Under the pieces are notes generated by a model. That model was not told the DNA's origin and did no database searches. It saw nothing but the letters and a program-made list of their open reading frames with translations. From Fuerstiella marisgermanici (GTDB lineage: Bacteria > Planctomycetota > Planctomycetia > Planctomycetales > Planctomycetaceae), in assembly GCF_001983935.1 (NCBI RefSeq), contig NZ_CP017641.1, forward strand, positions 6,171,001-6,235,000: DNA of 64,000 bases, written 5' to 3'. Of the stretch, positions 1-64,000 are shown piece after piece. The translations under genes were made by a program, and so were the position numbers. Position 1 is the stretch's first letter; every line of letters begins with the position of its first letter.

Positions 1-492
1 CGAAACGGCGACGAACGGTGGCGCGATCTGGTCGACGCCGTGGCAGACCTCGCATCGCCGACTGGTCAGTGGCCGGAAGCCATCCACCCTCGCACACTGG
101 GCGGATGCATGGGCGATGGCCAGCACGGTTGGGCCGCAGGTGAATGGGTCATGATGATTCGCAACTGTTTTGTGCGCGAAGAACCAGACCGGCTCGTGAT
201 TGGTTCGGGCCTGTACCGCGAGTGGTTCGATCAGGACACAGATCTCGCCTTTGGTCCGACTTTGACCGCGTGGGGCAGGGTGAGCGTTCGAATTGTTCAG
301 CCGGCCTCGAACCCTCGGCTTGTCATCGACGGACATTGGCACCGTGAGAAGCCACCCATCGACGTCCGCATTCCAGGATTCGAAGCGTTGCAGAACGTCA
401 ACGATGGCACGTCGATTGCATTGAAGCGACAGTCGGCGGACGAGTTCCGAGTTGACGAAAGACCTCACGTGCCAAGCCACAAAGACAGATAG
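1..492 (+). CDS. C-terminal part of a glycosidase-like protein (5' end outside window)
   Basis: The reading frame is open from base 1 to the TAG at 490-492, so this is the end of a longer gene; a GTG at 40 is inside the frame and is not taken as the start. The visible 163 residues contain the stretch HPRTLGGCMGDGQHGWAAGEW followed by a beta-rich tail. This resembles the C-terminal part of six-hairpin (alpha/alpha) glycosidases or glucoamylase-like proteins, but I cannot name the family firmly. It is followed after 53 bases by a GT4 glycosyltransferase on the same strand, which fits a carbohydrate-related cluster. Confidence 0.6.
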   Translation, partial: RNGDERWRDLVDAVADLASPTGQWPEAIHPRTLGGCMGDGQHGWAAGEWVMMIRNCFVREEPDRLVIGSGLYREWFDQDTDLAFGPTLTAWGRVSVRIVQPASNPRLVIDGHWHREKPPIDVRIPGFEALQNVNDGTSIALKRQSADEFRVDERPHVPSHKDR

Positions 493-545
493 CGAAGTTC
501 GACGGCCATGCTTCAGGAAACAAACCTTCACACGGAAACAGAACG

Positions 546-1832
546 ATGAACGTCACCATGTTTACGAACACGTACCGCCCTCATGTCGGCGGCGTGGCCA
601 ATAGCGTATTCACCTACGAGACGGAATTTCGTGATCGGGGCTTCGACGTCAGCGTAGTGGCACCGGAATTCGAAGGGGCGGAAGAATCCACCGATCACGT
701 GCTGCGTGTGCCGGCGATTCAGAACTTCAATGGCAGCGACTTTTCGCTGCGACTACCGCAGCCATGGGTCGTTTCTGAATTCATTGACCAGGTTCAACCT
801 AACCTGATTCACAGTCACCATCCGTTTCTGCTTGGCGACACTGCATTGCGAACGGCCTACGAACGAGGCCTGCCGCTGGTGTTCACTCATCACACGATGT
901 ACGAACAGTACACACACTATGTGCCGCTGGATTCCGAAGCGATGCAGCGAGTGGCCATCCAAATGGCGACAGAATACTGCAACTTGTGCAACCACGTGAT
1001 CGCGCCCAGCGAGAGCATCGAGGCTCTGCTTCGCAAACGGGGTGTCACCGTGCCGATCACCACCATTCCAACGGGCATCGATCTGGATTTTTTCGGCAGT
1101 GGAGACCGCCAGGCGTTTCGAACGCGGCACGGCATCGACCACGATGCGATCGTCGTCGGGCACGTGGGCCGCCTTGCTGAGGAAAAGAATCTCGCGTTTC
1201 TGGCCGAAGGCGTCGGGCAGTTTCTGTCGCAGAAGTACGACGCTGTGTTTGTTGTCGTAGGCGACGGCAACGACAGGCAGCGGATGGAGGAGGCGCTAAC
1301 AACCCATGTGGGTTCGGACCAATTGGTGTTCACTGGTCGCCAGACCGGACAGGATCTCGCCGACGCCTACGCTTCGATGGATGTGTTTGCCTTCGCGTCG
1401 CAATCCGAAACTCAGGGCATGGTGATTGCCGAAGCATTGGCCGCTGGCAATCCCATCGTGGCTTTGGACGGCCCCGGAATCCGGGAAGTTGTCGAAGAAC
1501 GTAACGGGCGACTGCTGGAGCACGACGCCACCGAAGCAACGTTCGCCGAGGCACTGATGGAACTCACGGCAGAGACGCATCGTCTGAGTCGCATTCGGGA
1601 AGTTGCGAGAGAAACAGCGAAACCCTACGGCCTGAAATGTTGCGCCGATCGGTTGGCCAAGCTGTACGCGGACCTGGTGGCTGAATTCGAAGCCAGCCAT
1701 GACCACGAATTTACTGCATGGGACCAGATGCAGGGACGACTGGAAGCCGAATGGAAATTGCTGGTCGAAAAAGCGTCCGCACTATCTGCTGCGGTAACAG
1801 ACACAGACGCGACACGAGCCGTCATGACGTAG
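546..1832 (+). CDS. GT4 glycosyltransferase, probably lipid glucosyltransferase-like
   Basis: This 428-residue protein has the two-Rossmann GT-B fold expected of family GT4. The N-terminal domain opens with FTNTYRPHVGGVANSVF, containing the GG loop typical of GT4. HSHHPFLLG and FTHHTMYEQYTHY follow, as in alpha-monoglucosyldiacylglycerol synthases. The C-terminal domain has GHVGRLAEEKN and the EX7E-type element SETQGMVIAEALAAG, which holds the donor nucleotide sugar. The tail beyond about residue 375 is extra and probably helical. It starts at ATG 546 and ends 9 bases before the next gene. Family membership is clear; a lipid acceptor is inferred from the motifs and from the membrane phosphodiesterase and VTT genes downstream. 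Confidence 0.88.
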   Translation: MNVTMFTNTYRPHVGGVANSVFTYETEFRDRGFDVSVVAPEFEGAEESTDHVLRVPAIQNFNGSDFSLRLPQPWVVSEFIDQVQPNLIHSHHPFLLGDTALRTAYERGLPLVFTHHTMYEQYTHYVPLDSEAMQRVAIQMATEYCNLCNHVIAPSESIEALLRKRGVTVPITTIPTGIDLDFFGSGDRQAFRTRHGIDHDAIVVGHVGRLAEEKNLAFLAEGVGQFLSQKYDAVFVVVGDGNDRQRMEEALTTHVGSDQLVFTGRQTGQDLADAYASMDVFAFASQSETQGMVIAEALAAGNPIVALDGPGIREVVEERNGRLLEHDATEATFAEALMELTAETHRLSRIREVARETAKPYGLKCCADRLAKLYADLVAEFEASHDHEFTAWDQMQGRLEAEWKLLVEKASALSAAVTDTDATRAVMT

Positions 1833-1841
1833 AACGTTCAC

Positions 1842-4454
1842 ATGCTTACAAAAATTGGAAATTTCAAACGTCGACTCATCAGACGCTTCAGCCGGTCGGA
1901 ACTCATCTCACGATGGACGGGGTTCGAAACAAACGTGCCGCCTTCGCACGAACCCGGCCTGATCGTCCTGCAGGTTGACGGGCTGTCTCGGAAGCAGTTC
2001 GAAGCCGCCGTGGGAAACGGGCGTCTGCCATTTCTGAAGAAGATGATCGACCGCGGCTACTTCGATCGCATGAGCTTCTATTCGGGAGTGCCATCGTGTA
2101 CGCCCGCTGTTCAGGGTGAGGTCATGTATGGCGTGAAAGGGGCCGTGCCGGCGTTCCAGTTTCTGCACCGCGAATCCGGCAAAGTCGTGTGTATGTACGA
2201 GCACGACGCGATCGCGGAAATCGTGAAGGAACGCTTCGCGACTGCTGACCCGCTCCTGAAATCCGGTGCCAGCTTTTCCAACATATATTCCGGCGGCAGT
2301 GAGGAAGCTCGATGCTGCATTGAGACGGCCGACCTGGCGAGCACCTTCAAGGGCATCAATCCGATCCATTTTCTGCTTATGCTGTTGATGTATTCGTTTA
2401 CGTTGCTGCGGATCGGAATCCTGGCGGTAATTGAGGTTCTAGTGGCCGTCGTCGACCTCGTGCGTGGACTGTGGACTCGCAGCGATTGGCGTTCGGAGTT
2501 CAAGTTCGTCCCTGCCCGCGTATTGATTTCCATCGTCCTGCGAGAATGGGTCCGCGTGGTCATGAAACTGTCGATCGCGCGCGGCGTGCCAGTGGTGTAC
2601 GCAAACCTGCTGGGCTATGACGAACAGGCGCACCGTCGAGGCCCCAAAAGCGCGTTCGCTCATTGGGGGCTGAAGGGAATCGACAGAGTCATCAAAGACA
2701 TTTTTCTGACGGCGCGGCGATCTGATCGGCGCGATTACGAAGTGGTCGTGTTCTCAGACCATGGTCAGGAAGACGTCGTCGCATATGAATTCGCGTTTCA
2801 GCAGACGGTGCAGCAGGCCATCACGAAAGCTCTGGAAAGCGGACCTCTGGCCGAACGCCTTGTCCACAACATTGACACAGTTCTTCATCACGGCAGCTAT
2901 ATGGACCAAAACATGCGCCGCCTGCTGAAGATTAAAAAGGGGCGTCGGCCAACAGCAACGCTCACCGCAAAGGAACTGGCCGAAAATGTTGTGGTGACCG
3001 CCATGGGGCCGATCGGACATGTCTATTTTCCGGTGCCTGTAACGGATGACGACAAAGCTGCGGCGGCCAATGTGTTGGTGAATGAGCAGCATGTACCATT
3101 GGTTGTTTACAAGTTGCAAACGGGAGAAATCTTCGGTCGCAATGCTCGCGGTTTGTGGAGTGTCGCGGAAGACTTCGAGGCCGTGGCCGGAAGCCAGCAT
3201 CGATTCGCCCGGGAAGTTCAGGAAGACCTGTTGAGTCTCTGTGATCATCCCGACATCGGCGACCTCATCCTGCTCGGTTGGGATCCCGACAAGCCGCCGA
3301 TTTCGTTCGCTCCGGAAAGCGGTGCTCACGGCAGCATCGGGACCGCAGAAACGCGAGGCTTTGCGCTGCTGCCAGCGATCTGGTCGCTCAAGCCGCGCCG
3401 AACACTCGGCGGCGAAGCATACGTTCGCGGAATCGACCTGCACGCCGCGGGGCTGGCGTTTCTGCGGAGGCAACCGGTGTCAGACGTGATCGTCCGGTCG
3501 GAATCAGACACTCCGGAACACACTCCGGAACACACTCCTGGCGCGCTGCCGAACGCGCAACACCGTGTTGCATCAGCCAAATCGCAGACGTCACCAAAAG
3601 ACTCGCAGCGTCTGCGAATCATGACGTACAACACTCACCATTGCATCGGCATGGATGGAAAGTGTCGCCCGCAGCGAATTGCTCAAGTGATCGCAGCCGC
3701 CAAAGCTGATGTCGTGTGCTTGCAGGAAATGGACGAAAACCGATTACGTTCGAATCACCACGATCAGACCTCAGAAATTGCCGCTGAATTAGGCATGTAT
3801 CACCGCTTCTTTCCGGTGTGGTCGAACGATTCCGAACGCTACGGCCTGGCGATCCTAAGCCGTTTTCCGATTACGTCTGTGCGAGAAGACACGCTGACGG
3901 ATGCCGACCACCGCACCAGACGCGAAGCTCGCGGTGCCATTTGGGTGACTGTCGAAACAGGCGTCGGCCCCATACATGTGATTAACACGCATCTGGGTCT
4001 TCGCACAAAAGAACGTGTGCAGCAGGTTGAAGAACTGCTAAGCGACCGCTGGCTGGCCGACATCGAACAGCACGAACCGGTCCTTCTGTGCGGCGACCTG
4101 AATGCGGGGCCAAAATCGGCTGTCCTGCAGCGTCTTCTCAAACGCTTTCACTGCGCTCAGGTGCTGGCTGACGACCATCGTCCTCAGGCGACCTTCGCGT
4201 CCATCCTGCCGCTGCGACGCATCGACTACATCCTGCTAAGTCGACACATCGTTGTGGAGCACGTCACCGTGCTGAAGAACCACACGACCTCCGTGGCCTC
4301 CGACCACTTGCCTCTGGTTGCCGAAGTGACCGTGCATCATCACACCAGTTCCGCGCGGCACTCCAAGACAGATTTCGAATCGCATCGCAGCCTGCCGCAT
4401 TCGACAGGGCAGGTCGTATCTAACGGCGGTCTGGCCCCCGGCGCGCAGCTATGA
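1842..4454 (+). CDS. Fusion of membrane alkaline-phosphatase-type phosphodiesterase and EEP phosphatase/nuclease domain
   Basis: This 870-residue protein joins two metal-dependent phosphoesterases. Residues about 40-540 are alkaline-phosphatase superfamily (type I phosphodiesterase-like): D46 in LQVDG, a probable Thr nucleophile in PSCTPAVQG (T87), D260 and H264 in GYDEQAH, D306-H307 in SDHGQ and H495 in GAHGS. Two closely spaced hydrophobic segments (about 174-210) are inserted in that domain and should anchor it in a membrane. A linker with the repeat TPEHTPEHTP (558-567) leads to an endonuclease/exonuclease/phosphatase domain (591-830) with E629, H717 in NTHLG, GDLNA (751-755), D795 and SDHLPL (820-825), so all expected catalytic residues are present. 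The stop overlaps the next start (ATGA). Substrate unknown; phospholipid head groups or polyprenyl/glycolipid phosphates are inferred from neighbours. Confidence 0.85.
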   Translation: MLTKIGNFKRRLIRRFSRSELISRWTGFETNVPPSHEPGLIVLQVDGLSRKQFEAAVGNGRLPFLKKMIDRGYFDRMSFYSGVPSCTPAVQGEVMYGVKGAVPAFQFLHRESGKVVCMYEHDAIAEIVKERFATADPLLKSGASFSNIYSGGSEEARCCIETADLASTFKGINPIHFLLMLLMYSFTLLRIGILAVIEVLVAVVDLVRGLWTRSDWRSEFKFVPARVLISIVLREWVRVVMKLSIARGVPVVYANLLGYDEQAHRRGPKSAFAHWGLKGIDRVIKDIFLTARRSDRRDYEVVVFSDHGQEDVVAYEFAFQQTVQQAITKALESGPLAERLVHNIDTVLHHGSYMDQNMRRLLKIKKGRRPTATLTAKELAENVVVTAMGPIGHVYFPVPVTDDDKAAAANVLVNEQHVPLVVYKLQTGEIFGRNARGLWSVAEDFEAVAGSQHRFAREVQEDLLSLCDHPDIGDLILLGWDPDKPPISFAPESGAHGSIGTAETRGFALLPAIWSLKPRRTLGGEAYVRGIDLHAAGLAFLRRQPVSDVIVRSESDTPEHTPEHTPGALPNAQHRVASAKSQTSPKDSQRLRIMTYNTHHCIGMDGKCRPQRIAQVIAAAKADVVCLQEMDENRLRSNHHDQTSEIAAELGMYHRFFPVWSNDSERYGLAILSRFPITSVREDTLTDADHRTRREARGAIWVTVETGVGPIHVINTHLGLRTKERVQQVEELLSDRWLADIEQHEPVLLCGDLNAGPKSAVLQRLLKRFHCAQVLADDHRPQATFASILPLRRIDYILLSRHIVVEHVTVLKNHTTSVASDHLPLVAEVTVHHHTSSARHSKTDFESHRSLPHSTGQVVSNGGLAPGAQL

Positions 4455-5098
4455 CATCGGCAGCAGAAACGAAACCGCTTGCACTGCCCGCGCTGAAGGT
4501 GTTGGTGATCGCGGCTATTGTTGGAGTGCTGCTGCACTTCTATTTGCAGGGCGATTTGACTCAGGACAACCTGAAACGATTCGCCGCTTCGCTGCCTGCA
4601 TGGCTGTTTGTGCCGGCCTATCTCACCCTGCCGTTAGTGGGTTTTCCCATCAGCATCGTGTTGCTGGCGAGTGGCATGAAATTCGGGACGATGACCGCAA
4701 TCATAATCGCCGTTTTCGCGATGGGCTTCCACACGTTTGTCGCATGGCATCTGGCTCATGGGTTCTTCCGTGAGCCCCTGGAACGCTGGCTGGAGAAGAC
4801 TCGATTTAGTCTGCCCCGCATTCCGGAAAAGCACCAGATCTGGTTCACATCCGTCTTCGTAACGGTGCCCGGGCTTCCGTACGCCGTCAAACTGTACTCA
4901 CTGGCGTTAACGGATCTGCCGTTCACTCGCTACCTCTGGATTGTGTGGCTGTTCCACGTCCTGAATGCGATCCCGTTCATCGGCCTCGGATCGGCTGCCG
5001 CCCGGATGAACGTCGGCTGGATGATAGGGTTCGGCCTGCTGGCCGTCGTCATGATCCTGCTCACCAACTGGCTGAAGTCGCGTCTCAGCGACAGTTGA
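4451..5098 (+). CDS. VTT (TVP38/TMEM64/DedA-like) membrane protein
   Basis: The 215-residue product is mostly hydrophobic, with about five to six membrane segments. The LPLVGFPISIVLLASGMKFG stretch and the later FVTVPGLPYAVKLYSLALT stretch match the two re-entrant loop motifs of VTT-domain proteins. Members of this superfamily act as lipid scramblases or undecaprenyl-phosphate/phospholipid translocases. The start ATG overlaps the stop of the phosphodiesterase-EEP gene by four bases, so the two are very likely translationally coupled. Association of VTT proteins with EEP or phospholipase D-like domains is known in other bacteria. The lipid moved here is not known. Confidence 0.8.
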   Translation: MTSAAETKPLALPALKVLVIAAIVGVLLHFYLQGDLTQDNLKRFAASLPAWLFVPAYLTLPLVGFPISIVLLASGMKFGTMTAIIIAVFAMGFHTFVAWHLAHGFFREPLERWLEKTRFSLPRIPEKHQIWFTSVFVTVPGLPYAVKLYSLALTDLPFTRYLWIVWLFHVLNAIPFIGLGSAAARMNVGWMIGFGLLAVVMILLTNWLKSRLSDS

Positions 5099-5197
5099 TG
5101 AGGTGGTTCACAAAAATGCATGATGTTAACGGCAGCGGCAGCATTGAACTGGGTCGCTCATCGCTTGCACTGTGCTGAGACAAATCCCGGTTGTCGC

Positions 5198-5599
5198 CTA
5201 CTCGAAAATCCTGAAGGCGGGGGCGTTCAGGTGAGGCAGCAGTTTCGGCCCGAACACAATCAAGCCCACGGTCGCGGCGCTCATGGACGCCAGCAGGACC
5301 GCTCCGGCCGCCACGTCCTTGGCTCGACCAGCGAGGTCGTGATGTTGCGGACTGGCGAGATCCACAACAACTTCCACGGCCGTATTAAAAGCTTCGGCCG
5401 ACCACACAAGCCCGATTGACAGCGTCAGCAAACACCACTCCGTCGTGGTCGTTCGCAGCAGGAAGCCGGCCGTGATCACAACAAGCGTCGCCAGCAGATG
5501 GATCCACGCATGGACCTGACTCGCAAACAGAAACCGGATGCCGCGAAAAGCAAACCGAAAGCTGGCGACACGTCGCTGCACGATCGATCTAAGGCCCAT
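5198..5599 (-). CDS. dgkA: Diacylglycerol kinase (DgkA-like, prokaryotic type)
   Basis: The frame could open further upstream (to 5794), but those extra residues overlap the kinase gene and do not look like DgkA. The ATG at 5599 has a GGAAG ribosome site ahead of it and gives 133 residues, close to the usual length of about 120. The protein shows FRFAFRGIRFLFASQVHAWIH followed by three membrane helices, with the family signature around EAFNTAVEVVVDL (Glu/Asn/Thr/Glu of the active site). DgkA or its undecaprenol-kinase relatives phosphorylate membrane diacylglycerol or undecaprenol using ATP. It overlaps the 3' end of the upstream Ser/Thr kinase gene by 11 bases, implying coupled translation. 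Confidence 0.85.
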   Translation of the reverse strand: MGLRSIVQRRVASFRFAFRGIRFLFASQVHAWIHLLATLVVITAGFLLRTTTTEWCLLTLSIGLVWSAEAFNTAVEVVVDLASPQHHDLAGRAKDVAAGAVLLASMSAATVGLIVFGPKLLPHLNAPAFRIFE

Positions 5600-7337
5600 C
5601 TGTCGCTTCCGTTGGTGCATCATCTGTTGACGAAGTGTCGCCGCCGGTCGATTCGACGTCAGGAATTGTGGCCTCCCGGCCCAGAAATCGCTGGCGAGCG
5701 TATTCCGCGAAGTCCTGAAAACGGCCGACGCCCTTGTAATTGTCGTAGACGTATTTCCAGGTTGCGATCGCCTGCTGTTGTTCCGCTTCTTCACCAGTCG
5801 AAAGCTTTTCTGCTTCGGTCATCCGTTCACGAAACATGTGCCGCGCGTCATCAGCTGCGATCAATTTTTGCCGGAAGTAATCGTGATGGTTGCGGCAAAG
5901 CTGCATTAGCCACGGGATTTCTTCTGAAGTGTCCGACAAACTTTCTCCCTGCTCAATCAGTGCCTGCCATCGCTGCAAGGCGGGCAACGGATTGGAAGGC
6001 AACTCGGTGGCCGGTGGATCTTCCCACGTCGGAACATAGACCAGGCCTTCTTCGTCTTCCAGGCGAGCAGCTTCGACGCAGGCGGCCTTGAAGGGCGGTT
6101 CCACCGGTTTGTTAATGCGCGCCAGATTCTTGAGCTGCGGTTCCAGCATGTTGGCATGCAACTTTGCGGAGAGTTCTCGTGCTCGGGCGATATGCTGACC
6201 AGCCGGAAACTTTTCGATGTAAGGATCGATGTGCTTATCCAGCGATGCGCGCTGAGCATACTCGTCGCCCTGCATGGCTTCGTGCCATTGTTCGGCGTAC
6301 CAGTCTTCGCCCGGCGGACGCAGCAACCATGCGGTTGCACCGACCAGTGCGAGCAGACACGTCGCCAGAAACCACGTTTGTTCGTGGATCGGCCCCTTCT
6401 TTTTTCGTTTCTTCTTTTTCTTTTTGCGTGCGCCGACAGACTTCGGCTTGCCGGTTCCGGAACCGACCGCGCTGCCCGACACGACGGTGTCCGCCAGCGC
6501 CGCTCCGACCCCGGAGTCCGCTCGTTCTTTGATCTCGCCCAGATCCGTATGAACGGCCAACGCGTCATATGGTCGATCGTCGGGCTTCTTTTCCAACAGT
6601 CGATCGATCAGCTTGCCAAGTTCGATCGGGCAGTTGGGAACCTTTTCGCAGACGTTGTACGGCTCATCCTGAAGATGCTGCATCAGCATGTCCATCGGAT
6701 TGTCAGAATGAAACGGTGTCTCGCCGACAACCAGTTCGTACAGCACACATCCCAGGGCGTACAAATCTGTTTTGCGCGAGATCGGGTCGCTGGCCTGGAT
6801 TTGTTCCGGCGCCATGTAGGCGTACGTTCCAACGGTTTTGCCGGCGGCCGTCAGCGCGGTGGCTTCGGTGTCTCGAGCGATGCCGAAGTCGCCCAGCTTT
6901 AGATGGCCTTTACGAGAAAGGAACAAATTCGCTGGCTTCAAATCGCGATGAATGATGCCCGCGTTGTGAGCGTGTTCCAAAGCCGACGTGACCTGTCGCC
7001 CAACATGGATGACCTGTTCCCACGTGAGCTGGCCGCGGTTCTTGATCACCTGCTGCAGCGAGCCCCCGTCGATGAATTCCATCGCGTAGTAACGCTGCCC
7101 GTTCTCCGTGCCGCCACCGTAGTACTTCACGATGTTGGGGTGCTTCAGCCGCTTCAGAATGCCGATCTCGCGTTCGAACCGCTTGCGTACCTTCGCGTCA
7201 CTCATGAAGCCGGGCGACAGCACTTTCACGGCCACCTTTTTCCCGGTTTTCGGGTAGATGGCAGAATAAACAACGCCCATTCCCCCCACGCCGATCTGGC
7301 GGTCCAGTTGAAACGGGCCTATCGTGCGGGGAGCCAT
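5589..7337 (-). CDS. Membrane-anchored Ser/Thr protein kinase (Hanks type)
   Basis: This 582-residue protein has a complete kinase domain at residues about 7-270: glycine loop GVGGMGVVY (16-24), catalytic K38, HRDLKPAN (130-137), DFG (150-152) and the APEQ element at about 176. A low-complexity linker with a poly-Lys/Arg tract (305-314) precedes one membrane helix (about 321-339), and about 240 residues lie beyond it, presumably outside the cytoplasm. The extra-membrane part has no family I recognise. It overlaps dgkA at its end and is divergent from the FHA gene, separated by 433 bases. The poly-Lys tract is a homopolymer-rich site, but the frame stays open through it. Confidence 0.92.
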   Translation of the reverse strand: MAPRTIGPFQLDRQIGVGGMGVVYSAIYPKTGKKVAVKVLSPGFMSDAKVRKRFEREIGILKRLKHPNIVKYYGGGTENGQRYYAMEFIDGGSLQQVIKNRGQLTWEQVIHVGRQVTSALEHAHNAGIIHRDLKPANLFLSRKGHLKLGDFGIARDTEATALTAAGKTVGTYAYMAPEQIQASDPISRKTDLYALGCVLYELVVGETPFHSDNPMDMLMQHLQDEPYNVCEKVPNCPIELGKLIDRLLEKKPDDRPYDALAVHTDLGEIKERADSGVGAALADTVVSGSAVGSGTGKPKSVGARKKKKKKRKKKGPIHEQTWFLATCLLALVGATAWLLRPPGEDWYAEQWHEAMQGDEYAQRASLDKHIDPYIEKFPAGQHIARARELSAKLHANMLEPQLKNLARINKPVEPPFKAACVEAARLEDEEGLVYVPTWEDPPATELPSNPLPALQRWQALIEQGESLSDTSEEIPWLMQLCRNHHDYFRQKLIAADDARHMFRERMTEAEKLSTGEEAEQQQAIATWKYVYDNYKGVGRFQDFAEYARQRFLGREATIPDVESTGGDTSSTDDAPTEATDGP

Positions 7338-7770
7338 AATGAATCGGGCTTAGGCGGTGATGCAAGGTGCGTGAACAGATTGTCGGTGTGGCCACAGATT
7401 CTGACAGACGGATTGGGCGGAAACAACAGAAGGTGTCTCAGCGTCCGCAACCGCTCGCAAAACCGCCCTTGTCGCGGATCGTGAGCAGGGTTCTTAAAAT
7501 GCCGATTCCAGCGGTTGCGCCGATTTCGGGTCGCTGCAATTCGTTTGGTCGGTACAATTCGGAGACAAAGAAGTCACGGTCCCAGGTCAAACTTGACTTT
7601 TTGTCGGCTTCGTCCCGAGACTGTTAATAAGGCTTCAATGGCGTTGATGGAACGAAACGGGTTCGGGTCGAGCCAGGTTTCAGGATCAACCAGCGAAAGC
7701 AATTCAAAGCGGAAAATCAATTACTCCGAGGCACCGGCCTCCTGGAAACTCATTTACTTCAGCCACCCCT
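7338..7770. other. Intergenic region between divergent kinase and FHA genes
   Basis: This 433-base region should hold the promoters of both divergent genes. Short plus-strand ORFs cross it, but they lack protein-like composition. A TACAAT lies at 7553-7558, but no good -35 element sits at the right distance. I see no RNA gene, repeat or terminator. Confidence 0.5.
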
Positions 7771-8199
7771 ATGCTGGCCCAGCTAATCCCAGTCAAGAAC
7801 GGTCCTCGGATCACTCTGACCAAGCCGATCACGGTGGTGGGTCGCAGTGCGCGGCTGTGCGATCTGGCGGTGGATCACAACGCCGTTTCCAAGATACATT
7901 GCGTGCTGGTCAAAACAGACGGCCTGATCTATTTGCGAGATCTCGGCAGCACCAACGGGACTCGCGTGAACGGCCAGCGAGTCATCCGGGGTGCGTTGTT
8001 GCCTGGCGACCAGATTTCGTTTGGCGGAGCAGGCTACACGGTGTATCTGGGGCCCGATCCTCAGCTTTCGGCGGGCGGCCAGTCGTCAGCCGAACTGACC
8101 GAGATGATTCCGATCATCACCGACAGCGACCCGGACTTAAGCGTTTCCAAAAGCGACGTTCAGTTGCTGTCTGATTCTGACTTTCTGCCCGCCGACTAA
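7771..8199 (+). CDS. FHA-domain protein
   Basis: The 142-residue product is essentially one forkhead-associated domain (about residues 10-95) with the hallmark GRS near residue 24, VSKIHC (the Ser and His that contact phosphothreonine) and LGSTNGTRVNG. FHA domains bind phosphothreonine peptides, so this is a likely reader of the kinases encoded on either side. The last about 45 residues are acidic and Ser-rich and probably disordered. Its stop overlaps the stop of the convergent kinase gene by three bases. No membrane segment or output domain is present. Confidence 0.88.
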   Translation: MLAQLIPVKNGPRITLTKPITVVGRSARLCDLAVDHNAVSKIHCVLVKTDGLIYLRDLGSTNGTRVNGQRVIRGALLPGDQISFGGAGYTVYLGPDPQLSAGGQSSAELTEMIPIITDSDPDLSVSKSDVQLLSDSDFLPAD

Positions 8200-9653
8200 C
8201 TCAGCATCTCTCTGACTTTTTCTCCCAGTGTTTGCCACAGCCCCTGGCCGAGAAAAATGACCAGCGCGGCGATGACGCCAACAAGTGCCAGCCAGAGCAT
8301 CAACATGATGCCACCCCCTAAGTTGCGAAGCTTGTTCCGAGCCCACCGCCAGCGAACTCGTTTCTTCTCGTCGCGTTCCACCTGCTTGTACAGGCTTTTC
8401 ATATCCGTTTTTTGTATCTGAGCCGTGTGGCGGCTAAGGCTGGCTTCGATGGCGTCCCTGAATTCAGGGAATTGAGCCAGTGGAAGGTACGAACCATCGG
8501 CCGAGGCTTTGCAGCGTGCTTTGGCCGTGACTGTGCCCGCCTTGATCATCTTCAGGATGCGACCGGTCGAATGCTTCTCCACGACCGTTTTCTTCTTCTC
8601 ATCCACATACTGCACGTACCACGTTCGCGACGCTGCCTTCTTAGCCGACTTCTTCGCATCGACTCGTGAAGAAACCTCGCCCGAGCGAGCCGCCGCGGTC
8701 ATCGTGCTTCCTAACCCGGCAACCGTTGGCGACACCGAACGTCCCACGCCCGTTGGCACGGCCCCCTCGACAAAAGACAACGCTTCGCTGTGTACTCCCA
8801 GGGCGTTTAGATCCCTGATGATCTCCGCACAGTCGCCGTAACGGTGCTTGGGATCTTTGGCCATCATCTTGTCGATGATCAGATCCAACCGCTCAGGGAT
8901 CTCCGGGCAGATCTTCCTGGCCGCTTCGTACTTGCCGATTTCCTTAGCTTTGATTAGTTCCACAACGTTAGCACCGGTGAAGGGCAGTTTTCCGGTGAGC
9001 AAATGGTACAGCGTGGCACCCAAGGCGTAGATGTCACAACGAAGGTCGACGGTCTTGGCGCTATGAGCCTGTTCGGGGGGCATGTACAGGGGTGTGCCGA
9101 GCCCCGCGTTGGTCTGCGTCATCGAAACGTCATCGTCCAGCACTTTGGCCAGGCCGAAGTCAGCGACCTTCACGACGCCTTTGCTGGTCAGCAGAATGTT
9201 GTCCGGTTTGATATCGCGATGCACCATGTTTTGATCATGAGCATGCTTCAACGCTTCCGCACAGACCATCGCGATATGAACGGCGTCGCCGACGGAGAAC
9301 TTTTTCAGCTTGTTCAGCCAGTCCTGCACGCTCTTGCCATTGATGTATTCAATGGCTGCAAAGTGAACACCTTTGTAAGAATCGACGGCATAAACTTTGA
9401 CCACATTCGTGTGATCCAGTTTGGCCATCGAACGCGCTTCGCGTAAGAAACGGCCCACGAAGTCCTCGTTCTTCGCGAGATTTTTGGAAAGCGTTTTTAG
9501 TGCGACAAGGCGATCAAGACTGATCTGCCGCGCCAGAAACACTTCACCCATGCCGCCTTTGCCGAGCCTCTTTTTGAGCTCGAAATCGCCGATCTTTGTA
9601 ACCGTCTTCTTCTGACTTCCCGCTGGCGTTTTCTTTTCGTTTTTGTCCGACAC
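8196..9653 (-). CDS. Membrane-anchored Ser/Thr protein kinase with GYF_2-like segment
   Basis: I place the start at GTG 9653, which has AGAAGGGA six bases upstream; the frame is open to 9755 without better support. The resulting 485-residue protein has a kinase domain with GKGGMGEVF, ALKTL (catalytic Lys), HRDIKPDN and DFGLAK, then a Ser/Thr/Ala-rich linker. After that comes a segment beginning TWYVQYVDEKK and ending in YLPLAQFPEF, which resembles the GYF_2 fold common in planctomycete proteins. One membrane helix lies close to the C-terminus, leaving only a short tail outside, so signals may be sensed on the cytoplasmic side. Convergent with the FHA gene. Confidence 0.9.
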   Translation of the reverse strand: MSDKNEKKTPAGSQKKTVTKIGDFELKKRLGKGGMGEVFLARQISLDRLVALKTLSKNLAKNEDFVGRFLREARSMAKLDHTNVVKVYAVDSYKGVHFAAIEYINGKSVQDWLNKLKKFSVGDAVHIAMVCAEALKHAHDQNMVHRDIKPDNILLTSKGVVKVADFGLAKVLDDDVSMTQTNAGLGTPLYMPPEQAHSAKTVDLRCDIYALGATLYHLLTGKLPFTGANVVELIKAKEIGKYEAARKICPEIPERLDLIIDKMMAKDPKHRYGDCAEIIRDLNALGVHSEALSFVEGAVPTGVGRSVSPTVAGLGSTMTAAARSGEVSSRVDAKKSAKKAASRTWYVQYVDEKKKTVVEKHSTGRILKMIKAGTVTAKARCKASADGSYLPLAQFPEFRDAIEASLSRHTAQIQKTDMKSLYKQVERDEKKRVRWRWARNKLRNLGGGIMLMLWLALVGVIAALVIFLGQGLWQTLGEKVREMLS

Positions 9654-9934
9654 GTTGTTCCCTTCTGGCGGAAACCTGTCTTCAGCGATCAGCATCTCAC
9701 TGGCGTGATGTCTGAGAACGCCGGTCAAACCCGCGTGAGGTGTTGCCACGGGCACGTCACACTCTACGCATTACGGCAACGAAACGATTGCCAGCGATCC
9801 GCTTTTGCCGACATTCGTACCGATAACTCTATCTTCGACAACGAGGCGAGGGCGATAACGGATTGCCGGAATTCGCTGGATATCGCTGTCTATAGACGTC
9901 AATTTCCCCAAATTCGTGACAAACGGCGACGGAA

Positions 9935-10819
9935 TCAGAACTTTGTGCCCGTCAGCTTTTCAAACGCCTCAATATATTTCTCTGCGGTGCGTGCCACAAC
10001 ATCGTCGGGCAGACTGGGTGGGGCACTGTTGCGATCCCACCCGGACGACAGCAACCAGTCGCGCACAAATTGCTTATCAAAAGAAAGTTGGCTACCACCT
10101 TCGCGGTACTGATCCTGAGGCCAGAAGCGGGAACTGTCCGGCGTCATGACTTCGTCAATGAGGATCAGTTCGCCGTCGATCTGACCGAATTCAAACTTCG
10201 TGTCGGCAACGATGATGCCGCGACTGCGAGCGTATTCAACACCCTGCTGATACACCTTCAGACTTAGTTCGCGCAGTCGTTGCGACAAGTCGTGGCCGAT
10301 CAGTTCGCTCATCCGTTCAAAACTGATGTTCTCATCGTGTCCTTCTTCCGCTTTCGTGGCTGGCGTGAAAATCGGCTCGGGAAGTTTGCTGCTTTCCTTC
10401 AGGCCATCGGGCAGTTGGACGCCGCAAACCGTTCCACTTTTCTGATACTCTGCCCAACCGGATCCGGACAGATAGCCTCGCACGACACATTCGACTGGCA
10501 CCACATCCGTTCTGCGGACCACCATACTGCGGCCTTGCAACGCCGCCAGATTGGTTCTGTCTGGCAGCGGCAGGCTGGAAACGTCGGTCGACAGAAAATG
10601 ATTCGGAACGTCAAGCCGATCAAACCAGAACTGACTGATCCGCGTGAGCACTTCGCCTTTTCCCGGAATCCCGGTCGGCAGCACATAGTCGAACGCGCTA
10701 ATGCGGTCGGTGGCGACAAACAGCAGGCGATCGCCGAAATCGTACACGTCACGGACTTTCCCGTGACGCACGGGCACACTGGAATCTCCAAGTTCACTTT
10801 GCAACACCACTGGATTCAC
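9935..10819 (-). CDS. purC: Phosphoribosylaminoimidazole-succinocarboxamide synthase (SAICAR synthetase)
   Basis: The 294-residue protein catalyses the ATP-dependent joining of aspartate to CAIR in purine biosynthesis. It shows the N-terminal [25 protein letters not shown] pattern (ATP-binding region, given here in part), the [12 protein letters not shown] segment, DTKFEFG and [15 protein letters not shown], all typical of PurC of the approximately 300-residue class. The start is GTG at 10819. It is a single-gene transcription unit as far as can be seen, with 281 bases between its end and the kinase gene downstream on the same strand. Confidence 0.95.
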
Positions 10820-10890
10820 AGTTATGGTCCCGTTGAAATCAGGCTTGTGGTACGTGACAATTGTTCAGCAGTTTAACTTTGAGCGTGTCG

Positions 10891-10920
10891 TTGAACAACG
10901 GTAAGGCTCGCCTCTATACT
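10891..10920 (+). promoter_or_regulatory. Candidate sigma70-type promoter for the GH10-like gene
   Basis: TTGAAC at 10891-10896 and TATACT at 10915-10920 are separated by 18 bases. The pair lies about 110 bases upstream of the ATG at 11030 and just beyond the start of divergent purC. Predicted by eye only. Confidence 0.4.
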
Positions 10921-11029
10921 GTTGTCTGTGTGTGAGACCCAAGGCGAAGGTCTTGCAACCGGATTCCCGGAACGTTAGCGGTTGCCGAATTCGCACACGG
11001 TGCCACAGGAAAGGCCGACAGGCCACGAT

Positions 11030-12457
11030 ATGGGATTAATGAGATTTAGGATTGCGACGGAGAATCTTCTTCCGTCCGAAGGTGTGACGAGGGCAGACTT
11101 CGTGACCTTTGACGGGCGAGTGATCCGGGCAAAGTCCAGACTGGACGGCGATCTGCTGGAATGCATTCGCAGCCAGACCGACAGCAGCAAACTCAGAATC
11201 CTGTGCAACCTGGGCGACCGCCAAACCATCGTCTGCACGACATCGTTGCCCGAACAGCAGACTCCCTACGACCTTGAAGTGGAACTCGCGCGAGGCGAAC
11301 TTTCGCGGCTGCGAAACTTCTACCACCTGTGGACAGGAGCAGGTCTGAAGTCGACACCGGTGCTCGATGACCTGCTCGAGAAAGCTCACAAAGCCTTTCG
11401 ACTGGGAATCTTTTCCGGCTCCGATCCGAACGCCTGCCTGGCGTCGCTGCGACTGACCCAGGAAGCCATCGACCTGCTGACCCATCTCTACACAAAGCAA
11501 CGCATTACGTACCGTCAACAGAAGACCCAGCGGTTTCCGATGATGGTCGGCTGCGGCCTGTCGCAGCCCCCCATTCATGAAGAACATTTTGTAGAAGCCT
11601 TCAACTCGATTCTCATCAAGACCCGCTGGTGCGACCTGGAACCGACTGACGGGAACTACGAATGGAAGAACCTTGACCGACTGGTGGACTGGGCCGGAGA
11701 ACGACGCCTGTTCACGATGGGCGGCCCTCTGCTGAATCTGTCGACGGACAATTTTCCCGACTGGATCTCCCCGTGGAAGTCTGACCCGGTCAACCTGCAA
11801 AGCTTCACGTCAGACTTTGTGGAAACCGTCGTCAGCCGCTACGTCGGCCGGATTCGGCATTGGGAAGTTGTGTGCGGCCCCAATCGCGGCGGTGCTAGTG
11901 CTCTGTCAGAAGAACAACGCCTGAACCTTGTTGTGCGAGCTATCGAAGCCGCTCAGCAGGTGGACGAACAAATTCAGATCAGCCTGCGAGTCACTCAGCC
12001 GTGGGGCGAATATCTAAGCACCACGGAAAACCGGTTGCCCCCCATTCAGTTCATCGACACGCTGCGGCGAAGCGGTGCGAGGATCTCGGAGATCAACCTG
12101 GACATTCGCTTCGGCACAGGATCGCTGCACAGCCTGCATCGCGACATGCTAAGCGTTTCGCAATTGCTGGACCATTGGTCCATTCTGCAAACGCCATTAA
12201 ACGTAATGGCCGCGCTGCCGATTGCTCCGGCGGAAACAGATCGTATCTCACGAGTGCAGTGGCAGATGCAGCAGATGGAAGACTTCCTGCTGATGTGCCT
12301 TTCCAAAGAACGCGTGACCGGTTTTTACTGTCTGAACTGGGCGGACCGACGCGTGATGGAAGAACCGCTGGTCGACACCGACAACAGCCTGCACCCTGTC
12401 GTCAGCAATTTGACGGCTCTGGAACAAACGCACTGGCCGTCATCAATGGTGCGGTAG
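11030..12457 (+). CDS. GH10-like (beta-xylanase-fold) protein, probably without normal glycosidase activity
   Basis: ATG 11030 is preferred to an upstream TTG at 10982 because the family N-terminus begins near it. The 475-residue protein has an N-terminal beta-rich region including a DLEVELARGELSRLRN segment, then a TIM-barrel related to GH10 xylanases (about residues 180-460): TRWCDLEPTDGNYEW, HWEVVCGPNRGG, QPWGEY and ISEINLDI. Related proteins are widespread in planctomycetes. The GH10 acid/base sits in a WDVVNE context; here the aligned sequence is WEVVCG, so the acid/base Glu appears missing, while a Glu remains near the nucleophile position. Function unknown; hydrolysis by the standard mechanism is doubtful. 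Confidence 0.75.
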   Translation: MGLMRFRIATENLLPSEGVTRADFVTFDGRVIRAKSRLDGDLLECIRSQTDSSKLRILCNLGDRQTIVCTTSLPEQQTPYDLEVELARGELSRLRNFYHLWTGAGLKSTPVLDDLLEKAHKAFRLGIFSGSDPNACLASLRLTQEAIDLLTHLYTKQRITYRQQKTQRFPMMVGCGLSQPPIHEEHFVEAFNSILIKTRWCDLEPTDGNYEWKNLDRLVDWAGERRLFTMGGPLLNLSTDNFPDWISPWKSDPVNLQSFTSDFVETVVSRYVGRIRHWEVVCGPNRGGASALSEEQRLNLVVRAIEAAQQVDEQIQISLRVTQPWGEYLSTTENRLPPIQFIDTLRRSGARISEINLDIRFGTGSLHSLHRDMLSVSQLLDHWSILQTPLNVMAALPIAPAETDRISRVQWQMQQMEDFLLMCLSKERVTGFYCLNWADRRVMEEPLVDTDNSLHPVVSNLTALEQTHWPSSMVR

Positions 12458-12653
12458 CAGTGCGTTAAAGTTGACTTGCCGGACCAAACGCAGGAACCGC
12501 TCGTTCTAAGTAACTTTCAACCCCAATGGGAGCCCGATTCCTTCGAGGGTGTCCCACTTGAACTCGCGGAACGGGGCTGTCAACATCCGGTTGAGCTATC
12601 TCTGCCGTCCCGATCGTGGATGGCCCATCCGCTGCCAGTCTGGGAGTTGAGTC

Positions 12654-15161
12654 ATGTTGCGAACGATTGTGTTGTCCTGTTTCACAATGTCCCTGGCCGG
12701 CGCGGCTTACTGGACAGTCGCCGCGCCCCTCGCACCGCAGAAGGCCGTGCCTCCGGAGAACTTTCTGCCCGCACGAGCGACGGCGCTGCTGAAGATGGAC
12801 GGGAACGCTCAACATCGTCCAGCGATCGAACAAACGGCCGCGTGGAAATCGCTGGAAGAGACGGGCATGCGAGCTCGGATGTTTGACCTTGTCGAAACCT
12901 TCGTGGCGACACGTGACGGAGAACTGGCCAAAGTTGTTCGCAAACAGATGGACAGCCTTCTGGAGAACGGATTGTCCGCCGCTGTCTGCGTTTCTGCCGA
13001 TGGTCAATCAGTAGCACCGTACGGAGTGATCGTGCTGCATGGCGCGGCCGACTTCGCTCCAACACTGGTTGAACTCATCACACGCGCCGATGAGTCCTTC
13101 GTCGAAAAAATCCGGACTCTTGATGATGGCGGACGTTCGATCAGCATCGTCGAGGAAGGCCCTCCCGGTACAGAACTGGCATGGTGGGCCGAAGGCGGGC
13201 ATTTGATTTTGGCGGCTGGCGTAAACGCATCAACTCAGGTCATCGCAACACTGGAAGGTGAAACACAAAACGCGACGCAGCATCGTCTGTGGAAAGAACT
13301 TCACAGCGATCAGGATTTCACGGTGACTCATGCGGGCTGGCTGGACACACAGTCGCTGCTGAATCAATTTGGGGAGATGCCTTTCCCGGAACCACTGGGC
13401 GAACAGCGAGTGACGATCGGGCAGTTTGCGGACATGCTGGGCGTCGCCAACCTGGAAGCCATGACGGTAGTCGGAGGATTTAGGAATGAAGTCACGTGGA
13501 ACACGTTCAAGGTTGTCGCACCGGAACCTCGCAAAGGTTTGCTGAAGCTGTTGAATCAGCGAACCATTTCCTTTGACGAACTGCCTCCGATTCCGCCCAG
13601 CACCGACAACATGATGGCGTTCGCGTTCGATATCAAAGGCGCCGTCGACACCGTGCTGGAAACGGCTCAGACCTTCACCACATTTATGGGCGAGGATGAG
13701 CAGGCAGCGTTCGATCGCGAGTTTGAAAAGTTTCAACAAATCATCGGCGGACACCCGCGCGACGTGTTCAGCGCCGGGCTCGGCGACCTTTGCTGCATCT
13801 ACAACGATCCATCTTCAATGCCCATTCCGATCGGGATTGGTCCCGTTCTGGTAACGGCGGTGAAGGATCGAAACACGTTGGAGGATTCGATCGACCGCGT
13901 CATTGAGCTGTCAAAGATGATCCCTGATGCACGGGATCTGCAAATTCGAAAGTCGGACAAGAACGACGCGACGTTTTATTCGATCGGCATCAAGGGCGGA
14001 ATGCCGGTGGTGCCAACGATTATGGTGACGGATGACTGGATGGTCGCCAGCATAACGCCCGGAGCGGCTCAGTCGTTTGTCGCTCGCGTACAGGGACGCT
14101 TGCCGAAGTGGGAGCCAGGCGAACAGGTGGCGAAGGCGCTTACGGAACTACCTTCAAAATTCACATCGATTACGATTTCGGACCCAGCCCCCGGCTACCA
14201 CCAAATCATGACGTGGGCGCCGATGGCGCTGGGGATGATGGAAAGTCAGGTGCTGGCCAAGGCCCCGAATCCCGTCGAAATGCCGTTCGGCCTACAGGAC
14301 CTGCCTTCTCCAGCGGAGTTGACGGCCCCCATGTTTCCGAACGTCATGGTGACCACCGTGACTGAAAATGGCGCGACGACTCAGGGACGTCAATCCGTTC
14401 CCGGAACCCCGATGGGCAACGTCGGATCGGTGGGCACGGTCGGCGTTCTGGTGGCGTTGCTTCTGCCAGCCGTTCAACAGGCGCGCGAGGCGGCTCGGCG
14501 GACGCAGTCGAAAAACAATCTGAAACAAATCGGTCTGGCCATGCACAACTACCACGATGTGTATCGCGAGTTCCCTCGCGGCACGATCGAGAACGATGAA
14601 CTGAAGCCGGAACAGCGCTTGAGCTGGATGGTGAGCCTGCTGCCATTTATCGACCAGAACGCTCTCTTCCAGCAGATCGATCGCGAAGGCGAATGGAATG
14701 CTGGTGGCAATGCGAAACTGTCGGCGATCCGAATTCCGTCGCTGCAAAATCCCAGCCACGCCCGAACGTCTGACAACCCCGGGGCGATGGACTACGTTGG
14801 CATCGCGGGCGTCGGACCAAAGGCCGCTGAGTTGCCGAACGACGATCCTAAAGCGGGAATCTTCGGGTATAACCGAGCCACCAGAATTCGTGATATCCGA
14901 GACGGGACTTCCAACACAATGGCTGTGGCCGACGCTTCCCAACCAAACGCGTCCTACATGCAGGGCGGCAAGGCGACGATCCGTGGGTTCAGTCAGAAGC
15001 CATACATCAACGGCCCCGACGGCATCGGCGGACCTCATCAGGGCGGCATTCAGGTGCTGCTTGCCGATGGGTCGGTACGGTTCATCTCAGAGAACATCGA
15101 TCCCTCAGTGCTTGAGGCGCTGGCCACGAAATCCGGCGGCGAGGTCATTGGAAGCTTCTGA
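12654..15161 (+). CDS. Exported protein with a large N-terminal domain fused to DUF1559 (H-X9-DG) domain
   Basis: The 835-residue protein starts with a signal-like hydrophobic segment (LRTIVLSCFTMSLAGAAYW). Residues about 30-590 form a region resembling DUF3352-type proteins, without an assignable function. At about 595-640 comes the pilin-like helix GVLVALLLPAVQQAREAARR, followed by the LKQIGLAMHNYHD segment of DUF1559, and the protein ends with the H-X9-DG element (HQGGIQVLLADGS). In ordinary planctomycete DUF1559 proteins this helix follows a type IV prepilin leader at the N-terminus; here it is internal. The start has GGGAG eight bases upstream. Confidence 0.85.
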   Translation: MLRTIVLSCFTMSLAGAAYWTVAAPLAPQKAVPPENFLPARATALLKMDGNAQHRPAIEQTAAWKSLEETGMRARMFDLVETFVATRDGELAKVVRKQMDSLLENGLSAAVCVSADGQSVAPYGVIVLHGAADFAPTLVELITRADESFVEKIRTLDDGGRSISIVEEGPPGTELAWWAEGGHLILAAGVNASTQVIATLEGETQNATQHRLWKELHSDQDFTVTHAGWLDTQSLLNQFGEMPFPEPLGEQRVTIGQFADMLGVANLEAMTVVGGFRNEVTWNTFKVVAPEPRKGLLKLLNQRTISFDELPPIPPSTDNMMAFAFDIKGAVDTVLETAQTFTTFMGEDEQAAFDREFEKFQQIIGGHPRDVFSAGLGDLCCIYNDPSSMPIPIGIGPVLVTAVKDRNTLEDSIDRVIELSKMIPDARDLQIRKSDKNDATFYSIGIKGGMPVVPTIMVTDDWMVASITPGAAQSFVARVQGRLPKWEPGEQVAKALTELPSKFTSITISDPAPGYHQIMTWAPMALGMMESQVLAKAPNPVEMPFGLQDLPSPAELTAPMFPNVMVTTVTENGATTQGRQSVPGTPMGNVGSVGTVGVLVALLLPAVQQAREAARRTQSKNNLKQIGLAMHNYHDVYREFPRGTIENDELKPEQRLSWMVSLLPFIDQNALFQQIDREGEWNAGGNAKLSAIRIPSLQNPSHARTSDNPGAMDYVGIAGVGPKAAELPNDDPKAGIFGYNRATRIRDIRDGTSNTMAVADASQPNASYMQGGKATIRGFSQKPYINGPDGIGGPHQGGIQVLLADGSVRFISENIDPSVLEALATKSGGEVIGSF

Positions 15162-15304
15162 TCCGGTCAGACTACGAACGAGGCTAATCCGGGAAAGACT
15201 TCGCCTGATTGCGGATAACCAACCTGGAATCGCTTGGCCGCCTATTGACTTAGGCTCTATGGTCGACGCTAATTTGGTGAGTTCAACGCTGTTGATCTGG
15301 TCCC

Positions 15305-15325
15305 GTTTTTTGAGCGGCATTGCAC
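15305..15325 (+). repeat. Direct repeat, left copy (19 of 21 identical)
   Basis: GTTTTTTGAGCGGCATTGCA plus a final C; it matches 15439-15459 at 19 of 21 positions. The two copies bracket the inverted repeat. Confidence 0.6.
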
Positions 15326-15359
15326 CAAATAAATCCTTGTGGAATTGGGAGCGAGGTGC

Positions 15360-15433
15360 GTGGCCGGGGTTGGAGCGAGGAACGAGTGAACCCCCGGGGC
15401 TTCCTTCGCTTCGCTCAGTCCAACCAAGGCCAC
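15360..15433. repeat. Imperfect inverted repeat (REP-like palindrome)
   Basis: The outer arms are GTGGCCGGGGTTGGA (15360-15374) and TCCAACCAAGGCCAC (15419-15433), complementary except for two central bases. Inner GAG/CGA-rich parts continue the pairing imperfectly toward a CCCCCGGGG centre. It could act as a transcript 3' end for the upstream gene or be a dispersed repeat. Confidence 0.55.
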
Positions 15434-15438
15434 CCGCC

Positions 15439-15459
15439 GTTTTGTGAGCGGCAATGCAC
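15439..15459 (+). repeat. Direct repeat, right copy
   Basis: GTTTTGTGAGCGGCAATGCA plus a final C; partner of 15305-15325, with two mismatches. Confidence 0.6.
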
Positions 15460-15550
15460 GAGCATCGATGATCTCACAAAAAAGTCGGACCACCAAAAGG
15501 TTCCCCTTGTCGCTGAAGAATTCAACATGCTGTCAGATCGGAGTATCTGA

Positions 15551-16438
15551 ATGCTGATTCGCCGCCTCTCGGTTTTCGCCGTAATGTGCATCGCGTGGTG
15601 CGCGGCTGGCGGAGCCGTTCAGGCCGACTTGATGGTGCGTGGATTCGACGCGAACCTGCACAACCGCTTTGCCAACCACCCGGACTTCATCGGAATTTCA
15701 CATGACTGGTCCGGCGTGGGACGCAACTCACAATGGGCCACGATGATCAGTGACTCATTTTTTCTATCGGCAACCCACTCTCATCCCGGCAACGGCACGA
15801 ACGTCACGTTCTTTCATTCGAACGACCCGGCAGGTGCCAGCGAATCTCATGCGGTGGCCGAAGGTTGGGGGATTGGCACGTCTGATCTTTGGCTGGGCCG
15901 CCTGGCCACCAGCGTGAGTACGTCCGTGGCGAAGTATGCCATTGCGGACGTGTCACCAGCAGCGGCTGAGTCTCTGGATTTCCTGACGTTCGGGTTAGCA
16001 AGTGGATTTGCGCCAGCCGCTCGACAGCGAGTGGGGCGAAACGAAGTTGACCTGGTGCTTCCAGCGTTCAGCGATCCAGCGTTGGCCGGCGCCGGCGACG
16101 TGTTCATCTACGACTACGATCTGACAGGCGGCGTGGGCGACGACGAAGCTCGCGTCGCGGGTGGCGACTCGGGTGCTCCCACGTTCTTTCTTTCGGATTC
16201 CGGACCGGCGATTCTTGGCATTCACTGGTTTCTATACACCGAAGATGATCTGGACGGTGGCTCCGGATCCGGCGACACGTTTGTGCCATCCTATATCGAT
16301 GCCCTGAACGCGAGAATGGCTCCGTTCGGAGAGAGCCTCACCATCGTTTCAGTGCCGGAACCATCGTCGGTTGTGCTGTACGGCCTCGCACTGGGGTTCG
16401 TCATTATCCGCCACCGGCGACGCGTTCATTTGAACTGA
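15551..16438 (+). CDS. Exported trypsin-like protein with PEP-CTERM anchor
   Basis: The 295-residue protein has a signal peptide ending near AVQA (residues 1-25), then a domain with FLSATHSH (candidate catalytic His at about 76) and GGDSGAP (Ser at about 207), the arrangement expected of chymotrypsin-fold serine proteases. A catalytic Asp between them is plausible but not assigned. The C-terminus is VPEPSSVVLYGLALGF followed by a basic RHRRR tail: a PEP-CTERM sorting signal processed by exosortase. The exosortase gene is not in this window. The 389-base region upstream carries a palindromic repeat. Protease activity is inferred from only two motifs. Confidence 0.75.
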   Translation: MLIRRLSVFAVMCIAWCAAGGAVQADLMVRGFDANLHNRFANHPDFIGISHDWSGVGRNSQWATMISDSFFLSATHSHPGNGTNVTFFHSNDPAGASESHAVAEGWGIGTSDLWLGRLATSVSTSVAKYAIADVSPAAAESLDFLTFGLASGFAPAARQRVGRNEVDLVLPAFSDPALAGAGDVFIYDYDLTGGVGDDEARVAGGDSGAPTFFLSDSGPAILGIHWFLYTEDDLDGGSGSGDTFVPSYIDALNARMAPFGESLTIVSVPEPSSVVLYGLALGFVIIRHRRRVHLN

Positions 16439-16564
16439 CCGGCGCCCCTGAGCTCACGTGCAAACTGTACGATTGCTGTCCGAGTACATCCTTGCGCAAT
16501 CGCGACCATGTAAGGCCCACAGTGCGGAATCTCGCACCGTGGTGCTGCTTGGCATTCGACGCTG

Positions 16565-18490
16565 TCAGTCTGCCTGAGGCTCTTCCAGGTAAGTGTATCC
16601 GGTCAGCGCCTCTTCATAGAACTTCACGAATCGGCCCGCCTCAGCATGATCAATCAAGCCATCACGGACAGCCGTTTCAACCGCCAGTTGCAGACGATGG
16701 ATGAGGTCGCGATCGCTGTATTGCACGTACTCCAGAACTTCACTTACTGACTCGCCCTTCAAAATGGCATCCAGGATCACCTCGCCGGATTCCGTCAGGT
16801 CCACGTGAACCGCGTTGGTATCGCCAAACAGATTGTGCAGATCTCCCAGGATTTCCTGGTACGCCCCAATCAGGAACGCTCCCAGATAATACGGCGAACC
16901 ATCGAATTCGTGCAGCAGCAACGTGTTGCGGATGTCGCGGCGGTCGATGAACTGATCGATTTTGCCGTCGCTGTCGCAGGTGATATCGCTTAGTACAGCG
17001 TGACGTTTGGGTTGCTCGTTCAAGCGATGAATTGGCATCACGGGAAACAGTTGCTTGATGGCCCACGAATCCGGCATCGATTGAAACAACGAAAAGTTGC
17101 AGAAGTAATTGTCAGACAACATCCGGTCCAGCTTCTGCAATTCTTCCGGCACGTATTCAAGACTGGAAACCAGCGTCCAGATGCGGTGGCAGATCGCAAA
17201 GTACAGACTTTCCGCCAGACACCGCTGCTCCAATGGAAGGTGGCCCGTGGCGAACAGCGTCATCGCGTCGTCGATCGCCTGTTGCGCGTCGTGGTAACTT
17301 TCCAGTGTATTGCGAGCCGTAATCGAACTGTACGCCTGATACAAATCCTTTAGCGGCTGCGGCGCATCTTCCGGCGGCTGCAGGTCTGCAACCGGTTCTT
17401 CGCGGCCTTGAGTTGACACGCCCAGCACGCCGAAAATCAGCACGCTGTGAAACGCCGAGATCGCTCGACCGCTTTCCGAAATGATATTCGGATGGGGCAC
17501 TCCTGCATCGTCGCACACGCTTTGGATGTGATACACAACATCGCGAGCGTATTCTTCGATCGTGTAGTTCATGCTCGATTCGAAGTTCGTCTGCGAACCG
17601 TCGTAGTCGACTCCCAAGCCACCCCCAACGTCCAGATACTTAAGCCCGGCACCTCGGTGCACAAGATCTGAGTACACGCGCGTGGCTTCGTTTAACGCCG
17701 ACTTTACCTGCCGGATATTGGTGATCTGACTGCCCAGATGAAAGTGCAGCAAGTGCAGGCAGTCTTCCATCCCGCGCGACTTAAGCTCATCCAGCCCGGT
17801 CAGGATTTCGTTGACTCGCAGGCCGAACTTCGACCGATAGCCGCCGGACGATTGCCAGCGACCCGCTCCGCGCGCCGCCAGTTTGACTCGCATGCCGATC
17901 GCCGGACGCACGCCGATCTTCTCGGCACACTTCAGGATCATCTCCAGCTCTGTGTACTTTTCGACGACGGGAATCACGTGGCGGCCGACCTTTTGAGCCA
18001 GCAGGGCCATTTCAATGAACTCCTGATCCTTAAATCCGTTGCAGATAATCGGTGTCTTGGCATCCGTCATCGCGACGACGGCCAGTAATTCCGGCTTGCT
18101 GCCAGCTTCCAGCCCGAACCCGAGTTCGCGCCCGTATTCGACAACTTTCTCAACCACTTCACGCTGCTGATTAACCTTGATCGGATAAACGCACGCGTAA
18201 TTCCCACCGTAGTTATGTTCATTGATGGCACTGGCGAAGGCATCGTGCAACACCTTCAGACGATCTTTGATGATGCCGTTAAAACGCAACAGCACGGGCG
18301 CATCAAGGCCGCGCACCTGAATGCGATCGACCAGCTCTTTCAGGTCGACGGAACGCTGCGGGTCGCGATCCGGATGCACCAGCAGGTTGCCGTTGTCCGC
18401 GACGGAAAAATAGCCGTTGCCCCACCGAGAGACGTCAAACATTTCGGAAGCGTCTGCGGCACTCCAGGTGGATGGTCCGGGTTCAATCAT
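16565..18490 (-). CDS. speA: Biosynthetic arginine decarboxylase (PLP-dependent)
   Basis: At 641 residues this matches the SpeA family (about 630-660). It converts arginine to agmatine for polyamine synthesis. The PLP lysine is K105 in YPIKVNQQREVV, and the TIM-barrel parts ICNGFKDQEF, HFHLGSQI and DVGGGLGVDYDG are present. NIISESGRAISAFHS lies in the C-terminal half, with DLTCDSDGKI-type sequence (seen as SDITCDSDGKIDQF) further on. It starts at ATG 18490, directly downstream of the secDF terminator on the same strand, so it is probably transcribed from its own promoter in the narrow gap. Confidence 0.95.
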   Translation of the reverse strand: MIEPGPSTWSAADASEMFDVSRWGNGYFSVADNGNLLVHPDRDPQRSVDLKELVDRIQVRGLDAPVLLRFNGIIKDRLKVLHDAFASAINEHNYGGNYACVYPIKVNQQREVVEKVVEYGRELGFGLEAGSKPELLAVVAMTDAKTPIICNGFKDQEFIEMALLAQKVGRHVIPVVEKYTELEMILKCAEKIGVRPAIGMRVKLAARGAGRWQSSGGYRSKFGLRVNEILTGLDELKSRGMEDCLHLLHFHLGSQITNIRQVKSALNEATRVYSDLVHRGAGLKYLDVGGGLGVDYDGSQTNFESSMNYTIEEYARDVVYHIQSVCDDAGVPHPNIISESGRAISAFHSVLIFGVLGVSTQGREEPVADLQPPEDAPQPLKDLYQAYSSITARNTLESYHDAQQAIDDAMTLFATGHLPLEQRCLAESLYFAICHRIWTLVSSLEYVPEELQKLDRMLSDNYFCNFSLFQSMPDSWAIKQLFPVMPIHRLNEQPKRHAVLSDITCDSDGKIDQFIDRRDIRNTLLLHEFDGSPYYLGAFLIGAYQEILGDLHNLFGDTNAVHVDLTESGEVILDAILKGESVSEVLEYVQYSDRDLIHRLQLAVETAVRDGLIDHAEAGRFVKFYEEALTGYTYLEEPQAD

Positions 18491-18526
18491 TGTTGGCTAC
18501 TTGATGGAGGCCGAAAGGGTGGACGG

Positions 18527-18566
18527 AAAAAAAGCCAGGCCCGCAATGTCGGTTGCGGACCTGGCT
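18527..18566 (-). terminator. Rho-independent terminator after secDF
   Basis: Read on the minus strand, AGCCAGGTCCGCAA pairs with TTGCGGGCCTGGCT around a six-base loop (one G-U pair), followed by seven T. It lies 22 bases after the secDF stop and ahead of speA. Confidence 0.9.
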
Positions 18567-18588
18567 AAAGCACAACTACTTAGTTGGT

Positions 18589-21500
18589 TCAGGCCGTCTT
18601 CGCATGGCGATTCATCAGCCACACCAGAACCGGGCTGGCGACGTAAATCGAACTGTACGTACCAACGATGACGCCCAAAGTCAGACAGAAGGCGAAGCCA
18701 TGAATGCCTTCTCCACCGATCACGTACAGAATGATGACCACTAAAAATGTGGTCAACGATGTCAGCAATGTACGAGACAGCGTCTGGTTTAGAGACGTGT
18801 TCACGATGTCTAAAGTCAGGTTCGGATTCTTACCACGAACTTCGCGAATACGGTCGAAGACCACAATCGTGTCGTTCAGTGAATAACCCACGATGGTCAG
18901 GAAGGCGGCCACCATCGGCAGGTTGATGCGGAAGTCATTCAACAGCAACGCCTGACCGATCGGATTACCGGAAACATAGGACGCCAGTGCCATCAGGCCC
19001 ATCACGATCAGAACGTCGTGTACCAAAGCCACCACGGCGGCAAGTCCGAAAGTAATCTTCTGGAAGCGGAACCAAATGTAGGCCACGATTGCCAGCAGAC
19101 TGATCACGATCGCCATCACAGCAGACGTTTTCATTTCACTCGCGACAGCACTGGCAAAAGTGTTCACTTCATCAAACAGCGGCCGGGTATCCAGATCAGC
19201 CTTGATACTCGACAAAGCAAGCTTGAAGTCCTCTTCTGAAACCTGCGGAGTCACGCGGACATTCACTTCGTCAAACTTCTGAACCTGCTGGCCGGAAGCG
19301 TCAACGCCAGAGCCCGCCGTCCCCTGGATGCCAACAAATTCTGCGGCATCGGGATATTTCGGAGCATCCGCGGTACCAATGGCTTCCAGAGCCTGCTGCA
19401 CCTGATCGAAGATCGTGCCGACAGCGACTTCACGTGAGAACTTCATCGACGCCATGAGCCCACCGTCAAACTTCCGGTAGAGCAACGCTTCCGCTGACTC
19501 ATCGCCTTCTTCGATCGCGTACGCCTGCGGATCAGAGTATTCCATGCTGACCATAAGCAGGTGCATGGATTCATTACCCTTGAACGCCTGGTACACCTTA
19601 TCGCGAACGCGTTCTTCGGCGGATTCTTCTTCGCTTTTGTTCGCTTCAGAATCACTTTCGGTCGTGCGAAGTCGGAAATGCCGACTGCCGCTTTCAACGT
19701 CGTCGCCTGCCAACGTCAGCCGTTCAATCGTGAACGTGTTTTCAAACTGGTCCTGCAACGCCGCCTGGACCGCATCGACTTCAGCGGTTTCCTGCAACTG
19801 AAACGTCACCATCGTGCCGCCGGTGAAGTCGATATCGTAGTTACGGTCGCCTCTCGAGATGAATGCGGCCATGCCTCCGACGATCAGAACTGCCGAAAGG
19901 ACGGCACAAGCACTGCGTTTGCCAAGGAAGTTGATATTCGTGTTACCGACCAGACTGAACATTTTGATCTGCTTCAACCAGCCCTGTCGTTCCGCCACAT
20001 CAAAGATCGTTCGGCCAACGTACAACGCGGTGAACATGCTCACCACGATCCCGATAAACAGAGAAACAGCAAAACCCTTCACTGTGTCAGTACCAATCGC
20101 GTACAGGATCGCGGCTGTGATCAAGGTCGTAACGTTCGCGTCGATAATCGTGCTGAACGCTTTACCAAAGCCATTCTGAATCGACATTCTCAGGCTGGAA
20201 CCTCGATTCGTTTCTTCACGAATACGTTCAAAGATCAGCACGTTTGCGTCCACTGCCATACCAATGGTCAGCACAAGCCCGGCCAAACCAGGCAATGTAA
20301 ATGTCGCATTGATCGCCATCATCATTGTCAGCACCAGCACCATGTTCAGCACGAGGCAGATCACAGCGACAACACCGGCAAAGCGGTAATAGAGCAGCAT
20401 GAACAGTACGACCACACTCGCCGCCACAACGATGGCCTGCACGCCCTTTTTGCGGACGTCTTCACCCAGCGTCGGGTCGATTGTGGCTTCGCTCAACGGC
20501 TTTTTGTTGATCGGCACTTCAAGAGCACCGGCATTCAAGACGCCCGTCAACTCACGAACTTCTTCGGCAGTAAAATCGCCGCTGATCTGTCCCTGGTCGC
20601 TGATCACATCGTTGATGTCTGGTGCACTGTAAAGCTGTCCGTCCAGTAAAATGCCGAGACCGCGTTTCGGCTTGCCTGGCTGCGGCTGAAACCGACTGGT
20701 CAACTGACCAAACAGAAACGCTCCGCGCGCATCGAATTGAAAGTTGACGATCTGAGTACCGTCGCGAGGATCGATGCCGCCGCTGGCGTTTTTCAGGTAC
20801 TTGCCGCTGACACGTTGTTCAGGTGGATCAACCAGAACCAGATACTCACGAGTCGTATAGCGTTCTGTTTCGCCGTCTACGATCCGCGTTCGTTCAACCT
20901 CGCGGGAAACGGTATCGGTTCGTTCCAGAAACTGTGGCTCGCCCTCCTTTTCGTAGGCCGGCACCCACATCGCATAGATTTCTTTTGAATCGTTGCCTTC
21001 TTCGTCGGTCAACGTTCGGACGAGCGTCTTTTCTGTCGGATCAAGCTCCCGCGCCTGCCGCACGAGGGCGGCGTCGTCCACCGATTCGTTCACGGTGATA
21101 AAGAACTCCAGACTTCCAAGCTTCACGATGCGCCGCTTGATTTCGGCGACGGTCTCCGCGTCTTTACCGGGCACGATCACTTCGATGCGGTCACGTCCGA
21201 CGGGAATTACAGTGATTTCTGATGTACCGCTGGGGTCGATTCGCTTTTTGACGGCGGTGACCATCTTGTCCATAATCTCAGACGTGATCGGCTTCTCTTC
21301 GTCCTCTTCCACCTGGAACAGAATGTTGGTACCGCCGGCAAGGTCAGTACCCAGCCGAAGGCCTTCGCCGAGGCTTTCGCCGTTGGCCATACGGACGAGG
21401 AAAGGCATCACGCCGATGGCTAAGGCAGCAAGACACACTCCGAAGCGGAGTGCCCAGTCTGTCATCTTCAGCGATTTGGCAAGGAAAGCGCCCAGCACAA

Positions 21501-21678
21501 ACGAGCCGATCAGGCCAATCACGAAGATGGCGAACGCTGTTCCGCCGCCAACCGCTGCTGCATCAGCGACAGCCGCCGCACCATTGGCAGCGGCGTCTGC
21601 GTTTTCTGCAACGGCTTCAACGGCTGCGTCGCCATCCTGGACAACCAGCGTGAGCACTGCTGTCAACGTTTCGAGCAT
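18589..21678 (-). CDS. secDF: Protein translocase subunit SecD/SecF fusion
   Basis: SecD and SecF, separate in many bacteria, are fused here in one protein of 1029 residues from ATG 21678 (AGGAA nine bases upstream; the open frame to 21762 adds nothing familiar). An Ala-rich N-terminal part carries a hydrophobic segment. The SecD half has GTDLAGGTNILFQV and the periplasmic P1 region, then six C-terminal membrane helices including GMAVDANVLIFERIREE. The SecF half begins near FLGKRSACAVLSAVLIV and has DIDFTGGTMVTFQ and GYSLNDTIVVFDRIREV. The protein uses the proton gradient to help complete Sec export. Third gene of the tgt-yajC-secDF operon. Confidence 0.95.
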   Translation of the reverse strand: MLETLTAVLTLVVQDGDAAVEAVAENADAAANGAAAVADAAAVGGGTAFAIFVIGLIGSFVLGAFLAKSLKMTDWALRFGVCLAALAIGVMPFLVRMANGESLGEGLRLGTDLAGGTNILFQVEEDEEKPITSEIMDKMVTAVKKRIDPSGTSEITVIPVGRDRIEVIVPGKDAETVAEIKRRIVKLGSLEFFITVNESVDDAALVRQARELDPTEKTLVRTLTDEEGNDSKEIYAMWVPAYEKEGEPQFLERTDTVSREVERTRIVDGETERYTTREYLVLVDPPEQRVSGKYLKNASGGIDPRDGTQIVNFQFDARGAFLFGQLTSRFQPQPGKPKRGLGILLDGQLYSAPDINDVISDQGQISGDFTAEEVRELTGVLNAGALEVPINKKPLSEATIDPTLGEDVRKKGVQAIVVAASVVVLFMLLYYRFAGVVAVICLVLNMVLVLTMMMAINATFTLPGLAGLVLTIGMAVDANVLIFERIREETNRGSSLRMSIQNGFGKAFSTIIDANVTTLITAAILYAIGTDTVKGFAVSLFIGIVVSMFTALYVGRTIFDVAERQGWLKQIKMFSLVGNTNINFLGKRSACAVLSAVLIVGGMAAFISRGDRNYDIDFTGGTMVTFQLQETAEVDAVQAALQDQFENTFTIERLTLAGDDVESGSRHFRLRTTESDSEANKSEEESAEERVRDKVYQAFKGNESMHLLMVSMEYSDPQAYAIEEGDESAEALLYRKFDGGLMASMKFSREVAVGTIFDQVQQALEAIGTADAPKYPDAAEFVGIQGTAGSGVDASGQQVQKFDEVNVRVTPQVSEEDFKLALSSIKADLDTRPLFDEVNTFASAVASEMKTSAVMAIVISLLAIVAYIWFRFQKITFGLAAVVALVHDVLIVMGLMALASYVSGNPIGQALLLNDFRINLPMVAAFLTIVGYSLNDTIVVFDRIREVRGKNPNLTLDIVNTSLNQTLSRTLLTSLTTFLVVIILYVIGGEGIHGFAFCLTLGVIVGTYSSIYVASPVLVWLMNRHAKTA

Positions 21679-21787
21679 CAGAAGGGGTTCCTGAACAATT
21701 CCGGCCGTCACTATTGTCTCGCGACGGCCACTAATTTGGGGGAGAAGGAAACAATGACCCAACAGCGGTCATTGAGTGAAGCTCAAC

Positions 21788-22198
21788 CTATTTGCTGTTC
21801 CCGTTTGCCGAATCGGGTTCGGCTTTCTCGTCGTACGGGCCTTGAATACTGCTGCGAGTGAACTTGATTCGCGTTCCATCGTCGACTCTCAGAGTAATTC
21901 GCTGACCGTCATTGGAAAGATCGACGATCGTCCCGATGATGCCGCCGATCGTCAGCACTTTGTCGTTCTTCTTTAAAGCCGACAGTATGTCTTTGCGTTT
22001 CTGTGCTTCGCGCTGCTGAGGTCGCATCACGATAAAGTAGAACAGAATCGCAAACATGATCAGCATTGGTGCCATCTGCACCAGCGGATTCACTTCCGCC
22101 GCACCGGGCTGCGCACCGCCACCACCCGCCGGCGCACCGGCGTCCTGGGCGAACGTTAGAAAGTCGATGACGACAAATTTAAGGTCAAATACACTCAC
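21788..22198 (-). CDS. yajC: Sec translocon accessory protein YajC
   Basis: The protein has one membrane helix (PMLIMFAILFYFIVMRPQQ) followed by the conserved MRPQQREAQKRKDILSALKK and the small DKVLTIGGIIGTIVDL beta domain, exactly the YajC plan. An Ala/Gly/Pro-rich stretch precedes the helix. The start is uncertain: GTG 22198, GTG 22192 and TTG 22222 are all in frame and none has a strong ribosome site. YajC associates with SecDF and stabilises the SecYEG holo-translocon. It lies 37 bases after tgt and 109 before secDF. Confidence 0.92.
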   Translation of the reverse strand: MSVFDLKFVVIDFLTFAQDAGAPAGGGGAQPGAAEVNPLVQMAPMLIMFAILFYFIVMRPQQREAQKRKDILSALKKNDKVLTIGGIIGTIVDLSNDGQRITLRVDDGTRIKFTRSSIQGPYDEKAEPDSANGNSK

Positions 22199-22231
22199 AA
22201 GGGCATTTCTCTGTGGCGGCAAAAACGCGGT

Positions 22232-23359
<1,128 letters not shown>

Positions 23360-23529
23360 TCAATCGCGGCTTCCCACCGCAGCTTCTTATTCCGTAGTAC
23401 TTCAACCGCCTGAAGTGATTTATGTTTGTCAGCGGCCTTGTCGCCAGCCACTGCTCCGGCCAACCAGGACTCGCCTGAACGCGGCTGAGACTTCTCTTAT
23501 TCGAACGCGGATGTTCTTCGAGTCTCGCC

Positions 23530-24546
23530 CTAACTGCTGCTCGGGGCCATCACGATCAGCGACTTCCCGGCCCGATTCGGCTGTTCGACCGCTTGAACGG
23601 CTTCCCGCACCTGATCGAGCGAGAACCGGTCGGCGATCTCCGACGCCAACACGCCATCATTGATAAGCTGCGTGATGCGGCGAACCAGTTTCAGTTTGAA
23701 CAGCAGCCCCTTCGATTCCATAAAGTTGCCCAACCAAAACCCTTCGACCTTCACGTTGTTCGTCATCAACGTGCGAGGTGAAATCTGAATGGGCTGTTCG
23801 CTCAACGTCCCGAAGACCAGCATTCTGGCAGAATGAGACAGGCATTGCAGCACCGCCGACCCCGTGTTGCCGCCCACCGGATCGATCGCGTGTTGCAACG
23901 GATCGTCACCAAGGACCTGGCGAACGGCCGCACGAAAGTCTTCCTGCGTACCGCGAGCAGCATCGAACACCACGACAGCCGTGGCTCCTGCCGCTTCCAG
24001 CTCACTGGCCTGATCCGGGTTGCGAACAACATTTAACGTGCGAAATCCGAGCGACTTACCAAGCCGAATAACCATCCGCCCCAGCGATGAGCCGGCAGCC
24101 GTTTGCAGCAGCCACGCGCCGGGCGGAACCTTCAGTACTTCCTGAGTCATAATCCACGCCGTCGCCGGGTTCACAAAAAACGTGGCCGCCTGCTCAAGGC
24201 TCAGCGACTTGCTTAGCGGGATCACCTGGTCTGCAGGCACGACAGCATATTCCGCCCAGTTTCCGCCCGATTTATTCAGCACAGCGACGCGCTTGCCCAT
24301 AAACAGCTTCCCGCGCAGCCCGCCACCTGATTCTTCGACGACGCCCACACCTTCGAAACCCGGTATCTGCGGTAGAGCAGGCGTCACGCCGTACGTGCCG
24401 CGCACGAACATCAGGTCGGACGGGTTCAACGGACTCGCCAGCATCCGCACGCGCACTTCACCGTGCTTCGGCGATGAGACAGCTCGTTCACCAGTCTGCA
24501 GCACGTCGGCTGGTTCACCGACACTTTCAAATTGCACGCATTTCAT
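23530..24546 (-). CDS. Zinc-independent MDR oxidoreductase, enoyl-CoA reductase (MECR)-like
   Basis: ATG 24546 is preferred; a TTG four codons upstream is also in frame. The protein of about 338 residues has a GroES-like N-terminal half (SPLNPSDLMFVRGTYG, IPGFEGVGVVEE) and a Rossmann half with AAGSSLGRMVIRLGKSLG and NVVRN, matching NADPH-binding trans-2-enoyl-CoA reductases and quinone-reductase relatives. No structural-zinc Cys cluster is visible. Substrate is not determined. It stands alone, between tgt and the recombinase gene on the same strand, with 176 bases to tgt. Confidence 0.8.
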   Translation of the reverse strand: MKCVQFESVGEPADVLQTGERAVSSPKHGEVRVRMLASPLNPSDLMFVRGTYGVTPALPQIPGFEGVGVVEESGGGLRGKLFMGKRVAVLNKSGGNWAEYAVVPADQVIPLSKSLSLEQAATFFVNPATAWIMTQEVLKVPPGAWLLQTAAGSSLGRMVIRLGKSLGFRTLNVVRNPDQASELEAAGATAVVVFDAARGTQEDFRAAVRQVLGDDPLQHAIDPVGGNTGSAVLQCLSHSARMLVFGTLSEQPIQISPRTLMTNNVKVEGFWLGNFMESKGLLFKLKLVRRITQLINDGVLASEIADRFSLDQVREAVQAVEQPNRAGKSLIVMAPSSS

Positions 24547-24680
24547 TGGTTCGCTCAAGACAGGCCCGGCCAGGTAGGGAAGGGCAGTCTATCAGCGAAG
24601 CGGGAAGAAGAAATGAATGGCGGGCAGAAGGATTTCGAAATCGCGCATCACAGTTGCAATTCTGCAATCGCAGATCGTCT

Positions 24681-25637
24681 TCATCCGCGCGGATGGCACT
24701 TCTCGTGCACGCTCTTCAATCGACTGTGATCGACATGCGTGTAAATCTGAGTCGTCCGGATACTCGCGTGCCCCAGCATTTCCTGCAGGGCTCGAATGTC
24801 TGCCCCGCCCGCCAGCAGATGAGTTCCGAAACTGTGCCGTAATGTGTGAGGCCCGATGTCTTTGCCGCAGCCAATGCGAGCCGCATAGCGCTGGATCTGT
24901 TGCCACACGGTCTCGCGATTCAACTGGCGACCACTGCGACTAACAAACAGCCAGCCTTCGTCGCGGTCGGTGTTGATGATCATGTCTGATCGTTCGAGGT
25001 TCAGGTAATTCGTAATCGCATCAATGGCCATCGGCGTGAGCGACACCATCCGCTGCTTGTTGCCCTTTCCGGTGACGCGAGCGTACCGTTCTTCCATGTT
25101 GACGTCCGCCATTTTCAGCGCCGTCATCTCCGAAACTCGGCAGCCGGTGGCGTACAAAAAAGCGAGCATCGCTTTGTCTCGCCGAGCGTACCGATCAACC
25201 GACCCTTGCGGCGCAGCCAGCAGCTGGTTGACCATGTCAGGGCTCAACACCTGAGGCAGCTTCTGCCACAGCTTGGGCGAACTGATCAGGTCGACGCTGC
25301 TTTCGGTGAGTACCGATTCCAGCATCAGATAGCGAAAGAACATCCGGATAGCCGCCAGATTGCGCGCGACGCTGGTGCTGGCGAGTCCGCTGTTTTGCAG
25401 GAACTCCAGAAACGAAGTCAACGTTTCGATGTCCACCTGGTGGACAGTCTTACGTGCGTTGTCTTTGTTCCAGGCGAAGAACTTGTTGAGGTCTCGTCGA
25501 TACGCGGCGACCGTGTTTGCCGACATGCCGCATTCGGCTTCAAGGTACGAAACGAAACCCGGCAGCCATGTCGAAGGATCCTGAAATCCGCCGCCGTCAA
25601 ATCGACTACCCGCTGGTGGTTTCTTTCGCTTCGCCAT
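24681..25637 (-). CDS. xerD: Site-specific tyrosine recombinase (XerD/XerC type)
   Basis: The 318-residue protein carries an N-terminal SAM-like domain (FVSYLEAECGMSANTVAAYR) and a catalytic domain with the full set: Arg in TGCRVSEM, Lys in the GKGNKQR beta-hairpin, HTLRHSFGTHL (His and Arg), the GHASIRTTQ His and the Tyr nucleophile in IYTHVDHSRL. Size and motifs fit chromosome-dimer resolution recombinases rather than integron or phage integrases. Whether it is XerC or XerD cannot be settled from one paralogue. No dif-like site was identified beside it. Confidence 0.9.
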   Translation of the reverse strand: MAKRKKPPAGSRFDGGGFQDPSTWLPGFVSYLEAECGMSANTVAAYRRDLNKFFAWNKDNARKTVHQVDIETLTSFLEFLQNSGLASTSVARNLAAIRMFFRYLMLESVLTESSVDLISSPKLWQKLPQVLSPDMVNQLLAAPQGSVDRYARRDKAMLAFLYATGCRVSEMTALKMADVNMEERYARVTGKGNKQRMVSLTPMAIDAITNYLNLERSDMIINTDRDEGWLFVSRSGRQLNRETVWQQIQRYAARIGCGKDIGPHTLRHSFGTHLLAGGADIRALQEMLGHASIRTTQIYTHVDHSRLKSVHEKCHPRG

Positions 25638-25666
25638 GCGGTGACTCAGTTCGTGCCGTTCAAACG

Positions 25667-25710
25667 AAAATCGCCGTCACCGTTCAGAGGGGGTTGAACG
25701 GGGACGGCGA
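25667..25710 (-). terminator. Rho-independent terminator after the Nramp-like gene
   Basis: On the minus strand, TCGCCGTCCCCGTTCA pairs with TGAACGGTGACGGCGA (one mismatch) around an eight-base loop and is followed by TTTTCGTTT. It is located between the Nramp-like gene end (25871) and the xerD start. Confidence 0.75.
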
Positions 25711-25870
25711 CTGTGAAACCGTCTTGCAACGGTGTTCGGACCTCAATTTTGGAGAAGGCCAGGGATCAATGATCCGCCTTCAGGAATTTCATCGGCGTCC
25801 GACACCTCAATCATCCGCCATTCAGCTTATGCCGTGGCAAGAAAACTTGCGAAGAATCACGGTCGGCGGA

Positions 25871-27604
25871 CTAATCCGCAGAAGTCGTTGAACCTGTCTC
25901 CGTGCCAGACGGCACAGCCGGCTTCGCTCGAAAAATCAGACTCAACACAACGATCGCTCCCAACGCCCCAAAACCCACGATCTGCTTCGTGGAATCGTTT
26001 TGATAGATGGAAACCACGGAGACTGTCACCGAGAAACACAACGCCAGAATCATAAGGACGTTCCACTTCACTCGGTTTGCGCCGGTCGGCATATTGTCGC
26101 CCAGCAGCCGTTTCGAATTCATCATGCAGAAGAACGTGACGTACGCGATTGGCAGCAACGCCGCGCCAAACATTGATGTCGGCACCACCAGCCACGCCTT
26201 CGCGCCGCCGGTCCAAAGGAACAATGAACCGAACGCACCGCTGAGTCCTGCCAGCAAACAGCCAACTCGGAACGTGTTGCTGGTTGGCTCGTGACCCACC
26301 GCTTCACACAAAGCGAAGCCGTTGATCAACATTAAAATCACGATTGTCGAAACCGCCATCGCCAGAACGCCGATTCCAAAGATGACGTGAGCCGTTGTTT
26401 TGCCGCTGAGGTTTTCCAGAGCGGCCGCTAACTGGTGGTTGTCTCGTTTGACGAGAATTGCCGCCATCCTGCGGTCTGATTCCGGCAGGTTATCGCGAGC
26501 AGCCGCCAACGCATCGGCGTTCTCTTCGCCACTGTACTTCGCGGCGAATTCGTCCTTGCCGATTTCTTCAATCAGGCGTTGATCCAGCAACCCGTTGACG
26601 CCATTACGAATTCCGCCAGCCACTTCAATGGGCTCACCGTCTGCGTTAACGGTATTCAGAATGCCAGGTTCCGGCCGTCCATGAAACTGCGACGCAGACG
26701 CGATAACGACACAGCTTGTGGCGAGCAGAAAGGGAATAAACAGGCCGGTGCTAAGGTCGAAAATAGCCAGTCCGCGGAAGTCGCGATCCCACTTCTTGCG
26801 GAGCAGCGAATATGGCATCAGGAAGGTCATGTTAATGCCGACCGCCGTTGCCGTGGCTGTCACCATCGTGGCAACTTGAGGGTTGAACACCTGAGCTCGC
26901 CAGAAGTCGGCAAAGTCGCCTGTTGCAGCGATTGATGGTTCCAGCGTCGAGGAAACACTCAGCAACTTGGTGTTCGGTATAAAGCCTGCCAGAATCTCGC
27001 TCCAGGGTAGTCCTTCGGCACTAAACGTCATGCGAACGACCACAGCGAAGAACGAGATCACGACAACGCCCACCAGGATCTTCAGCAGGATCTCAAATAT
27101 CTTGACGCCTTTGTTGCCGCTGTTGTACGACCACACAACCATGGTGGCCAGAATGAACAGCAACGCGACGGCAAGGTGTTCGTTCATCCCTGGAAAAAGA
27201 TTCTGCGTGAGCGCTCCGGTGCCCAGCGAAAACTGAGGCATGCACCACACCATGTTGGCCATCATGGTGGCGATCAACCACGACCAACCCAGCACCGGGC
27301 TGATCTCATTATTGATCGCTTCAAAAGGACGCCGTCCTGTGGAAAGCGTCACGTAGGAAATCGCCGCCAACATCACGATGCCCAGAAGCATCGCGAGCGG
27401 CTGCAGCCACATCGTGCCGTACCCGAGCAACACTCCCAGATAAAGACTTCCACCGAGACTTCCGCCGCCCAACGTAATCGCGCTTTGCAACCAGCCGGGA
27501 CCGGACAGCTTTGTATAGGCTCCCAACGTCGCCAACGGCCCTCTACCGCGAGCTTCGTTAATTAGCGAGCGTTCCTGTTCGAGTCGATTCTCGCCGTCGG
27601 ACAT
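25871..27604 (-). CDS. Nramp-like transporter with altered metal-binding motifs
   Basis: The 577-residue protein has about 11-12 membrane helices. Its first helix region GPGWLQSAITLGGGSLGGSL (35-54) aligns with the GPGF...DPGN region of Nramp/MntH metal transporters, and the TAVGINMTFLMPYSLLRKKW region (about 250-270) aligns with the helix-6 MPHN region. Both metal-contacting motifs differ: no DPGN, and MPYS instead of MPHN. A loop of roughly 90 residues, with many charged residues (about 310-400), is inserted between helices. The ion carried is therefore unknown. It ends before a strong terminator and is divergent from the flippase gene. Confidence 0.75.
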   Translation of the reverse strand: MSDGENRLEQERSLINEARGRGPLATLGAYTKLSGPGWLQSAITLGGGSLGGSLYLGVLLGYGTMWLQPLAMLLGIVMLAAISYVTLSTGRRPFEAINNEISPVLGWSWLIATMMANMVWCMPQFSLGTGALTQNLFPGMNEHLAVALLFILATMVVWSYNSGNKGVKIFEILLKILVGVVVISFFAVVVRMTFSAEGLPWSEILAGFIPNTKLLSVSSTLEPSIAATGDFADFWRAQVFNPQVATMVTATATAVGINMTFLMPYSLLRKKWDRDFRGLAIFDLSTGLFIPFLLATSCVVIASASQFHGRPEPGILNTVNADGEPIEVAGGIRNGVNGLLDQRLIEEIGKDEFAAKYSGEENADALAAARDNLPESDRRMAAILVKRDNHQLAAALENLSGKTTAHVIFGIGVLAMAVSTIVILMLINGFALCEAVGHEPTSNTFRVGCLLAGLSGAFGSLFLWTGGAKAWLVVPTSMFGAALLPIAYVTFFCMMNSKRLLGDNMPTGANRVKWNVLMILALCFSVTVSVVSIYQNDSTKQIVGFGALGAIVVLSLIFRAKPAVPSGTETGSTTSAD

Positions 27605-28069
27605 TCAGAACTTCTCCGTGGTGTGATCATCTGTTTTTGTATGTAAAAAATGTGCCAACGCGCCGTCGGCGAAGGCGACCAAACTACCGATCAAATGCCC
27701 CATTCGCAAGCATTGCTCGCACAAGCAGAAGGCCCCATAGGCCAGCAACAGGCAAACTCAACAAAAAACGAGCCAATGCACAGACCCGATCGGTTTGGCT
27801 CGAGTTCGACGTCGGCACGTCGGCAACATGTTTTCCCGTCTGCGGACGCGATGGAACGGCGGTGATAAGCAGCGTGCAACGCGGATCACCTGCAGCCGCC
27901 AGGCTTCTCATTCCGAACAACCAGCCTCATCCTCATAATCCGTACGGTGACTTATTGAAACAGCGGCTGGTCGCGGAGGCATTTGCGTGGATGCCGGACC
28001 CGCAACGTAACCTGCGGCAGAGACCCGTTCCAGGGGAATCCATTCATCAGCCCCCGATAAGCCCAGACC
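27605..28069. other. Intergenic region between divergent transporter and flippase genes
   Basis: 465 bases. A plus-strand ORF starting at 27637 runs through it and into the flippase gene in another frame, but its Arg/Pro-rich product looks like a frame shadow. A short hairpin (8-base stem CGAGCCAA/TTGGCTCG, 27769-27802, 18-base loop) is the only structure seen. No convincing promoter was found. Confidence 0.5.
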
Positions 28070-29590
28070 ATGAAACCGGTTCGCGACCTGTTGAAGCACT
28101 CATCGATCTACATGATCGGTCAGATCCTTACGCGCATGGCGTCGGTGCTGTTGCTGCCGTTTTACACGCACGTGCTGTCGCCAGCCGACTACGGCATCAC
28201 GGCGATTCTGGATTTGACGGCCGCCATCCTGTCGACGTTTATCGCCGGCGGAATGGTCAGCGCGGTGACTCGACACCACTTTGATGGCGATGACGAAAAG
28301 CACCACGACCGCGTCTGGTGGACGGGTCTGACCATGGTGGCCACAGTCTGCACAATCATCAGCCTGACGATGTACATGGGACGTCAGGTTCTGGCCGATG
28401 TGACGCTGGGCCCCGAGGTCGCCAACGGAGCGTGGTTTTATACGCTCAGCATTCTGACGCTGTGGTTCACGGTCATCGGAATGATCATCGATGCATATCT
28501 GCGAGCTCTAAAGTGGTCCGGCGTATTCGTTGCCATTTCACTGGGACGATTGCTGTTCAATGTAGGCATCAATGTTTACATGCTGGTTGTCCTGAAGCTG
28601 GGTGTGGAAGGATTGCTGATCGGCAATTTAACCGCAACGATCGTTCATACGGCCGTTCTTGGAATGGTCTTTATTAAGTCTCGCGGCCGTTACGTGCTTG
28701 ATAAAGTGATTGGCCAGCAGATGTTCCATTTTGCCGCACCGCTGGTCTTCACGGCGATTGCCAGCATGGCAATGCACGAAGCAGACCGATACTTTCTGCG
28801 GATCTGGGAAAGCATGGACGAGGTCGGCATCTATTCGCTGGCCCACAAAATCGGATTTGCCGTCAACACACTGTGTCTGCTGCCGTTCATTTCCATCTGG
28901 CACGTGGCAATCTACGACATCGAACGCATGCCAAACGCCAGTGAAGTCTTTGCGAAGTTCTTTGGTTGGTTCACCTCTGGCATGGGCATTCTGCTGCTGG
29001 GAGCTGCTTTAACTGTACATCCAGTTTTGCCATGGCTGACACCGGACGCCTACGGTGAAGCGATCGATCTGATCTCTGTTGTACTGCTGGGCTTCTTTGT
29101 GTTCGGGTTGAGCTTCATGTTTGAAGTTCCTTCGCTGCTGACCCGGAAGACTCGGCTAATGCTGCCAGGCTCTGTCGCCGGACTGGTCGTCAACGTTGCC
29201 GCGAACATGGCGCTGATTCCGATTATGGGATCCTGGGGAGCCGCCTGGGCAGGTGTGCTGACCTATCTTGTTTATTCATTCTGTATCCTGTTCGCGTGTC
29301 GCACAGTCATGAAGATCGAATACCCATGGCTAAAGTCAGCTGCCACGTCGGCCGCGTTTTGCGGCACATACGTCGGCCTGCGATACGCCTGCTTCCCCCA
29401 CATGAACGCATGGCAACAGATCGGCGTTTCTGTCGCGGTGTGTGCATTCTGGGCCGTGGTGCTGTTTGGCAGGGTTGGCCTGGACCTGGCGATGGAACGA
29501 TTGGCGAAGGCTAAGTCTTCGGAAGTCGACGCAGCAGAAACCAAAGATTTCAAACCTGAAGCCGCCACACCGGAACTGGTGGAAGCATGA
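28070..29590 (+). CDS. Polysaccharide flippase (Wzx/MVF-type, MOP superfamily)
   Basis: This 506-residue protein is hydrophobic throughout with about 12-14 membrane helices. The start KHSSIYMIGQILTRMASVLLLPFYTHVLSPADYGITAIL is characteristic of polysaccharide-biosynthesis flippases (PST family), here quoted only to place the N-terminal motif SPADYG at about residue 37. Such proteins flip lipid-linked oligosaccharide units across the inner membrane. The last about 30 residues are charged and cytoplasmic. Its TGA overlaps the ATG of the next gene, an acyltransferase, so the two are coupled. No polymerase or glycosyltransferase of the same pathway is adjacent. Confidence 0.88.
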   Translation: MKPVRDLLKHSSIYMIGQILTRMASVLLLPFYTHVLSPADYGITAILDLTAAILSTFIAGGMVSAVTRHHFDGDDEKHHDRVWWTGLTMVATVCTIISLTMYMGRQVLADVTLGPEVANGAWFYTLSILTLWFTVIGMIIDAYLRALKWSGVFVAISLGRLLFNVGINVYMLVVLKLGVEGLLIGNLTATIVHTAVLGMVFIKSRGRYVLDKVIGQQMFHFAAPLVFTAIASMAMHEADRYFLRIWESMDEVGIYSLAHKIGFAVNTLCLLPFISIWHVAIYDIERMPNASEVFAKFFGWFTSGMGILLLGAALTVHPVLPWLTPDAYGEAIDLISVVLLGFFVFGLSFMFEVPSLLTRKTRLMLPGSVAGLVVNVAANMALIPIMGSWGAAWAGVLTYLVYSFCILFACRTVMKIEYPWLKSAATSAAFCGTYVGLRYACFPHMNAWQQIGVSVAVCAFWAVVLFGRVGLDLAMERLAKAKSSEVDAAETKDFKPEAATPELVEA

Positions 29591-30237
29591 AGGCGTGCGT
29601 AAAGAACATTCTGCGAGCCATCTGCGCTGTGGTTGTGTCGCCGACTGTGCTGCTGTATCGCCTGCAGGCGGGAATGATCGGAACTGACAACGCGTTTCCT
29701 GGTTGGTCTCAATTGTTCAGCCTGATTCCCGGCAGGACGGGCGTCTATCTTAGGCACGCGTTCTATCGTTGCAGTCTGCGACGGTGCGACGACGATTCCT
29801 GCGTTTCCTTCGGCACGATCTTCTCACACCCAAACGCTTCTATCGGAAGAACGGCGTACATTGGCAACTACTGTTCAATTGGCGATGTCGAAATCGCAGA
29901 AGACGTGCTGATTGCGTCGCACGTATCGATCATGAACGGTTGCCGTCAGCACGGCCTGGAGCGTCTGGATGTGCCGGTGCGGGAACAAGTGGGCCACTAC
30001 GAAAATGTGACCATCGGTCGCGATACGTGGATTGGCGAGCGAGCCACCATTGCCGCCAGTGTCGGAAAGCACTGTGTGGTGGGAGCGGGTTCATTAGTGC
30101 TGACGCCACTACCCGACTATTCGGTGGCCGTCGGAGTTCCCGCTAAGATCATTCGCGATCGACGGGAACTGGCGAGTGATGCTGATCAAAGTCACGCCAC
30201 ACCATGTGTTGCGCAGACGGCAGAATCCGCACTCTAG
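29587..30237 (+). CDS. Hexapeptide-repeat acyltransferase (left-handed beta-helix)
   Basis: The 216-residue protein has an N-terminal hydrophobic/basic segment followed by hexapeptide repeats: ASIGRTAYIGNYCSIGDVEI and later VTIGRDTWIGERATI, VGKHCVVGAGSLV and the C-terminal AVGVPAKIIRDRR typical of the trimeric serine/sugar O-acetyltransferase family. The acceptor is probably a sugar of a surface polysaccharide, judging from the overlapping upstream flippase gene (ATGA). It starts at ATG 29587. Confidence 0.87.
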   Translation: MKACVKNILRAICAVVVSPTVLLYRLQAGMIGTDNAFPGWSQLFSLIPGRTGVYLRHAFYRCSLRRCDDDSCVSFGTIFSHPNASIGRTAYIGNYCSIGDVEIAEDVLIASHVSIMNGCRQHGLERLDVPVREQVGHYENVTIGRDTWIGERATIAASVGKHCVVGAGSLVLTPLPDYSVAVGVPAKIIRDRRELASDADQSHATPCVAQTAESAL

Positions 30238-30270
30238 CATTGAGTTGCCTGGCAGATCATGTGCTGGAAA

Positions 30271-30510
30271 TTAAGCCTTCCACATCGTCATCTTGTCCCA
30301 CTGGAACACGCACACACGCTTCATGCGAGTCTTGATGAGTTCGTATGCCTCATCGGCTGATAGCTCCGGCGAATCGCCAATCAGCTTGCGTAACAGAGCA
30401 TCAACCACCTGACAGTCTCGCACAATGTTCGGATCATTCGCCGCGTCTGCGGTGGGCACGACAAGAGAGCCATACAGTGTTGTGGGTCGATCAGAGTTCA
30501 TGAGTCGCAT
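30271..30510 (-). CDS. Small hypothetical protein
   Basis: An open frame of about 79 codons from ATG 30510 (TTG 30516 and ATG 30501 are alternatives, all without a clear ribosome site). Codon choice resembles neighbouring genes, and the product has a helical region DSPELSADEAYELIKTRMKR and ends in FQWDKMTMWKA. No known motif, membrane segment or signal peptide. Convergent with the acyltransferase gene. It may be a real small protein or chance. Confidence 0.45.
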   Translation of the reverse strand: MRLMNSDRPTTLYGSLVVPTADAANDPNIVRDCQVVDALLRKLIGDSPELSADEAYELIKTRMKRVCVFQWDKMTMWKA

Positions 30511-30771
30511 TTTCAAAGCTGACTGTTTGAGGCATGAAGGCTTGAGGGTGATGAGCGAAGCAGGCCCCCTGCAAACAGGGGATCACGAGGACCGGAGCAC
30601 GCAGTGACATCGAGATGCAGAATCCGTCCGAGCCTCATTGTCAAGACCTACGCCCCGCAACAAGCACCCTCAAGCCACCAAGGTGAAAGACCCCTTGGCA
30701 TGGAGTCATTATGGCGTGCTCCACCCGACTCACCAGGAGCGGGGTCCGCATTCCGCTGCGGCTTTCCGCAG

Positions 30772-31170
30772 TCACTCTTCCGTCGAGTCGGGCTTCTGCA
30801 CCGAACTGACAATCGACTTCAGGAGATCTCCGATGCGGTTGTTGTCTGTCCCTTTGACAATCACCGGAATTCCGCCAAGTTCTTCTGCCGCATTGCGAAC
30901 TCGCGAGTCGCTGCGGCCGGTGTGAATGATCGCGGGCGTAGAATAGCCGCGAGCACGCAGCTGTGTGAGCAGTTCAATTCCATCCATTTCCGGCAGGTCG
31001 ATGTCGACAATCAGGATGTCGCAGTTGCTCCCGTCCCAAAGCCGTAGAAGCGCTTCGGCGGAGTCAAACGTGTGGCATACGTGCCCCGAAGCCTGCACAA
31101 TTGCTTCCAGCGAATCACACACGTCCAAATCATCTTCCACAACTACGACAATGGCTTGAGTTCCCGACAT
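30772..31170 (-). CDS. Single-domain response regulator (CheY-like)
   Basis: ATG 31170 gives a 132-residue receiver domain without output; the frame upstream to 31275 is not receiver-like. Acidic pair E12/D13, phosphoacceptor D56 in VDIDLPEMDG, T84 and K106 are all in place. It is divergent from the giant sensor kinase gene, 166 bases away, and the FixJ-type regulator lies on the other side of that kinase. A role as a second phosphate acceptor or sink for the same kinase is inferred from position only. Confidence 0.88.
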   Translation of the reverse strand: MSGTQAIVVVVEDDLDVCDSLEAIVQASGHVCHTFDSAEALLRLWDGSNCDILIVDIDLPEMDGIELLTQLRARGYSTPAIIHTGRSDSRVRNAAEELGGIPVIVKGTDNNRIGDLLKSIVSSVQKPDSTEE

Positions 31171-31336
31171 AAGAGCAAACTGAGCTTTTTTGCAGACACG
31201 ACGAACGCAACAGAAGGCGAATCCTAGAACAGGTCGCGCCAGCATTCCCTTTCTATCGAAGCGCCGCCACGTCACAATGTGGAAACCCGCAGTGCCCTGC
31301 GGACTGAGTCTCGCACCCTTTTAGTGGCCCGCACAT

Positions 31337-34300
31337 TTGTCACGTTCCCGAATCCATTTCAGTCCCTCAATCACGTTCGACCTTCGTCCGACGCTCAGTG
31401 GCACCGCGCAAAGGAACCAACGAGCACTTTGCTGGATTAGCGTCGCCTTAATGATTCTGATCAGCTGTTGCCGAATCACGACCGGAGCAGAAACTTACCA
31501 ACCGCGAATGGCCAATCCGCTGGACGAAGATTGGCGCTGGCACTCGTTTTCTGAACTGAAAGGCCGAGGCCTGCGTTGTCTCGCCGAAGGTTTCAACAAA
31601 GAAATGTGGTTTGGCGTTGAACTGGGCGCAATGCGGTATGACGGGGTGACCTGGACTGAGTTTGGAGCGAACTCCGGCCTGCCATCCGCTGTCGAAGTGT
31701 TTGCGACTGTTGACAACCGTGTATTCGCAGCCACACGATTTGGCCTCTACCAAATTTCTGCTGCGCCCGGCGTAGAAGCAACATGGAAGCCGTTTCTTCC
31801 CGAGTCAGAGGAATGGCCCTGGGACTACTGGGGCCTGATTGCCACGACGAAAGGTGATCTTTGGGCGGCAACCACCTGGGGGCTATTGAAACTGCCGACC
31901 GCAGAAGTATCGGAATCTTCCAGCATTGCGGAGACCCCCACCCTATTTACCACGACGCAGATTGCGACGGAGTTCAAAAACCGACAGCCGTCTTCACGAA
32001 TTCACACTCAAACAATAGACGCCGACACATGGCGCAGCGCTGAGGCTGGGTTTGGTCTTTCCATTTTCAGTTCCTCAGTCGGAGGAAGTTCGATCGTGGC
32101 GTTGTCGGAGGAAGGACCGGCACAGCGAGCCGGGCTTAAGATTGGGGACAGAATCCTGAGCGTCGACGGAGAACCGCGATCCGCAGTCAGAGAAATTGAA
32201 CTCGACGCCGCCGCTGGAACAGCAATCTCGCTGTCGATCAGTCGACAGGGCATCGAACAGCCATTCATTGTTGAAATCGTTTCGGAAGAATCACCCGGAA
32301 GAACGCAAAGGTTTCGCCCCGCTGCCATCGCAGAAGATTCCTCCGGCGTGGTCTGGGTCGGCACGACTTCCGGCAGTCTCTACAGCTTACAACAGGAAAC
32401 CAGTCGGCCGGACCAGCCCGTGTGGGTAAATCACACGAAAAAGTCTGACCTGCCGCGAATGGGATCTCCTGATATCGCCAAAACTTCACGTGGCATCGCC
32501 GTGGTTTCGCGGCTCGCTTCAGCGCGCCAGATGTTGGAATACGACGGTAGCGACTGGAAATCCACACCACTAAAGCGATGGGTCAATAACTCGGTCATTG
32601 AAGTCGCCCCGGGACAAATTCTGATCGGCGCAACAGGCGCAATCCTGTCTGTCAGTGATGGTAAGGAAACTCGCCATTCGACCAGTGACCACGGAATTCA
32701 TGGTAACGATTTGCTGGTATGTCAGGTGTCGGACGGATCCATTTGGGTGGCAGGCGTGGATTCCATTGCGCTCCGCATAGAACCGCAGGGTCAGCGCTGG
32801 ACCACCTACGACGGACTCAACTACCAGGGCAGCACTGCAGATGGAGCAGATTGGTTTCTGTCGCAGCAATTTAAGGTGATTGAACATTCCGGCGATTCGT
32901 GGCAAGCGTACGATGCCAGTGATGGTTTGATGAGCGTTCCTATGAGCGTGGTGGTCACCAAAACAGGCGTGGTCTGGGCCGCCGGCAGCCACAATGGCGT
33001 CGCTGCAACGGCGATGTTTGATGGCGAGAAATGGGAACGCAAACTTCACCCCCAGCTGTCCTGGAGTATTGATCGTCGCGCAGCGTTTGAAGACCGTGAC
33101 GGGCGCATGTGGTTTGGCGCGGCCAGCGGGTACGCGTCGGATGAGGGGTTTGAAGGCGGCATTGTCAGGTTCGATGGAACCGATTGGAAACACTTTGTAT
33201 CAGCTGGAAGTTTTCCGTATGTCCATCGCTTCTGCCAGACAGCCGATGGTTCCATTTGGACTCGCGGGCCGCGCCTGGCTCAGATTCTTCCTGACGATTC
33301 TGTCGCAGACTTAAGCGGACTGCCGGATCGCGTTCGCGGCTATTCGGTGGCCATCGGCAACGACACAAATGGGGATCTCTGGGTGTCCAGAAATCGGCAC
33401 GGCGTCGCCCACGTAAGAGCACCTTGGCTGTACACCACACGTGCTGAGCGATCTCAAGCGGCGACTGGTGATGGCCAGCCGAATGCCGAGCCGACGACAG
33501 TCTGGTATACCGAACTGGACGGCTTATCCAACAACCGCCTGCGAAACATTTTGCCAATGCCGGACGGTAGCCTGATGACCAGTTCCTATGCTGGCTTCGA
33601 TCGCTTCAATGACGGTGCGTGGATTTCGTCGCCGCTGCCAGATGAACTGGCGGGCAGCGTCAGTAACGGAGCACTGAAGTCCGATGGGGACGACGCGGTC
33701 TGGGTCAACCTGTCGCGGCTTTGGACCATCACTCGCCAGCAGACGATGGAAGAGAAGTCCCTCCCTCCACTGGAGGGTCAGTTTCATGCGATCCGCTACG
33801 TCCCGAATGACCAGGCACCCGAAACACATATCTCGACATCGTCCGACAGGTTCGCAGAAGCAACAGGAGCCAGCATTTCGTTTCACGGGCGTGACCGCTG
33901 GAACACAACGCCGACCAGCAAGCTCATGTATTCCTGGGCCGTAGACAAAGGTCCATGGTCCGTCTTTTCTTACGACACACTGGTCGACATCACGGATCTG
34001 GCGGTGGGAAAACACGAGTTCCAGGTCCGCGCTCGGGATTCGGACCTGAACGTCGACTCTTCTCCTGCCATGCTGACCTTCGAAATCACGCCTCCGATCT
34101 GGCGCAGAGCCTGGTTTTTGTCCCTGATGGTGCTGACAGCAGCTCTGATTGCGGTCGCGCTTTCTCAATCCATTCGCGTGGTTCGTCAGGGAGCATTTTT
34201 AAAAACGACAAACGAAAAGCTGGTTGTCGCCGAGGGCCATTTACTGCGTTCGAATATTGAACTCGAACGCCGCGTTGATGCACGGACCGCGGAACTACGA

Positions 34301-35851
34301 GCCGTAAATGCAAGACTGCTACAGGAAATTGGTGATCGTGAAGTTGTGCAGCAACGCTTGAACGAAAGCGAACTACAGTATCGGTCTATTATCGAAGACC
34401 AGACAGAAATGATCATCCGGTTTAGGAAGGATGGCACTCTAACCTTTGCCAACACCGCGTATCAAAAAAGCAACGGACTGACAGACGAGACAGTCACCAG
34501 CTTCAACTGCTTCTCTGTCATTCATCCGGACGACCGCGATCGTGTGATCCAAATGGTTAGTGCGACCAGCATTGAAGAACCATTCGCGATGGATGTCATG
34601 CGGATCGTACGGCCGAACGGTGACATCGACTGGGCAGAATGGCGTGGGCGAGCCCTGATCGACAGTGAGGGGCGACACTACGGCTACCAGGCGGTGGGCC
34701 GCATTGTGACAGACCTATTCGAAGCCGAACAAAAGCTGCGTGAAAGCGAACTCCGCTACCGATCGATTGTCGAAGATCAGCACGAGATGATCATCCGCTT
34801 TGACCAGACAGGGACGATTATCTTCGCCAACGACGCCTACGCACGAGATGCCGGCTGTTCGCCACAGGAAGCAATTGGCAGATCCTGCTTCGACCGGATC
34901 CATCCGGACGATTTGCACGAAGCCAGGAAACTCATGGCGGCGACCAATATGGAAAATCCCATGGCTTTCATGCAGATGAGAATTGTGCTGGACGACGGCA
35001 CGGTCCGCTGGCGAGAATGGAACGGCCGCGCATTGTACGACGACCAGCAGCAGCTACTGGGTTATCAGGCGATCGGCCGCGACATCACAGAGCTGCGTAA
35101 GGCCGAAGCGCGGCTTCGACAGAAAGAAACCGAACTGGCTCACATGGCTCGGGTATCCGCCATGGGTGAAATGGTGGCGGGAATCTCTCATGAAATTAAG
35201 CAGCCGCTGGCCACTATTTCCAACTTCGCATCCGCGTCGCAAATGGTTCTGGAACAAGAAGGCTTGTCGGACGAGGACTGTTCAAAATTACAGTCATGGA
35301 CGATGCGCATCTCAAAGCAAACCGACCGTATCAATGCTATTGTCCAGCGGCTGCGACGCTTCGGTCGGCCGGGCAGCCAGAAACAAACGTTCTCCATGCG
35401 CGACGCTATCAAAGAAGCGTTGATGGTGACAGAAACCGCAACTCGTGATGCAGTTGATGAACTTAAAGTCGACTATTCAGACGAACTCTCAGAAGTGCAT
35501 GCCGATCGCATACAAATTGAGCAGGTCCTGGTCAATTTGATTCGTAATGCGTGCGATGCCATGGTGGACACCCCAATAGGAGAGCGGAAACTGACGATCA
35601 AAGCCACGCAGGATGAACAGAAGCTCACTGTCCTTGTCAATGATTCCGGGCCGGGAATTCCCACAGGGAAAACAAAGGAGGTTTTTGATATGTTTATCAC
35701 CTCCAAATCAGACGGCATGGGCATGGGGTTGGCAATCAGCCGCTCCATCATTGAAGCTCATGATGGAAAAATTCGATGTGTAGATGGTGCATGCGGCGGC
35801 CAGTTTGAATTTTCGTTGCCGATCGGTGAGCATAGCAGTAATGACAAATGA
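31337..35851 (+). CDS. Giant hybrid sensor histidine kinase: propeller with PDZ, Y_Y_Y, TM, two PAS, HisKA/HATPase
   Basis: From TTG 31337 the protein has 1504 residues and a basic-then-hydrophobic signal segment (to about residue 50). The periplasmic part contains two-component-regulator-propeller repeats (GVVWVGTTSGSLYSL, GSIWVAG, GRMWFGAASG, GDLWVSRNRHG). A PDZ-like domain lies within it (about 237-318: EGPAQRAGLKIGDRILSVDG). A Y_Y_Y-like domain (about 860-915) precedes a membrane helix (about 925-946) and a coiled coil. Two PAS domains (about 1013-1130 and 1137-1252) are close duplicates. The transmitter has SHEIKQP (His near 1285), NLIRNACDAM, NDSGPGIP and GMGMGLAIS. There is no receiver domain. 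The FixJ-type regulator overlaps its end. Confidence 0.9.
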   Translation: MSRSRIHFSPSITFDLRPTLSGTAQRNQRALCWISVALMILISCCRITTGAETYQPRMANPLDEDWRWHSFSELKGRGLRCLAEGFNKEMWFGVELGAMRYDGVTWTEFGANSGLPSAVEVFATVDNRVFAATRFGLYQISAAPGVEATWKPFLPESEEWPWDYWGLIATTKGDLWAATTWGLLKLPTAEVSESSSIAETPTLFTTTQIATEFKNRQPSSRIHTQTIDADTWRSAEAGFGLSIFSSSVGGSSIVALSEEGPAQRAGLKIGDRILSVDGEPRSAVREIELDAAAGTAISLSISRQGIEQPFIVEIVSEESPGRTQRFRPAAIAEDSSGVVWVGTTSGSLYSLQQETSRPDQPVWVNHTKKSDLPRMGSPDIAKTSRGIAVVSRLASARQMLEYDGSDWKSTPLKRWVNNSVIEVAPGQILIGATGAILSVSDGKETRHSTSDHGIHGNDLLVCQVSDGSIWVAGVDSIALRIEPQGQRWTTYDGLNYQGSTADGADWFLSQQFKVIEHSGDSWQAYDASDGLMSVPMSVVVTKTGVVWAAGSHNGVAATAMFDGEKWERKLHPQLSWSIDRRAAFEDRDGRMWFGAASGYASDEGFEGGIVRFDGTDWKHFVSAGSFPYVHRFCQTADGSIWTRGPRLAQILPDDSVADLSGLPDRVRGYSVAIGNDTNGDLWVSRNRHGVAHVRAPWLYTTRAERSQAATGDGQPNAEPTTVWYTELDGLSNNRLRNILPMPDGSLMTSSYAGFDRFNDGAWISSPLPDELAGSVSNGALKSDGDDAVWVNLSRLWTITRQQTMEEKSLPPLEGQFHAIRYVPNDQAPETHISTSSDRFAEATGASISFHGRDRWNTTPTSKLMYSWAVDKGPWSVFSYDTLVDITDLAVGKHEFQVRARDSDLNVDSSPAMLTFEITPPIWRRAWFLSLMVLTAALIAVALSQSIRVVRQGAFLKTTNEKLVVAEGHLLRSNIELERRVDARTAELRAVNARLLQEIGDREVVQQRLNESELQYRSIIEDQTEMIIRFRKDGTLTFANTAYQKSNGLTDETVTSFNCFSVIHPDDRDRVIQMVSATSIEEPFAMDVMRIVRPNGDIDWAEWRGRALIDSEGRHYGYQAVGRIVTDLFEAEQKLRESELRYRSIVEDQHEMIIRFDQTGTIIFANDAYARDAGCSPQEAIGRSCFDRIHPDDLHEARKLMAATNMENPMAFMQMRIVLDDGTVRWREWNGRALYDDQQQLLGYQAIGRDITELRKAEARLRQKETELAHMARVSAMGEMVAGISHEIKQPLATISNFASASQMVLEQEGLSDEDCSKLQSWTMRISKQTDRINAIVQRLRRFGRPGSQKQTFSMRDAIKEALMVTETATRDAVDELKVDYSDELSEVHADRIQIEQVLVNLIRNACDAMVDTPIGERKLTIKATQDEQKLTVLVNDSGPGIPTGKTKEVFDMFITSKSDGMGMGLAISRSIIEAHDGKIRCVDGACGGQFEFSLPIGEHSSNDK

Positions 35852-36458
35852 TCCGATCATCTACGTCGTCGACGACGATGCCGATTCCCGAGACTCAGTA
35901 GCGGCGCTGGTGTCGCAAATGGCCTGGCGAGTGCAGTCGTTTGCGTCGGCCGAAGACTTTCTGGCGGCTTATACCGGCTATCGGCCTGCCTGCCTGCTGA
36001 CTGACCATCGCATGCTGGGCATGACCGGCGTCGAACTGCTGGAGAAGTTGCGATCAAACGGCGTGTCGCTGTCGGTCATTGTCATGACGGCGTTCGCGGA
36101 AACCGACCTGACCGTACGAGCAATCCGCAGCGGTGCCGTCACGTTACTGGAGAAGCCTTTTTCCAACACGTCGCTATGGGACGCGATTCGAGAAGCGATC
36201 ACGGAAGACCGTCAGCAGGCCCAGGACGAAGCACTGAAACTTCGCATTGAAGAGCGCCTCACCATGCTGACAGAAAGCGAACTGGACGTTTTGAAACTGA
36301 TCTCACGAGGCGAACCGAACAAATCTGTGGCGGCGAAACTGAACGTGAGTATCCGGACTGTCGAAAGTCGACGCAGCAGCATCTTCGAAAAGATGCAGGT
36401 CTCGTCTGTGGCCGAATTGGTGCGACTTGTGATGATCGCACGGCCCGATTTATGTTGA
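35841..36458 (+). CDS. FixJ/NarL-type response regulator (REC + LuxR HTH)
   Basis: ATG 35841 overlaps the kinase stop by 11 bases and gives 205 residues. The receiver has acidic D11-D13, phosphoacceptor D55 in LLTDHRMLGMTG, Thr in VMTAFAE and Lys in LLEKPFS. The LuxR-type helix-turn-helix is LTESELDVLKLISRGEPNKS with SIRTVESRRSSIFEKM. This is the obvious DNA-binding partner of the overlapping sensor kinase. Target genes are not evident from the window. Confidence 0.93.
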   Translation: MTNDPIIYVVDDDADSRDSVAALVSQMAWRVQSFASAEDFLAAYTGYRPACLLTDHRMLGMTGVELLEKLRSNGVSLSVIVMTAFAETDLTVRAIRSGAVTLLEKPFSNTSLWDAIREAITEDRQQAQDEALKLRIEERLTMLTESELDVLKLISRGEPNKSVAAKLNVSIRTVESRRSSIFEKMQVSSVAELVRLVMIARPDLC

Positions 36459-36491
36459 CGATTGTCCGGTGTCCGAAGACAACCTGCCGCG

Positions 36492-37904
36492 CTACAGAAG
36501 AGCCATCGCCACTTCGTAAAAGATCACGATCCCCAGCACGTCCACAATGGCGGCGATCAGTGGGTTGGACATGATGGCCGGGTCCATCCCCATGCGGCGA
36601 AACAGAATCGGCAACATCGTGCCTGCTGTTGTGCCAAGAATGACGATCAGAAAGACGGTCAGCCCGACCACCGCCGCACGGTCGACACCCTTATCGAACC
36701 ACAGCCACACAAACAGGAAATCCATCGCCCCCAGCACCGCGCCCATGGACGCCGCAATGGCAAATTCCCTCAGAATCAAATCCCGATCGACGTGGTACTC
36801 CATCCCCGGCACGGCCGCGTCTGCCGGTTGCAGTGCGAACATGCGAATAAACAGCGTGGCCGATTGAGAGCCCGCATTTCCGCCGCTGGCCATCACCAAA
36901 GGGATGAACAGAAAGATCAATGCCGACGTCAGACCGGGCGGTGCTTCGCTGGCACGAGCACCTCCTTCGGCCGTTGATTGAGCGTAGATGTCAGCGACAC
37001 CAGCCGTCATCAGCGCGACGACGGAAAGCACCAGCAGCCAGATACCCCGCTTCCACAGGATGGTCAGCATCGGTGTGTCTTCGTAGTCGTCTCGCAGCGG
37101 TTCAACCGCCCCCTGACGATAGGCGTCTTCCGTCGCTTCTTCCTGAACAACGTCAAGAGCGTCGTCGTGAGTTACGATGCCGACAAGCCGGTCTTCCGTG
37201 TCAACCAGCGGCATCGCGATGAAGTTGTAGCGAGCCAGTTCCTGAACAACGTCTTCGCGGTCTTCGTCAACTCGCATCCGAATCACGTCACGCTGCATGA
37301 TGTCGGACAAGACCGATTCCGGCCTCGCCAGAATCAGTTCCCGCAGCGAAATCAAACCTTCCAGCCGCCTCGCGCTGTTCAGGATATAGATGTAATAGAT
37401 CGTTTCGCTGTTGGGCGCCTGTTCCCGCAGGCGCTGCAGGGCCTGATTGACTGTGATATCCGCTGGCAGCGACGCATACTCCGTCGTCATGATCGAACCG
37501 GCGCTGTGCTCTTCGTAGGACAGCAGCCGACGGATGTCGTTACGTTCGGCCTGAGCGATCAGCGGCAACAGGTCCTGGACGCGGTCATGGGGCATCCGGG
37601 ACAGCAGGTCGACTCGGTCGTCCGGCGACATTTCTTCCAGAAGCTCGGACAGCCGTCGCTTGTCCAGCTCGGCCACCATCTCTGTCTGACGCCGCAGATT
37701 GATGTACTCGAAGATTTCAACCCGCAGCCGCAGGTCGGCGTGGTCCAGAATCGCCCAGACTTCGCGTGGCTCCAGTTCCTCCAGAATGTTGGCGATCACG
37801 GCCGGGTGCAGCACACGGCAGAACTCCGTCAATCCGTGCCGATCTTCTTCCTGCACCATCAATCGCACGTCAGGAAGAATCAGCGAACTGTAAGCGTCCG
37901 GCAC
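36492..37904 (-). CDS. mgtE: Magnesium transporter MgtE
   Basis: GTG 37904 is chosen because AGAAAGAAG lies just upstream; TTG 37925 is also in frame. The 470-residue product has the MgtE N-domain (helical, HPAVIANILEELEPREVWAIL), a tandem CBS pair (RDVIRMRVDEDREDVVQELA and following), the connecting helix and five membrane helices with the Mg-site element ASGGNAGSQSATLFIR and a later PILFRRMGMDPAIMSNPLI. MgtE is a Mg2+-gated channel: Mg binding to the N and CBS domains closes it. It lies downstream of rpsI but after a terminator. Confidence 0.95.
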   Translation of the reverse strand: MPDAYSSLILPDVRLMVQEEDRHGLTEFCRVLHPAVIANILEELEPREVWAILDHADLRLRVEIFEYINLRRQTEMVAELDKRRLSELLEEMSPDDRVDLLSRMPHDRVQDLLPLIAQAERNDIRRLLSYEEHSAGSIMTTEYASLPADITVNQALQRLREQAPNSETIYYIYILNSARRLEGLISLRELILARPESVLSDIMQRDVIRMRVDEDREDVVQELARYNFIAMPLVDTEDRLVGIVTHDDALDVVQEEATEDAYRQGAVEPLRDDYEDTPMLTILWKRGIWLLVLSVVALMTAGVADIYAQSTAEGGARASEAPPGLTSALIFLFIPLVMASGGNAGSQSATLFIRMFALQPADAAVPGMEYHVDRDLILREFAIAASMGAVLGAMDFLFVWLWFDKGVDRAAVVGLTVFLIVILGTTAGTMLPILFRRMGMDPAIMSNPLIAAIVDVLGIVIFYEVAMALL

Positions 37905-37986
37905 GACATTCTTCTTTCTGTGCAAGGCGTAAGAAAAAGTCCAGGCTGGCCGATTTCAAATCTGAAATCGACTCCGCTGTCGACAC

Positions 37987-38023
37987 AAAAAAATCCCTGC
38001 CATCGGTGAGCAATGGCAGGGAT
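37987..38023 (-). terminator. Rho-independent terminator of the rplM-rpsI operon
   Basis: On the minus strand, an 11-base perfect stem (ATCCCTGCCAT / ATGGCAGGGAT) with a nine-base loop is followed by a run of T. It lies 38 bases beyond the rpsI stop. Confidence 0.93.
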
Positions 38024-38060
38024 GTTATTCAGACGATCATTCCGCAAGAACGCAGGCTGA

Positions 38061-38684
38061 TTATCGTTTTGAGAACTGGTAGCTTCGACGAGCTTTTCGA
38101 AGACCGTATTTCTTACGTTCTACCATACGACTGTCACGAGTCAGGTAGCCAGCCGCGGCCAGATCGGCATGGGCTGTCGGTTCGAGCGTTTGCAGAGCAC
38201 GGCCAAGGCCCAGGACAATCGCCCCGGTCTGTCCCGTCGTTCCACCACCGTTGACGCGAATCGAAACGTCGACTTTGCCTTCTTTACCAACCAGCTGGAT
38301 TGGTGCGAGGACCATTTGACGGTCGCGTTCGACGCAGAAGTATTCGTCCAGTGAACGGCCGTTGATCACGAGCTGTCCGCTGCCTTCTTTGACACGGACT
38401 CGAGCAACAGACGACTTGCGACGTCCTGTGCCCATTGCCACACCAAACCGGTCGATTTTGCCGCGAACGGTTGGCACGTGATCCGGATCCGTAACCGGAG
38501 CTGTACCACCACCCAATGTCAATTCAGGCAGGTCGCCCGAAGGCACTTCTGTCGCCGGAACCTCAGTTGCAGGCACTTCAGGGGCCGCCGCTTCCGGTTG
38601 CTCAGACGCGGTGGACTCAGCTGACACTTCCGGAGTGACGCTTTCGTCCTGGGGTTCTTCGTTCGTGGGTGAGTCAGTGCTCAT
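38061..38684 (-). CDS. rpsI: 30S ribosomal protein S9 with long acidic N-terminal extension
   Basis: The final about 130 residues are S9: GTGRRKSSVARVRV, the RSLDEYF element, VRVNGGGTTGQTGAI and the C-terminal GLRKARRSYQFSKR whose tail reaches the ribosomal P site. Ahead of it, about 75 residues rich in Glu, Pro, Ala, Ser and Thr (including three EVP(A/S) units) form an acidic, probably disordered extension not found in E. coli S9. The start ATG 38684 follows rplM by 62 bases, the usual rplM-rpsI order. Confidence 0.95.
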   Translation of the reverse strand: MSTDSPTNEEPQDESVTPEVSAESTASEQPEAAAPEVPATEVPATEVPSGDLPELTLGGGTAPVTDPDHVPTVRGKIDRFGVAMGTGRRKSSVARVRVKEGSGQLVINGRSLDEYFCVERDRQMVLAPIQLVGKEGKVDVSIRVNGGGTTGQTGAIVLGLGRALQTLEPTAHADLAAAGYLTRDSRMVERKKYGLRKARRSYQFSKR

Positions 38685-38746
38685 ATTTTGAATTCGGAAA
38701 AATGTGCTTCGAAATGAGAACGGTTCGACGTCGGGCGGAACTTCGG

Positions 38747-39262
38747 TTAGTTGGATCGTTTGTTTCGCTTCGGCACTAAGTGTGCCGGAAACGGTACGGG
38801 CGTTTGTGCCTGATGAGTGTGTTCAGGTCCAACAAACAGCTTTAGCTTCTTCAGCATCTGGCGACCCAGCTTGTTCTTGGGAAGCATGCGACGCACGGCT
38901 TCGCTAAGAATTCGTTCTGGTGCCGTTTCGAACACGTTAACGGCAGAACGAACTCGACGACCGCCTGGGAACCCGCTGTAGCTGTCGTAAGTCTTGTGGT
39001 GCATCTTGGTGGAATAATAAGGCACCTTCGGGTGAGCCATCTCACCGCCGGTGAAGGACACCTTTTCCACGTTGGTGACAACCACACAACCGCCACAATC
39101 CACATGCGGAGTGTAGGTGGCTTTGTGCTTGCCCATCAGAACAGTAGCAATCGCAGACGCGAGGCGTCCGACAATTTCGCCATCGCCGTCGACGACGTAC
39201 CATTCGCGGATGTCCTCGGCCTGTTCTTTTTTGGCCATCCAGGATTTTGCGAGCATCGGCAT
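38747..39262 (-). CDS. rplM: 50S ribosomal protein L13
   Basis: The 171-residue protein has the L13 features WYVVDGDGEIVGRLAS, GKHKATYTPHVDCGG, KTYDSYSGFPGG and the RMLPKNKLGRQMLKKLKLF signature, with a C-terminal extension of about 20 residues. ATG 39262 has AAGGTGA at a suitable distance. A seven-base-pair hairpin sits just upstream of that ribosome site. In E. coli the L13-S9 operon is controlled by L13 binding its own leader; whether the hairpin serves this here is not known. Confidence 0.95.
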   Translation of the reverse strand: MPMLAKSWMAKKEQAEDIREWYVVDGDGEIVGRLASAIATVLMGKHKATYTPHVDCGGCVVVTNVEKVSFTGGEMAHPKVPYYSTKMHHKTYDSYSGFPGGRRVRSAVNVFETAPERILSEAVRRMLPKNKLGRQMLKKLKLFVGPEHTHQAQTPVPFPAHLVPKRNKRSN

Positions 39263-39657
39263 CGCGGAATCACCTTGTTATCGGGCGGTCGAACCGCCCA
39301 CACTTTCCGCAGCCCGAAGGCCAACGAAAAATGCGTGCAATTTGCACTCTTGTTTCTGAAAATTGAGCATGGCTGCCACCCAAAAGGGGCAACATGCCTG
39401 TTGATTTGGTCAAATTGAGCTTCGCCGCAGCAAGCGCCCGGCGCGTCTTGAGGAGCGACCCCAGACCTCGTCGGTACCGGTTTCCCCGCGAAAAACGCTC
39501 AGCAATCGTCTATTCATCGGCAGGGAAGGCGGCCGAAGCGTGGAAATGTAGCGACTTTTCTCTCCGCAATCAACGCTGTCCCCCGCATTTTGGTGCCGAA
39601 CCCGGTTGTGAGATCGGTCTTTGAAGCCAAGACGAAAGAAATACGGGCCGGCACCGC
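39263..39657. other. Upstream region of rplM
   Basis: 395 bases between rplM and the convergent-side end of the small membrane protein gene, both on the minus strand. It should contain the rplM promoter, but I find no convincing -35/-10 pair. The only clear structure is the hairpin at 39283-39299. Confidence 0.5.
39283..39299 (-). promoter_or_regulatory. Hairpin in the rplM leader
   Basis: A perfect seven-base-pair stem GGGCGGT/ACCGCCC with a three-base loop, located in the leader of rplM 11 bases before the ribosome-binding sequence AAGGTGA. It could affect translation or bind L13. No T-run follows, so it is not a terminator. Confidence 0.45.
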
Positions 39658-40011
39658 TTACGTGTTATCCTGGCTGAATGCCATCTCAATGCCACCGCTC
39701 ATTCCAGCGACGATGTTGTACACGATCGCGTTGATGACGCCTCCGATAAAGCCACCAATGCCATAGAAGACAGGAAGAAGCACCACCATGAATACGCTCC
39801 CGGCCAACGGAGCGCCCACATTTTGCCCGCCACCTGCACCAATGCCGACCATCGTGAGCAGGAGGAAGAATGCACCAACGACGAGTTCCATGATCACGCC
39901 CGCTGCTCCCCTAAACATTCCAACCGACAACACGCCCACTTGGCGCAACCTGAGTGTTTGAGCACCTGCGGCACCTTCAGAATAACTCGTGACTTCGAAC
40001 GGATTTGACAT
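39658..40011 (-). CDS. Small membrane protein, DUF3566-like
   Basis: The 117-residue protein has a short polar N-terminus, a conserved-looking LRLRQVGVLSVGMFRGAAG amphipathic stretch, and two membrane helices (about residues 38-60 and 70-105). The arrangement resembles the DUF3566 transmembrane domain, but I am not certain. Function unknown. It stands alone, upstream of the IS element insertion. Confidence 0.7.
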   Translation of the reverse strand: MSNPFEVTSYSEGAAGAQTLRLRQVGVLSVGMFRGAAGVIMELVVGAFFLLLTMVGIGAGGGQNVGAPLAGSVFMVVLLPVFYGIGGFIGGVINAIVYNIVAGMSGGIEMAFSQDNT

Positions 40012-40113
40012 CTGGGAACTCCGTGGGGCAATATGAGAACAAGTCTGAGGAATTCGGGATACTGCCCCCTATGCGGCTGAAGAGCAAGCCAACCAAACCA
40101 AATCCGCACGCGC

Positions 40114-40129
40114 TAGCCCAACTTCCCCA
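40114..40129 (+). repeat. Left terminal inverted repeat of the IS
   Basis: TAGCCCAACTTCCCCA; exact reverse complement of 42153-42168. Confidence 0.9.
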
Positions 40130-40277
40130 GCAGCGGCACAAAATGTGGTTGCAGAGAATTTATTCGGCGTGTTTTTGTTATCGAAGTTTCAAAAGTCCAG
40201 CGTTTGAAATCTGAAACACGATGTAGTGACGACCTCTGATCTGGCCGGTCAGAGATCGATCGGTAGCATTTGCGATC

Positions 40278-42101
40278 ATGTTCATTCGCCAATGCCATCG
40301 GATCAAAAACGGTCGTCGCCACGCCTACTGGGCGCTGGTCGAATCGTATCGCTCGGCCAGTGGGCCGCGGCAGCGGGTGGTCGCGTGGCTGGGGAAGCTT
40401 GACGAAGCCGGTCGACTGGGCGTGCATCAGGCGGCGGAAGTTTTGGCCGGTAGCGATGAGGTTGCACCCGGTGTCACCGCTGATCAGTCACAACCGCTCA
40501 GTCGACAGATGCGATTCGAGTTCGATGATGATGCGTCTGCCGTGACTCCGCGATGGGTCGAAGTCAACGCCGCCGGAGTTCGTGTGGAAAACCTGCGACA
40601 GTTCGGCGGGCCGTGGATGGCTCTGCACCTGATTCGCACGCTGCAACTGGATACGTTCCTGAGCAACGCGATCCCTGAAGGTCGTGAACTGGTCGGCTGG
40701 GATGTGAGTTCGCTGATTCTGATCATTGCGCGGCTGCTCGAACCTGCCAGCGAACTCTTCACCGCCGAACAATGGTATCCGAAAACGGCACTGCGGGATC
40801 TGCTCGGCGTGAGCGAAGAACGTGTGAACGATAATCGGCTGTACCGCACACTCGATCAGCTGCTGCCGCACAAGGACGCATTGGAAACGCATCTGAAGAA
40901 TCGCCTTGGCCATCTGTTCGATCTCGAATACGACCTGCTGATGTATGACGTCACCAGCACTTACTTCGAAGGTCAGGCCGAACGCAATCCGCTGGCTCAG
41001 CGTGGCTATTCGCGCGATAACCGCAGCGACTGCAAGCAGGTCTGCATCGGGCTGGTGGTGTCTCGATGCGGAATGCCGCTGGGATACAAGGTGTTTGCCG
41101 GCAATACGGCCGACGTTACTACCGTGGAACACATCGTCGAAACGATGGAAGCACGCTACGGGAAAAGCGATCGCATCTGGGTCATGGATCGCGGCATGGT
41201 GTCGGAAGACAACATCGAATTCCTGCGCGAAGGCGGTCGACGCTACATCGTCGGCACTCCCAAATCGATGCTGAAGAAGTTTGAACACGAGCTGCTGAAG
41301 GAAGACTGGACCAGCATTCGCGATGGCCTGGAAGTCAAGGTCGTGCCGTGGCCCGGCAGCGACGATCCGGATGAATCGGAAGACTGCAACACATCGCCGG
41401 AGACATTCATCCTGTGTCGCAGTCGCGATCGATCAAAGAAGGAAGAAGCGATCACACAGCGCTTCGAAAAGAAGATCGAAGAGTCGCTCATCCGCATGAC
41501 GGCGCGGTGCGATAAACAGAAACGCGACCCGATGAAGGTCGAACGTGAGATCGGCCGGCTGCTCGGAAAGAACACTCGAGCGGCAAAGCTCTTCGACGTG
41601 AAAGTCACGAAGACAGATGACGGGGCCGCACGCATCGAATGGTCAAAGATCGAAGCTACGCGTGACTGGGCGACTCTGAGTTCCGGATGCTATCTGCTGC
41701 GAACGAATGTCAGCGACTGGTCCGACGAAGAACTTTGGAAGGCGTACATCCAACTGACCGAAGCGGAAGCCGCGTTCCGAATCCACAAAAGCGATCTTTC
41801 GATCCGCCCGATCTGGCATCAGAAGGAGGACCGTGTTCTGGCACACATCTTCGTGTGTTTTCTGGCGTATGTGTTGTGGAAGACGCTCGGCCAGCTGTGC
41901 AGCAAAGCAGGGCTGGGCGACGAACCGCGCCGTGTGCTTGCGGAGCTGTCGGAGATCCGTTCGATGGACGTCGTCCTGCCCACTCGCACCGGCCCGGAGA
42001 TCCGCACCCGCTGCGTGTCAAAGCCCTCCGACCATCAACAGATTCTTCTGGAAAAGCTGAGCCTCAACCTGCCCTCAAAAATAATCCAAAAGCAAATGTA
42101 G
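40278..42101 (+). CDS. IS1634-family transposase
   Basis: The 607-residue DDE transposase begins [20 protein letters not shown], typical of the family, and has the catalytic Asp in [10 protein letters not shown] (D224), the second in WVMDRGM (D304) and the Glu in the Y-(2)-R-(3)-E-like [20 protein letters not shown] region near residue 497. The frame is intact from ATG 40278 to the stop 67 bases before the right inverted repeat, so it may be active. It catalyses cut-and-paste movement of the element. Confidence 0.93.
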
Positions 42102-42152
42102 TGGAAACTTCTGGCCGCTCACCCCACAAAACACTGCCTTCGTGACTCGAGT

Positions 42153-42168
42153 TGGGGAAGTTGGGCTA
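42153..42168 (+). repeat. Right terminal inverted repeat of the IS
   Basis: TGGGGAAGTTGGGCTA; exact reverse complement of the left repeat. Confidence 0.9.
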
Positions 42169-42200
42169 AGAGTGGCACTTTGACCTCCGCGAGTGATTGT

Positions 42201-42986
42201 TTAAGCCGCTCCGGAATTCCAGAGGGCTGGGTCAATCGCAAAATAGCCAGCCAGCAGGTCGTAGGCCGCTGGGTGCTGTGCACGTAATTCGCCCGAACGC
42301 TCAAAAAACGCCTCCACCAGCACTGAGAAGAATTCAGCTTCGTTCTGAGCCCCATAGCAGTCGATCACGCCCCAATGCCGTTTGCGACAATTGGCCACCA
42401 GCGTTTCATATTCCGGCTGCATGACGGCCAGCCATCGCTGCAGCTGCTCGCGAGTTTGAAGAGGCGGAATGCCGTCCACGTATCGGCCGTTCATCATGTC
42501 CAGCTGATGAGCAAATTCATGCAGTACCAGATTGTGGCCTTCGGCCTCCCGTCGACCGCCTTCCAGCACGTCGATCCAGGACAACACCACCGGCCCTCGC
42601 CACATCGCTTCTCCCAACGTGCGTCGCTGCCGTTCGGTGACGACCCCGTCAGAATCCACATCAACGTCTTTGCCGATAAATTCATCCGGATAGACCAGCA
42701 CCGACAGCACATGGTCGAAAAAATTGTTCGGATGGTTGAAGGTCAGAAGTGCCGCTTGGGCCGCGACGGTGACTTTCACTTCGTCAGTGATCTTCAACCC
42801 GTGACAGCCTTCCCAGTTTGTTTCGGCCACGAAAATCTGCACGAAGTTTCGCAGATGCCGCTGCTGAGCGTCCGACAGCCGCGCATCATGCGCGACGTTA
42901 GCGGCGATGATGCGATTCCAGTCTGCCGGGAATTCCTGCGAGGTGATTTTCTTTCGACGTCGGCGGCGTAGCCATGAAAACACCAT
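42201..42986 (-). CDS. mtfA: MtfA-type zinc peptidase
   Basis: The 261-residue protein matches MtfA (Mlc titration factor A), a gluzincin-like aminopeptidase that in E. coli affects glucose-uptake regulation by binding Mlc. The zinc motif HEFAH (156-160) and the downstream QNEAEFFSVLVEAFFE region supplying the third ligand are present, as are AAQAALLTF and WEGCHGLKITDEV. Basic residues at the N-terminus follow a short hydrophobic start. It begins six bases after the alpha/beta hydrolase gene, so they form an operon. The right end of the IS lies 32 bases beyond its stop. Confidence 0.92.
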   Translation of the reverse strand: MVFSWLRRRRRKKITSQEFPADWNRIIAANVAHDARLSDAQQRHLRNFVQIFVAETNWEGCHGLKITDEVKVTVAAQAALLTFNHPNNFFDHVLSVLVYPDEFIGKDVDVDSDGVVTERQRRTLGEAMWRGPVVLSWIDVLEGGRREAEGHNLVLHEFAHQLDMMNGRYVDGIPPLQTREQLQRWLAVMQPEYETLVANCRKRHWGVIDCYGAQNEAEFFSVLVEAFFERSGELRAQHPAAYDLLAGYFAIDPALWNSGAA

Positions 42987-42992
42987 CGCTGG

Positions 42993-44051
42993 CTACTGCT
43001 TCTGTACTTTGTCGCAGGCCGAATCCAGAGGAACCGGATCGCCAACGCTGTCCACGGGATGCGTAAACATGTACTCCCAGACAGGGTCATGCAGGTAGGC
43101 ACCGGTTTGACCATCTTTGGCAGACCGACTGCCCGGTGAAACGGAACTATGAGCTCGCTTCGGATCGCCTTTCACGTCGAAGTCTGTGATCAGACGTCGT
43201 CTGTTTCCATAAGGCGGCTTCGATTGATCGACGTTCACGATTGGACCGAACTTATGTAAGCCCATTAATTCCCAGCTTCGACAGTAATGATCGGCCGTCC
43301 AGCCGCCATCCAGCACATGCGTAAATCCGAATAAGCGATTCTCCGGCGTGGCCGACGGCAAGGACTGCCACGTTTGATGCTGGTCACGAGGACCGCACAA
43401 CGCAACGACTCGACTGACCTTCTGATGCTTCGCAAACCGGGACGCGGTTGTCGAACCATGCGAACTGCCCGCCACGATCACATCATCCCAGCGCAGCCCC
43501 TTTCCGTCCGCCGTCAAAAAGTACTCCCACTTGCCCTGAGGATGCTTTTTAGAAAGCCACTTCACGAACTGAAAAGCTCGTTCCATCATGCCATCGGGCT
43601 TGGGAATATCGACGTCATCACTGAAGTCTTCCCCCGTCGCCGCTTCCAACCGGATATTTCCACGGCAGTGTTCGCCGACCGGCTTTTCCCTGCAGCAAAG
43701 TGAGAACCAGCGGTTGGCATAGTGAACTCGAATCGCGTGCAGGCCATAGCTGTTGCAGCGATCGAACAACTGCTGATTGTGCCCCATCAGCCAGATGACC
43801 AGCTTGCCGCGTGGGGCAACGCCGGTATCCACGGACGCCTGCTGCACGTCGGCTGGCTTTCCATCCTTCGTGTCGACCAAAAAACCGATCTCAGGGTGAG
43901 CCTGGACCCGCGAATCAATTTCGCTGGCCCGCGCGGTCAGCTTGTATTGCTGCGGATTCGGGTCGTTGAAGGTCAGGGCAGGGGACTGGGCGAAAGATTC
44001 GCCAGTCGTAACAGCTGCCAGGGCCAACAGCGTGAGCAGTGCGTTTTGCAT
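42993..44051 (-). CDS. Exported alpha/beta-hydrolase-like protein (BPSS1187-like)
   Basis: The 352-residue protein has a signal peptide (LLTLLALAAVTTGESFAQ) and a nucleophile elbow VAGSSHGS with the G-x-S-x-G pattern. KLVIWLMGHNQQ is the first strand and oxyanion region, and a late His lies in the AHSSVSP segment. The overall plan resembles BPSS1187-family hydrolases. Six Cys are present, several in the middle. Substrate unknown. It is followed by mtfA after six bases. Confidence 0.75.
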   Translation of the reverse strand: MQNALLTLLALAAVTTGESFAQSPALTFNDPNPQQYKLTARASEIDSRVQAHPEIGFLVDTKDGKPADVQQASVDTGVAPRGKLVIWLMGHNQQLFDRCNSYGLHAIRVHYANRWFSLCCREKPVGEHCRGNIRLEAATGEDFSDDVDIPKPDGMMERAFQFVKWLSKKHPQGKWEYFLTADGKGLRWDDVIVAGSSHGSTTASRFAKHQKVSRVVALCGPRDQHQTWQSLPSATPENRLFGFTHVLDGGWTADHYCRSWELMGLHKFGPIVNVDQSKPPYGNRRRLITDFDVKGDPKRAHSSVSPGSRSAKDGQTGAYLHDPVWEYMFTHPVDSVGDPVPLDSACDKVQKQ

Positions 44052-44113
44052 AATTCAGGTCGCCATGAGGGAAGCTCGAAACCCAGTCGCCGTGATTGAA
44101 TCCTGACCCCGCT

Positions 44114-45538
44114 CTATGCGTGAGGTTCCGTCATGCTCATCGGATCGAGTGCCTCGGTTAGAACGTCGGGCGGCAGAATATTCTGCTCCGTGCAAAGCTC
44201 GCGAATTGTCTTGCCGGATTTGAACGCTTCCTTCGCCAAAGCCGATGCTTTTTCATAGCCAATGTGCGGGTTCAGACTCGTCACCATCGACAGGCTTTTT
44301 TCGACCGAAGCTTCGCAGGCTTCCGTATTGGCTTCCATATTCAGCAGACAGTATTCCACAAACGCATTCGAACAGTTGGCTAACAGCCGAACGCTTTCCA
44401 GCGTTGTCTGCCCCATCACGGGCATCATGATATTTAGCTGGAACTGACCGCCTGTGGCACCGCAGACTGAGATCGTTTGATCGTTACCCATCACCCTCGC
44501 ACAAACCTGCATCATGGATTCACACATCACCGGATTCACTTTTCCCGGCATGATCGAAGAACCCGGCTGCAGGTCTGGAATCTTCACCTCGTAGAAGCCG
44601 CAGCGAGGCCCCGATCCCAACCAGCGGATGTTATTGGCAACGTTGAACAGCGTGGTCGCGACGGCTTTTAGCTGGCCATGACATTCAACAAGTCCATCGC
44701 GCTGAGCGTTTCCTTCAAAGTGATTGACCGCTTCGATGAACGGTACTTCCGTTGTTTCTGCCAGCACGGCGGCAACTCGGCTTCCAAATTCAGGATGCGT
44801 ATTGATGCCCGAACCCACGGCCGTTCCGCCAACCGGAAGTTCGGCAATCGCATCGACCGCTCGTTTGGCTCGGTCAATGGAAAGCTGCAATTGGCGTGCG
44901 AACCCGCCGAATTCCTGACCAAGTCGCAATGGCGTAGCGTCGGCCAGGTGAGTGCGGCCGATCTTGATGATCTGATCCCAATCGTCAGCCTTCTTCTGAA
45001 GTTCGTCCGCAAAACGCTGCAGAGCAGGAAGCAGATCGTTAACGATTGATGTCCCCACAGCCACGTGGATGGCTGTCGGGAACGTATCGTTGGTGCTTTG
45101 TCCCATGTTCACGTGATCGTTCGGATGCACGGGTTTGTCGGCCGCAAACCGGTCGCCGCCGAGGATCTCGATCGCCCGATTGCTGATCACTTCGTTGACG
45201 TTCATGTTGCTGGACGTGCCGGAACCCGTCTGAAACACGTCGATCGGAAACTGGTCGTCAAGCGAACCATCGACGACATCTTCACAGGCCTGCAACATGG
45301 CGCTGACCTGCTCATCGTTGAGCGGATTTTTGCCCGTGCCGGTAAGCTTTCCCAGGTCGCGGTTCGCAACTCCACAAGCGTACTTCACTCGCCCCATCGC
45401 ATGGATCAATTCCGGTGGAAGCTCCCAGCCGGAGATCGGAAAGTTCTCAACCGCTCGCTGCGTTTGAGCTCCATAAAAGGCTTCGGCGGGAACCTGCACG
45501 GGCCCCATGGAATCGCGTTCGGTACGAAATTCTGACAT
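44114..45538 (-). CDS. fumC: Fumarate hydratase, class II
   Basis: The 474-residue enzyme interconverts fumarate and malate in the TCA cycle. It contains the fumarase/aspartase signature GSSIMPGKVNP, the SGTSSNMNVNEVISN segment, GRTHLADATPLRLGQEF and the N-terminal FYGAQTQRAVENFPIS. Class II fumarases are iron-independent homotetramers. No partner genes of the cycle are adjacent. GSGTSSNMN and HPNDHVNMGQSSND-like sequence (here HVNMGQSTNDTFPTA) separate it from aspartase less clearly, but the length and TGNKNPLND-like start favour fumarase. Confidence 0.95.
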   Translation of the reverse strand: MSEFRTERDSMGPVQVPAEAFYGAQTQRAVENFPISGWELPPELIHAMGRVKYACGVANRDLGKLTGTGKNPLNDEQVSAMLQACEDVVDGSLDDQFPIDVFQTGSGTSSNMNVNEVISNRAIEILGGDRFAADKPVHPNDHVNMGQSTNDTFPTAIHVAVGTSIVNDLLPALQRFADELQKKADDWDQIIKIGRTHLADATPLRLGQEFGGFARQLQLSIDRAKRAVDAIAELPVGGTAVGSGINTHPEFGSRVAAVLAETTEVPFIEAVNHFEGNAQRDGLVECHGQLKAVATTLFNVANNIRWLGSGPRCGFYEVKIPDLQPGSSIMPGKVNPVMCESMMQVCARVMGNDQTISVCGATGGQFQLNIMMPVMGQTTLESVRLLANCSNAFVEYCLLNMEANTEACEASVEKSLSMVTSLNPHIGYEKASALAKEAFKSGKTIRELCTEQNILPPDVLTEALDPMSMTEPHA

Positions 45539-45750
45539 CGTATTTCTCAGTTGCTTTCAATGAGCCCGTGCAAAAGGGCTCGGTAATCTGGCGTGATCGA
45601 TGGACGGAGCGAGCGCCAATCGCGACTCCGCAGGTCGGAGGCATTTCGGACCTGCACTGAATGACGGGCCGCTTGCGCCTGCCGCCGAAATGATATCGGG
45701 CGGCTTTTGTTTCGCAAAACGGCGGGCTGAGTTTCTCGAAGCCTGCTCCG

Positions 45751-46929
45751 CTACATCGCCTGCTCAAAACCGGCCGACAGCAACTTTGAATAGCCAGCTC
45801 GCAACGGGCGAACGTCGTAGCCTTTCCCCTGCAGAATTTCGGCCACCATTAACACCCGACCGCCGGCCGCGCAATGCAGATAGATCGGTTTATCCTTCGG
45901 CAGGTGCTTTTTCAATTCTGCTGTGAGCGTCCCTGACTTGAAGGCACTTAGCGGCACCAGACGGGCGTCCTCCAAATGGCCTTCGTCCCATTCGTCCTGT
46001 TCACGAACATCCAGCAACACAGCTCGCTTTTTGTCGACGTGACTTTTGACGACGTCCAACTCGTCCGTGGTGTGGCCATGCTCAGTGAAAGTTGTGGCAG
46101 GCACCTTCACCGCCGCCTTTGCCGCTTTTTCCTGAGCTTTCGACACGTCCGGATTAGGAGCCGACTTGCCTTCCACGTCGCCGCGAATCCACTTCACCGC
46201 CGCAGTCAGGGAATCCAGAAACCGCTGGTCAGCCCACGTTGAAGGGTTGTGGCCGAGATTGTTCACATAGACTTTGCCGTCACCGTACGACTTCACCCAT
46301 GCCACGGGCACGTGATTGGGTTCGGCCGGTTCACACTTTTCCATGTTCAGACTCATCAGCACGCGAACTTTTTCAGGCTGCCAGTTCTTGTACTTGTAGA
46401 TCTCGTCACGAACCTCAAATTCTTTGCCAAACGGTTTCATCGTAGGATGTTCGGGTTCGTGAACGGAGATCGTGACCGTGTTGCCGGCTGTCCACGGGTG
46501 CGAAACGAAACTGCCGCCGACCATATCCCAATAGGGCTCGTAATCTTTGTAAGTGTCCGTCGCTGAATGAACTCCGATGAAGCCATGCCCCTTTTGTTTG
46601 AGCCATGTGTTCAAAAAGTAGTCGAGGTCAGCTTCAGCGATCGGCAGTTTGCCCGTCGTGTAAAACATCACGACGTCGTACTTCTGCAGATTTTCTTTTG
46701 TGAAATCGGATTCGGCATCCTGAGTACAGTCGACCGTAAACAGTTCCGTCTTCTGACCAAGCTGCACCATGGCGATTTCCGAAGGTGACAGGTTCTGCTC
46801 TTGCCGAGTGACCGAACCGTGCTTATACCCAACACTTTGAGTCAGCATCAGAATCCGCGACTTTTCGGCCGCGAACGAAGTTGCGGAAAGAGCAAGCAGC
46901 AGCGAACAGGTGAGCAGTTTTCTGAACAT
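45751..46929 (-). CDS. Exported ThuA-domain protein fused to a rhodanese domain
   Basis: ATG 46929 begins a clear signal peptide (FRKLLTCSLLLALSATSFAA); the longer open frame to 47148 lacks support. The 392-residue protein has a ThuA/glutamine-amidotransferase-like domain (about residues 24-240: ILMLTQSVGYKHGSV, YDVVMFYTTGKLPI, GHGFIGVHSATDTY, NNLGHNPSTW). A Lys/Ala-rich linker follows, then a rhodanese domain (about 285-392) with LLDVREQDEWDEGH and the active loop LHCAAGGR (Cys near 354). ThuA proteins act on sugars in planctomycetes by inference; rhodanese domains move sulfane sulfur. Both motifs are intact. Confidence 0.88.
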   Translation of the reverse strand: MFRKLLTCSLLLALSATSFAAEKSRILMLTQSVGYKHGSVTRQEQNLSPSEIAMVQLGQKTELFTVDCTQDAESDFTKENLQKYDVVMFYTTGKLPIAEADLDYFLNTWLKQKGHGFIGVHSATDTYKDYEPYWDMVGGSFVSHPWTAGNTVTISVHEPEHPTMKPFGKEFEVRDEIYKYKNWQPEKVRVLMSLNMEKCEPAEPNHVPVAWVKSYGDGKVYVNNLGHNPSTWADQRFLDSLTAAVKWIRGDVEGKSAPNPDVSKAQEKAAKAAVKVPATTFTEHGHTTDELDVVKSHVDKKRAVLLDVREQDEWDEGHLEDARLVPLSAFKSGTLTAELKKHLPKDKPIYLHCAAGGRVLMVAEILQGKGYDVRPLRAGYSKLLSAGFEQAM

Positions 46930-47029
46930 CGACAGAACTCCGATACGTAAGTAGTAAAAGCTCGATGAGTTTAACCGCAGGCTGAGGCGAAAGAAACTGT
47001 TGTCGTCTGCAGCCGTCATCAGGATATGA

Positions 47030-47575
47030 ATGTCTATGAAGACGTGGGTTCTGCTGCTTCGCGGCATCAACGTTGGCGGTCGCAACGTGCTGCCGATGAA
47101 GGAATTGGCCGCTGGCCTGGCGTCTCTGAAGATGCTGAATGTTCGCACCTACATTCAAAGCGGCAACGTCGTGTTTCAGTTCAAAGAAAAGCTGCCGAAG
47201 TCGCTGAATAAGCGGATCGCAGACTCCATTGAAGAGCGCCACGGATTTCGTCCTGGCACGTTTATCCTCAGTTCCGAGGCACTTGAAGAGACGATCGCCG
47301 CAAATCCGTTTCCTAAAGCCACGGGCGATCCAAAATCGTTGCACTGCTTCTTTCTTGCCGAGCGCGTGAAAACGATGCCCCGCGATCAGTTAAACGAGTT
47401 GGCATCTGCCACAGAAAAGTGGCGACTAATCAACCAGACATTCTATTTGCATGCACCGGACGGAGTCGGTCGGTCAAAACTGGCAGCAAGAGTGGAGAAA
47501 ACTCTGGGTGCACCCACCACCGCTCGCAACTGGAAGACAGTGTTGAAGCTGAGCGACATGGTGCGAGCAACGTAA
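47030..47575 (+). CDS. DUF1697 protein
   Basis: The 181-residue protein starts MKTWVLLLRGINVGGRNVLPM (second ATG; the first, at 47030, is two codons earlier), which is the hallmark of DUF1697, and continues with RTYIQSGNVVFQF, RPGTFILSSEALEE and C-terminal ARNWKTVLKL. The family is widespread and of unknown biochemical role. It is convergent with the SGNH hydrolase gene, separated by 59 bases. Confidence 0.9.
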   Translation: MSMKTWVLLLRGINVGGRNVLPMKELAAGLASLKMLNVRTYIQSGNVVFQFKEKLPKSLNKRIADSIEERHGFRPGTFILSSEALEETIAANPFPKATGDPKSLHCFFLAERVKTMPRDQLNELASATEKWRLINQTFYLHAPDGVGRSKLAARVEKTLGAPTTARNWKTVLKLSDMVRAT

Positions 47576-47634
47576 CGTGAACAGTCCCCGCAGCCCGGCC
47601 GTTTGAAGTGCCGAGCTGCTTCCGACATCTGCAT

Positions 47635-48447
47635 CTACTTGCTGGCTCGTTCGCGTAACAGTGGCGCCAGGTACTTGGCCGTTTCGTCCGCGATGACGTT
47701 ATACCCCGCCAGGTTCGGATGCCTGTCGCCGTACCAACCAGGCAGGTGGCCGAGAATTCCGTCCAGTTCGTTATCCATGATCTCAACGCTTGGCCCACGA
47801 ACATACGGCTTCACCAGTGCATGGTATTTCGCAGGAATCTTCTCAAGCGGATAGCGGCGATAGTTCAGCATGTTGTGCCCTTTTTTCAGCTCGGCCGCAT
47901 AGCGAGGATAGATGTCGAACACCGGCAGCCCTTCTTTTTCCGCGACCTGCCTGACCAGCGCGTTAATTTCATCACTGACTTCTTCGTTGGCGAAGGGGAT
48001 CACTGTCATCGGGATCAGCTTTGCGTCAGGATGATCCTTCCGCAGTCGAGCCAGTAAGTCGTGAAAGTCTTTCGGGAAGTTGGTTGTGAAGTCTTCCCGC
48101 TTTGCACGATCATTCAGTCCGTAACGAATGAAGATATAATCGATGCCCGGCAGTTTTTCACCGTTGCGTTTGTAGCGGCCGGAATCGAACAGCCGTTTGA
48201 TGTACTCACCACTTTGGCTGGAATTGACCACGTGACACGGTGGCAGATCTTCTTCTGCCGCCAGCAGCATTTCGAGTACCGTTTCCAGATGCGGACCTTC
48301 AGGCTGCAGCCTTCGCGGCACACTGCCTTCGGTGGTGCTGTCGCCCAACAGCAGAATTTGAACCTTGCCTTCGTGCTCGGCACGTGTGCTGCACGGCAAA
48401 ACCAGACACACGACCAGCGTCAGCAAAACGCGATTGATAAACTTCAC
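47635..48447 (-). CDS. Exported SGNH/GDSL hydrolase
   Basis: The 270-residue protein starts at GTG 48447 with a signal peptide (NRVLLTLVVCLVLPCSTRA). Block I is ILLLGDSTTEG (Ser37), block III is FIRYGLNDRAKRE (Asn oxyanion residue), and block V is GDRHPNLAGYNVIAD (Asp and His). These are the residues of the SGNH esterase fold. Such enzymes are frequent in planctomycetes with sulfatases for polysaccharide deacetylation; the substrate here is unknown. Divergent from the ECF sigma gene. Confidence 0.88.
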   Translation of the reverse strand: MKFINRVLLTLVVCLVLPCSTRAEHEGKVQILLLGDSTTEGSVPRRLQPEGPHLETVLEMLLAAEEDLPPCHVVNSSQSGEYIKRLFDSGRYKRNGEKLPGIDYIFIRYGLNDRAKREDFTTNFPKDFHDLLARLRKDHPDAKLIPMTVIPFANEEVSDEINALVRQVAEKEGLPVFDIYPRYAAELKKGHNMLNYRRYPLEKIPAKYHALVKPYVRGPSVEIMDNELDGILGHLPGWYGDRHPNLAGYNVIADETAKYLAPLLRERASK

Positions 48448-48676
48448 AGCATATTCCCTTGGTGTTGTGACGAGCTGGACCGACGATCTTCACCGCCGAG
48501 TGCTCATTCAAATTGTCAAATTCGTGTTATCTCAGCCGACGCGAGGAATTTCCAGCAATGTGCCATGCAGTGGTGATGGAATGCTTGATTGATGTTGCTC
48601 TGCCTGTTGTGCTGTCCGCCCCGCAAATGATCGGGACACGCAACGTTTAAAACCGGGGCCAGCGGAACTAACGTAC

Positions 48677-49264
48677 ATGCTGAGTGATCAACAGTTTGCC
48701 GAGTTGATGGCAAAAACGCGAAGCGGAGACCAGGACGCGGCTCGAGAACTGGTGCGACAGTATGAGCCGGAAATCCGTCGAGCCGCTCGACTGCGACTAA
48801 CCGATCCGCGGCTGCGCCGAATTGTCGATTCGATCGATATCTGCCAGTCTGTCTTCGGCCGCTTTTTTAAGAGTGCCACCGATGGCAGCTTTGACCTGGA
48901 AAAACCCGAACAGCTTCTGGTGCTGCTGACCACGATGACGCGAAACCGCATCATCGACGAGCATCGCCGCCAGACGACGCAAAAGCGGAATCGTCCGGAG
49001 CCCGACGGTCGGCCCTTCGACCCCTGCAGTGTCATTGAAGACAGCCCAGGTCCGCGCACCGCCGCCGCTGCTCGCGAATTGCTGTCTGAGGTTCGATCTC
49101 GGTTAACGGCCGACGAGCTGCAAATTGCAGATCTTCGAAACGCCGGGAAGTCGTGGGAGGAAGTGGCCACCGAATTGAGCGAATCGGCCGACGGACTCCG
49201 CAAGCGGCTGGAACGGGCTCTGGATCGGGTTCGCGCGGAGATTGAAGCTTCGCCAATCGGTTGA
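48677..49264 (+). CDS. ECF-type RNA polymerase sigma factor
   Basis: The 195-residue protein has the sigma-2 region (VRQYEPEIRRAARLRLTDPR, SIDICQSVFGRFF) and a sigma-4 region (LTADELQIADLRNAGKSWEEVATELSESADGLRKRLERAL, given here only to place the HTH at about residues 145-185). No sigma-3 is present, and no anti-sigma factor is nearby. The gene is followed by a TPR-containing Ser/Thr kinase on the same strand; linked ECF sigma/kinase pairs are a known planctomycete arrangement in which the kinase is thought to control the sigma factor. Confidence 0.9.
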   Translation: MLSDQQFAELMAKTRSGDQDAARELVRQYEPEIRRAARLRLTDPRLRRIVDSIDICQSVFGRFFKSATDGSFDLEKPEQLLVLLTTMTRNRIIDEHRRQTTQKRNRPEPDGRPFDPCSVIEDSPGPRTAAAARELLSEVRSRLTADELQIADLRNAGKSWEEVATELSESADGLRKRLERALDRVRAEIEASPIG

Positions 49265-49373
49265 GGGTGGGCGGAAGCCCGCATTTTCGATTTTCTTTGT
49301 CCGAACAGCCAACAGACTGCGTTTACCCAAAGGAAACGCACTTCCGCAAGAACGACAGCGTGGAGCCAAAACG

Positions 49374-52364
49374 ATGGCAGACGATGGTGCCCTGAAATCT
49401 GACAGCATTCTGATCGAACAACAACGCCGCTGGCACGCTGGTGATCATGTGCGCGTTGAGGCACTGCTAAGCGACATCGATACTCAGGCGCTTGGCCCGG
49501 AAGCCGTTCTGGACGTGATTTATTCCGAAGTCCTGCTGCGCGAAGACCTGCTTCAGGAAGACCTGACCGTTGACGCGATGGAGCAGGAATACCTGAACCG
49601 TTTTCCGGAATTCAGCAAACTCGTGTCCCGACAGTTTCAGGTCCACCGAGCACTCCAGTCGTCCGATCCGTACGATGCGAAGGGAGACACGGGGCCGGAC
49701 ACCGCAGTGACGTTGCCTGCCCGACGCCGCGAATCTGACCAAGCAACAACAGCTGCACAAACCGCACCGCAGACCGTGCAGATTCCAGGATTCCAGTTGC
49801 TGGAAGTCGCGGGGAAGGGCGGCAGCGGAATTGCGTACCGAGCTCTCGACGAAAAACTGAACCGCATTGTCGCCGTCAAGCTGTTGATCGGCCCCGACGC
49901 ACGAGACGAACACAGCAGTCGACAACTACTCCGCGAAGCCGAAGCTGCCGCCTCGTTAGTCCATCCGATGATCGTGCAGATCTATCAGGTAGGTGAAGCA
50001 GGGGGCTCACCGTTTTTGGTCATGGAGTTCATCGACGGCGGAACACTCGCGAAGCGACTGCAGGAAGGCCCGCTGCCGGTCGCGGAAGCTGTCGACACGG
50101 CTTACAAGATTTCTCAGGCTGTCCAGTACGCTCACGACCAGGGCATCATTCATCGCGACTTAAAACCCGGCAACGTGCTGCTGGATTCTGCCGGCGAACC
50201 TCACGTGTGCGACTTCGGACTGGCTCGCCGACTGGACGCCGAACACACGCTGCACGCGACCGGCGACGTGCTGGGAACGCCAGCCTACATGCCGCCGGAA
50301 CAAGCGCGAGGCGAAACGGCCAACGAACGATCGGACGTCTATTCAGTGGGCGCGATTCTGTACGAATTGCTGTGCGGTCGGTCTCCGTTCCAGGCGGCGA
50401 CACCGTGGGAAATTCTGCATCAGGTCATGACCGATAACCCGGCTCCGCTGCGGCAGCTAAACTCCGCGTTGCCGAAGGACCTCGAAACGATTTGCGAACG
50501 ATGTCTGGAGAAAGATCCGGCTCGCCGATATGCGTCAGCGCGGGAACTGGCCGATGAACTCAGGCGATTCACAGCCGGACAGCCGATCAATGCCAGGCCG
50601 GTCGGGCGAGTGCAGCGACTATTCAAGTGGTGTCGCCGCAACCCCAGCATGGCTGCTTTAGCAGGCGTCGTTGCTGTAACGCTGCTGGGGGCGGCGATAG
50701 TTTCGACTCTGTCGCAGCGGAAGGTCGCCGAAGCGCTGGGCGACACAAAACAGGCCCTCGCAAAAGCCGAAGGCCAGCGCGACCTTGCGTTAAGTGCCAT
50801 GAACGATTTGGTGCATCGCGTGTACGACGACCTCACCAAACGTGAAGCGACTCTGGAAGCTCGCGGCCAGGTATTGGACGCCGCCATCGACGGCCTGCAG
50901 GAGATCATCGACGAAGGTGGCGACAGCGAAAGCACTCGACTGACCAAGACCAAGGCACATACGCGGCGAGCGTACATCTATTCTCAACTGGCCCAGCACG
51001 AAGAATCGGAAGCTCAACATCGGCTGGCGATCGAAACCGGCAAGACATTGACCAGCCAGGACGGAAAGTACCAGCTCGCTCAGGTCATGGCGAATTTCGC
51101 GCAATTCTTTTTACGTGTCGCGAAGTTTGACGATGCAAAAGAAATCGCCGAGCAGACAATCGCGTACACCGAAACGCTATTGGACGCAGACCCGGACAGC
51201 CTCGATTTGCAAAACGTTGTTATGCAATGCAGGTCCAGGCTGGCGACCGTTAAAGCCCAGAAGGAAGGGTCCGCAGCCGCAATCGACATGCGACGCGAAG
51301 TCCACGAAACGTGTGTCGCGTTGCATGAAGCATGGCCGGAAGCAACGAAACAGAACATCACTCAGGATCTGCTGAACATCAAACTGGATCTGATTGCGGC
51401 GTGTTTACAGGTAGGTCTCTTCACAGAAGCAGAGACCTATCTGTTGGAATCACTGGAACTACTAGAAGACCGCAATCCGGAAGAGACAGAAGACGTTCAG
51501 GTGCGTCGCCTGTACTACACAATGCTTGGTGATCTGGCCACCACCCAGTTCGCGCACATGGAATACGATGACACATACAAAACGCTCAAGAAAGCGGTCG
51601 ACGGCTACGCCCACGTGGTCGAAGCCGAAGTCGGCCGTCCGGGTCCGCAGCTGCGAGCGGGCGGTTTGCACCAGAAAATGGCCGCCTGCCTAAAGGCGAT
51701 GGGGCGACTTGAAGAAGCGAAGCTGCACACGCAAAAGCAGATCGATCACTATCGAGAAGGCCTGAAGATCGGCGGCGAAGCCTACAACCCTCAACGCTAC
51801 GCCATTGCCGTTGGCTTGATGAGCATGGCCGAACTGCACGCGCGCGAAGGCGATTACCGATCCGCCATGAAAGCCTGGCAGGATGCCGCTGATATTGTGG
51901 AACCAATCGTTGAACAGTACCAAGCACAAGATGACTGGAACGGCATGAAGCACATGGTTCAACTATTTGCCGGTGTCCTCAAGGAAGACTCTGAAGCAGC
52001 GCCGGAAGACGTCGCCGCATTTGATCTGGCTTTGCAGGCATGGGCGGCCGCCGACAAAGGGAATCTCAGCATTTTCGAAACCAACGAACAGAAGCTGATT
52101 GATGGACCGGCAAACGCCGCCTCACCCGTCACAAAATTACAGCTTCAGTTCCTGCTGGCGACGACGTACGGGCTACAACACCGAGCGATCGTAAATGGCT
52201 CACCCAATGACAAGGATGACGCTGCGGCTGCCGCGAAAAAGTGCATTGAAGCCATCAATGCCGCCAAAGCACTGGGGGCCGACCCCATGCTTCCGGTAGC
52301 AGCGCCGGAATTCGACACTCTGCGTCAAACCGACGAGTTCAGAGCCGCGTTTCCGGTCATGTGA
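49374..52364 (+). CDS. Ser/Thr protein kinase with TM helix and TPR-like sensor part
   Basis: ATG 49374 has GGAG upstream; the open frame from 49242 overlaps the sigma gene and is not supported. The 996-residue protein has an about 140-residue helical lead. The kinase domain (about 145-410) has GKGGSGIAYRA, VAVKLL, HRDLKPGN, DFGLARR and PPEQARGE. A basic/hydrophobic membrane segment follows near 436-456 (NPSMAALAGVVAVTLLGAAI), then about 540 residues with TPR-like helical pairs. It is positioned 109 bases after the ECF sigma gene and on the same strand, so the two are likely co-transcribed. Confidence 0.92.
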   Translation: MADDGALKSDSILIEQQRRWHAGDHVRVEALLSDIDTQALGPEAVLDVIYSEVLLREDLLQEDLTVDAMEQEYLNRFPEFSKLVSRQFQVHRALQSSDPYDAKGDTGPDTAVTLPARRRESDQATTAAQTAPQTVQIPGFQLLEVAGKGGSGIAYRALDEKLNRIVAVKLLIGPDARDEHSSRQLLREAEAAASLVHPMIVQIYQVGEAGGSPFLVMEFIDGGTLAKRLQEGPLPVAEAVDTAYKISQAVQYAHDQGIIHRDLKPGNVLLDSAGEPHVCDFGLARRLDAEHTLHATGDVLGTPAYMPPEQARGETANERSDVYSVGAILYELLCGRSPFQAATPWEILHQVMTDNPAPLRQLNSALPKDLETICERCLEKDPARRYASARELADELRRFTAGQPINARPVGRVQRLFKWCRRNPSMAALAGVVAVTLLGAAIVSTLSQRKVAEALGDTKQALAKAEGQRDLALSAMNDLVHRVYDDLTKREATLEARGQVLDAAIDGLQEIIDEGGDSESTRLTKTKAHTRRAYIYSQLAQHEESEAQHRLAIETGKTLTSQDGKYQLAQVMANFAQFFLRVAKFDDAKEIAEQTIAYTETLLDADPDSLDLQNVVMQCRSRLATVKAQKEGSAAAIDMRREVHETCVALHEAWPEATKQNITQDLLNIKLDLIAACLQVGLFTEAETYLLESLELLEDRNPEETEDVQVRRLYYTMLGDLATTQFAHMEYDDTYKTLKKAVDGYAHVVEAEVGRPGPQLRAGGLHQKMAACLKAMGRLEEAKLHTQKQIDHYREGLKIGGEAYNPQRYAIAVGLMSMAELHAREGDYRSAMKAWQDAADIVEPIVEQYQAQDDWNGMKHMVQLFAGVLKEDSEAAPEDVAAFDLALQAWAAADKGNLSIFETNEQKLIDGPANAASPVTKLQLQFLLATTYGLQHRAIVNGSPNDKDDAAAAAKKCIEAINAAKALGADPMLPVAAPEFDTLRQTDEFRAAFPVM

Positions 52365-52504
52365 TTGACAAATACACTCCCATTTCCGCAGGAACCGCCA
52401 CTTCTGTCGAAAAGCGGACGAATGCCCTTGAAGCGGTTCGGATGGAACAGTACACGTCCCGTCTGACTTGACTTCTTCAGCATTCCTCAATCCGTTCCGA
52501 CATC

Positions 52505-54298
52505 ATGGCCGTACTGCTGCAACTTCTGGATGGCGTTAAGAACTATGGCGACCAGGCTCTCCTGGATGGCGCCAGCGTCACAATTCACGATGGCGTGAAA
52601 GTCGGCTTTATTGGGCGTAACGGAGCCGGCAAGTCAACTCTGCTGCGCATTCTGCTCGGCAATGAAGAACTTGACAGTGGCGAAGTCATCCGCGGTTCTC
52701 ACCTGAAAGTCGGCTATCTGCGTCAGCATGACCCGTTCGAACCCGCCGAATCAGCTCTCGACTTCTTAATGCGAGACAGCGGGCAGCCCGATTGGAAATG
52801 CGGTGAAGTCGCAGGACAGTTCGAACTCAAAGGCGATTACCTGAACGGCCCGGTCAAGGATCTTTCCGGCGGCTGGCAGACGCGAGTCAAACTGGCGGCG
52901 CTGCTGCTGCACGATCCGAATCTGTTGATGCTGGACGAACCGACCAACTTTCTGGACCTGCGAACCCAAATTCTGCTGGAACACTTCCTCGTGAATTTTC
53001 CGGCTTCATGCTTAATCGTGTCGCACGATCGAGCCTTCCTGACGGCGACCTGCGACCAAACCCTGGACCTGTCGCGCGGCAAGCTGACGTTGTACAACGG
53101 CAAGATTGGCCCTTATCTGGAAAAGCTGGAAGAGGACAAGATCCGCGACGAACGCACGAACGCTGCCGTGATCTCCAAACAAAAACAGCTGCAGCGCTTT
53201 ATCGAAAAGAACAAAGCTCGAGCGACCTCAGCCAGCCAGGCTCGTTCCAAGCAGAAACAACTGGACCGACTTCAAACGAAAGAAATCGAAGTTGATCTTC
53301 CGACGGCGTCCATCAAGGCTCCTGTCGTGGAACCGCGTCAGGGACCGGCCGTGCGGTGCCTGGACCTGTCGATTGGGTATCCGGATCACACCGTCGCCAC
53401 CGGCGTCGATGTGGAAGTGGATCATCAACAGCGAGCCGCCATCGTGGGCGACAACGGCCAGGGAAAAACGACGCTGCTGCGAACGCTGGTCGATTCGCTG
53501 CAGCCGATTGAAGGGCAGGTGAAGTGGGGTTACGGCTGCAAGATTGGCACGTACGCCCAACACGTATACACGACGCTGCCGCAGGATCAGACGGTTCTGG
53601 AGTACCTCGAATACAACTCAATGCCCGGCATCACAACTCAGGACTGCCTGAATGTGGCCGGTGCACTGCTGTTCCGAGGGGCTCATGTGCACAAGCCAAT
53701 CAAAGTGCTGTCCGGTGGCGAACGTGCTCGAGTCTGCATGGCTGGCCTGCTGCTGGGCGATTACAACGTTCTGATTCTTGACGAACCAGGCAACCACCTT
53801 GATGTCGAAACGGTTGAAGCACTGGCGACCGCTTTGCTGAACTACCAGGGCACTGTCCTGTTCACCAGCCACGATCGCCACTTCGTCAAACGCATTGCCA
53901 CCAACGTGATCGAAGTCAGCAACGGTCGAGCTCGAAACTACGGCGGCGATTACGATTCCTATGTGTATTCGGTCAACAAGGAAATCGAAGAAGGCGAACG
54001 AGAACGTTCCGGTGGCAAAATGGCCACACCGCCAGCGGGCAAAGCTGGCGCGTCCGGAAAATCGAAGGCATCAATGTCGGGCAAAGAGCAGCACAATGCC
54101 CGCAAGCAGCTGCGTAATCTGGAAAAGTCGATCGCCCGCCTCGACGAGCAGCGCAAAGCTTTGAACGCCGACATGCTGAAAGAATCCGACGCAGCAAAGG
54201 CCATGGATCTACACAACCAGATCAACGCCATTCAGGTCGAACTAAGTGCGGCCGAAGAAAAATGGTGCGAGCTGTCCGAGGAACTCGGCGATTGGTAG
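52505..54298 (+). CDS. uup: ABC-F ATPase (Uup-like)
   Basis: The 597-residue protein has two nucleotide-binding domains and no membrane part. NBD1 has GRNGAGKST, LSGGWQTRVKLAAL and LDEPTNFLD; NBD2 has GDNGQGKTT, LSGGERARVCMAGL and LDEPGNHLD. The interdomain linker is rich in charged residues, and a C-terminal coiled coil (about 525-597) matches Uup. ABC-F proteins act on the ribosome or, for Uup, on branched DNA and translation. In NBD2 the usual DEPTNHLD has Gly for Thr. It starts at ATG 52505. Confidence 0.9.
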   Translation: MAVLLQLLDGVKNYGDQALLDGASVTIHDGVKVGFIGRNGAGKSTLLRILLGNEELDSGEVIRGSHLKVGYLRQHDPFEPAESALDFLMRDSGQPDWKCGEVAGQFELKGDYLNGPVKDLSGGWQTRVKLAALLLHDPNLLMLDEPTNFLDLRTQILLEHFLVNFPASCLIVSHDRAFLTATCDQTLDLSRGKLTLYNGKIGPYLEKLEEDKIRDERTNAAVISKQKQLQRFIEKNKARATSASQARSKQKQLDRLQTKEIEVDLPTASIKAPVVEPRQGPAVRCLDLSIGYPDHTVATGVDVEVDHQQRAAIVGDNGQGKTTLLRTLVDSLQPIEGQVKWGYGCKIGTYAQHVYTTLPQDQTVLEYLEYNSMPGITTQDCLNVAGALLFRGAHVHKPIKVLSGGERARVCMAGLLLGDYNVLILDEPGNHLDVETVEALATALLNYQGTVLFTSHDRHFVKRIATNVIEVSNGRARNYGGDYDSYVYSVNKEIEEGERERSGGKMATPPAGKAGASGKSKASMSGKEQHNARKQLRNLEKSIARLDEQRKALNADMLKESDAAKAMDLHNQINAIQVELSAAEEKWCELSEELGDW

Positions 54299-54338
54299 GA
54301 TTGGCGTTCGACGACCGCACTTCGTAGAAAAGGCCAAC

Positions 54339-55826
54339 ATGAACCGACTCGCATGCCTGCTGTTTCTGTTCCTCGCAACGCCTGCCGCCAGCCTGGCCGC
54401 TAAGCCAAACATCGTGCTGATTTTCATCGATGACCTTGGCTGGAAAGACATCGGCTGCTACGGCAATGACTTCATCGACACGCCGCGTATTGATCAGCTG
54501 GCGAGCGAAGGCGTGCGGTTTACCGACTTCTATGCCGCTGGAGCGGTCTGCTCGCCGACTCGGTGCGCCGTGCAAGCCGGACAAAATCAGGCTCGTATTG
54601 GCATCACAGCTCACATCCCCGGCCACTGGCGTCCGTTTGAAAGAGTCATCACGCCGCAGACCACCATGGCGCTGCCGCTGGACACCGTAACGGTCGCCGA
54701 ATCCCTGAAGGAAGCAGGCTACACCACGGGCTACGTGGGGAAGTGGCATCTGGGCAACGGGGCAGAATTTCAACCCGATCGACAGGGCTATGATTTTTCA
54801 GCCGTCATCAACGGGCCTCACCTTCCGGGCCGCTACAAGGTGCAGGGACTCGATGGTCCAAAGCCAAAACCGAATCAGTATCGCACCGACTTCGAAGCCG
54901 ACCTGTCGATTGATTTCATCGCCCGCAGCAAAGACCAGAAGAAGCCCTTCTTTCTCATGCTGTCGCCGTTCGCGGTTCATATTCCGCTGGGAGCGATGTG
55001 CGCAAAGGTGGACAAGTACACTCAGCGAGCCGCCGAACAAAAGCGCAAGTTACCTCATCCGGTTTACGCAGCGATGGTCGAACACTGTGACGACATGGTG
55101 GGGCGAATCGTAGACGCAATCGACCAGCAGGGCCTGACAGACAACACGATGGTCATATTCACGTCAGACAATGGAGGCCTCTACCGCCGCTACGATTATC
55201 GCGAAGCGGCAGATGACAACGTCACAACGGTTGCTCCGCTGAAGGGTGAGAAAGGTTCGCTGCATGAAGGCGGTGTGCGAGTGCCTTTGATCGTGAAGTA
55301 TCCGCCGCTCACAAAGCCCGGAAGTGAATGCAGCGAACCGACCATCAGCTACGACTTCTATCCTACGTTTGTCGACCTGGCAGGCGGCAAACTCCCGCAA
55401 CATCAGACGATTGATGGACTCAGCCTGAAGCCGCTGCTGTCCGATCCATCGACAAAGCTGGACCGCACCGCGCTGCACTGGCACTACCCCCACTACCATC
55501 ACGACCGCCCCGCCAGCAGCATTCGCGAACGCGACTGGAAGCTGATCGAATACCTGGACGGGACTGGCGACATTGAGGTCTACAATCTGGCCAACGATAT
55601 TGGCGAAACAAAGAACCTGGCAACAGAAAAGCAGGGCAGGGCGGCCGACCTGAAACGCAAACTGCAAACATGGCGCACCAGCGTGAGTGCTCGAATGCCG
55701 ATCCCGAATCCGAGCTACGACGCAGACCGAGCAGCAGAATGGTGGAGCATGCGCAGCGGTAAACCAATCGACAGCGAACGACGCAAACGGTTTCCACCGA
55801 CGGAGAAGGCGGATACTCAGCGCTGA
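54339..55826 (+). CDS. Exported sulfatase (arylsulfatase family, S1)
   Basis: ATG 54339 opens a signal peptide (NRLACLLFLFLATPAASLA); the frame from 54246 overlaps the ABC-F gene in another frame. The 495-residue mature-type S1 sulfatase has metal ligands D31-D32, the CSPTR motif with formylglycine-forming C71, GYVGKWHLG and a downstream TSDNGG. It hydrolyses sulfate esters, very likely of marine polysaccharides. A formylglycine-generating enzyme (or anSME) must be encoded elsewhere. Standalone gene, 40 bases after the ABC-F gene. Confidence 0.94.
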   Translation: MNRLACLLFLFLATPAASLAAKPNIVLIFIDDLGWKDIGCYGNDFIDTPRIDQLASEGVRFTDFYAAGAVCSPTRCAVQAGQNQARIGITAHIPGHWRPFERVITPQTTMALPLDTVTVAESLKEAGYTTGYVGKWHLGNGAEFQPDRQGYDFSAVINGPHLPGRYKVQGLDGPKPKPNQYRTDFEADLSIDFIARSKDQKKPFFLMLSPFAVHIPLGAMCAKVDKYTQRAAEQKRKLPHPVYAAMVEHCDDMVGRIVDAIDQQGLTDNTMVIFTSDNGGLYRRYDYREAADDNVTTVAPLKGEKGSLHEGGVRVPLIVKYPPLTKPGSECSEPTISYDFYPTFVDLAGGKLPQHQTIDGLSLKPLLSDPSTKLDRTALHWHYPHYHHDRPASSIRERDWKLIEYLDGTGDIEVYNLANDIGETKNLATEKQGRAADLKRKLQTWRTSVSARMPIPNPSYDADRAAEWWSMRSGKPIDSERRKRFPPTEKADTQR

Positions 55827-55859
55827 GTTGTTTACTGAGAACCAAATCCAGGAGACGCC

Positions 55860-56696
55860 ATGACGCCTCAACCCGCCACCCGTACCGCCTTCGGTGGACC
55901 GCCGCTGTGCCCCTCCTGCGGCAGCGAACTCACGACCGCTCACGAACGTCACGAAAACATCTGCGGTGCTCTGGCGTGCCGCGGGCCATGGTTGCAACAG
56001 CAAATCGCCGAACAGAAGCGGAAGGAGAAAGCCGCGCAGGCGAGCATCGATGACGGAGGTCGTGAATACCTGCAACAGAAGTTCCCGGAGCTCCAGGAAA
56101 AGACGCAATCGGGCAAGTCGCTGCTGATTGTCGTCCCCGCCATTGACTACGACCAGGCACCTCAACCCGCCGAACGCGTCGCCGCCTTTCGCCGCGTGCT
56201 GGAAGAAGCGTGCGTCGAAGCTGAGCAACTGGCGAACCACCCACTCCGTCGCAACCGCCTGCTTAGCGGCTACGAACCGCGTGACAAAGACTGCGATTCG
56301 CGAGCCGTCATCAACGCGTGCAGCACGTGCCGCGGCTGGTGCTGTCGAATGGGACATCAACACGCGTACCTGTCACCCGAATTTCTCGCCTGGCGGTTTG
56401 TGCAGCACGAGTCGCTCACGTCGGAGGCAATGATCGACGACTACATCGACCGCATTCCGGAGAAATCTCAAAACGATTCGTGCTTGTACCACACCGAAAT
56501 GGGCTGTGCTTTGCCGCGAGAAATCCGCAGCTCCACCTGCAACGACTTTCTGTGCCCTGGCTTGCGGCAGCACAAAGCAAGCATCGATCAGGATCCCCAT
56601 CAGCCAACGGTTGTCGTCGCGTTTGATGGTGAGGAATACCTTCGAGCCGCCGATATGGATGCGGCAGGAAACCGTAACCAGCCGGACGGCGATTGA
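55860..56696 (+). CDS. Cys-rich protein with YkgJ-like cluster
   Basis: The 278-residue protein has two Cys groups. The N-terminal group is CPSCGSE...ICGALACRGPW, zinc-ribbon-like, followed by a charged coiled-coil-like stretch. The C-terminal half contains CSTCRGWCCRMG, then SCLYHTEMGCAL, SSTCNDFLC: an order that resembles YkgJ/UPF0153 proteins, which bind a metal or Fe-S cluster. The fold assignment is inferred from Cys spacing. It follows the sulfatase by 33 bases on the same strand, so the two may be one unit. Biochemical role unknown. Confidence 0.7.
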   Translation: MTPQPATRTAFGGPPLCPSCGSELTTAHERHENICGALACRGPWLQQQIAEQKRKEKAAQASIDDGGREYLQQKFPELQEKTQSGKSLLIVVPAIDYDQAPQPAERVAAFRRVLEEACVEAEQLANHPLRRNRLLSGYEPRDKDCDSRAVINACSTCRGWCCRMGHQHAYLSPEFLAWRFVQHESLTSEAMIDDYIDRIPEKSQNDSCLYHTEMGCALPREIRSSTCNDFLCPGLRQHKASIDQDPHQPTVVVAFDGEEYLRAADMDAAGNRNQPDGD

Positions 56697-57004
56697 TTGC
56701 CGTTCGCAGTTCGGTTTCTACCGTAAGAACGACCGCCCAACAGGTGCAGACCGGCGGGCGACACTTTGCCAAAGGATTTTGATTGAATGGCTGACAGATC
56801 AACCCCTCCCGCAATTTATTGCGGGAGGGGTCGATCGAGCGAAGCAAGATCGGGGGAGGGCCGAGCGCACAGTGCGGGCAGGAGCCGTTTTCGTGCCCGC
56901 TCGTAACTCGGAAGGTCGTGGCACACGTTCCAGCTGCAGCTGCGGCGGAACAAATTTCCACGGCGAAAGTTCCATCGGGGCGCCGGAGCCTACATTCGAC
57001 GACC
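56697..57004. other. Convergent intergenic region with hairpins
   Basis: 308 bases between two converging genes. It contains a perfect 13-base-pair hairpin (56802-56831) and a weaker seven-base-pair hairpin (56874-56900). No ORF looks coding. Confidence 0.55.
56802..56831. terminator. Perfect hairpin, candidate bidirectional terminator
   Basis: ACCCCTCCCGCAA pairs exactly with TTGCGGGAGGGGT around the loop TTTA. No T-run follows on either strand, so it would be an atypical terminator; its place between converging genes supports that use. Confidence 0.5.
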
Positions 57005-59761
57005 TTACAGAATCGCCAGTGGATTGCGGCGTTCTTCCAGGGTGCCGCGAGTAACGCCGACTCGGTTGCTGGCCTGTAACTGCTGCCAGACGTTGGCGCC
57101 CGTGATGTGGCCGCTTAGCAGGTCACGATACAGTTGCAGAGTTTCTCGCACGCGAGTGGCGTCGTCGTACAGAAATTCAATTCGAAAGCTTTGAACGCCG
57201 CGCTGCAGCAACGCGGGCACGACTTCGGCGGAACTTTGTGGTGTTGCGTTGAACAGCGTATTGCGGCAACCAACGTCGGCTGTTAACGGGTGCTCCATGC
57301 CAATGCGGTCGCGGAGTTCCACTTTGTGAAAATCGCAAGGGCGGCCGCAGTTTGTTTTATTGGTACCGGGCGACAGCACCGAACAGAACACGCAGTGCTC
57401 CATATGAAACATCGGCATGTGCTGGTGAATCACGATTTCCAGCCATTCCGACGGAACCACGCTGACCAGTTCCATCAGCTGATCACGATTCATATCGTAA
57501 CTCGCCGTCACTCGCTCAGCACCATGCCGCATCAGGTATTCGGCCGTCAGTTCGTTGGTGACGTTCAGCGAAAAATCGGCCACGGTGGGGATGTTGAGGT
57601 CTCGAAAAAAGGCGAGGCCAGAAAGGTTTCGGATGAGAACACCTTCCGGCTCGTGTTTGGCCATGGCTTTGAAGAGGCCCATTTCTCCGGGCTTCTGAAT
57701 GCGGGGCGTCGCCGGAAAAACCTGCACTCCGGCATCACGACCAACAACGACGGCGTCACGATATTGCCGAATATCAGCGAAGTCGGCGTAGACGACCGGT
57801 GATGATTCGTTGGCGGCGAATTCTTCAACCACCACGCGAAGTTGCTCAAGAGAACGGCACAACGCGTTGAGCTGCGTGGCACGTTTCGCAGGAACAATAC
57901 CTGAAGCCTCACCGTTTGGATTTGCTGTTCCATTGATCGCAGCGCGAAGTCGCGGCAGCCCTGGTTCCGGTGCAATACTTCGCGGTGTGGCGATGTCGGC
58001 TTTGTTAAGTCGCTCGATCATCTCGCGTCGTAGTTGCCCAAGAACACTTAACGGCACCATCGGGCCGCCTTCAATTTTCGCGCGCACGTCGCGCAGTTCG
58101 AAAATGGTGGCTCCCAGTCGACCGAGTTGTTCACGAACAACGTCTTCCGTCAACGCATGCTTTCGTGCTAGCTCAAGAACGGCTTCCGAAGTGACTTCGC
58201 AACCAGCCCTGTTAGAGACCGTCGCCCGTATTCGCAGCGGCTCGCCAACAATGGCCGTCACCTCGACATCGAGGGCAACTCGTCGGCGAGCATCCGGGCC
58301 AGCAAAAGTGGCTCGCAAGCGTTTGTTTAACTTTGGATCATCGGTCTTCCAAACCTTCAGACCAACATTCAATGCGGAAACGTCGACGCCGTACTGATCA
58401 AACGCCAGCTCGACGGTCCCTCCCTCTGCTGGACCGCTCAAACGCTGGCTATCGCGAAAGACTTCGTAGACTCGGCCACCCTGTTCGGCGTTCTGTTCGC
58501 GATCTCCTTCGAACACAACACCGTCGCCCGCTGCGATTGCACTTTCCAACCGCACGGTCACTCGGTCATACGACACGCCAACAACTTCCCCCAGCAACAC
58601 GCCTCGCTTGGCCGAACTTGTGGCGGGGACCAGCATCTTATGATCGCAGCCTTCCAGCCAGCCCGGACTAAAGCCGCGCGAAAACGACATTTCGACATCG
58701 TTGATTTCGCGTCGAGTGAACTCCGCCTTTCGGCCAGCAACCGCTGCATCAATTGCTCGACGATAATGCTGCACAGTGTTGGCGACATATTCCGGCGTCT
58801 TCAGCCGACCTTCAATCTTGAACGAACAGATGCCCGCCTCGATCAGGTCGGTCGTCAAAGCGTACGCCGCCAGGTCCTGAGGACTCAGCAGATACTTCTG
58901 ATCGCCGAGATCCACGTCGTCGCCATCGCAAATCAAATCGTAGGCCAGCCGACACGCCTGAGCACACTGGCCCCGATTGGCGCTGCGTCCGCCGAGCGAT
59001 TCGCTCGTCAGGCACTGGCCGGAGTACGCGACACACAACGCTCCGTGAATGAACGCTTCCAGTGGCATGTCGGTCTTACTGCTGATGTTACGAATTTCAC
59101 TGATGGATAATTCGCGCGGCAGGACGACTCGTTCCATCCCCAGATCCTGCGCTACGGCGATGCATTCGGCGCTGGTCAACGTCATTTGCGTGGACGCGTG
59201 CAAACTCAATTCCGGGCACACTTCACGCAGCAGTCGAGCAACGCCCAGGTCCTGAACCAGCACCGCGTCCACGTCGGCCGCCGCCAATTTCCGACCGACT
59301 TCTTCCATGCGAGGGAGCTCGTCCGTGAACGCCAGGGTGTTCAACGTCACGTAGCCTTTCACGCATCGCCGATGCAGAAACTCCATCAACCCATCAACGT
59401 TGTCCAGCCGAAAATTGGTCGCTCGAGCGCGCGCGTTGAAGCCGGAATCCAGTCCCAGGTAAACCGCGTCCGCGCCGTTTTCCACGGCCGCTCGCACGCA
59501 GTCCCAATCGCCCGCCGGTGCGAGCAGCTCCGGGGCTTGAGCGGTCGCTTGGGCGGCTGATGTGCGCGGGAGCGCGGCAGAAGTGGGTGGTTGAGGGCGA
59601 ATTTGAGTTTTCCTTATTTTTAAGTCGTTGCGGCCCCTCAGTTTATCCGAAGGTTTCCGGCGTATCTGCGTTACAGCCGAACACGTGGCACCTTCCCAAA
59701 ACTGAACACCAGCACGGCAATAACTGCCGACGTCAGCTTGTCGTGTTGAAAATGCCTCCAT
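57005..59761 (-). CDS. Large U32 family protein (RlhA/peptidase U32-like)
   Basis: From ATG 59761 the protein has about 918 residues; the frame is open to 59881, but the family begins only at PELLAPAGDWDCVRAAVENG, so the true start is uncertain. The U32 motif block (GADAVYLGLDSGFNARA, SAECIAVAQDLGMERVVLPRELS, EAFIHGALCVAYSGQC and RGQCAQACRL) covers the first half. A DUF3656-like beta-rich middle follows, and a second U32-like part has HCVFCSVLSPG and NKTNCGRPC (Cys for a cluster). RlhA modifies 23S rRNA in E. coli; other U32 proteins act as proteases or tRNA-modifying enzymes. Confidence 0.85.
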   Translation of the reverse strand: MEAFSTRQADVGSYCRAGVQFWEGATCSAVTQIRRKPSDKLRGRNDLKIRKTQIRPQPPTSAALPRTSAAQATAQAPELLAPAGDWDCVRAAVENGADAVYLGLDSGFNARARATNFRLDNVDGLMEFLHRRCVKGYVTLNTLAFTDELPRMEEVGRKLAAADVDAVLVQDLGVARLLREVCPELSLHASTQMTLTSAECIAVAQDLGMERVVLPRELSISEIRNISSKTDMPLEAFIHGALCVAYSGQCLTSESLGGRSANRGQCAQACRLAYDLICDGDDVDLGDQKYLLSPQDLAAYALTTDLIEAGICSFKIEGRLKTPEYVANTVQHYRRAIDAAVAGRKAEFTRREINDVEMSFSRGFSPGWLEGCDHKMLVPATSSAKRGVLLGEVVGVSYDRVTVRLESAIAAGDGVVFEGDREQNAEQGGRVYEVFRDSQRLSGPAEGGTVELAFDQYGVDVSALNVGLKVWKTDDPKLNKRLRATFAGPDARRRVALDVEVTAIVGEPLRIRATVSNRAGCEVTSEAVLELARKHALTEDVVREQLGRLGATIFELRDVRAKIEGGPMVPLSVLGQLRREMIERLNKADIATPRSIAPEPGLPRLRAAINGTANPNGEASGIVPAKRATQLNALCRSLEQLRVVVEEFAANESSPVVYADFADIRQYRDAVVVGRDAGVQVFPATPRIQKPGEMGLFKAMAKHEPEGVLIRNLSGLAFFRDLNIPTVADFSLNVTNELTAEYLMRHGAERVTASYDMNRDQLMELVSVVPSEWLEIVIHQHMPMFHMEHCVFCSVLSPGTNKTNCGRPCDFHKVELRDRIGMEHPLTADVGCRNTLFNATPQSSAEVVPALLQRGVQSFRIEFLYDDATRVRETLQLYRDLLSGHITGANVWQQLQASNRVGVTRGTLEERRNPLAIL

Positions 59762-59883
59762 TTTCCGGCCGTTCGGGTAGCCCGCAGCCGGAACCGCTCT
59801 TGCCGGAGGCTCGCCAATCACCGTATATTTCCGGTCCTTAGGCGACGTCGACCGCCAACCGCACCATCTGCACGGAAGCAATT

Positions 59884-61113
59884 GTGCTCAATTTTCAGAC
59901 CTTTCCCATCGCCGCTGACCGGCTGCGCAGACTGTTTGCAGTTCTGCTATGCGGTTTGCTGCCCTGCCTTTGCCTGGCAGGATGCGCAGGAAAAACTCTG
60001 GTCGATGACAATCCGGTGTTCTCCGAAACGCCGCCACGGCGGGCACTCACCAACCGTTCATCGGTTGCAGAATCGGATGAACTGCCCAGTTCGGTTGTAA
60101 GAACGGTCAGCTACGATTCCACATCGCCTGAACCGCTGACCGGAAACTCAGTCGTGGCCGAAGTCAACGGGAGTCCAATTTTTGTGGACGACCTGATCGG
60201 CAGCATTCGACTGACCGTGGAAAGCAATCCCAACCTGAAGCCCGAACAGGTGCAGCAAATTTTGCATCAGGAAATCAAGCCGCGCTTAACCAACTACATC
60301 GAGCAGGAAATCGCAATTCAGGCGTTGCGAAAAGCCATTCCGGAAGATCGCCAGCAACTGGTGCGAGACTCGCTTGAAGAACCGTTTCAAACCGAAGTCA
60401 TCGCAAAAATCAAAGCCGATAAGAATCTGGAAACTGATCAGCAGTTAAACGAACTGCTGGCCACTCAGGGATTGTCGATCGAGCTGCTGCGTGAAAGTTT
60501 CTTCCGCGTTCAGATGGCTCAGGGTTACCTTTCCAGCGTGGTCGATGTTTCCGACATTGTCGACCGCGCAGAAATGCTGGAATACTACAAAACTCATCGC
60601 GAAGACTTCACATCAAAAGAACGGCTTCGCTGCCAGGAGATTGTCGTACAGTTCGCTCGACACGGTGGCCGTGAAGGAGCCAAAGAGCGGATGGCCAAAG
60701 TTGTAGAAGCCCTGAACGACGGCAAAGAATTTCCCGAAGTCGCCGAAGAATTTTCCGACGCTCTAAGTGCCGAACAACGCGGAGACATGGGCTGGCTGGA
60801 ACCCGGCAGCCTGGCGGACAAAGAGGCCGAGAAGAAAATCTTCGCGGCGAAACCGGGCGAGACAACTGAAGTGTTTGAACAGGATGATCGCTTCGAAATC
60901 TTCCGCGTGGTGACTCATGAATTCGCCACGACAGCGCCGTTTCAGCAGGTGCAGGAACAGATCAAGGAGAAAATCATTCAGCAGAGACTGGTGGACGCCC
61001 GTCAAAATGCAATGACAGAACTCCGCGAAAAAGCGACGATCATCACGATGTACGACAACGCCGAATCGGGAACGGCGGCGGCCCACGATAGCTTTTCCCT
61101 GCCAAACCGATAG
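59884..61113 (+). CDS. PpiC/SurA-type peptidyl-prolyl isomerase lipoprotein
   Basis: GTG 59884 begins a lipoprotein signal with LCLAGC (lipidated Cys34). A SurA-like N-terminal helical region ([20 protein letters not shown], about residues 85-240) precedes a parvulin domain (about 255-355: [37 protein letters not shown]). It should fold exported proteins in the periplasm or assist outer membrane biogenesis. The C-terminal stretch is helical. Downstream, the DapA-family gene starts 35 bases later, without clear functional link. Divergent from the U32 gene. Confidence 0.9.
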
Positions 61114-61147
61114 CTTGCGGTCGCTATCACCTGTCCGAGAATCAACC

Positions 61148-62095
61148 ATGTCTGCAACTCAACCGGGCCCCATTCTCCGCAACCGCAAAATCACCGGCAT
61201 GTCAGCCGTGCTACTGCCTTTTGCCGCCGACCATTCCGTCGATTGGCCCGCATTTGACGCTCATGTCGAACGCACGATGGAAGCTGGCCTCGTACCCGCT
61301 GTCAACATGGACACCGGATACGTGAATTTGCTGGACGATGCCACACGCAACGAAGTGCTGGATCGCACAAAACGCCTGACCGCTGGGAAGATGTTTGTCG
61401 CCGGTGCCTATCTGTCGGATCAGCCAGGCGCGAACTATAACCAAGACGTTTATGTTCGCCGTATGAACGAGATCGAAGCGGCGAACGGCGTACCGGTGAT
61501 CTTTCAATCGTACGGTTTGACAGAACAAAGCGACGAAGGCATCACGAAGGCGTATCAAAACCTGTCGAAGGAATGCGACAGGTTTATCGGCTTTGAACTG
61601 GGCACCGTCTTTCTGCCATTCGGAAAAATTTACTCGCTGGACGTGTACCGCGAACTGATGAATTTGCCCAATTGCATCGGTGCGAAACATTCATCGCTGC
61701 GACGCGATCTGGAATGGCAACGACTGGCCCTGCGAAACGAAGTGCGACCTGACTTCATGGTGCTGACTGGCAACGACTTGGCCATCGACATGGTGATGTA
61801 CGGCAGCGATTATTTGTTGGGCTTAAGCAGCTATTGCCCGGACCTGTTCGGCGTACGCGACCGCATGTGGGCCGCTGGCGATTCCAACTTCTACCAGCTT
61901 AACGACATCCTGCAATATCTCGGCTTCTTCGGTTTTCGGACGCCCGTCGCCGCGTACAAGCATACGTGTGCTCAGTTTCTGCATCTGCGCGGCATGCTGA
62001 ATTCAAACCTGACTCATCCAGACGCTCTGAAACGCCCCGACACGGATCTCCCGATTCTGGAGGCGATCGTTGAACAGCTGGCAGAGTATGTCTGA
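61148..62095 (+). CDS. DapA/NAL-family aldolase
   Basis: ATG 61148 begins the conserved part; an upstream start at 61115 lies inside the preceding spacer. The 315-residue TIM-barrel protein has [20 protein letters not shown] and FIGFELGT, and the Schiff-base Lys in [11 protein letters not shown], as in the dihydrodipicolinate synthase/N-acetylneuraminate lyase superfamily. The position of the typical Tyr of true DapA (YxxP) is not matched clearly, so a keto-acid aldolase or lyase rather than lysine biosynthesis is more likely. Substrate unknown. Confidence 0.83.
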
Positions 62096-62218
62096 CTATA
62101 GCAACTTACGTTTTATTGTGGACGGTCCAGGCTCGTGGGAACCAAACCGATTTCCGCGGCCACAAGTCAGCGTGAAACGCCGTAAAAACACCATTTCGCG
62201 ATCAGCAAGCCGTTACCC

Positions 62219-63370
62219 ATGAACGAAGCAGAAACCAACGTGAGCCCACGCAAGGCAGGCCTATTGCTGCTGTGCGGTTTGTTGCCGTGTTTTGCGTCAG
62301 CCGCGTTCACCATGCGCAGCGAGGCACTGCCACCGCTGGCGGCGACAAAGCCACGGCCATCCCTGGTGTTCGCTCCGTATTTGTATCATCACGGCGAATT
62401 CCCGGTCGAACCGGGTTCAACACTGTATTCGGAGTTCGTGTTTCGCAACGACGGCAACGAAGTAGTGAATATCGGTGAGATCGAACGAAGTTGTGGTTGC
62501 CTGTCGCCGAGACTTTCCGCCAATAAACGAGACGTTGCTCCCGGCGAAACAGGATCGTTCATTGTGCCGCTGCAGACGATCAAGCAGGCACCCGGTCCGC
62601 ACGAATACACGCTCACGGTGCACTACACCGACCCTCAGCCGCAGACCGCCACACTTAGCATCAAAGCGACCTTCCCGAAAAAGATGGTCGTCGTGCAACC
62701 AACGGCTCTGTACCTGTCGCAGAACACGGAGAAATCCGTGCCGTTCCAGGTGGCGATCAACGACTTTCGAGACAAGACACTGAAGGTCACCGAAGTCCAA
62801 ACAACCGCATGGTTTGTATCGGCAAAGAAAACAAGTTCATCGGGTTCTCAGATCGTGCAAACCGCGTATACGGAAAAGGAAGAAGGCGCGAGCGACGACG
62901 ACGAATATCTGCCGGCAGCTCATCTTCAAATCGATGGCGAAGTGGCGGGAGGAATTCCGGCCGGGCATCATGACGTCGTGATTGCCGCGAAGACCGACGA
63001 TCCGGAATTCCCCGTGATCACGGTACCCATGACGATTAACGGTCCATCGTACCCGGCCGGCGAAGCGCCCATGGCATCGCCTGCTCAGTTTCGATTGGTG
63101 GCCGGCAACCATCCTTCGGCTCGACGTTCGGAAACCGTAAAAGTCATCATGCCGCACCACTGGAAGGTGTCGCACGCCGCCGCATGGCCGGAAGCGTTGA
63201 GTGTCGAATTCGACGAAGGTGTCGCCATTTCGGACTCTCAAAAGGTGGTCACTATGCAGGTCGAGCTAACCGAACTGCCAGCCGCCGGAACAGAACACGG
63301 CGTCGTTCAATTGATTGCAAACGAAGGCAATGATCTGGTCACCGTGAAGGCGATGTTCTACTGGCCGTAA
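62219..63370 (+). CDS. Exported DUF1573 protein
   Basis: The 383-residue protein has a signal peptide ([17 protein letters not shown]) and an Ig-like DUF1573 domain (about 60-150) with the family pattern FVFRNDGNEVVNIGEIERSCGCLSP (given here to place the Cys pair near residue 91), then a second beta-rich half. DUF1573 domains are frequent in planctomycetes and Bacteroidetes and are presumed to bind other cell-surface proteins. Function unknown. Standalone gene. Confidence 0.85.
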   Translation: MNEAETNVSPRKAGLLLLCGLLPCFASAAFTMRSEALPPLAATKPRPSLVFAPYLYHHGEFPVEPGSTLYSEFVFRNDGNEVVNIGEIERSCGCLSPRLSANKRDVAPGETGSFIVPLQTIKQAPGPHEYTLTVHYTDPQPQTATLSIKATFPKKMVVVQPTALYLSQNTEKSVPFQVAINDFRDKTLKVTEVQTTAWFVSAKKTSSSGSQIVQTAYTEKEEGASDDDEYLPAAHLQIDGEVAGGIPAGHHDVVIAAKTDDPEFPVITVPMTINGPSYPAGEAPMASPAQFRLVAGNHPSARRSETVKVIMPHHWKVSHAAAWPEALSVEFDEGVAISDSQKVVTMQVELTELPAAGTEHGVVQLIANEGNDLVTVKAMFYWP

Positions 63371-63415
63371 GTAACATCTGCGTCCTAACACTTCACACCA
63401 GAAATCTCAGTTTGA

Positions 63416-64000
63416 TCATTTCTGCTTTGCGTCGACCGCTCGTTTGACGAACTTCTTCGACACCGCAGTAACCAGCATTTCGCCCAGGCGAGGGAACATC
63501 TCACGCAGAATGAGTGCCGGGCGCACGGGCGGCCAGTTGACGATTTGTTCGGGATGACCGGACTGAATGGCTTTCACAACCGCACCAGCCACAGCAGTTG
63601 CCGTTGTTGAACCCAACGCACCAGACGCCTTTTTGCCCGATGCCGCGACCATGCGATCGTAGATGCCACCGCTTTTTGTGAAGCCGGGACAGATTGCAGT
63701 GGCCGTGATGCCGTGTTCGAGATACTCGCCGCGAAGTCCCTGAGTGAACGCGACCAGCCCCGCTTTGGTGGCACCGTATACGCTTTCGTATGCGGGACAA
63801 TGCTTGCCCGCGGTCGACGCCATATTGATGATCGCTCCCGACTTTTGCTGCAGCATGTGCGGGATCACCATCCGCGTCAGCAAAATCGCAGACGTAAGAT
63901 TCGTTTCGATCGTCTGGATAATGTCGTCGGTTTCCAGTCTCTCGAAGTAGTCGAAACACTCGACACCGGCATTGTTGACCAGCACGTCAATGCGACCGAA
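63416..64000 (-). CDS. Short-chain dehydrogenase/reductase (N-terminus outside window)
   Basis: The frame stays open through base 64000 (FGRIDVLVNNAGV precedes the annotated GTG at 63985), so the N-terminal cofactor-binding glycine motif is cut off. NNAGV, the catalytic Ser in MASTAGKHC and YGATK (Tyr and Lys of YxxxK) are visible. A variable C-terminal region follows with a lipid-type hydrophobic pattern. Classical SDR of about 250-280 residues; substrate unknown. Confidence 0.88.
   Translation of the reverse strand, partial: FGRIDVLVNNAGVECFDYFERLETDDIIQTIETNLTSAILLTRMVIPHMLQQKSGAIINMASTAGKHCPAYESVYGATKAGLVAFTQGLRGEYLEHGITATAICPGFTKSGGIYDRMVAASGKKASGALGSTTATAVAGAVVKAIQSGHPEQIVNWPPVRPALILREMFPRLGEMLVTAVSKKFVKRAVDAKQK

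Follow-up and report, generated by a model that had tools for sequence, protein, structure and literature searches.

The alkaline phosphatase (AP) superfamily includes phosphoethanolamine and phosphoglycerol transferases, and the known phospho-group transferases of this kind work outside the cytoplasm; so, to our knowledge, do the known NPPs. Among EEP proteins, PGAP2IP/Cwh43 functions in GPI-lipid remodeling, and YbhP is another member. A phosphoesterase and a glycosyltransferase meet in PlcP/Agt lipid remodeling: PlcP is a calcineurin-type phosphoesterase next to a glycosyltransferase, and Agt is a GT4-type glycosyltransferase. The glycolipids of phosphate-limited Desulfovibrio are reported to be made by Agt (PMC5193443). 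The EEP superfamily is also reported to include a sugar-specific phosphodiesterase (PMC10704324), and undecaprenyl-phosphate flippase function has been ascribed to a DedA protein (PMC12893004).

How does a locus compare in which NPP-type and EEP domains share one polypeptide, between a GT4 glycosyltransferase gene and a VTT-domain gene? Each domain has a known fold; no paper listed in searches of the open-access literature describes the combined unit, in line with the remark in the original prediction for this DNA that no described system with this fusion was known. We put at roughly 0.5 the probability that the locus encodes a conserved membrane-associated module that edits lipids or lipid-linked sugar-phosphates at the cytoplasmic side of the membrane.

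The gene run and its double phosphoesterase

The window (the whole stretch analyzed, 64,000 nucleotides from Fuerstiella marisgermanici, contig NZ_CP017641.1, positions 6,171,001 to 6,235,000) opens inside a run of four forward-strand genes that begins upstream of it, in the order X, GT4, AP+EEP, VTT. Only the 3' end of gene X (positions 1–492, assigned from position and sequence) falls within the window, and the original prediction missed this gene because its start lies outside. The three genes that follow have the extents first claimed for them: a GT4 glycosyltransferase of 428 aa (546–1832; ORF, Pfam and NCBIfam), an 870-aa double phosphoesterase (1842–4454; ORF, Pfam, structure model, alignment and synteny) and a 215-aa VTT-domain membrane protein (4451–5098; ORF, Pfam and hydropathy). 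The VTT gene start overlaps the AP+EEP gene stop by 4 bases, and its product, one of the six VTT proteins detected genome-wide, matches VTT_dom (PF09335) at E 1.7e-10 (41.9 bits versus a gathering score of 33.9), which bears out the proposed overlapping VTT-like gene. Scanning the window for Rfam families and tRNAs found nothing. A diacylglycerol kinase gene (5198–5794, reverse strand) was rejected as a fifth part: it is convergent and has no relative among the called genes of the 80 loci described below.

Pfam and a predicted structure (pLDDT 87, pTM 0.88) agree that one protein combines two unrelated phosphoesterase folds. The first half matches Phosphodiest (PF01663) at E 2.6e-10 (40.8 bits, gathering score 23), and residues 36–551 of the model align with solved NPPs at Z of about 23; the matches include NPP6, a choline-specific glycerophosphodiesterase, and NPP7, an alkaline sphingomyelinase. 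Fold matches and conserved residues place this NPP-type domain at residues 37–551 (1950–3494). D46, T87, H264, D306, H307 and H496 are kept in all 63 aligned proteins and D260 in 61; by family motif, we take them to supply the two-metal site and the Thr nucleophile. The membrane helices predicted within this domain are found as a helical hairpin at residues 185–246 (2394–2579; model, hydropathy and alignment): modeled helices span 185–213 and 216–246, and the peak 19-residue mean hydropathy over residues 174–212 is 2.47, membrane segments throughout being called from hydropathy alone. One arm of the hairpin is strongly hydrophobic, and R190, E198 and E219 are invariant among the 63 proteins.

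The second half, at residues 588–834 (3603–4343; Pfam, fold matches and alignment), matches Exo_endo_phos (PF03372) at E 1.2e-26 (94.3 bits, gathering score 24.5) and also Exo_endo_phos_PGAP2IP at E 1.6e-13, above its gathering score. N597, H599, E629, H717, D752, N754 and D795 are kept in 63 of 63 aligned proteins, and D821 and H822 in 62, the remaining one having a gap; their catalytic roles are presumably those known for the family. Thus both halves retain the complete catalytic residues originally claimed, the expected positions being invariant or nearly so. What does the EEP fold say about the substrate? The model aligns with EEP enzymes at Z up to 31 (31.0 with 4ruw), closely with the mannosyl-6-phosphatase Bt3783 (Z 27.1), with human neutral sphingomyelinase (Z 25.2) and with the nucleases and deadenylases TDP2, nocturnin and CNOT6L (Z about 24–25). 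Given these last matches, and exodeoxyribonuclease III as the best NCBIfam profile (51.8 bits, under its cutoff of 99), the fold is no pointer to lipids. Stand-alone EEP relatives (about 41% identity), seen in two Rhizobium plasmids examined of 334 matching plasmid records, adjoin phospholipase-D-like and lysylphosphatidylglycerol-synthase-domain (flippase-like) genes, a gene company similar to that reported for the ybhP-clsB-ybhN operon (PMC9241728).

The GT4 protein matches Glyco_transf_4 and Glycos_transf_1 above their gathering scores and has no hydrophobic segment over threshold. Of the 50 GT4 proteins aligned, 49 retain its donor-site residues R209, K214 and E288, and all retain E296, in an E-x7-E motif. 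The original prediction likened this upstream enzyme to diacylglycerol glucosyltransferases, and the likeness holds in part: alpha-monoglucosyldiacylglycerol synthase (NF049988) is the best NCBIfam profile, aligned over nearly its full length, but the score of 150.9 bits lies far below the membership cutoff of 400. NF049988 is matched by 50 of 50 GT4 members, as is TIGR04063, and the profiles of MshA and BshA, which use soluble acceptors, are also near.

Such a GT4 next to a phosphodiesterase might serve phosphate-starvation lipid replacement, as in PlcP/Agt, with AP+EEP acting as a phospholipase C that yields diacylglycerol and GT4 making the substitute glycolipid. The nearest GT4 profile and the Agt precedent in phosphate-limited Desulfovibrio (PMC5193443) point this way, and a Pho-box-like score of at least 11 of 14 occurs in 4 of 66 modules (6%; the four are gammaproteobacterial) versus 3% of 523 other genes. 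Mean best scores are equal, however, at 9.12 for the modules and 9.01 of 14 for other genes, a weak test because the consensus was pooled over phyla, and lipid replacement leaves gene X without a role. We consider it unlikely, and prefer editing of a lipid or lipid-linked sugar-phosphate at the membrane.

Recurrence of the fusion and its partners

A query built from three aligned AP-part sequences found relatives in genome contigs, where the whole 870-aa protein as a single query found none. The 80 loci examined scored highest among 229, and proteins close to that of the window are therefore over-represented; many of the records are metagenome bins, phylum labels come from record titles, and gene calls are home-made. 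AP and EEP are fused in 74 of the 80, and all four genes occur together in 35. Among loci with enough flanking sequence, GT4 lies directly upstream of AP+EEP in 62 of 70 and X occurs in 56 of 66; a VTT gene occurs in 39 of the 53 loci where both flanks have room (46/80 overall, 1/6 in planctomycetes, 0/5 in Omnitrophota). By record titles, the fusion spans eleven phylum-level groups, with GT4 adjoining in nine. Homologs encoded nearly always as two separate genes lacking these neighbors were the outcome that the original prediction held against itself; the opposite was found. An artefactual joining of AP and EEP was rejected, as the fused loci come from different records, although Rheinheimera and its nearest relatives account for about a dozen. 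Two cultured bacteria, Rheinheimera pacifica (L075) and Lacipirellula limnantheis I41 (L037), carry the X-GT4-AP/EEP run, and their lipid or glycan product can be sought directly.

The association is patchy: X-GT4 occurs without AP+EEP at L163, L164 and L183, GT4-AP-EEP without X at L188, and at L047, L097 and L101 AP+EEP has neither GT4 nor X within range. These last three loci, together with seven searched congeners in which the fusion is absent and matches fall only in the EEP part, could be read as a chance gene arrangement around a general phosphatase or nuclease. Recurrence of the same partners in nine phylum-level groups, and their fusion to one another, contradict this reading, which we rejected and regard as extremely improbable. 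Instead, the recurrence of the fusion in several phyla with GT4, often with X and VTT, probably indicates an unstudied pathway that edits membrane lipids or lipid-linked sugars.

X and AP+EEP also co-occur at the genome level: both were found in 3 of 391 evenly drawn genomes, against 8 and 6 for the two (p 1.1e-4, ignoring kinship), and in 3 of a second set of 228, against 7 and 4 (p 7.1e-5, likewise). The sets are planctomycete and gammaproteobacterial and exclude the query genome, "strong" matches were defined after the list was inspected, and two of the three planctomycete genomes belong to one genus. The planctomycete count left out three weaker AP matches, in G371, G429 and G199 (E 1e-48 to 1e-55; the ORFs of L121–L123 matched no EEP domain), 19 genomes with AP matches weaker than 1e-6 and 12 with weak partial X matches (6 in the gammaproteobacterial set). 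The four proteins have correlated distances (r 0.84–0.96), computed without a control gene for comparison. Plasmid and phage collections gave no AP-part match at E 1e-5; the 20 whole-protein plasmid matches listed, of 334 records, all fall in the C-terminal part, and X has only weak matches (23–25% identity) in three plasmids, to annotated discoidin-domain proteins.

Other neighbors were weighed as partners. A cluster across 19 loci was rejected as a partner: it is only loosely joined by single linkage, its diverse proteins lie in changing places and strands, and several of them resemble sensor kinases and response regulators by eye. Clusters of 9–11 loci reflect conserved gene order in Rheinheimera, Arsukibacterium and a related bin; the remaining clusters span 2–4 loci each.

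Triple chains and gene X

At five loci (L005, L067, L071, L098 and L106, the last reaching a contig end), GT4, AP and EEP form one chain; a further triple chain, at L115, has lost most of GT4 at a contig end. Pfam confirms the triple fusion in both chains scanned, and the L005 chain is without three GT4 donor-site residues. On which side of the membrane would these domains work? No hydrophobic segment above threshold separates them: the segments lie in the AP insert, and a weak hydrophobic stretch occurs within GT4 in three triple chains. AP and EEP would therefore be on the cytoplasmic face, which suggests, as far as sequence can tell, an intracellular site of action for this NPP-type enzyme, unusual for NPPs. 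The single-chain arrangement of GT4, NPP and EEP also hints directly at one substrate shared by the three activities.

The predicted sidedness bears on another reading, in which the module makes or turns over a phospho-oligosaccharide linked to undecaprenyl or diacylglycerol (a phosphoglycolipid resembling teichoic acid or GPI), and AP transfers phospho groups instead of hydrolyzing. The transferases within the AP superfamily, the match of the EEP half to the PGAP2IP domain family and the reported DedA undecaprenyl-phosphate flippase (PMC12893004) are consistent with it; but the triple fusions put AP inside, unlike the known transferases, and Pfam finds no polymerase or export gene within the window module. 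This reading seems to us rather improbable, a little more so than lipid replacement.

Gene X is an ORF from G000:C1:6169075 (GTG) to a stop ending at 6171492 in contig numbering; the likelier start is a methionine at 6169111, from which the protein has 793 aa. In the window genome, it has no hydrophobic segment above threshold. Across 47 X members, Pfam gave nothing better than E 0.003, the GH15 profile (PF00723) reaching E 0.063 in one and not E 0.1 in the rest, and NCBIfam gave no match near cutoff for the two members scanned. A model of the Lacipirellula homolog has a glycoside-hydrolase-like predicted fold, an (alpha/alpha)6-barrel with an N-terminal beta-sandwich, and aligns with bacterial glucoamylase 1lf6 (Z 31.1, rmsd 3.0, 523 residues), dextran dextrinase 9ju0 (Z 32.4) and glucodextranase 1ug9 (Z 30.4); Foldseek ranked GH94 phosphorylases first. 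Because this fold is common to GH15, GH65 and GH94, it does not single out GH15, and identity to the fold matches is about 7–16%. The invariant acidic residues include E433, D505 and E656. By its model, X would be a glycoside-hydrolase-like protein without a family in Pfam or NCBIfam, the two libraries tried.

If X acts on glycans, might the whole module serve alpha-glucan or compatible-solute metabolism? X would then be an exo-glycosidase or phosphorylase, GT4 would make a soluble glycoside (akin to glycogen or trehalose, or of the glucosylglycerol type), and AP+EEP would dephosphorylate sugar phosphates or phosphodiesters. The resemblance of X to glucoamylase, glucodextranase, GH65 and GH94 structures fits, as do the EEP match to Bt3783 and the sugar-specific EEP phosphodiesterase (PMC10704324). 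Carbohydrate neighbors likewise make soluble alpha-glucans possible: X-GT4 adjoins trehalose-phosphate synthase/phosphatase and GH15 genes at L169, and a glucan phosphorylase gene lies near the module at L087. Each such neighbor, however, is seen at one locus only, and the idea does not account for the membrane hairpin, the VTT partner or the likeness of GT4 to a diacylglycerol enzyme. We hold it about as doubtful as lipid replacement and retain the lipid- or lipid-linked-sugar-editing module.

A candidate editing pathway and its relation to known systems

How might such a module operate? All three catalytic domains of the triple chain would sit on the cytoplasmic side, anchored to the membrane by the hydrophobic hairpin of AP and a cationic helix at the N terminus. 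AP (NPP-type, with a Thr nucleophile) and EEP (acid-base, Mg-type) would each cleave a different phosphate bond in the same substrate: a phosphate-containing head group could, for instance, be released first and the remaining phosphate next, leaving an acceptor such as diacylglycerol, to which GT4 would attach an alpha-hexose. X may trim or hydrolyze glycosyl units on the product or on misfed substrate, and the VTT protein may shift the finished or spent lipid from leaflet to leaflet. The original prediction had likewise read the genes as a glycolipid or lipid-linked phosphate pathway with head-group removal and flipping, both of which are hypothetical here.

In weighing a lipid module, we counted in its favor the synteny of the fusion, GT4, X and VTT, the triple chains and the lack of hydrophobic segments between their domains, the NPP6, NPP7 and neutral sphingomyelinase folds, the neighbors of the Rhizobium EEP genes, the PGAP2IP match, the nearest GT4 profile, the co-occurrence of X with AP+EEP and the distance correlations. 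Counted against it were the GT4 score below cutoff, the nearness of TIGR04063, MshA and BshA, the nuclease matches of EEP, the partner-less loci, the rarity of VTT in planctomycete and Omnitrophota loci, the loss of GT4 residues at L005 and the neighbors at L169 and L087. On balance, we give an even chance to an undescribed, patchy and probably transferred pathway in about ten phylum-level groups, in which an NPP+EEP double phosphodiesterase anchored at the cytoplasmic face of the membrane, a GT4 (sometimes part of that chain) and a GH-like enzyme of a new family act on one lipid-linked substrate to make or recycle a glycolipid or lipid-linked phosphosugar. If so, it would add a bacterial route of lipid or glycan editing whose genes seem unrelated when annotated one by one.

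X, GT4, EEP and NPP each have a close described counterpart from which they depart. X resembles the (alpha/alpha)6 glycoside hydrolases and phosphorylases of GH15, GH65 and GH94 in predicted fold, with their sequence families unmatched; for GT4, alpha-monoglucosyldiacylglycerol synthase is the nearest profile, yet one whose cutoff lies far above its score. The logic of a phosphodiesterase working with a glycosyltransferase is common to PlcP/Agt remodeling, but the phosphoesterase folds are different (Pfam finds no calcineurin-type PlcP domain in the window module), GH-like and VTT proteins are added, and a clear Pho-box signal is absent. Unlike ybhP-clsB-ybhN, the window module has no phospholipase D gene beside EEP according to Pfam. 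The EEP half shares its fold and catalytic residues with neutral sphingomyelinase, the PGAP2IP/Cwh43 C-terminal domain and YbhP-type proteins; unlike them, it sits behind an NPP domain in one chain. That domain, in turn, has the fold and the full set of metal-ligand and nucleophile positions of NPPs such as Xac NPP, NPP6 and NPP7, but differs from them in its hydrophobic-armed hairpin insert, its fusion to EEP and its probable place on the cytoplasmic side.

A double phosphoesterase among putatively lipid-related neighbours

Within the window, which comes from a closed genome of 8.92 Mb, three genes lie where the original prediction had placed them: a GT4 glycosyltransferase gene (546-1832; ORF and Pfam), the gene for an 870-residue protein (1842-4454; ORF and Pfam), and that for a VTT-domain protein (4451-5098); the start codon of this last gene overlaps the stop of the gene before it. 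The 870-residue protein was thought to join two unrelated phosphoesterase folds, and structure prediction agrees: in a good model (pLDDT 87, pTM 0.88), structure comparison matches residues 36-551, the alkaline-phosphatase-superfamily (AP) domain, to solved NPP phosphodiesterases (Z about 23), and residues 588-834 to EEP enzymes (Z up to 31). The membrane helices expected inside the first domain appear as a modeled helical hairpin (185-213 and 216-246) that follows the nucleophile and precedes the second metal-binding motif, with residues 174-212 strongly hydrophobic by hydropathy. Charged hairpin residues R190, E198, and E219 are invariant in all 63 aligned proteins; the catalytic residues, predicted to be complete in both domains, are nearly all identical in the same 63 of 63, and their roles we assume from the families.

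What do these enzymes act on? The Pfam PGAP2IP domain model matches the EEP part, which speaks for lipids; against them, the EEP fold resembles nucleases about as strongly in structure comparison, and the NCBIfam profile closest to it is that of exodeoxyribonuclease III (score under cutoff). The proposed likeness of the GT4 protein to diacylglycerol glucosyltransferases holds in that its nearest NCBIfam profile is alpha-monoglucosyldiacylglycerol synthase, but the score falls far short of that family's cutoff. A gene for a diacylglycerol kinase of the prokaryotic type (PF01219, E 8.6e-34) at 5198-5794 on the minus strand, convergent with the module, fits thematically, but no relatives of it were found among the genes called in the 80 loci counted below. 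Just downstream of the module lie genes for a protein kinase (5589-7337, minus) and a small FHA-domain protein (7771-8199, plus), both from Pfam, and a second kinase-like ORF, noted by eye (8196-9755, minus).

A fourth gene and a recurrent unit

In many relatives, a gene for a protein of about 750 residues, X, precedes the GT4 gene. The window's own genome has one copy, directly upstream of GT4 and ending at base 492; lying mostly outside the window, it was beyond the reach of the original prediction, whose three members stand. Pfam finds nothing better than E 0.003 in 47 X members, and two members searched against NCBIfam are far from every cutoff. The predicted structure of a Lacipirellula homologue (pLDDT 85) resembles glycoside hydrolases and phosphorylases with an (alpha/alpha)6 fold. 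GH94 phosphorylases top the Foldseek ranking; a structural aligner scores dextran dextrinase (9ju0) at Z 32.4, a bacterial glucoamylase (1lf6) at Z 31.1 with 523 residues aligned, and glucodextranase (1ug9) at Z 30.4. Acidic residues, including E433, D505, and E656, are strictly conserved in 47/47 members and are presumably catalytic; X is a putative hydrolase.

An AP-part profile found 229 loci in a species-level genome collection, and the best 80 of these were fetched as the basis of our counts. AP and EEP share one chain in 74/80; of the 70 loci that offer room and carry no triple fusion, 62 have GT4 directly upstream; X occurs in 56 of the 66 where there is room for it. The expected VTT neighbor is less steady (39 of the 53 loci with enough room on both flanks), and all four genes occur in 35/80. 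In the six loci that lack the fusion, AP and EEP are adjacent (L055), EEP lies about 1.5 or 4.4 kb off (L060 and L087, respectively), AP is present but no EEP was found (L063), AP is followed by VTT and a contig end (L069), or the contig ends (L095). By record titles, the fusion among these best 80 of 229 spans eleven phylum-level groups: Planctomycetota, Verrucomicrobiota, Desulfobacterota-like, Proteobacteria, Nitrospira, Nitrospinae, Omnitrophota, Lentisphaerae, BRC1, Hydrogenedentota, and Chloroflexi. In nine of the eleven, GT4 adjoins AP+EEP or is fused to it; the Chloroflexi contig, which is short, has no GT4 there, and a Nitrospinae locus (L100) has all partners in a different order. 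Five groups have all four genes with GT4 directly upstream. VTT is uneven: 22/28 gamma- and betaproteobacterial, 12/20 verrucomicrobial, 7/10 Desulfobacterota-like, 1/6 planctomycete, and 0/5 Omnitrophota loci. Many gammaproteobacteria have the order VTT-X-GT4-AP/EEP; the window, L035, and several verrucomicrobia have X-GT4-AP/EEP-VTT.

With the boundary between strong and weak hits set after inspecting them, and relatedness ignored, 391 planctomycete genomes (the window's excluded), picked without regard to the locus, have strong X in 8, strong AP+EEP in 6, and both in 3 (hypergeometric p 1.1e-4), and 228 genomes of Rheinheimera's class (the query's excluded), picked likewise, have 7, 4, and 3 (p 7.1e-5). 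Two of the three planctomycete genomes with both belong to one genus and carry X and AP+EEP at distant places on the chromosome; the link is thus more than adjacency. Pairwise distances of the four proteins are correlated (r 0.84-0.96, versus at most 0.25 when permuted) in a comparison made without a control gene.

There are exceptions: L163 and L164 (family f49) have X-GT4 without AP+EEP, as does L183, where VTT is also present; L188 has GT4-AP-EEP but lacks X; and in L047, L097, and L101 no GT4 or X lies within reach of AP+EEP. The L163 pair lies near a gene of NADH-quinone oxidoreductase type. In L169 (1762-7058), X-GT4 adjoins a trehalose-phosphate synthase/phosphatase gene and a GH15 gene, hinting at alpha-glucoside chemistry, and a glucan-phosphorylase gene is close to the module in L087. 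Given these exceptions and neighbors, X may act in alpha-glucan metabolism.

Membrane side and a putative lipid pathway

GT4, AP, and EEP form one open frame of 1237-1292 codons in L005, from the window's family, and in L067, L071, L098, and L106, titled Omnitrophota; the L106 frame is still open where its contig ends, and most of GT4 is lost to a contig end in L115. Hydrophobic segments of these chains sit in the AP insert, save a weak stretch within GT4 in three. Since GT4 enzymes work with nucleotide sugars, this arrangement places AP and EEP, barring an undetected crossing, probably on the cytoplasmic face. The L005 fusion (268-4017, minus) is altered at three GT4 donor-site residues (equivalents of R209, K214, and E288), so that, judging by sequence, this domain may be inactive and perhaps structural.

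A lipid or lipid-linked substrate is the reading we favor: it draws on the profile matches above and also on the hairpin, on VTT as a partner, and on GT4 being fused to AP+EEP. On the two plasmids examined, EEP relatives outside the module lie beside phospholipase-D-like and lysylphosphatidylglycerol-synthase-domain genes. A tentative order of steps and transport can be drawn: AP and EEP would each cleave a different phosphate bond in the same lipid; GT4 would glycosylate what they release or a similar acceptor; X would take off glycosyl units; and the VTT protein would shift the lipid from leaflet to leaflet. What the analysis shows is the recurrence, the fusion, the folds, and the conserved residues; the membrane side, the substrate, the step order, and the transport are proposals. 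A version in which the module serves phosphate starvation is less likely: the mean Pho-box score is 9.12 for modules versus 9.01 for other genes, although 4/66 modules (6%) score 11 or more versus 3% of other genes.

Local rarity and relation to known systems

Among 57 other close relatives searched, AP with EEP occurs in two (L005 and L006), and a third has a short, weak AP match. This rarity suggests transfer or repeated loss near the window, and, since seven congeners match only in the EEP part, recent gain is possible. A candidate Mutator-type transposase ORF, noted by eye, lies about 4.6 kb upstream of X in L145 (3128-4480).

A search of the open-access literature found no description of this gene combination, as the original prediction had supposed for the fusion. 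The component parts belong to known kinds; as a unit they appear to be new, and so does X. Published accounts describe Agt, which makes glycolipids in phosphate-limited Desulfovibrio (PMC5193443); an EEP enzyme that acts as a phosphodiesterase specifically on GlcNAc-6-phosphocholine and GlcNAc-6-phosphoethanolamine (PMC10704324); a ybhP-clsB-ybhN operon (PMC9241728); and a DedA protein reported to be an undecaprenyl-phosphate flippase (PMC12893004).
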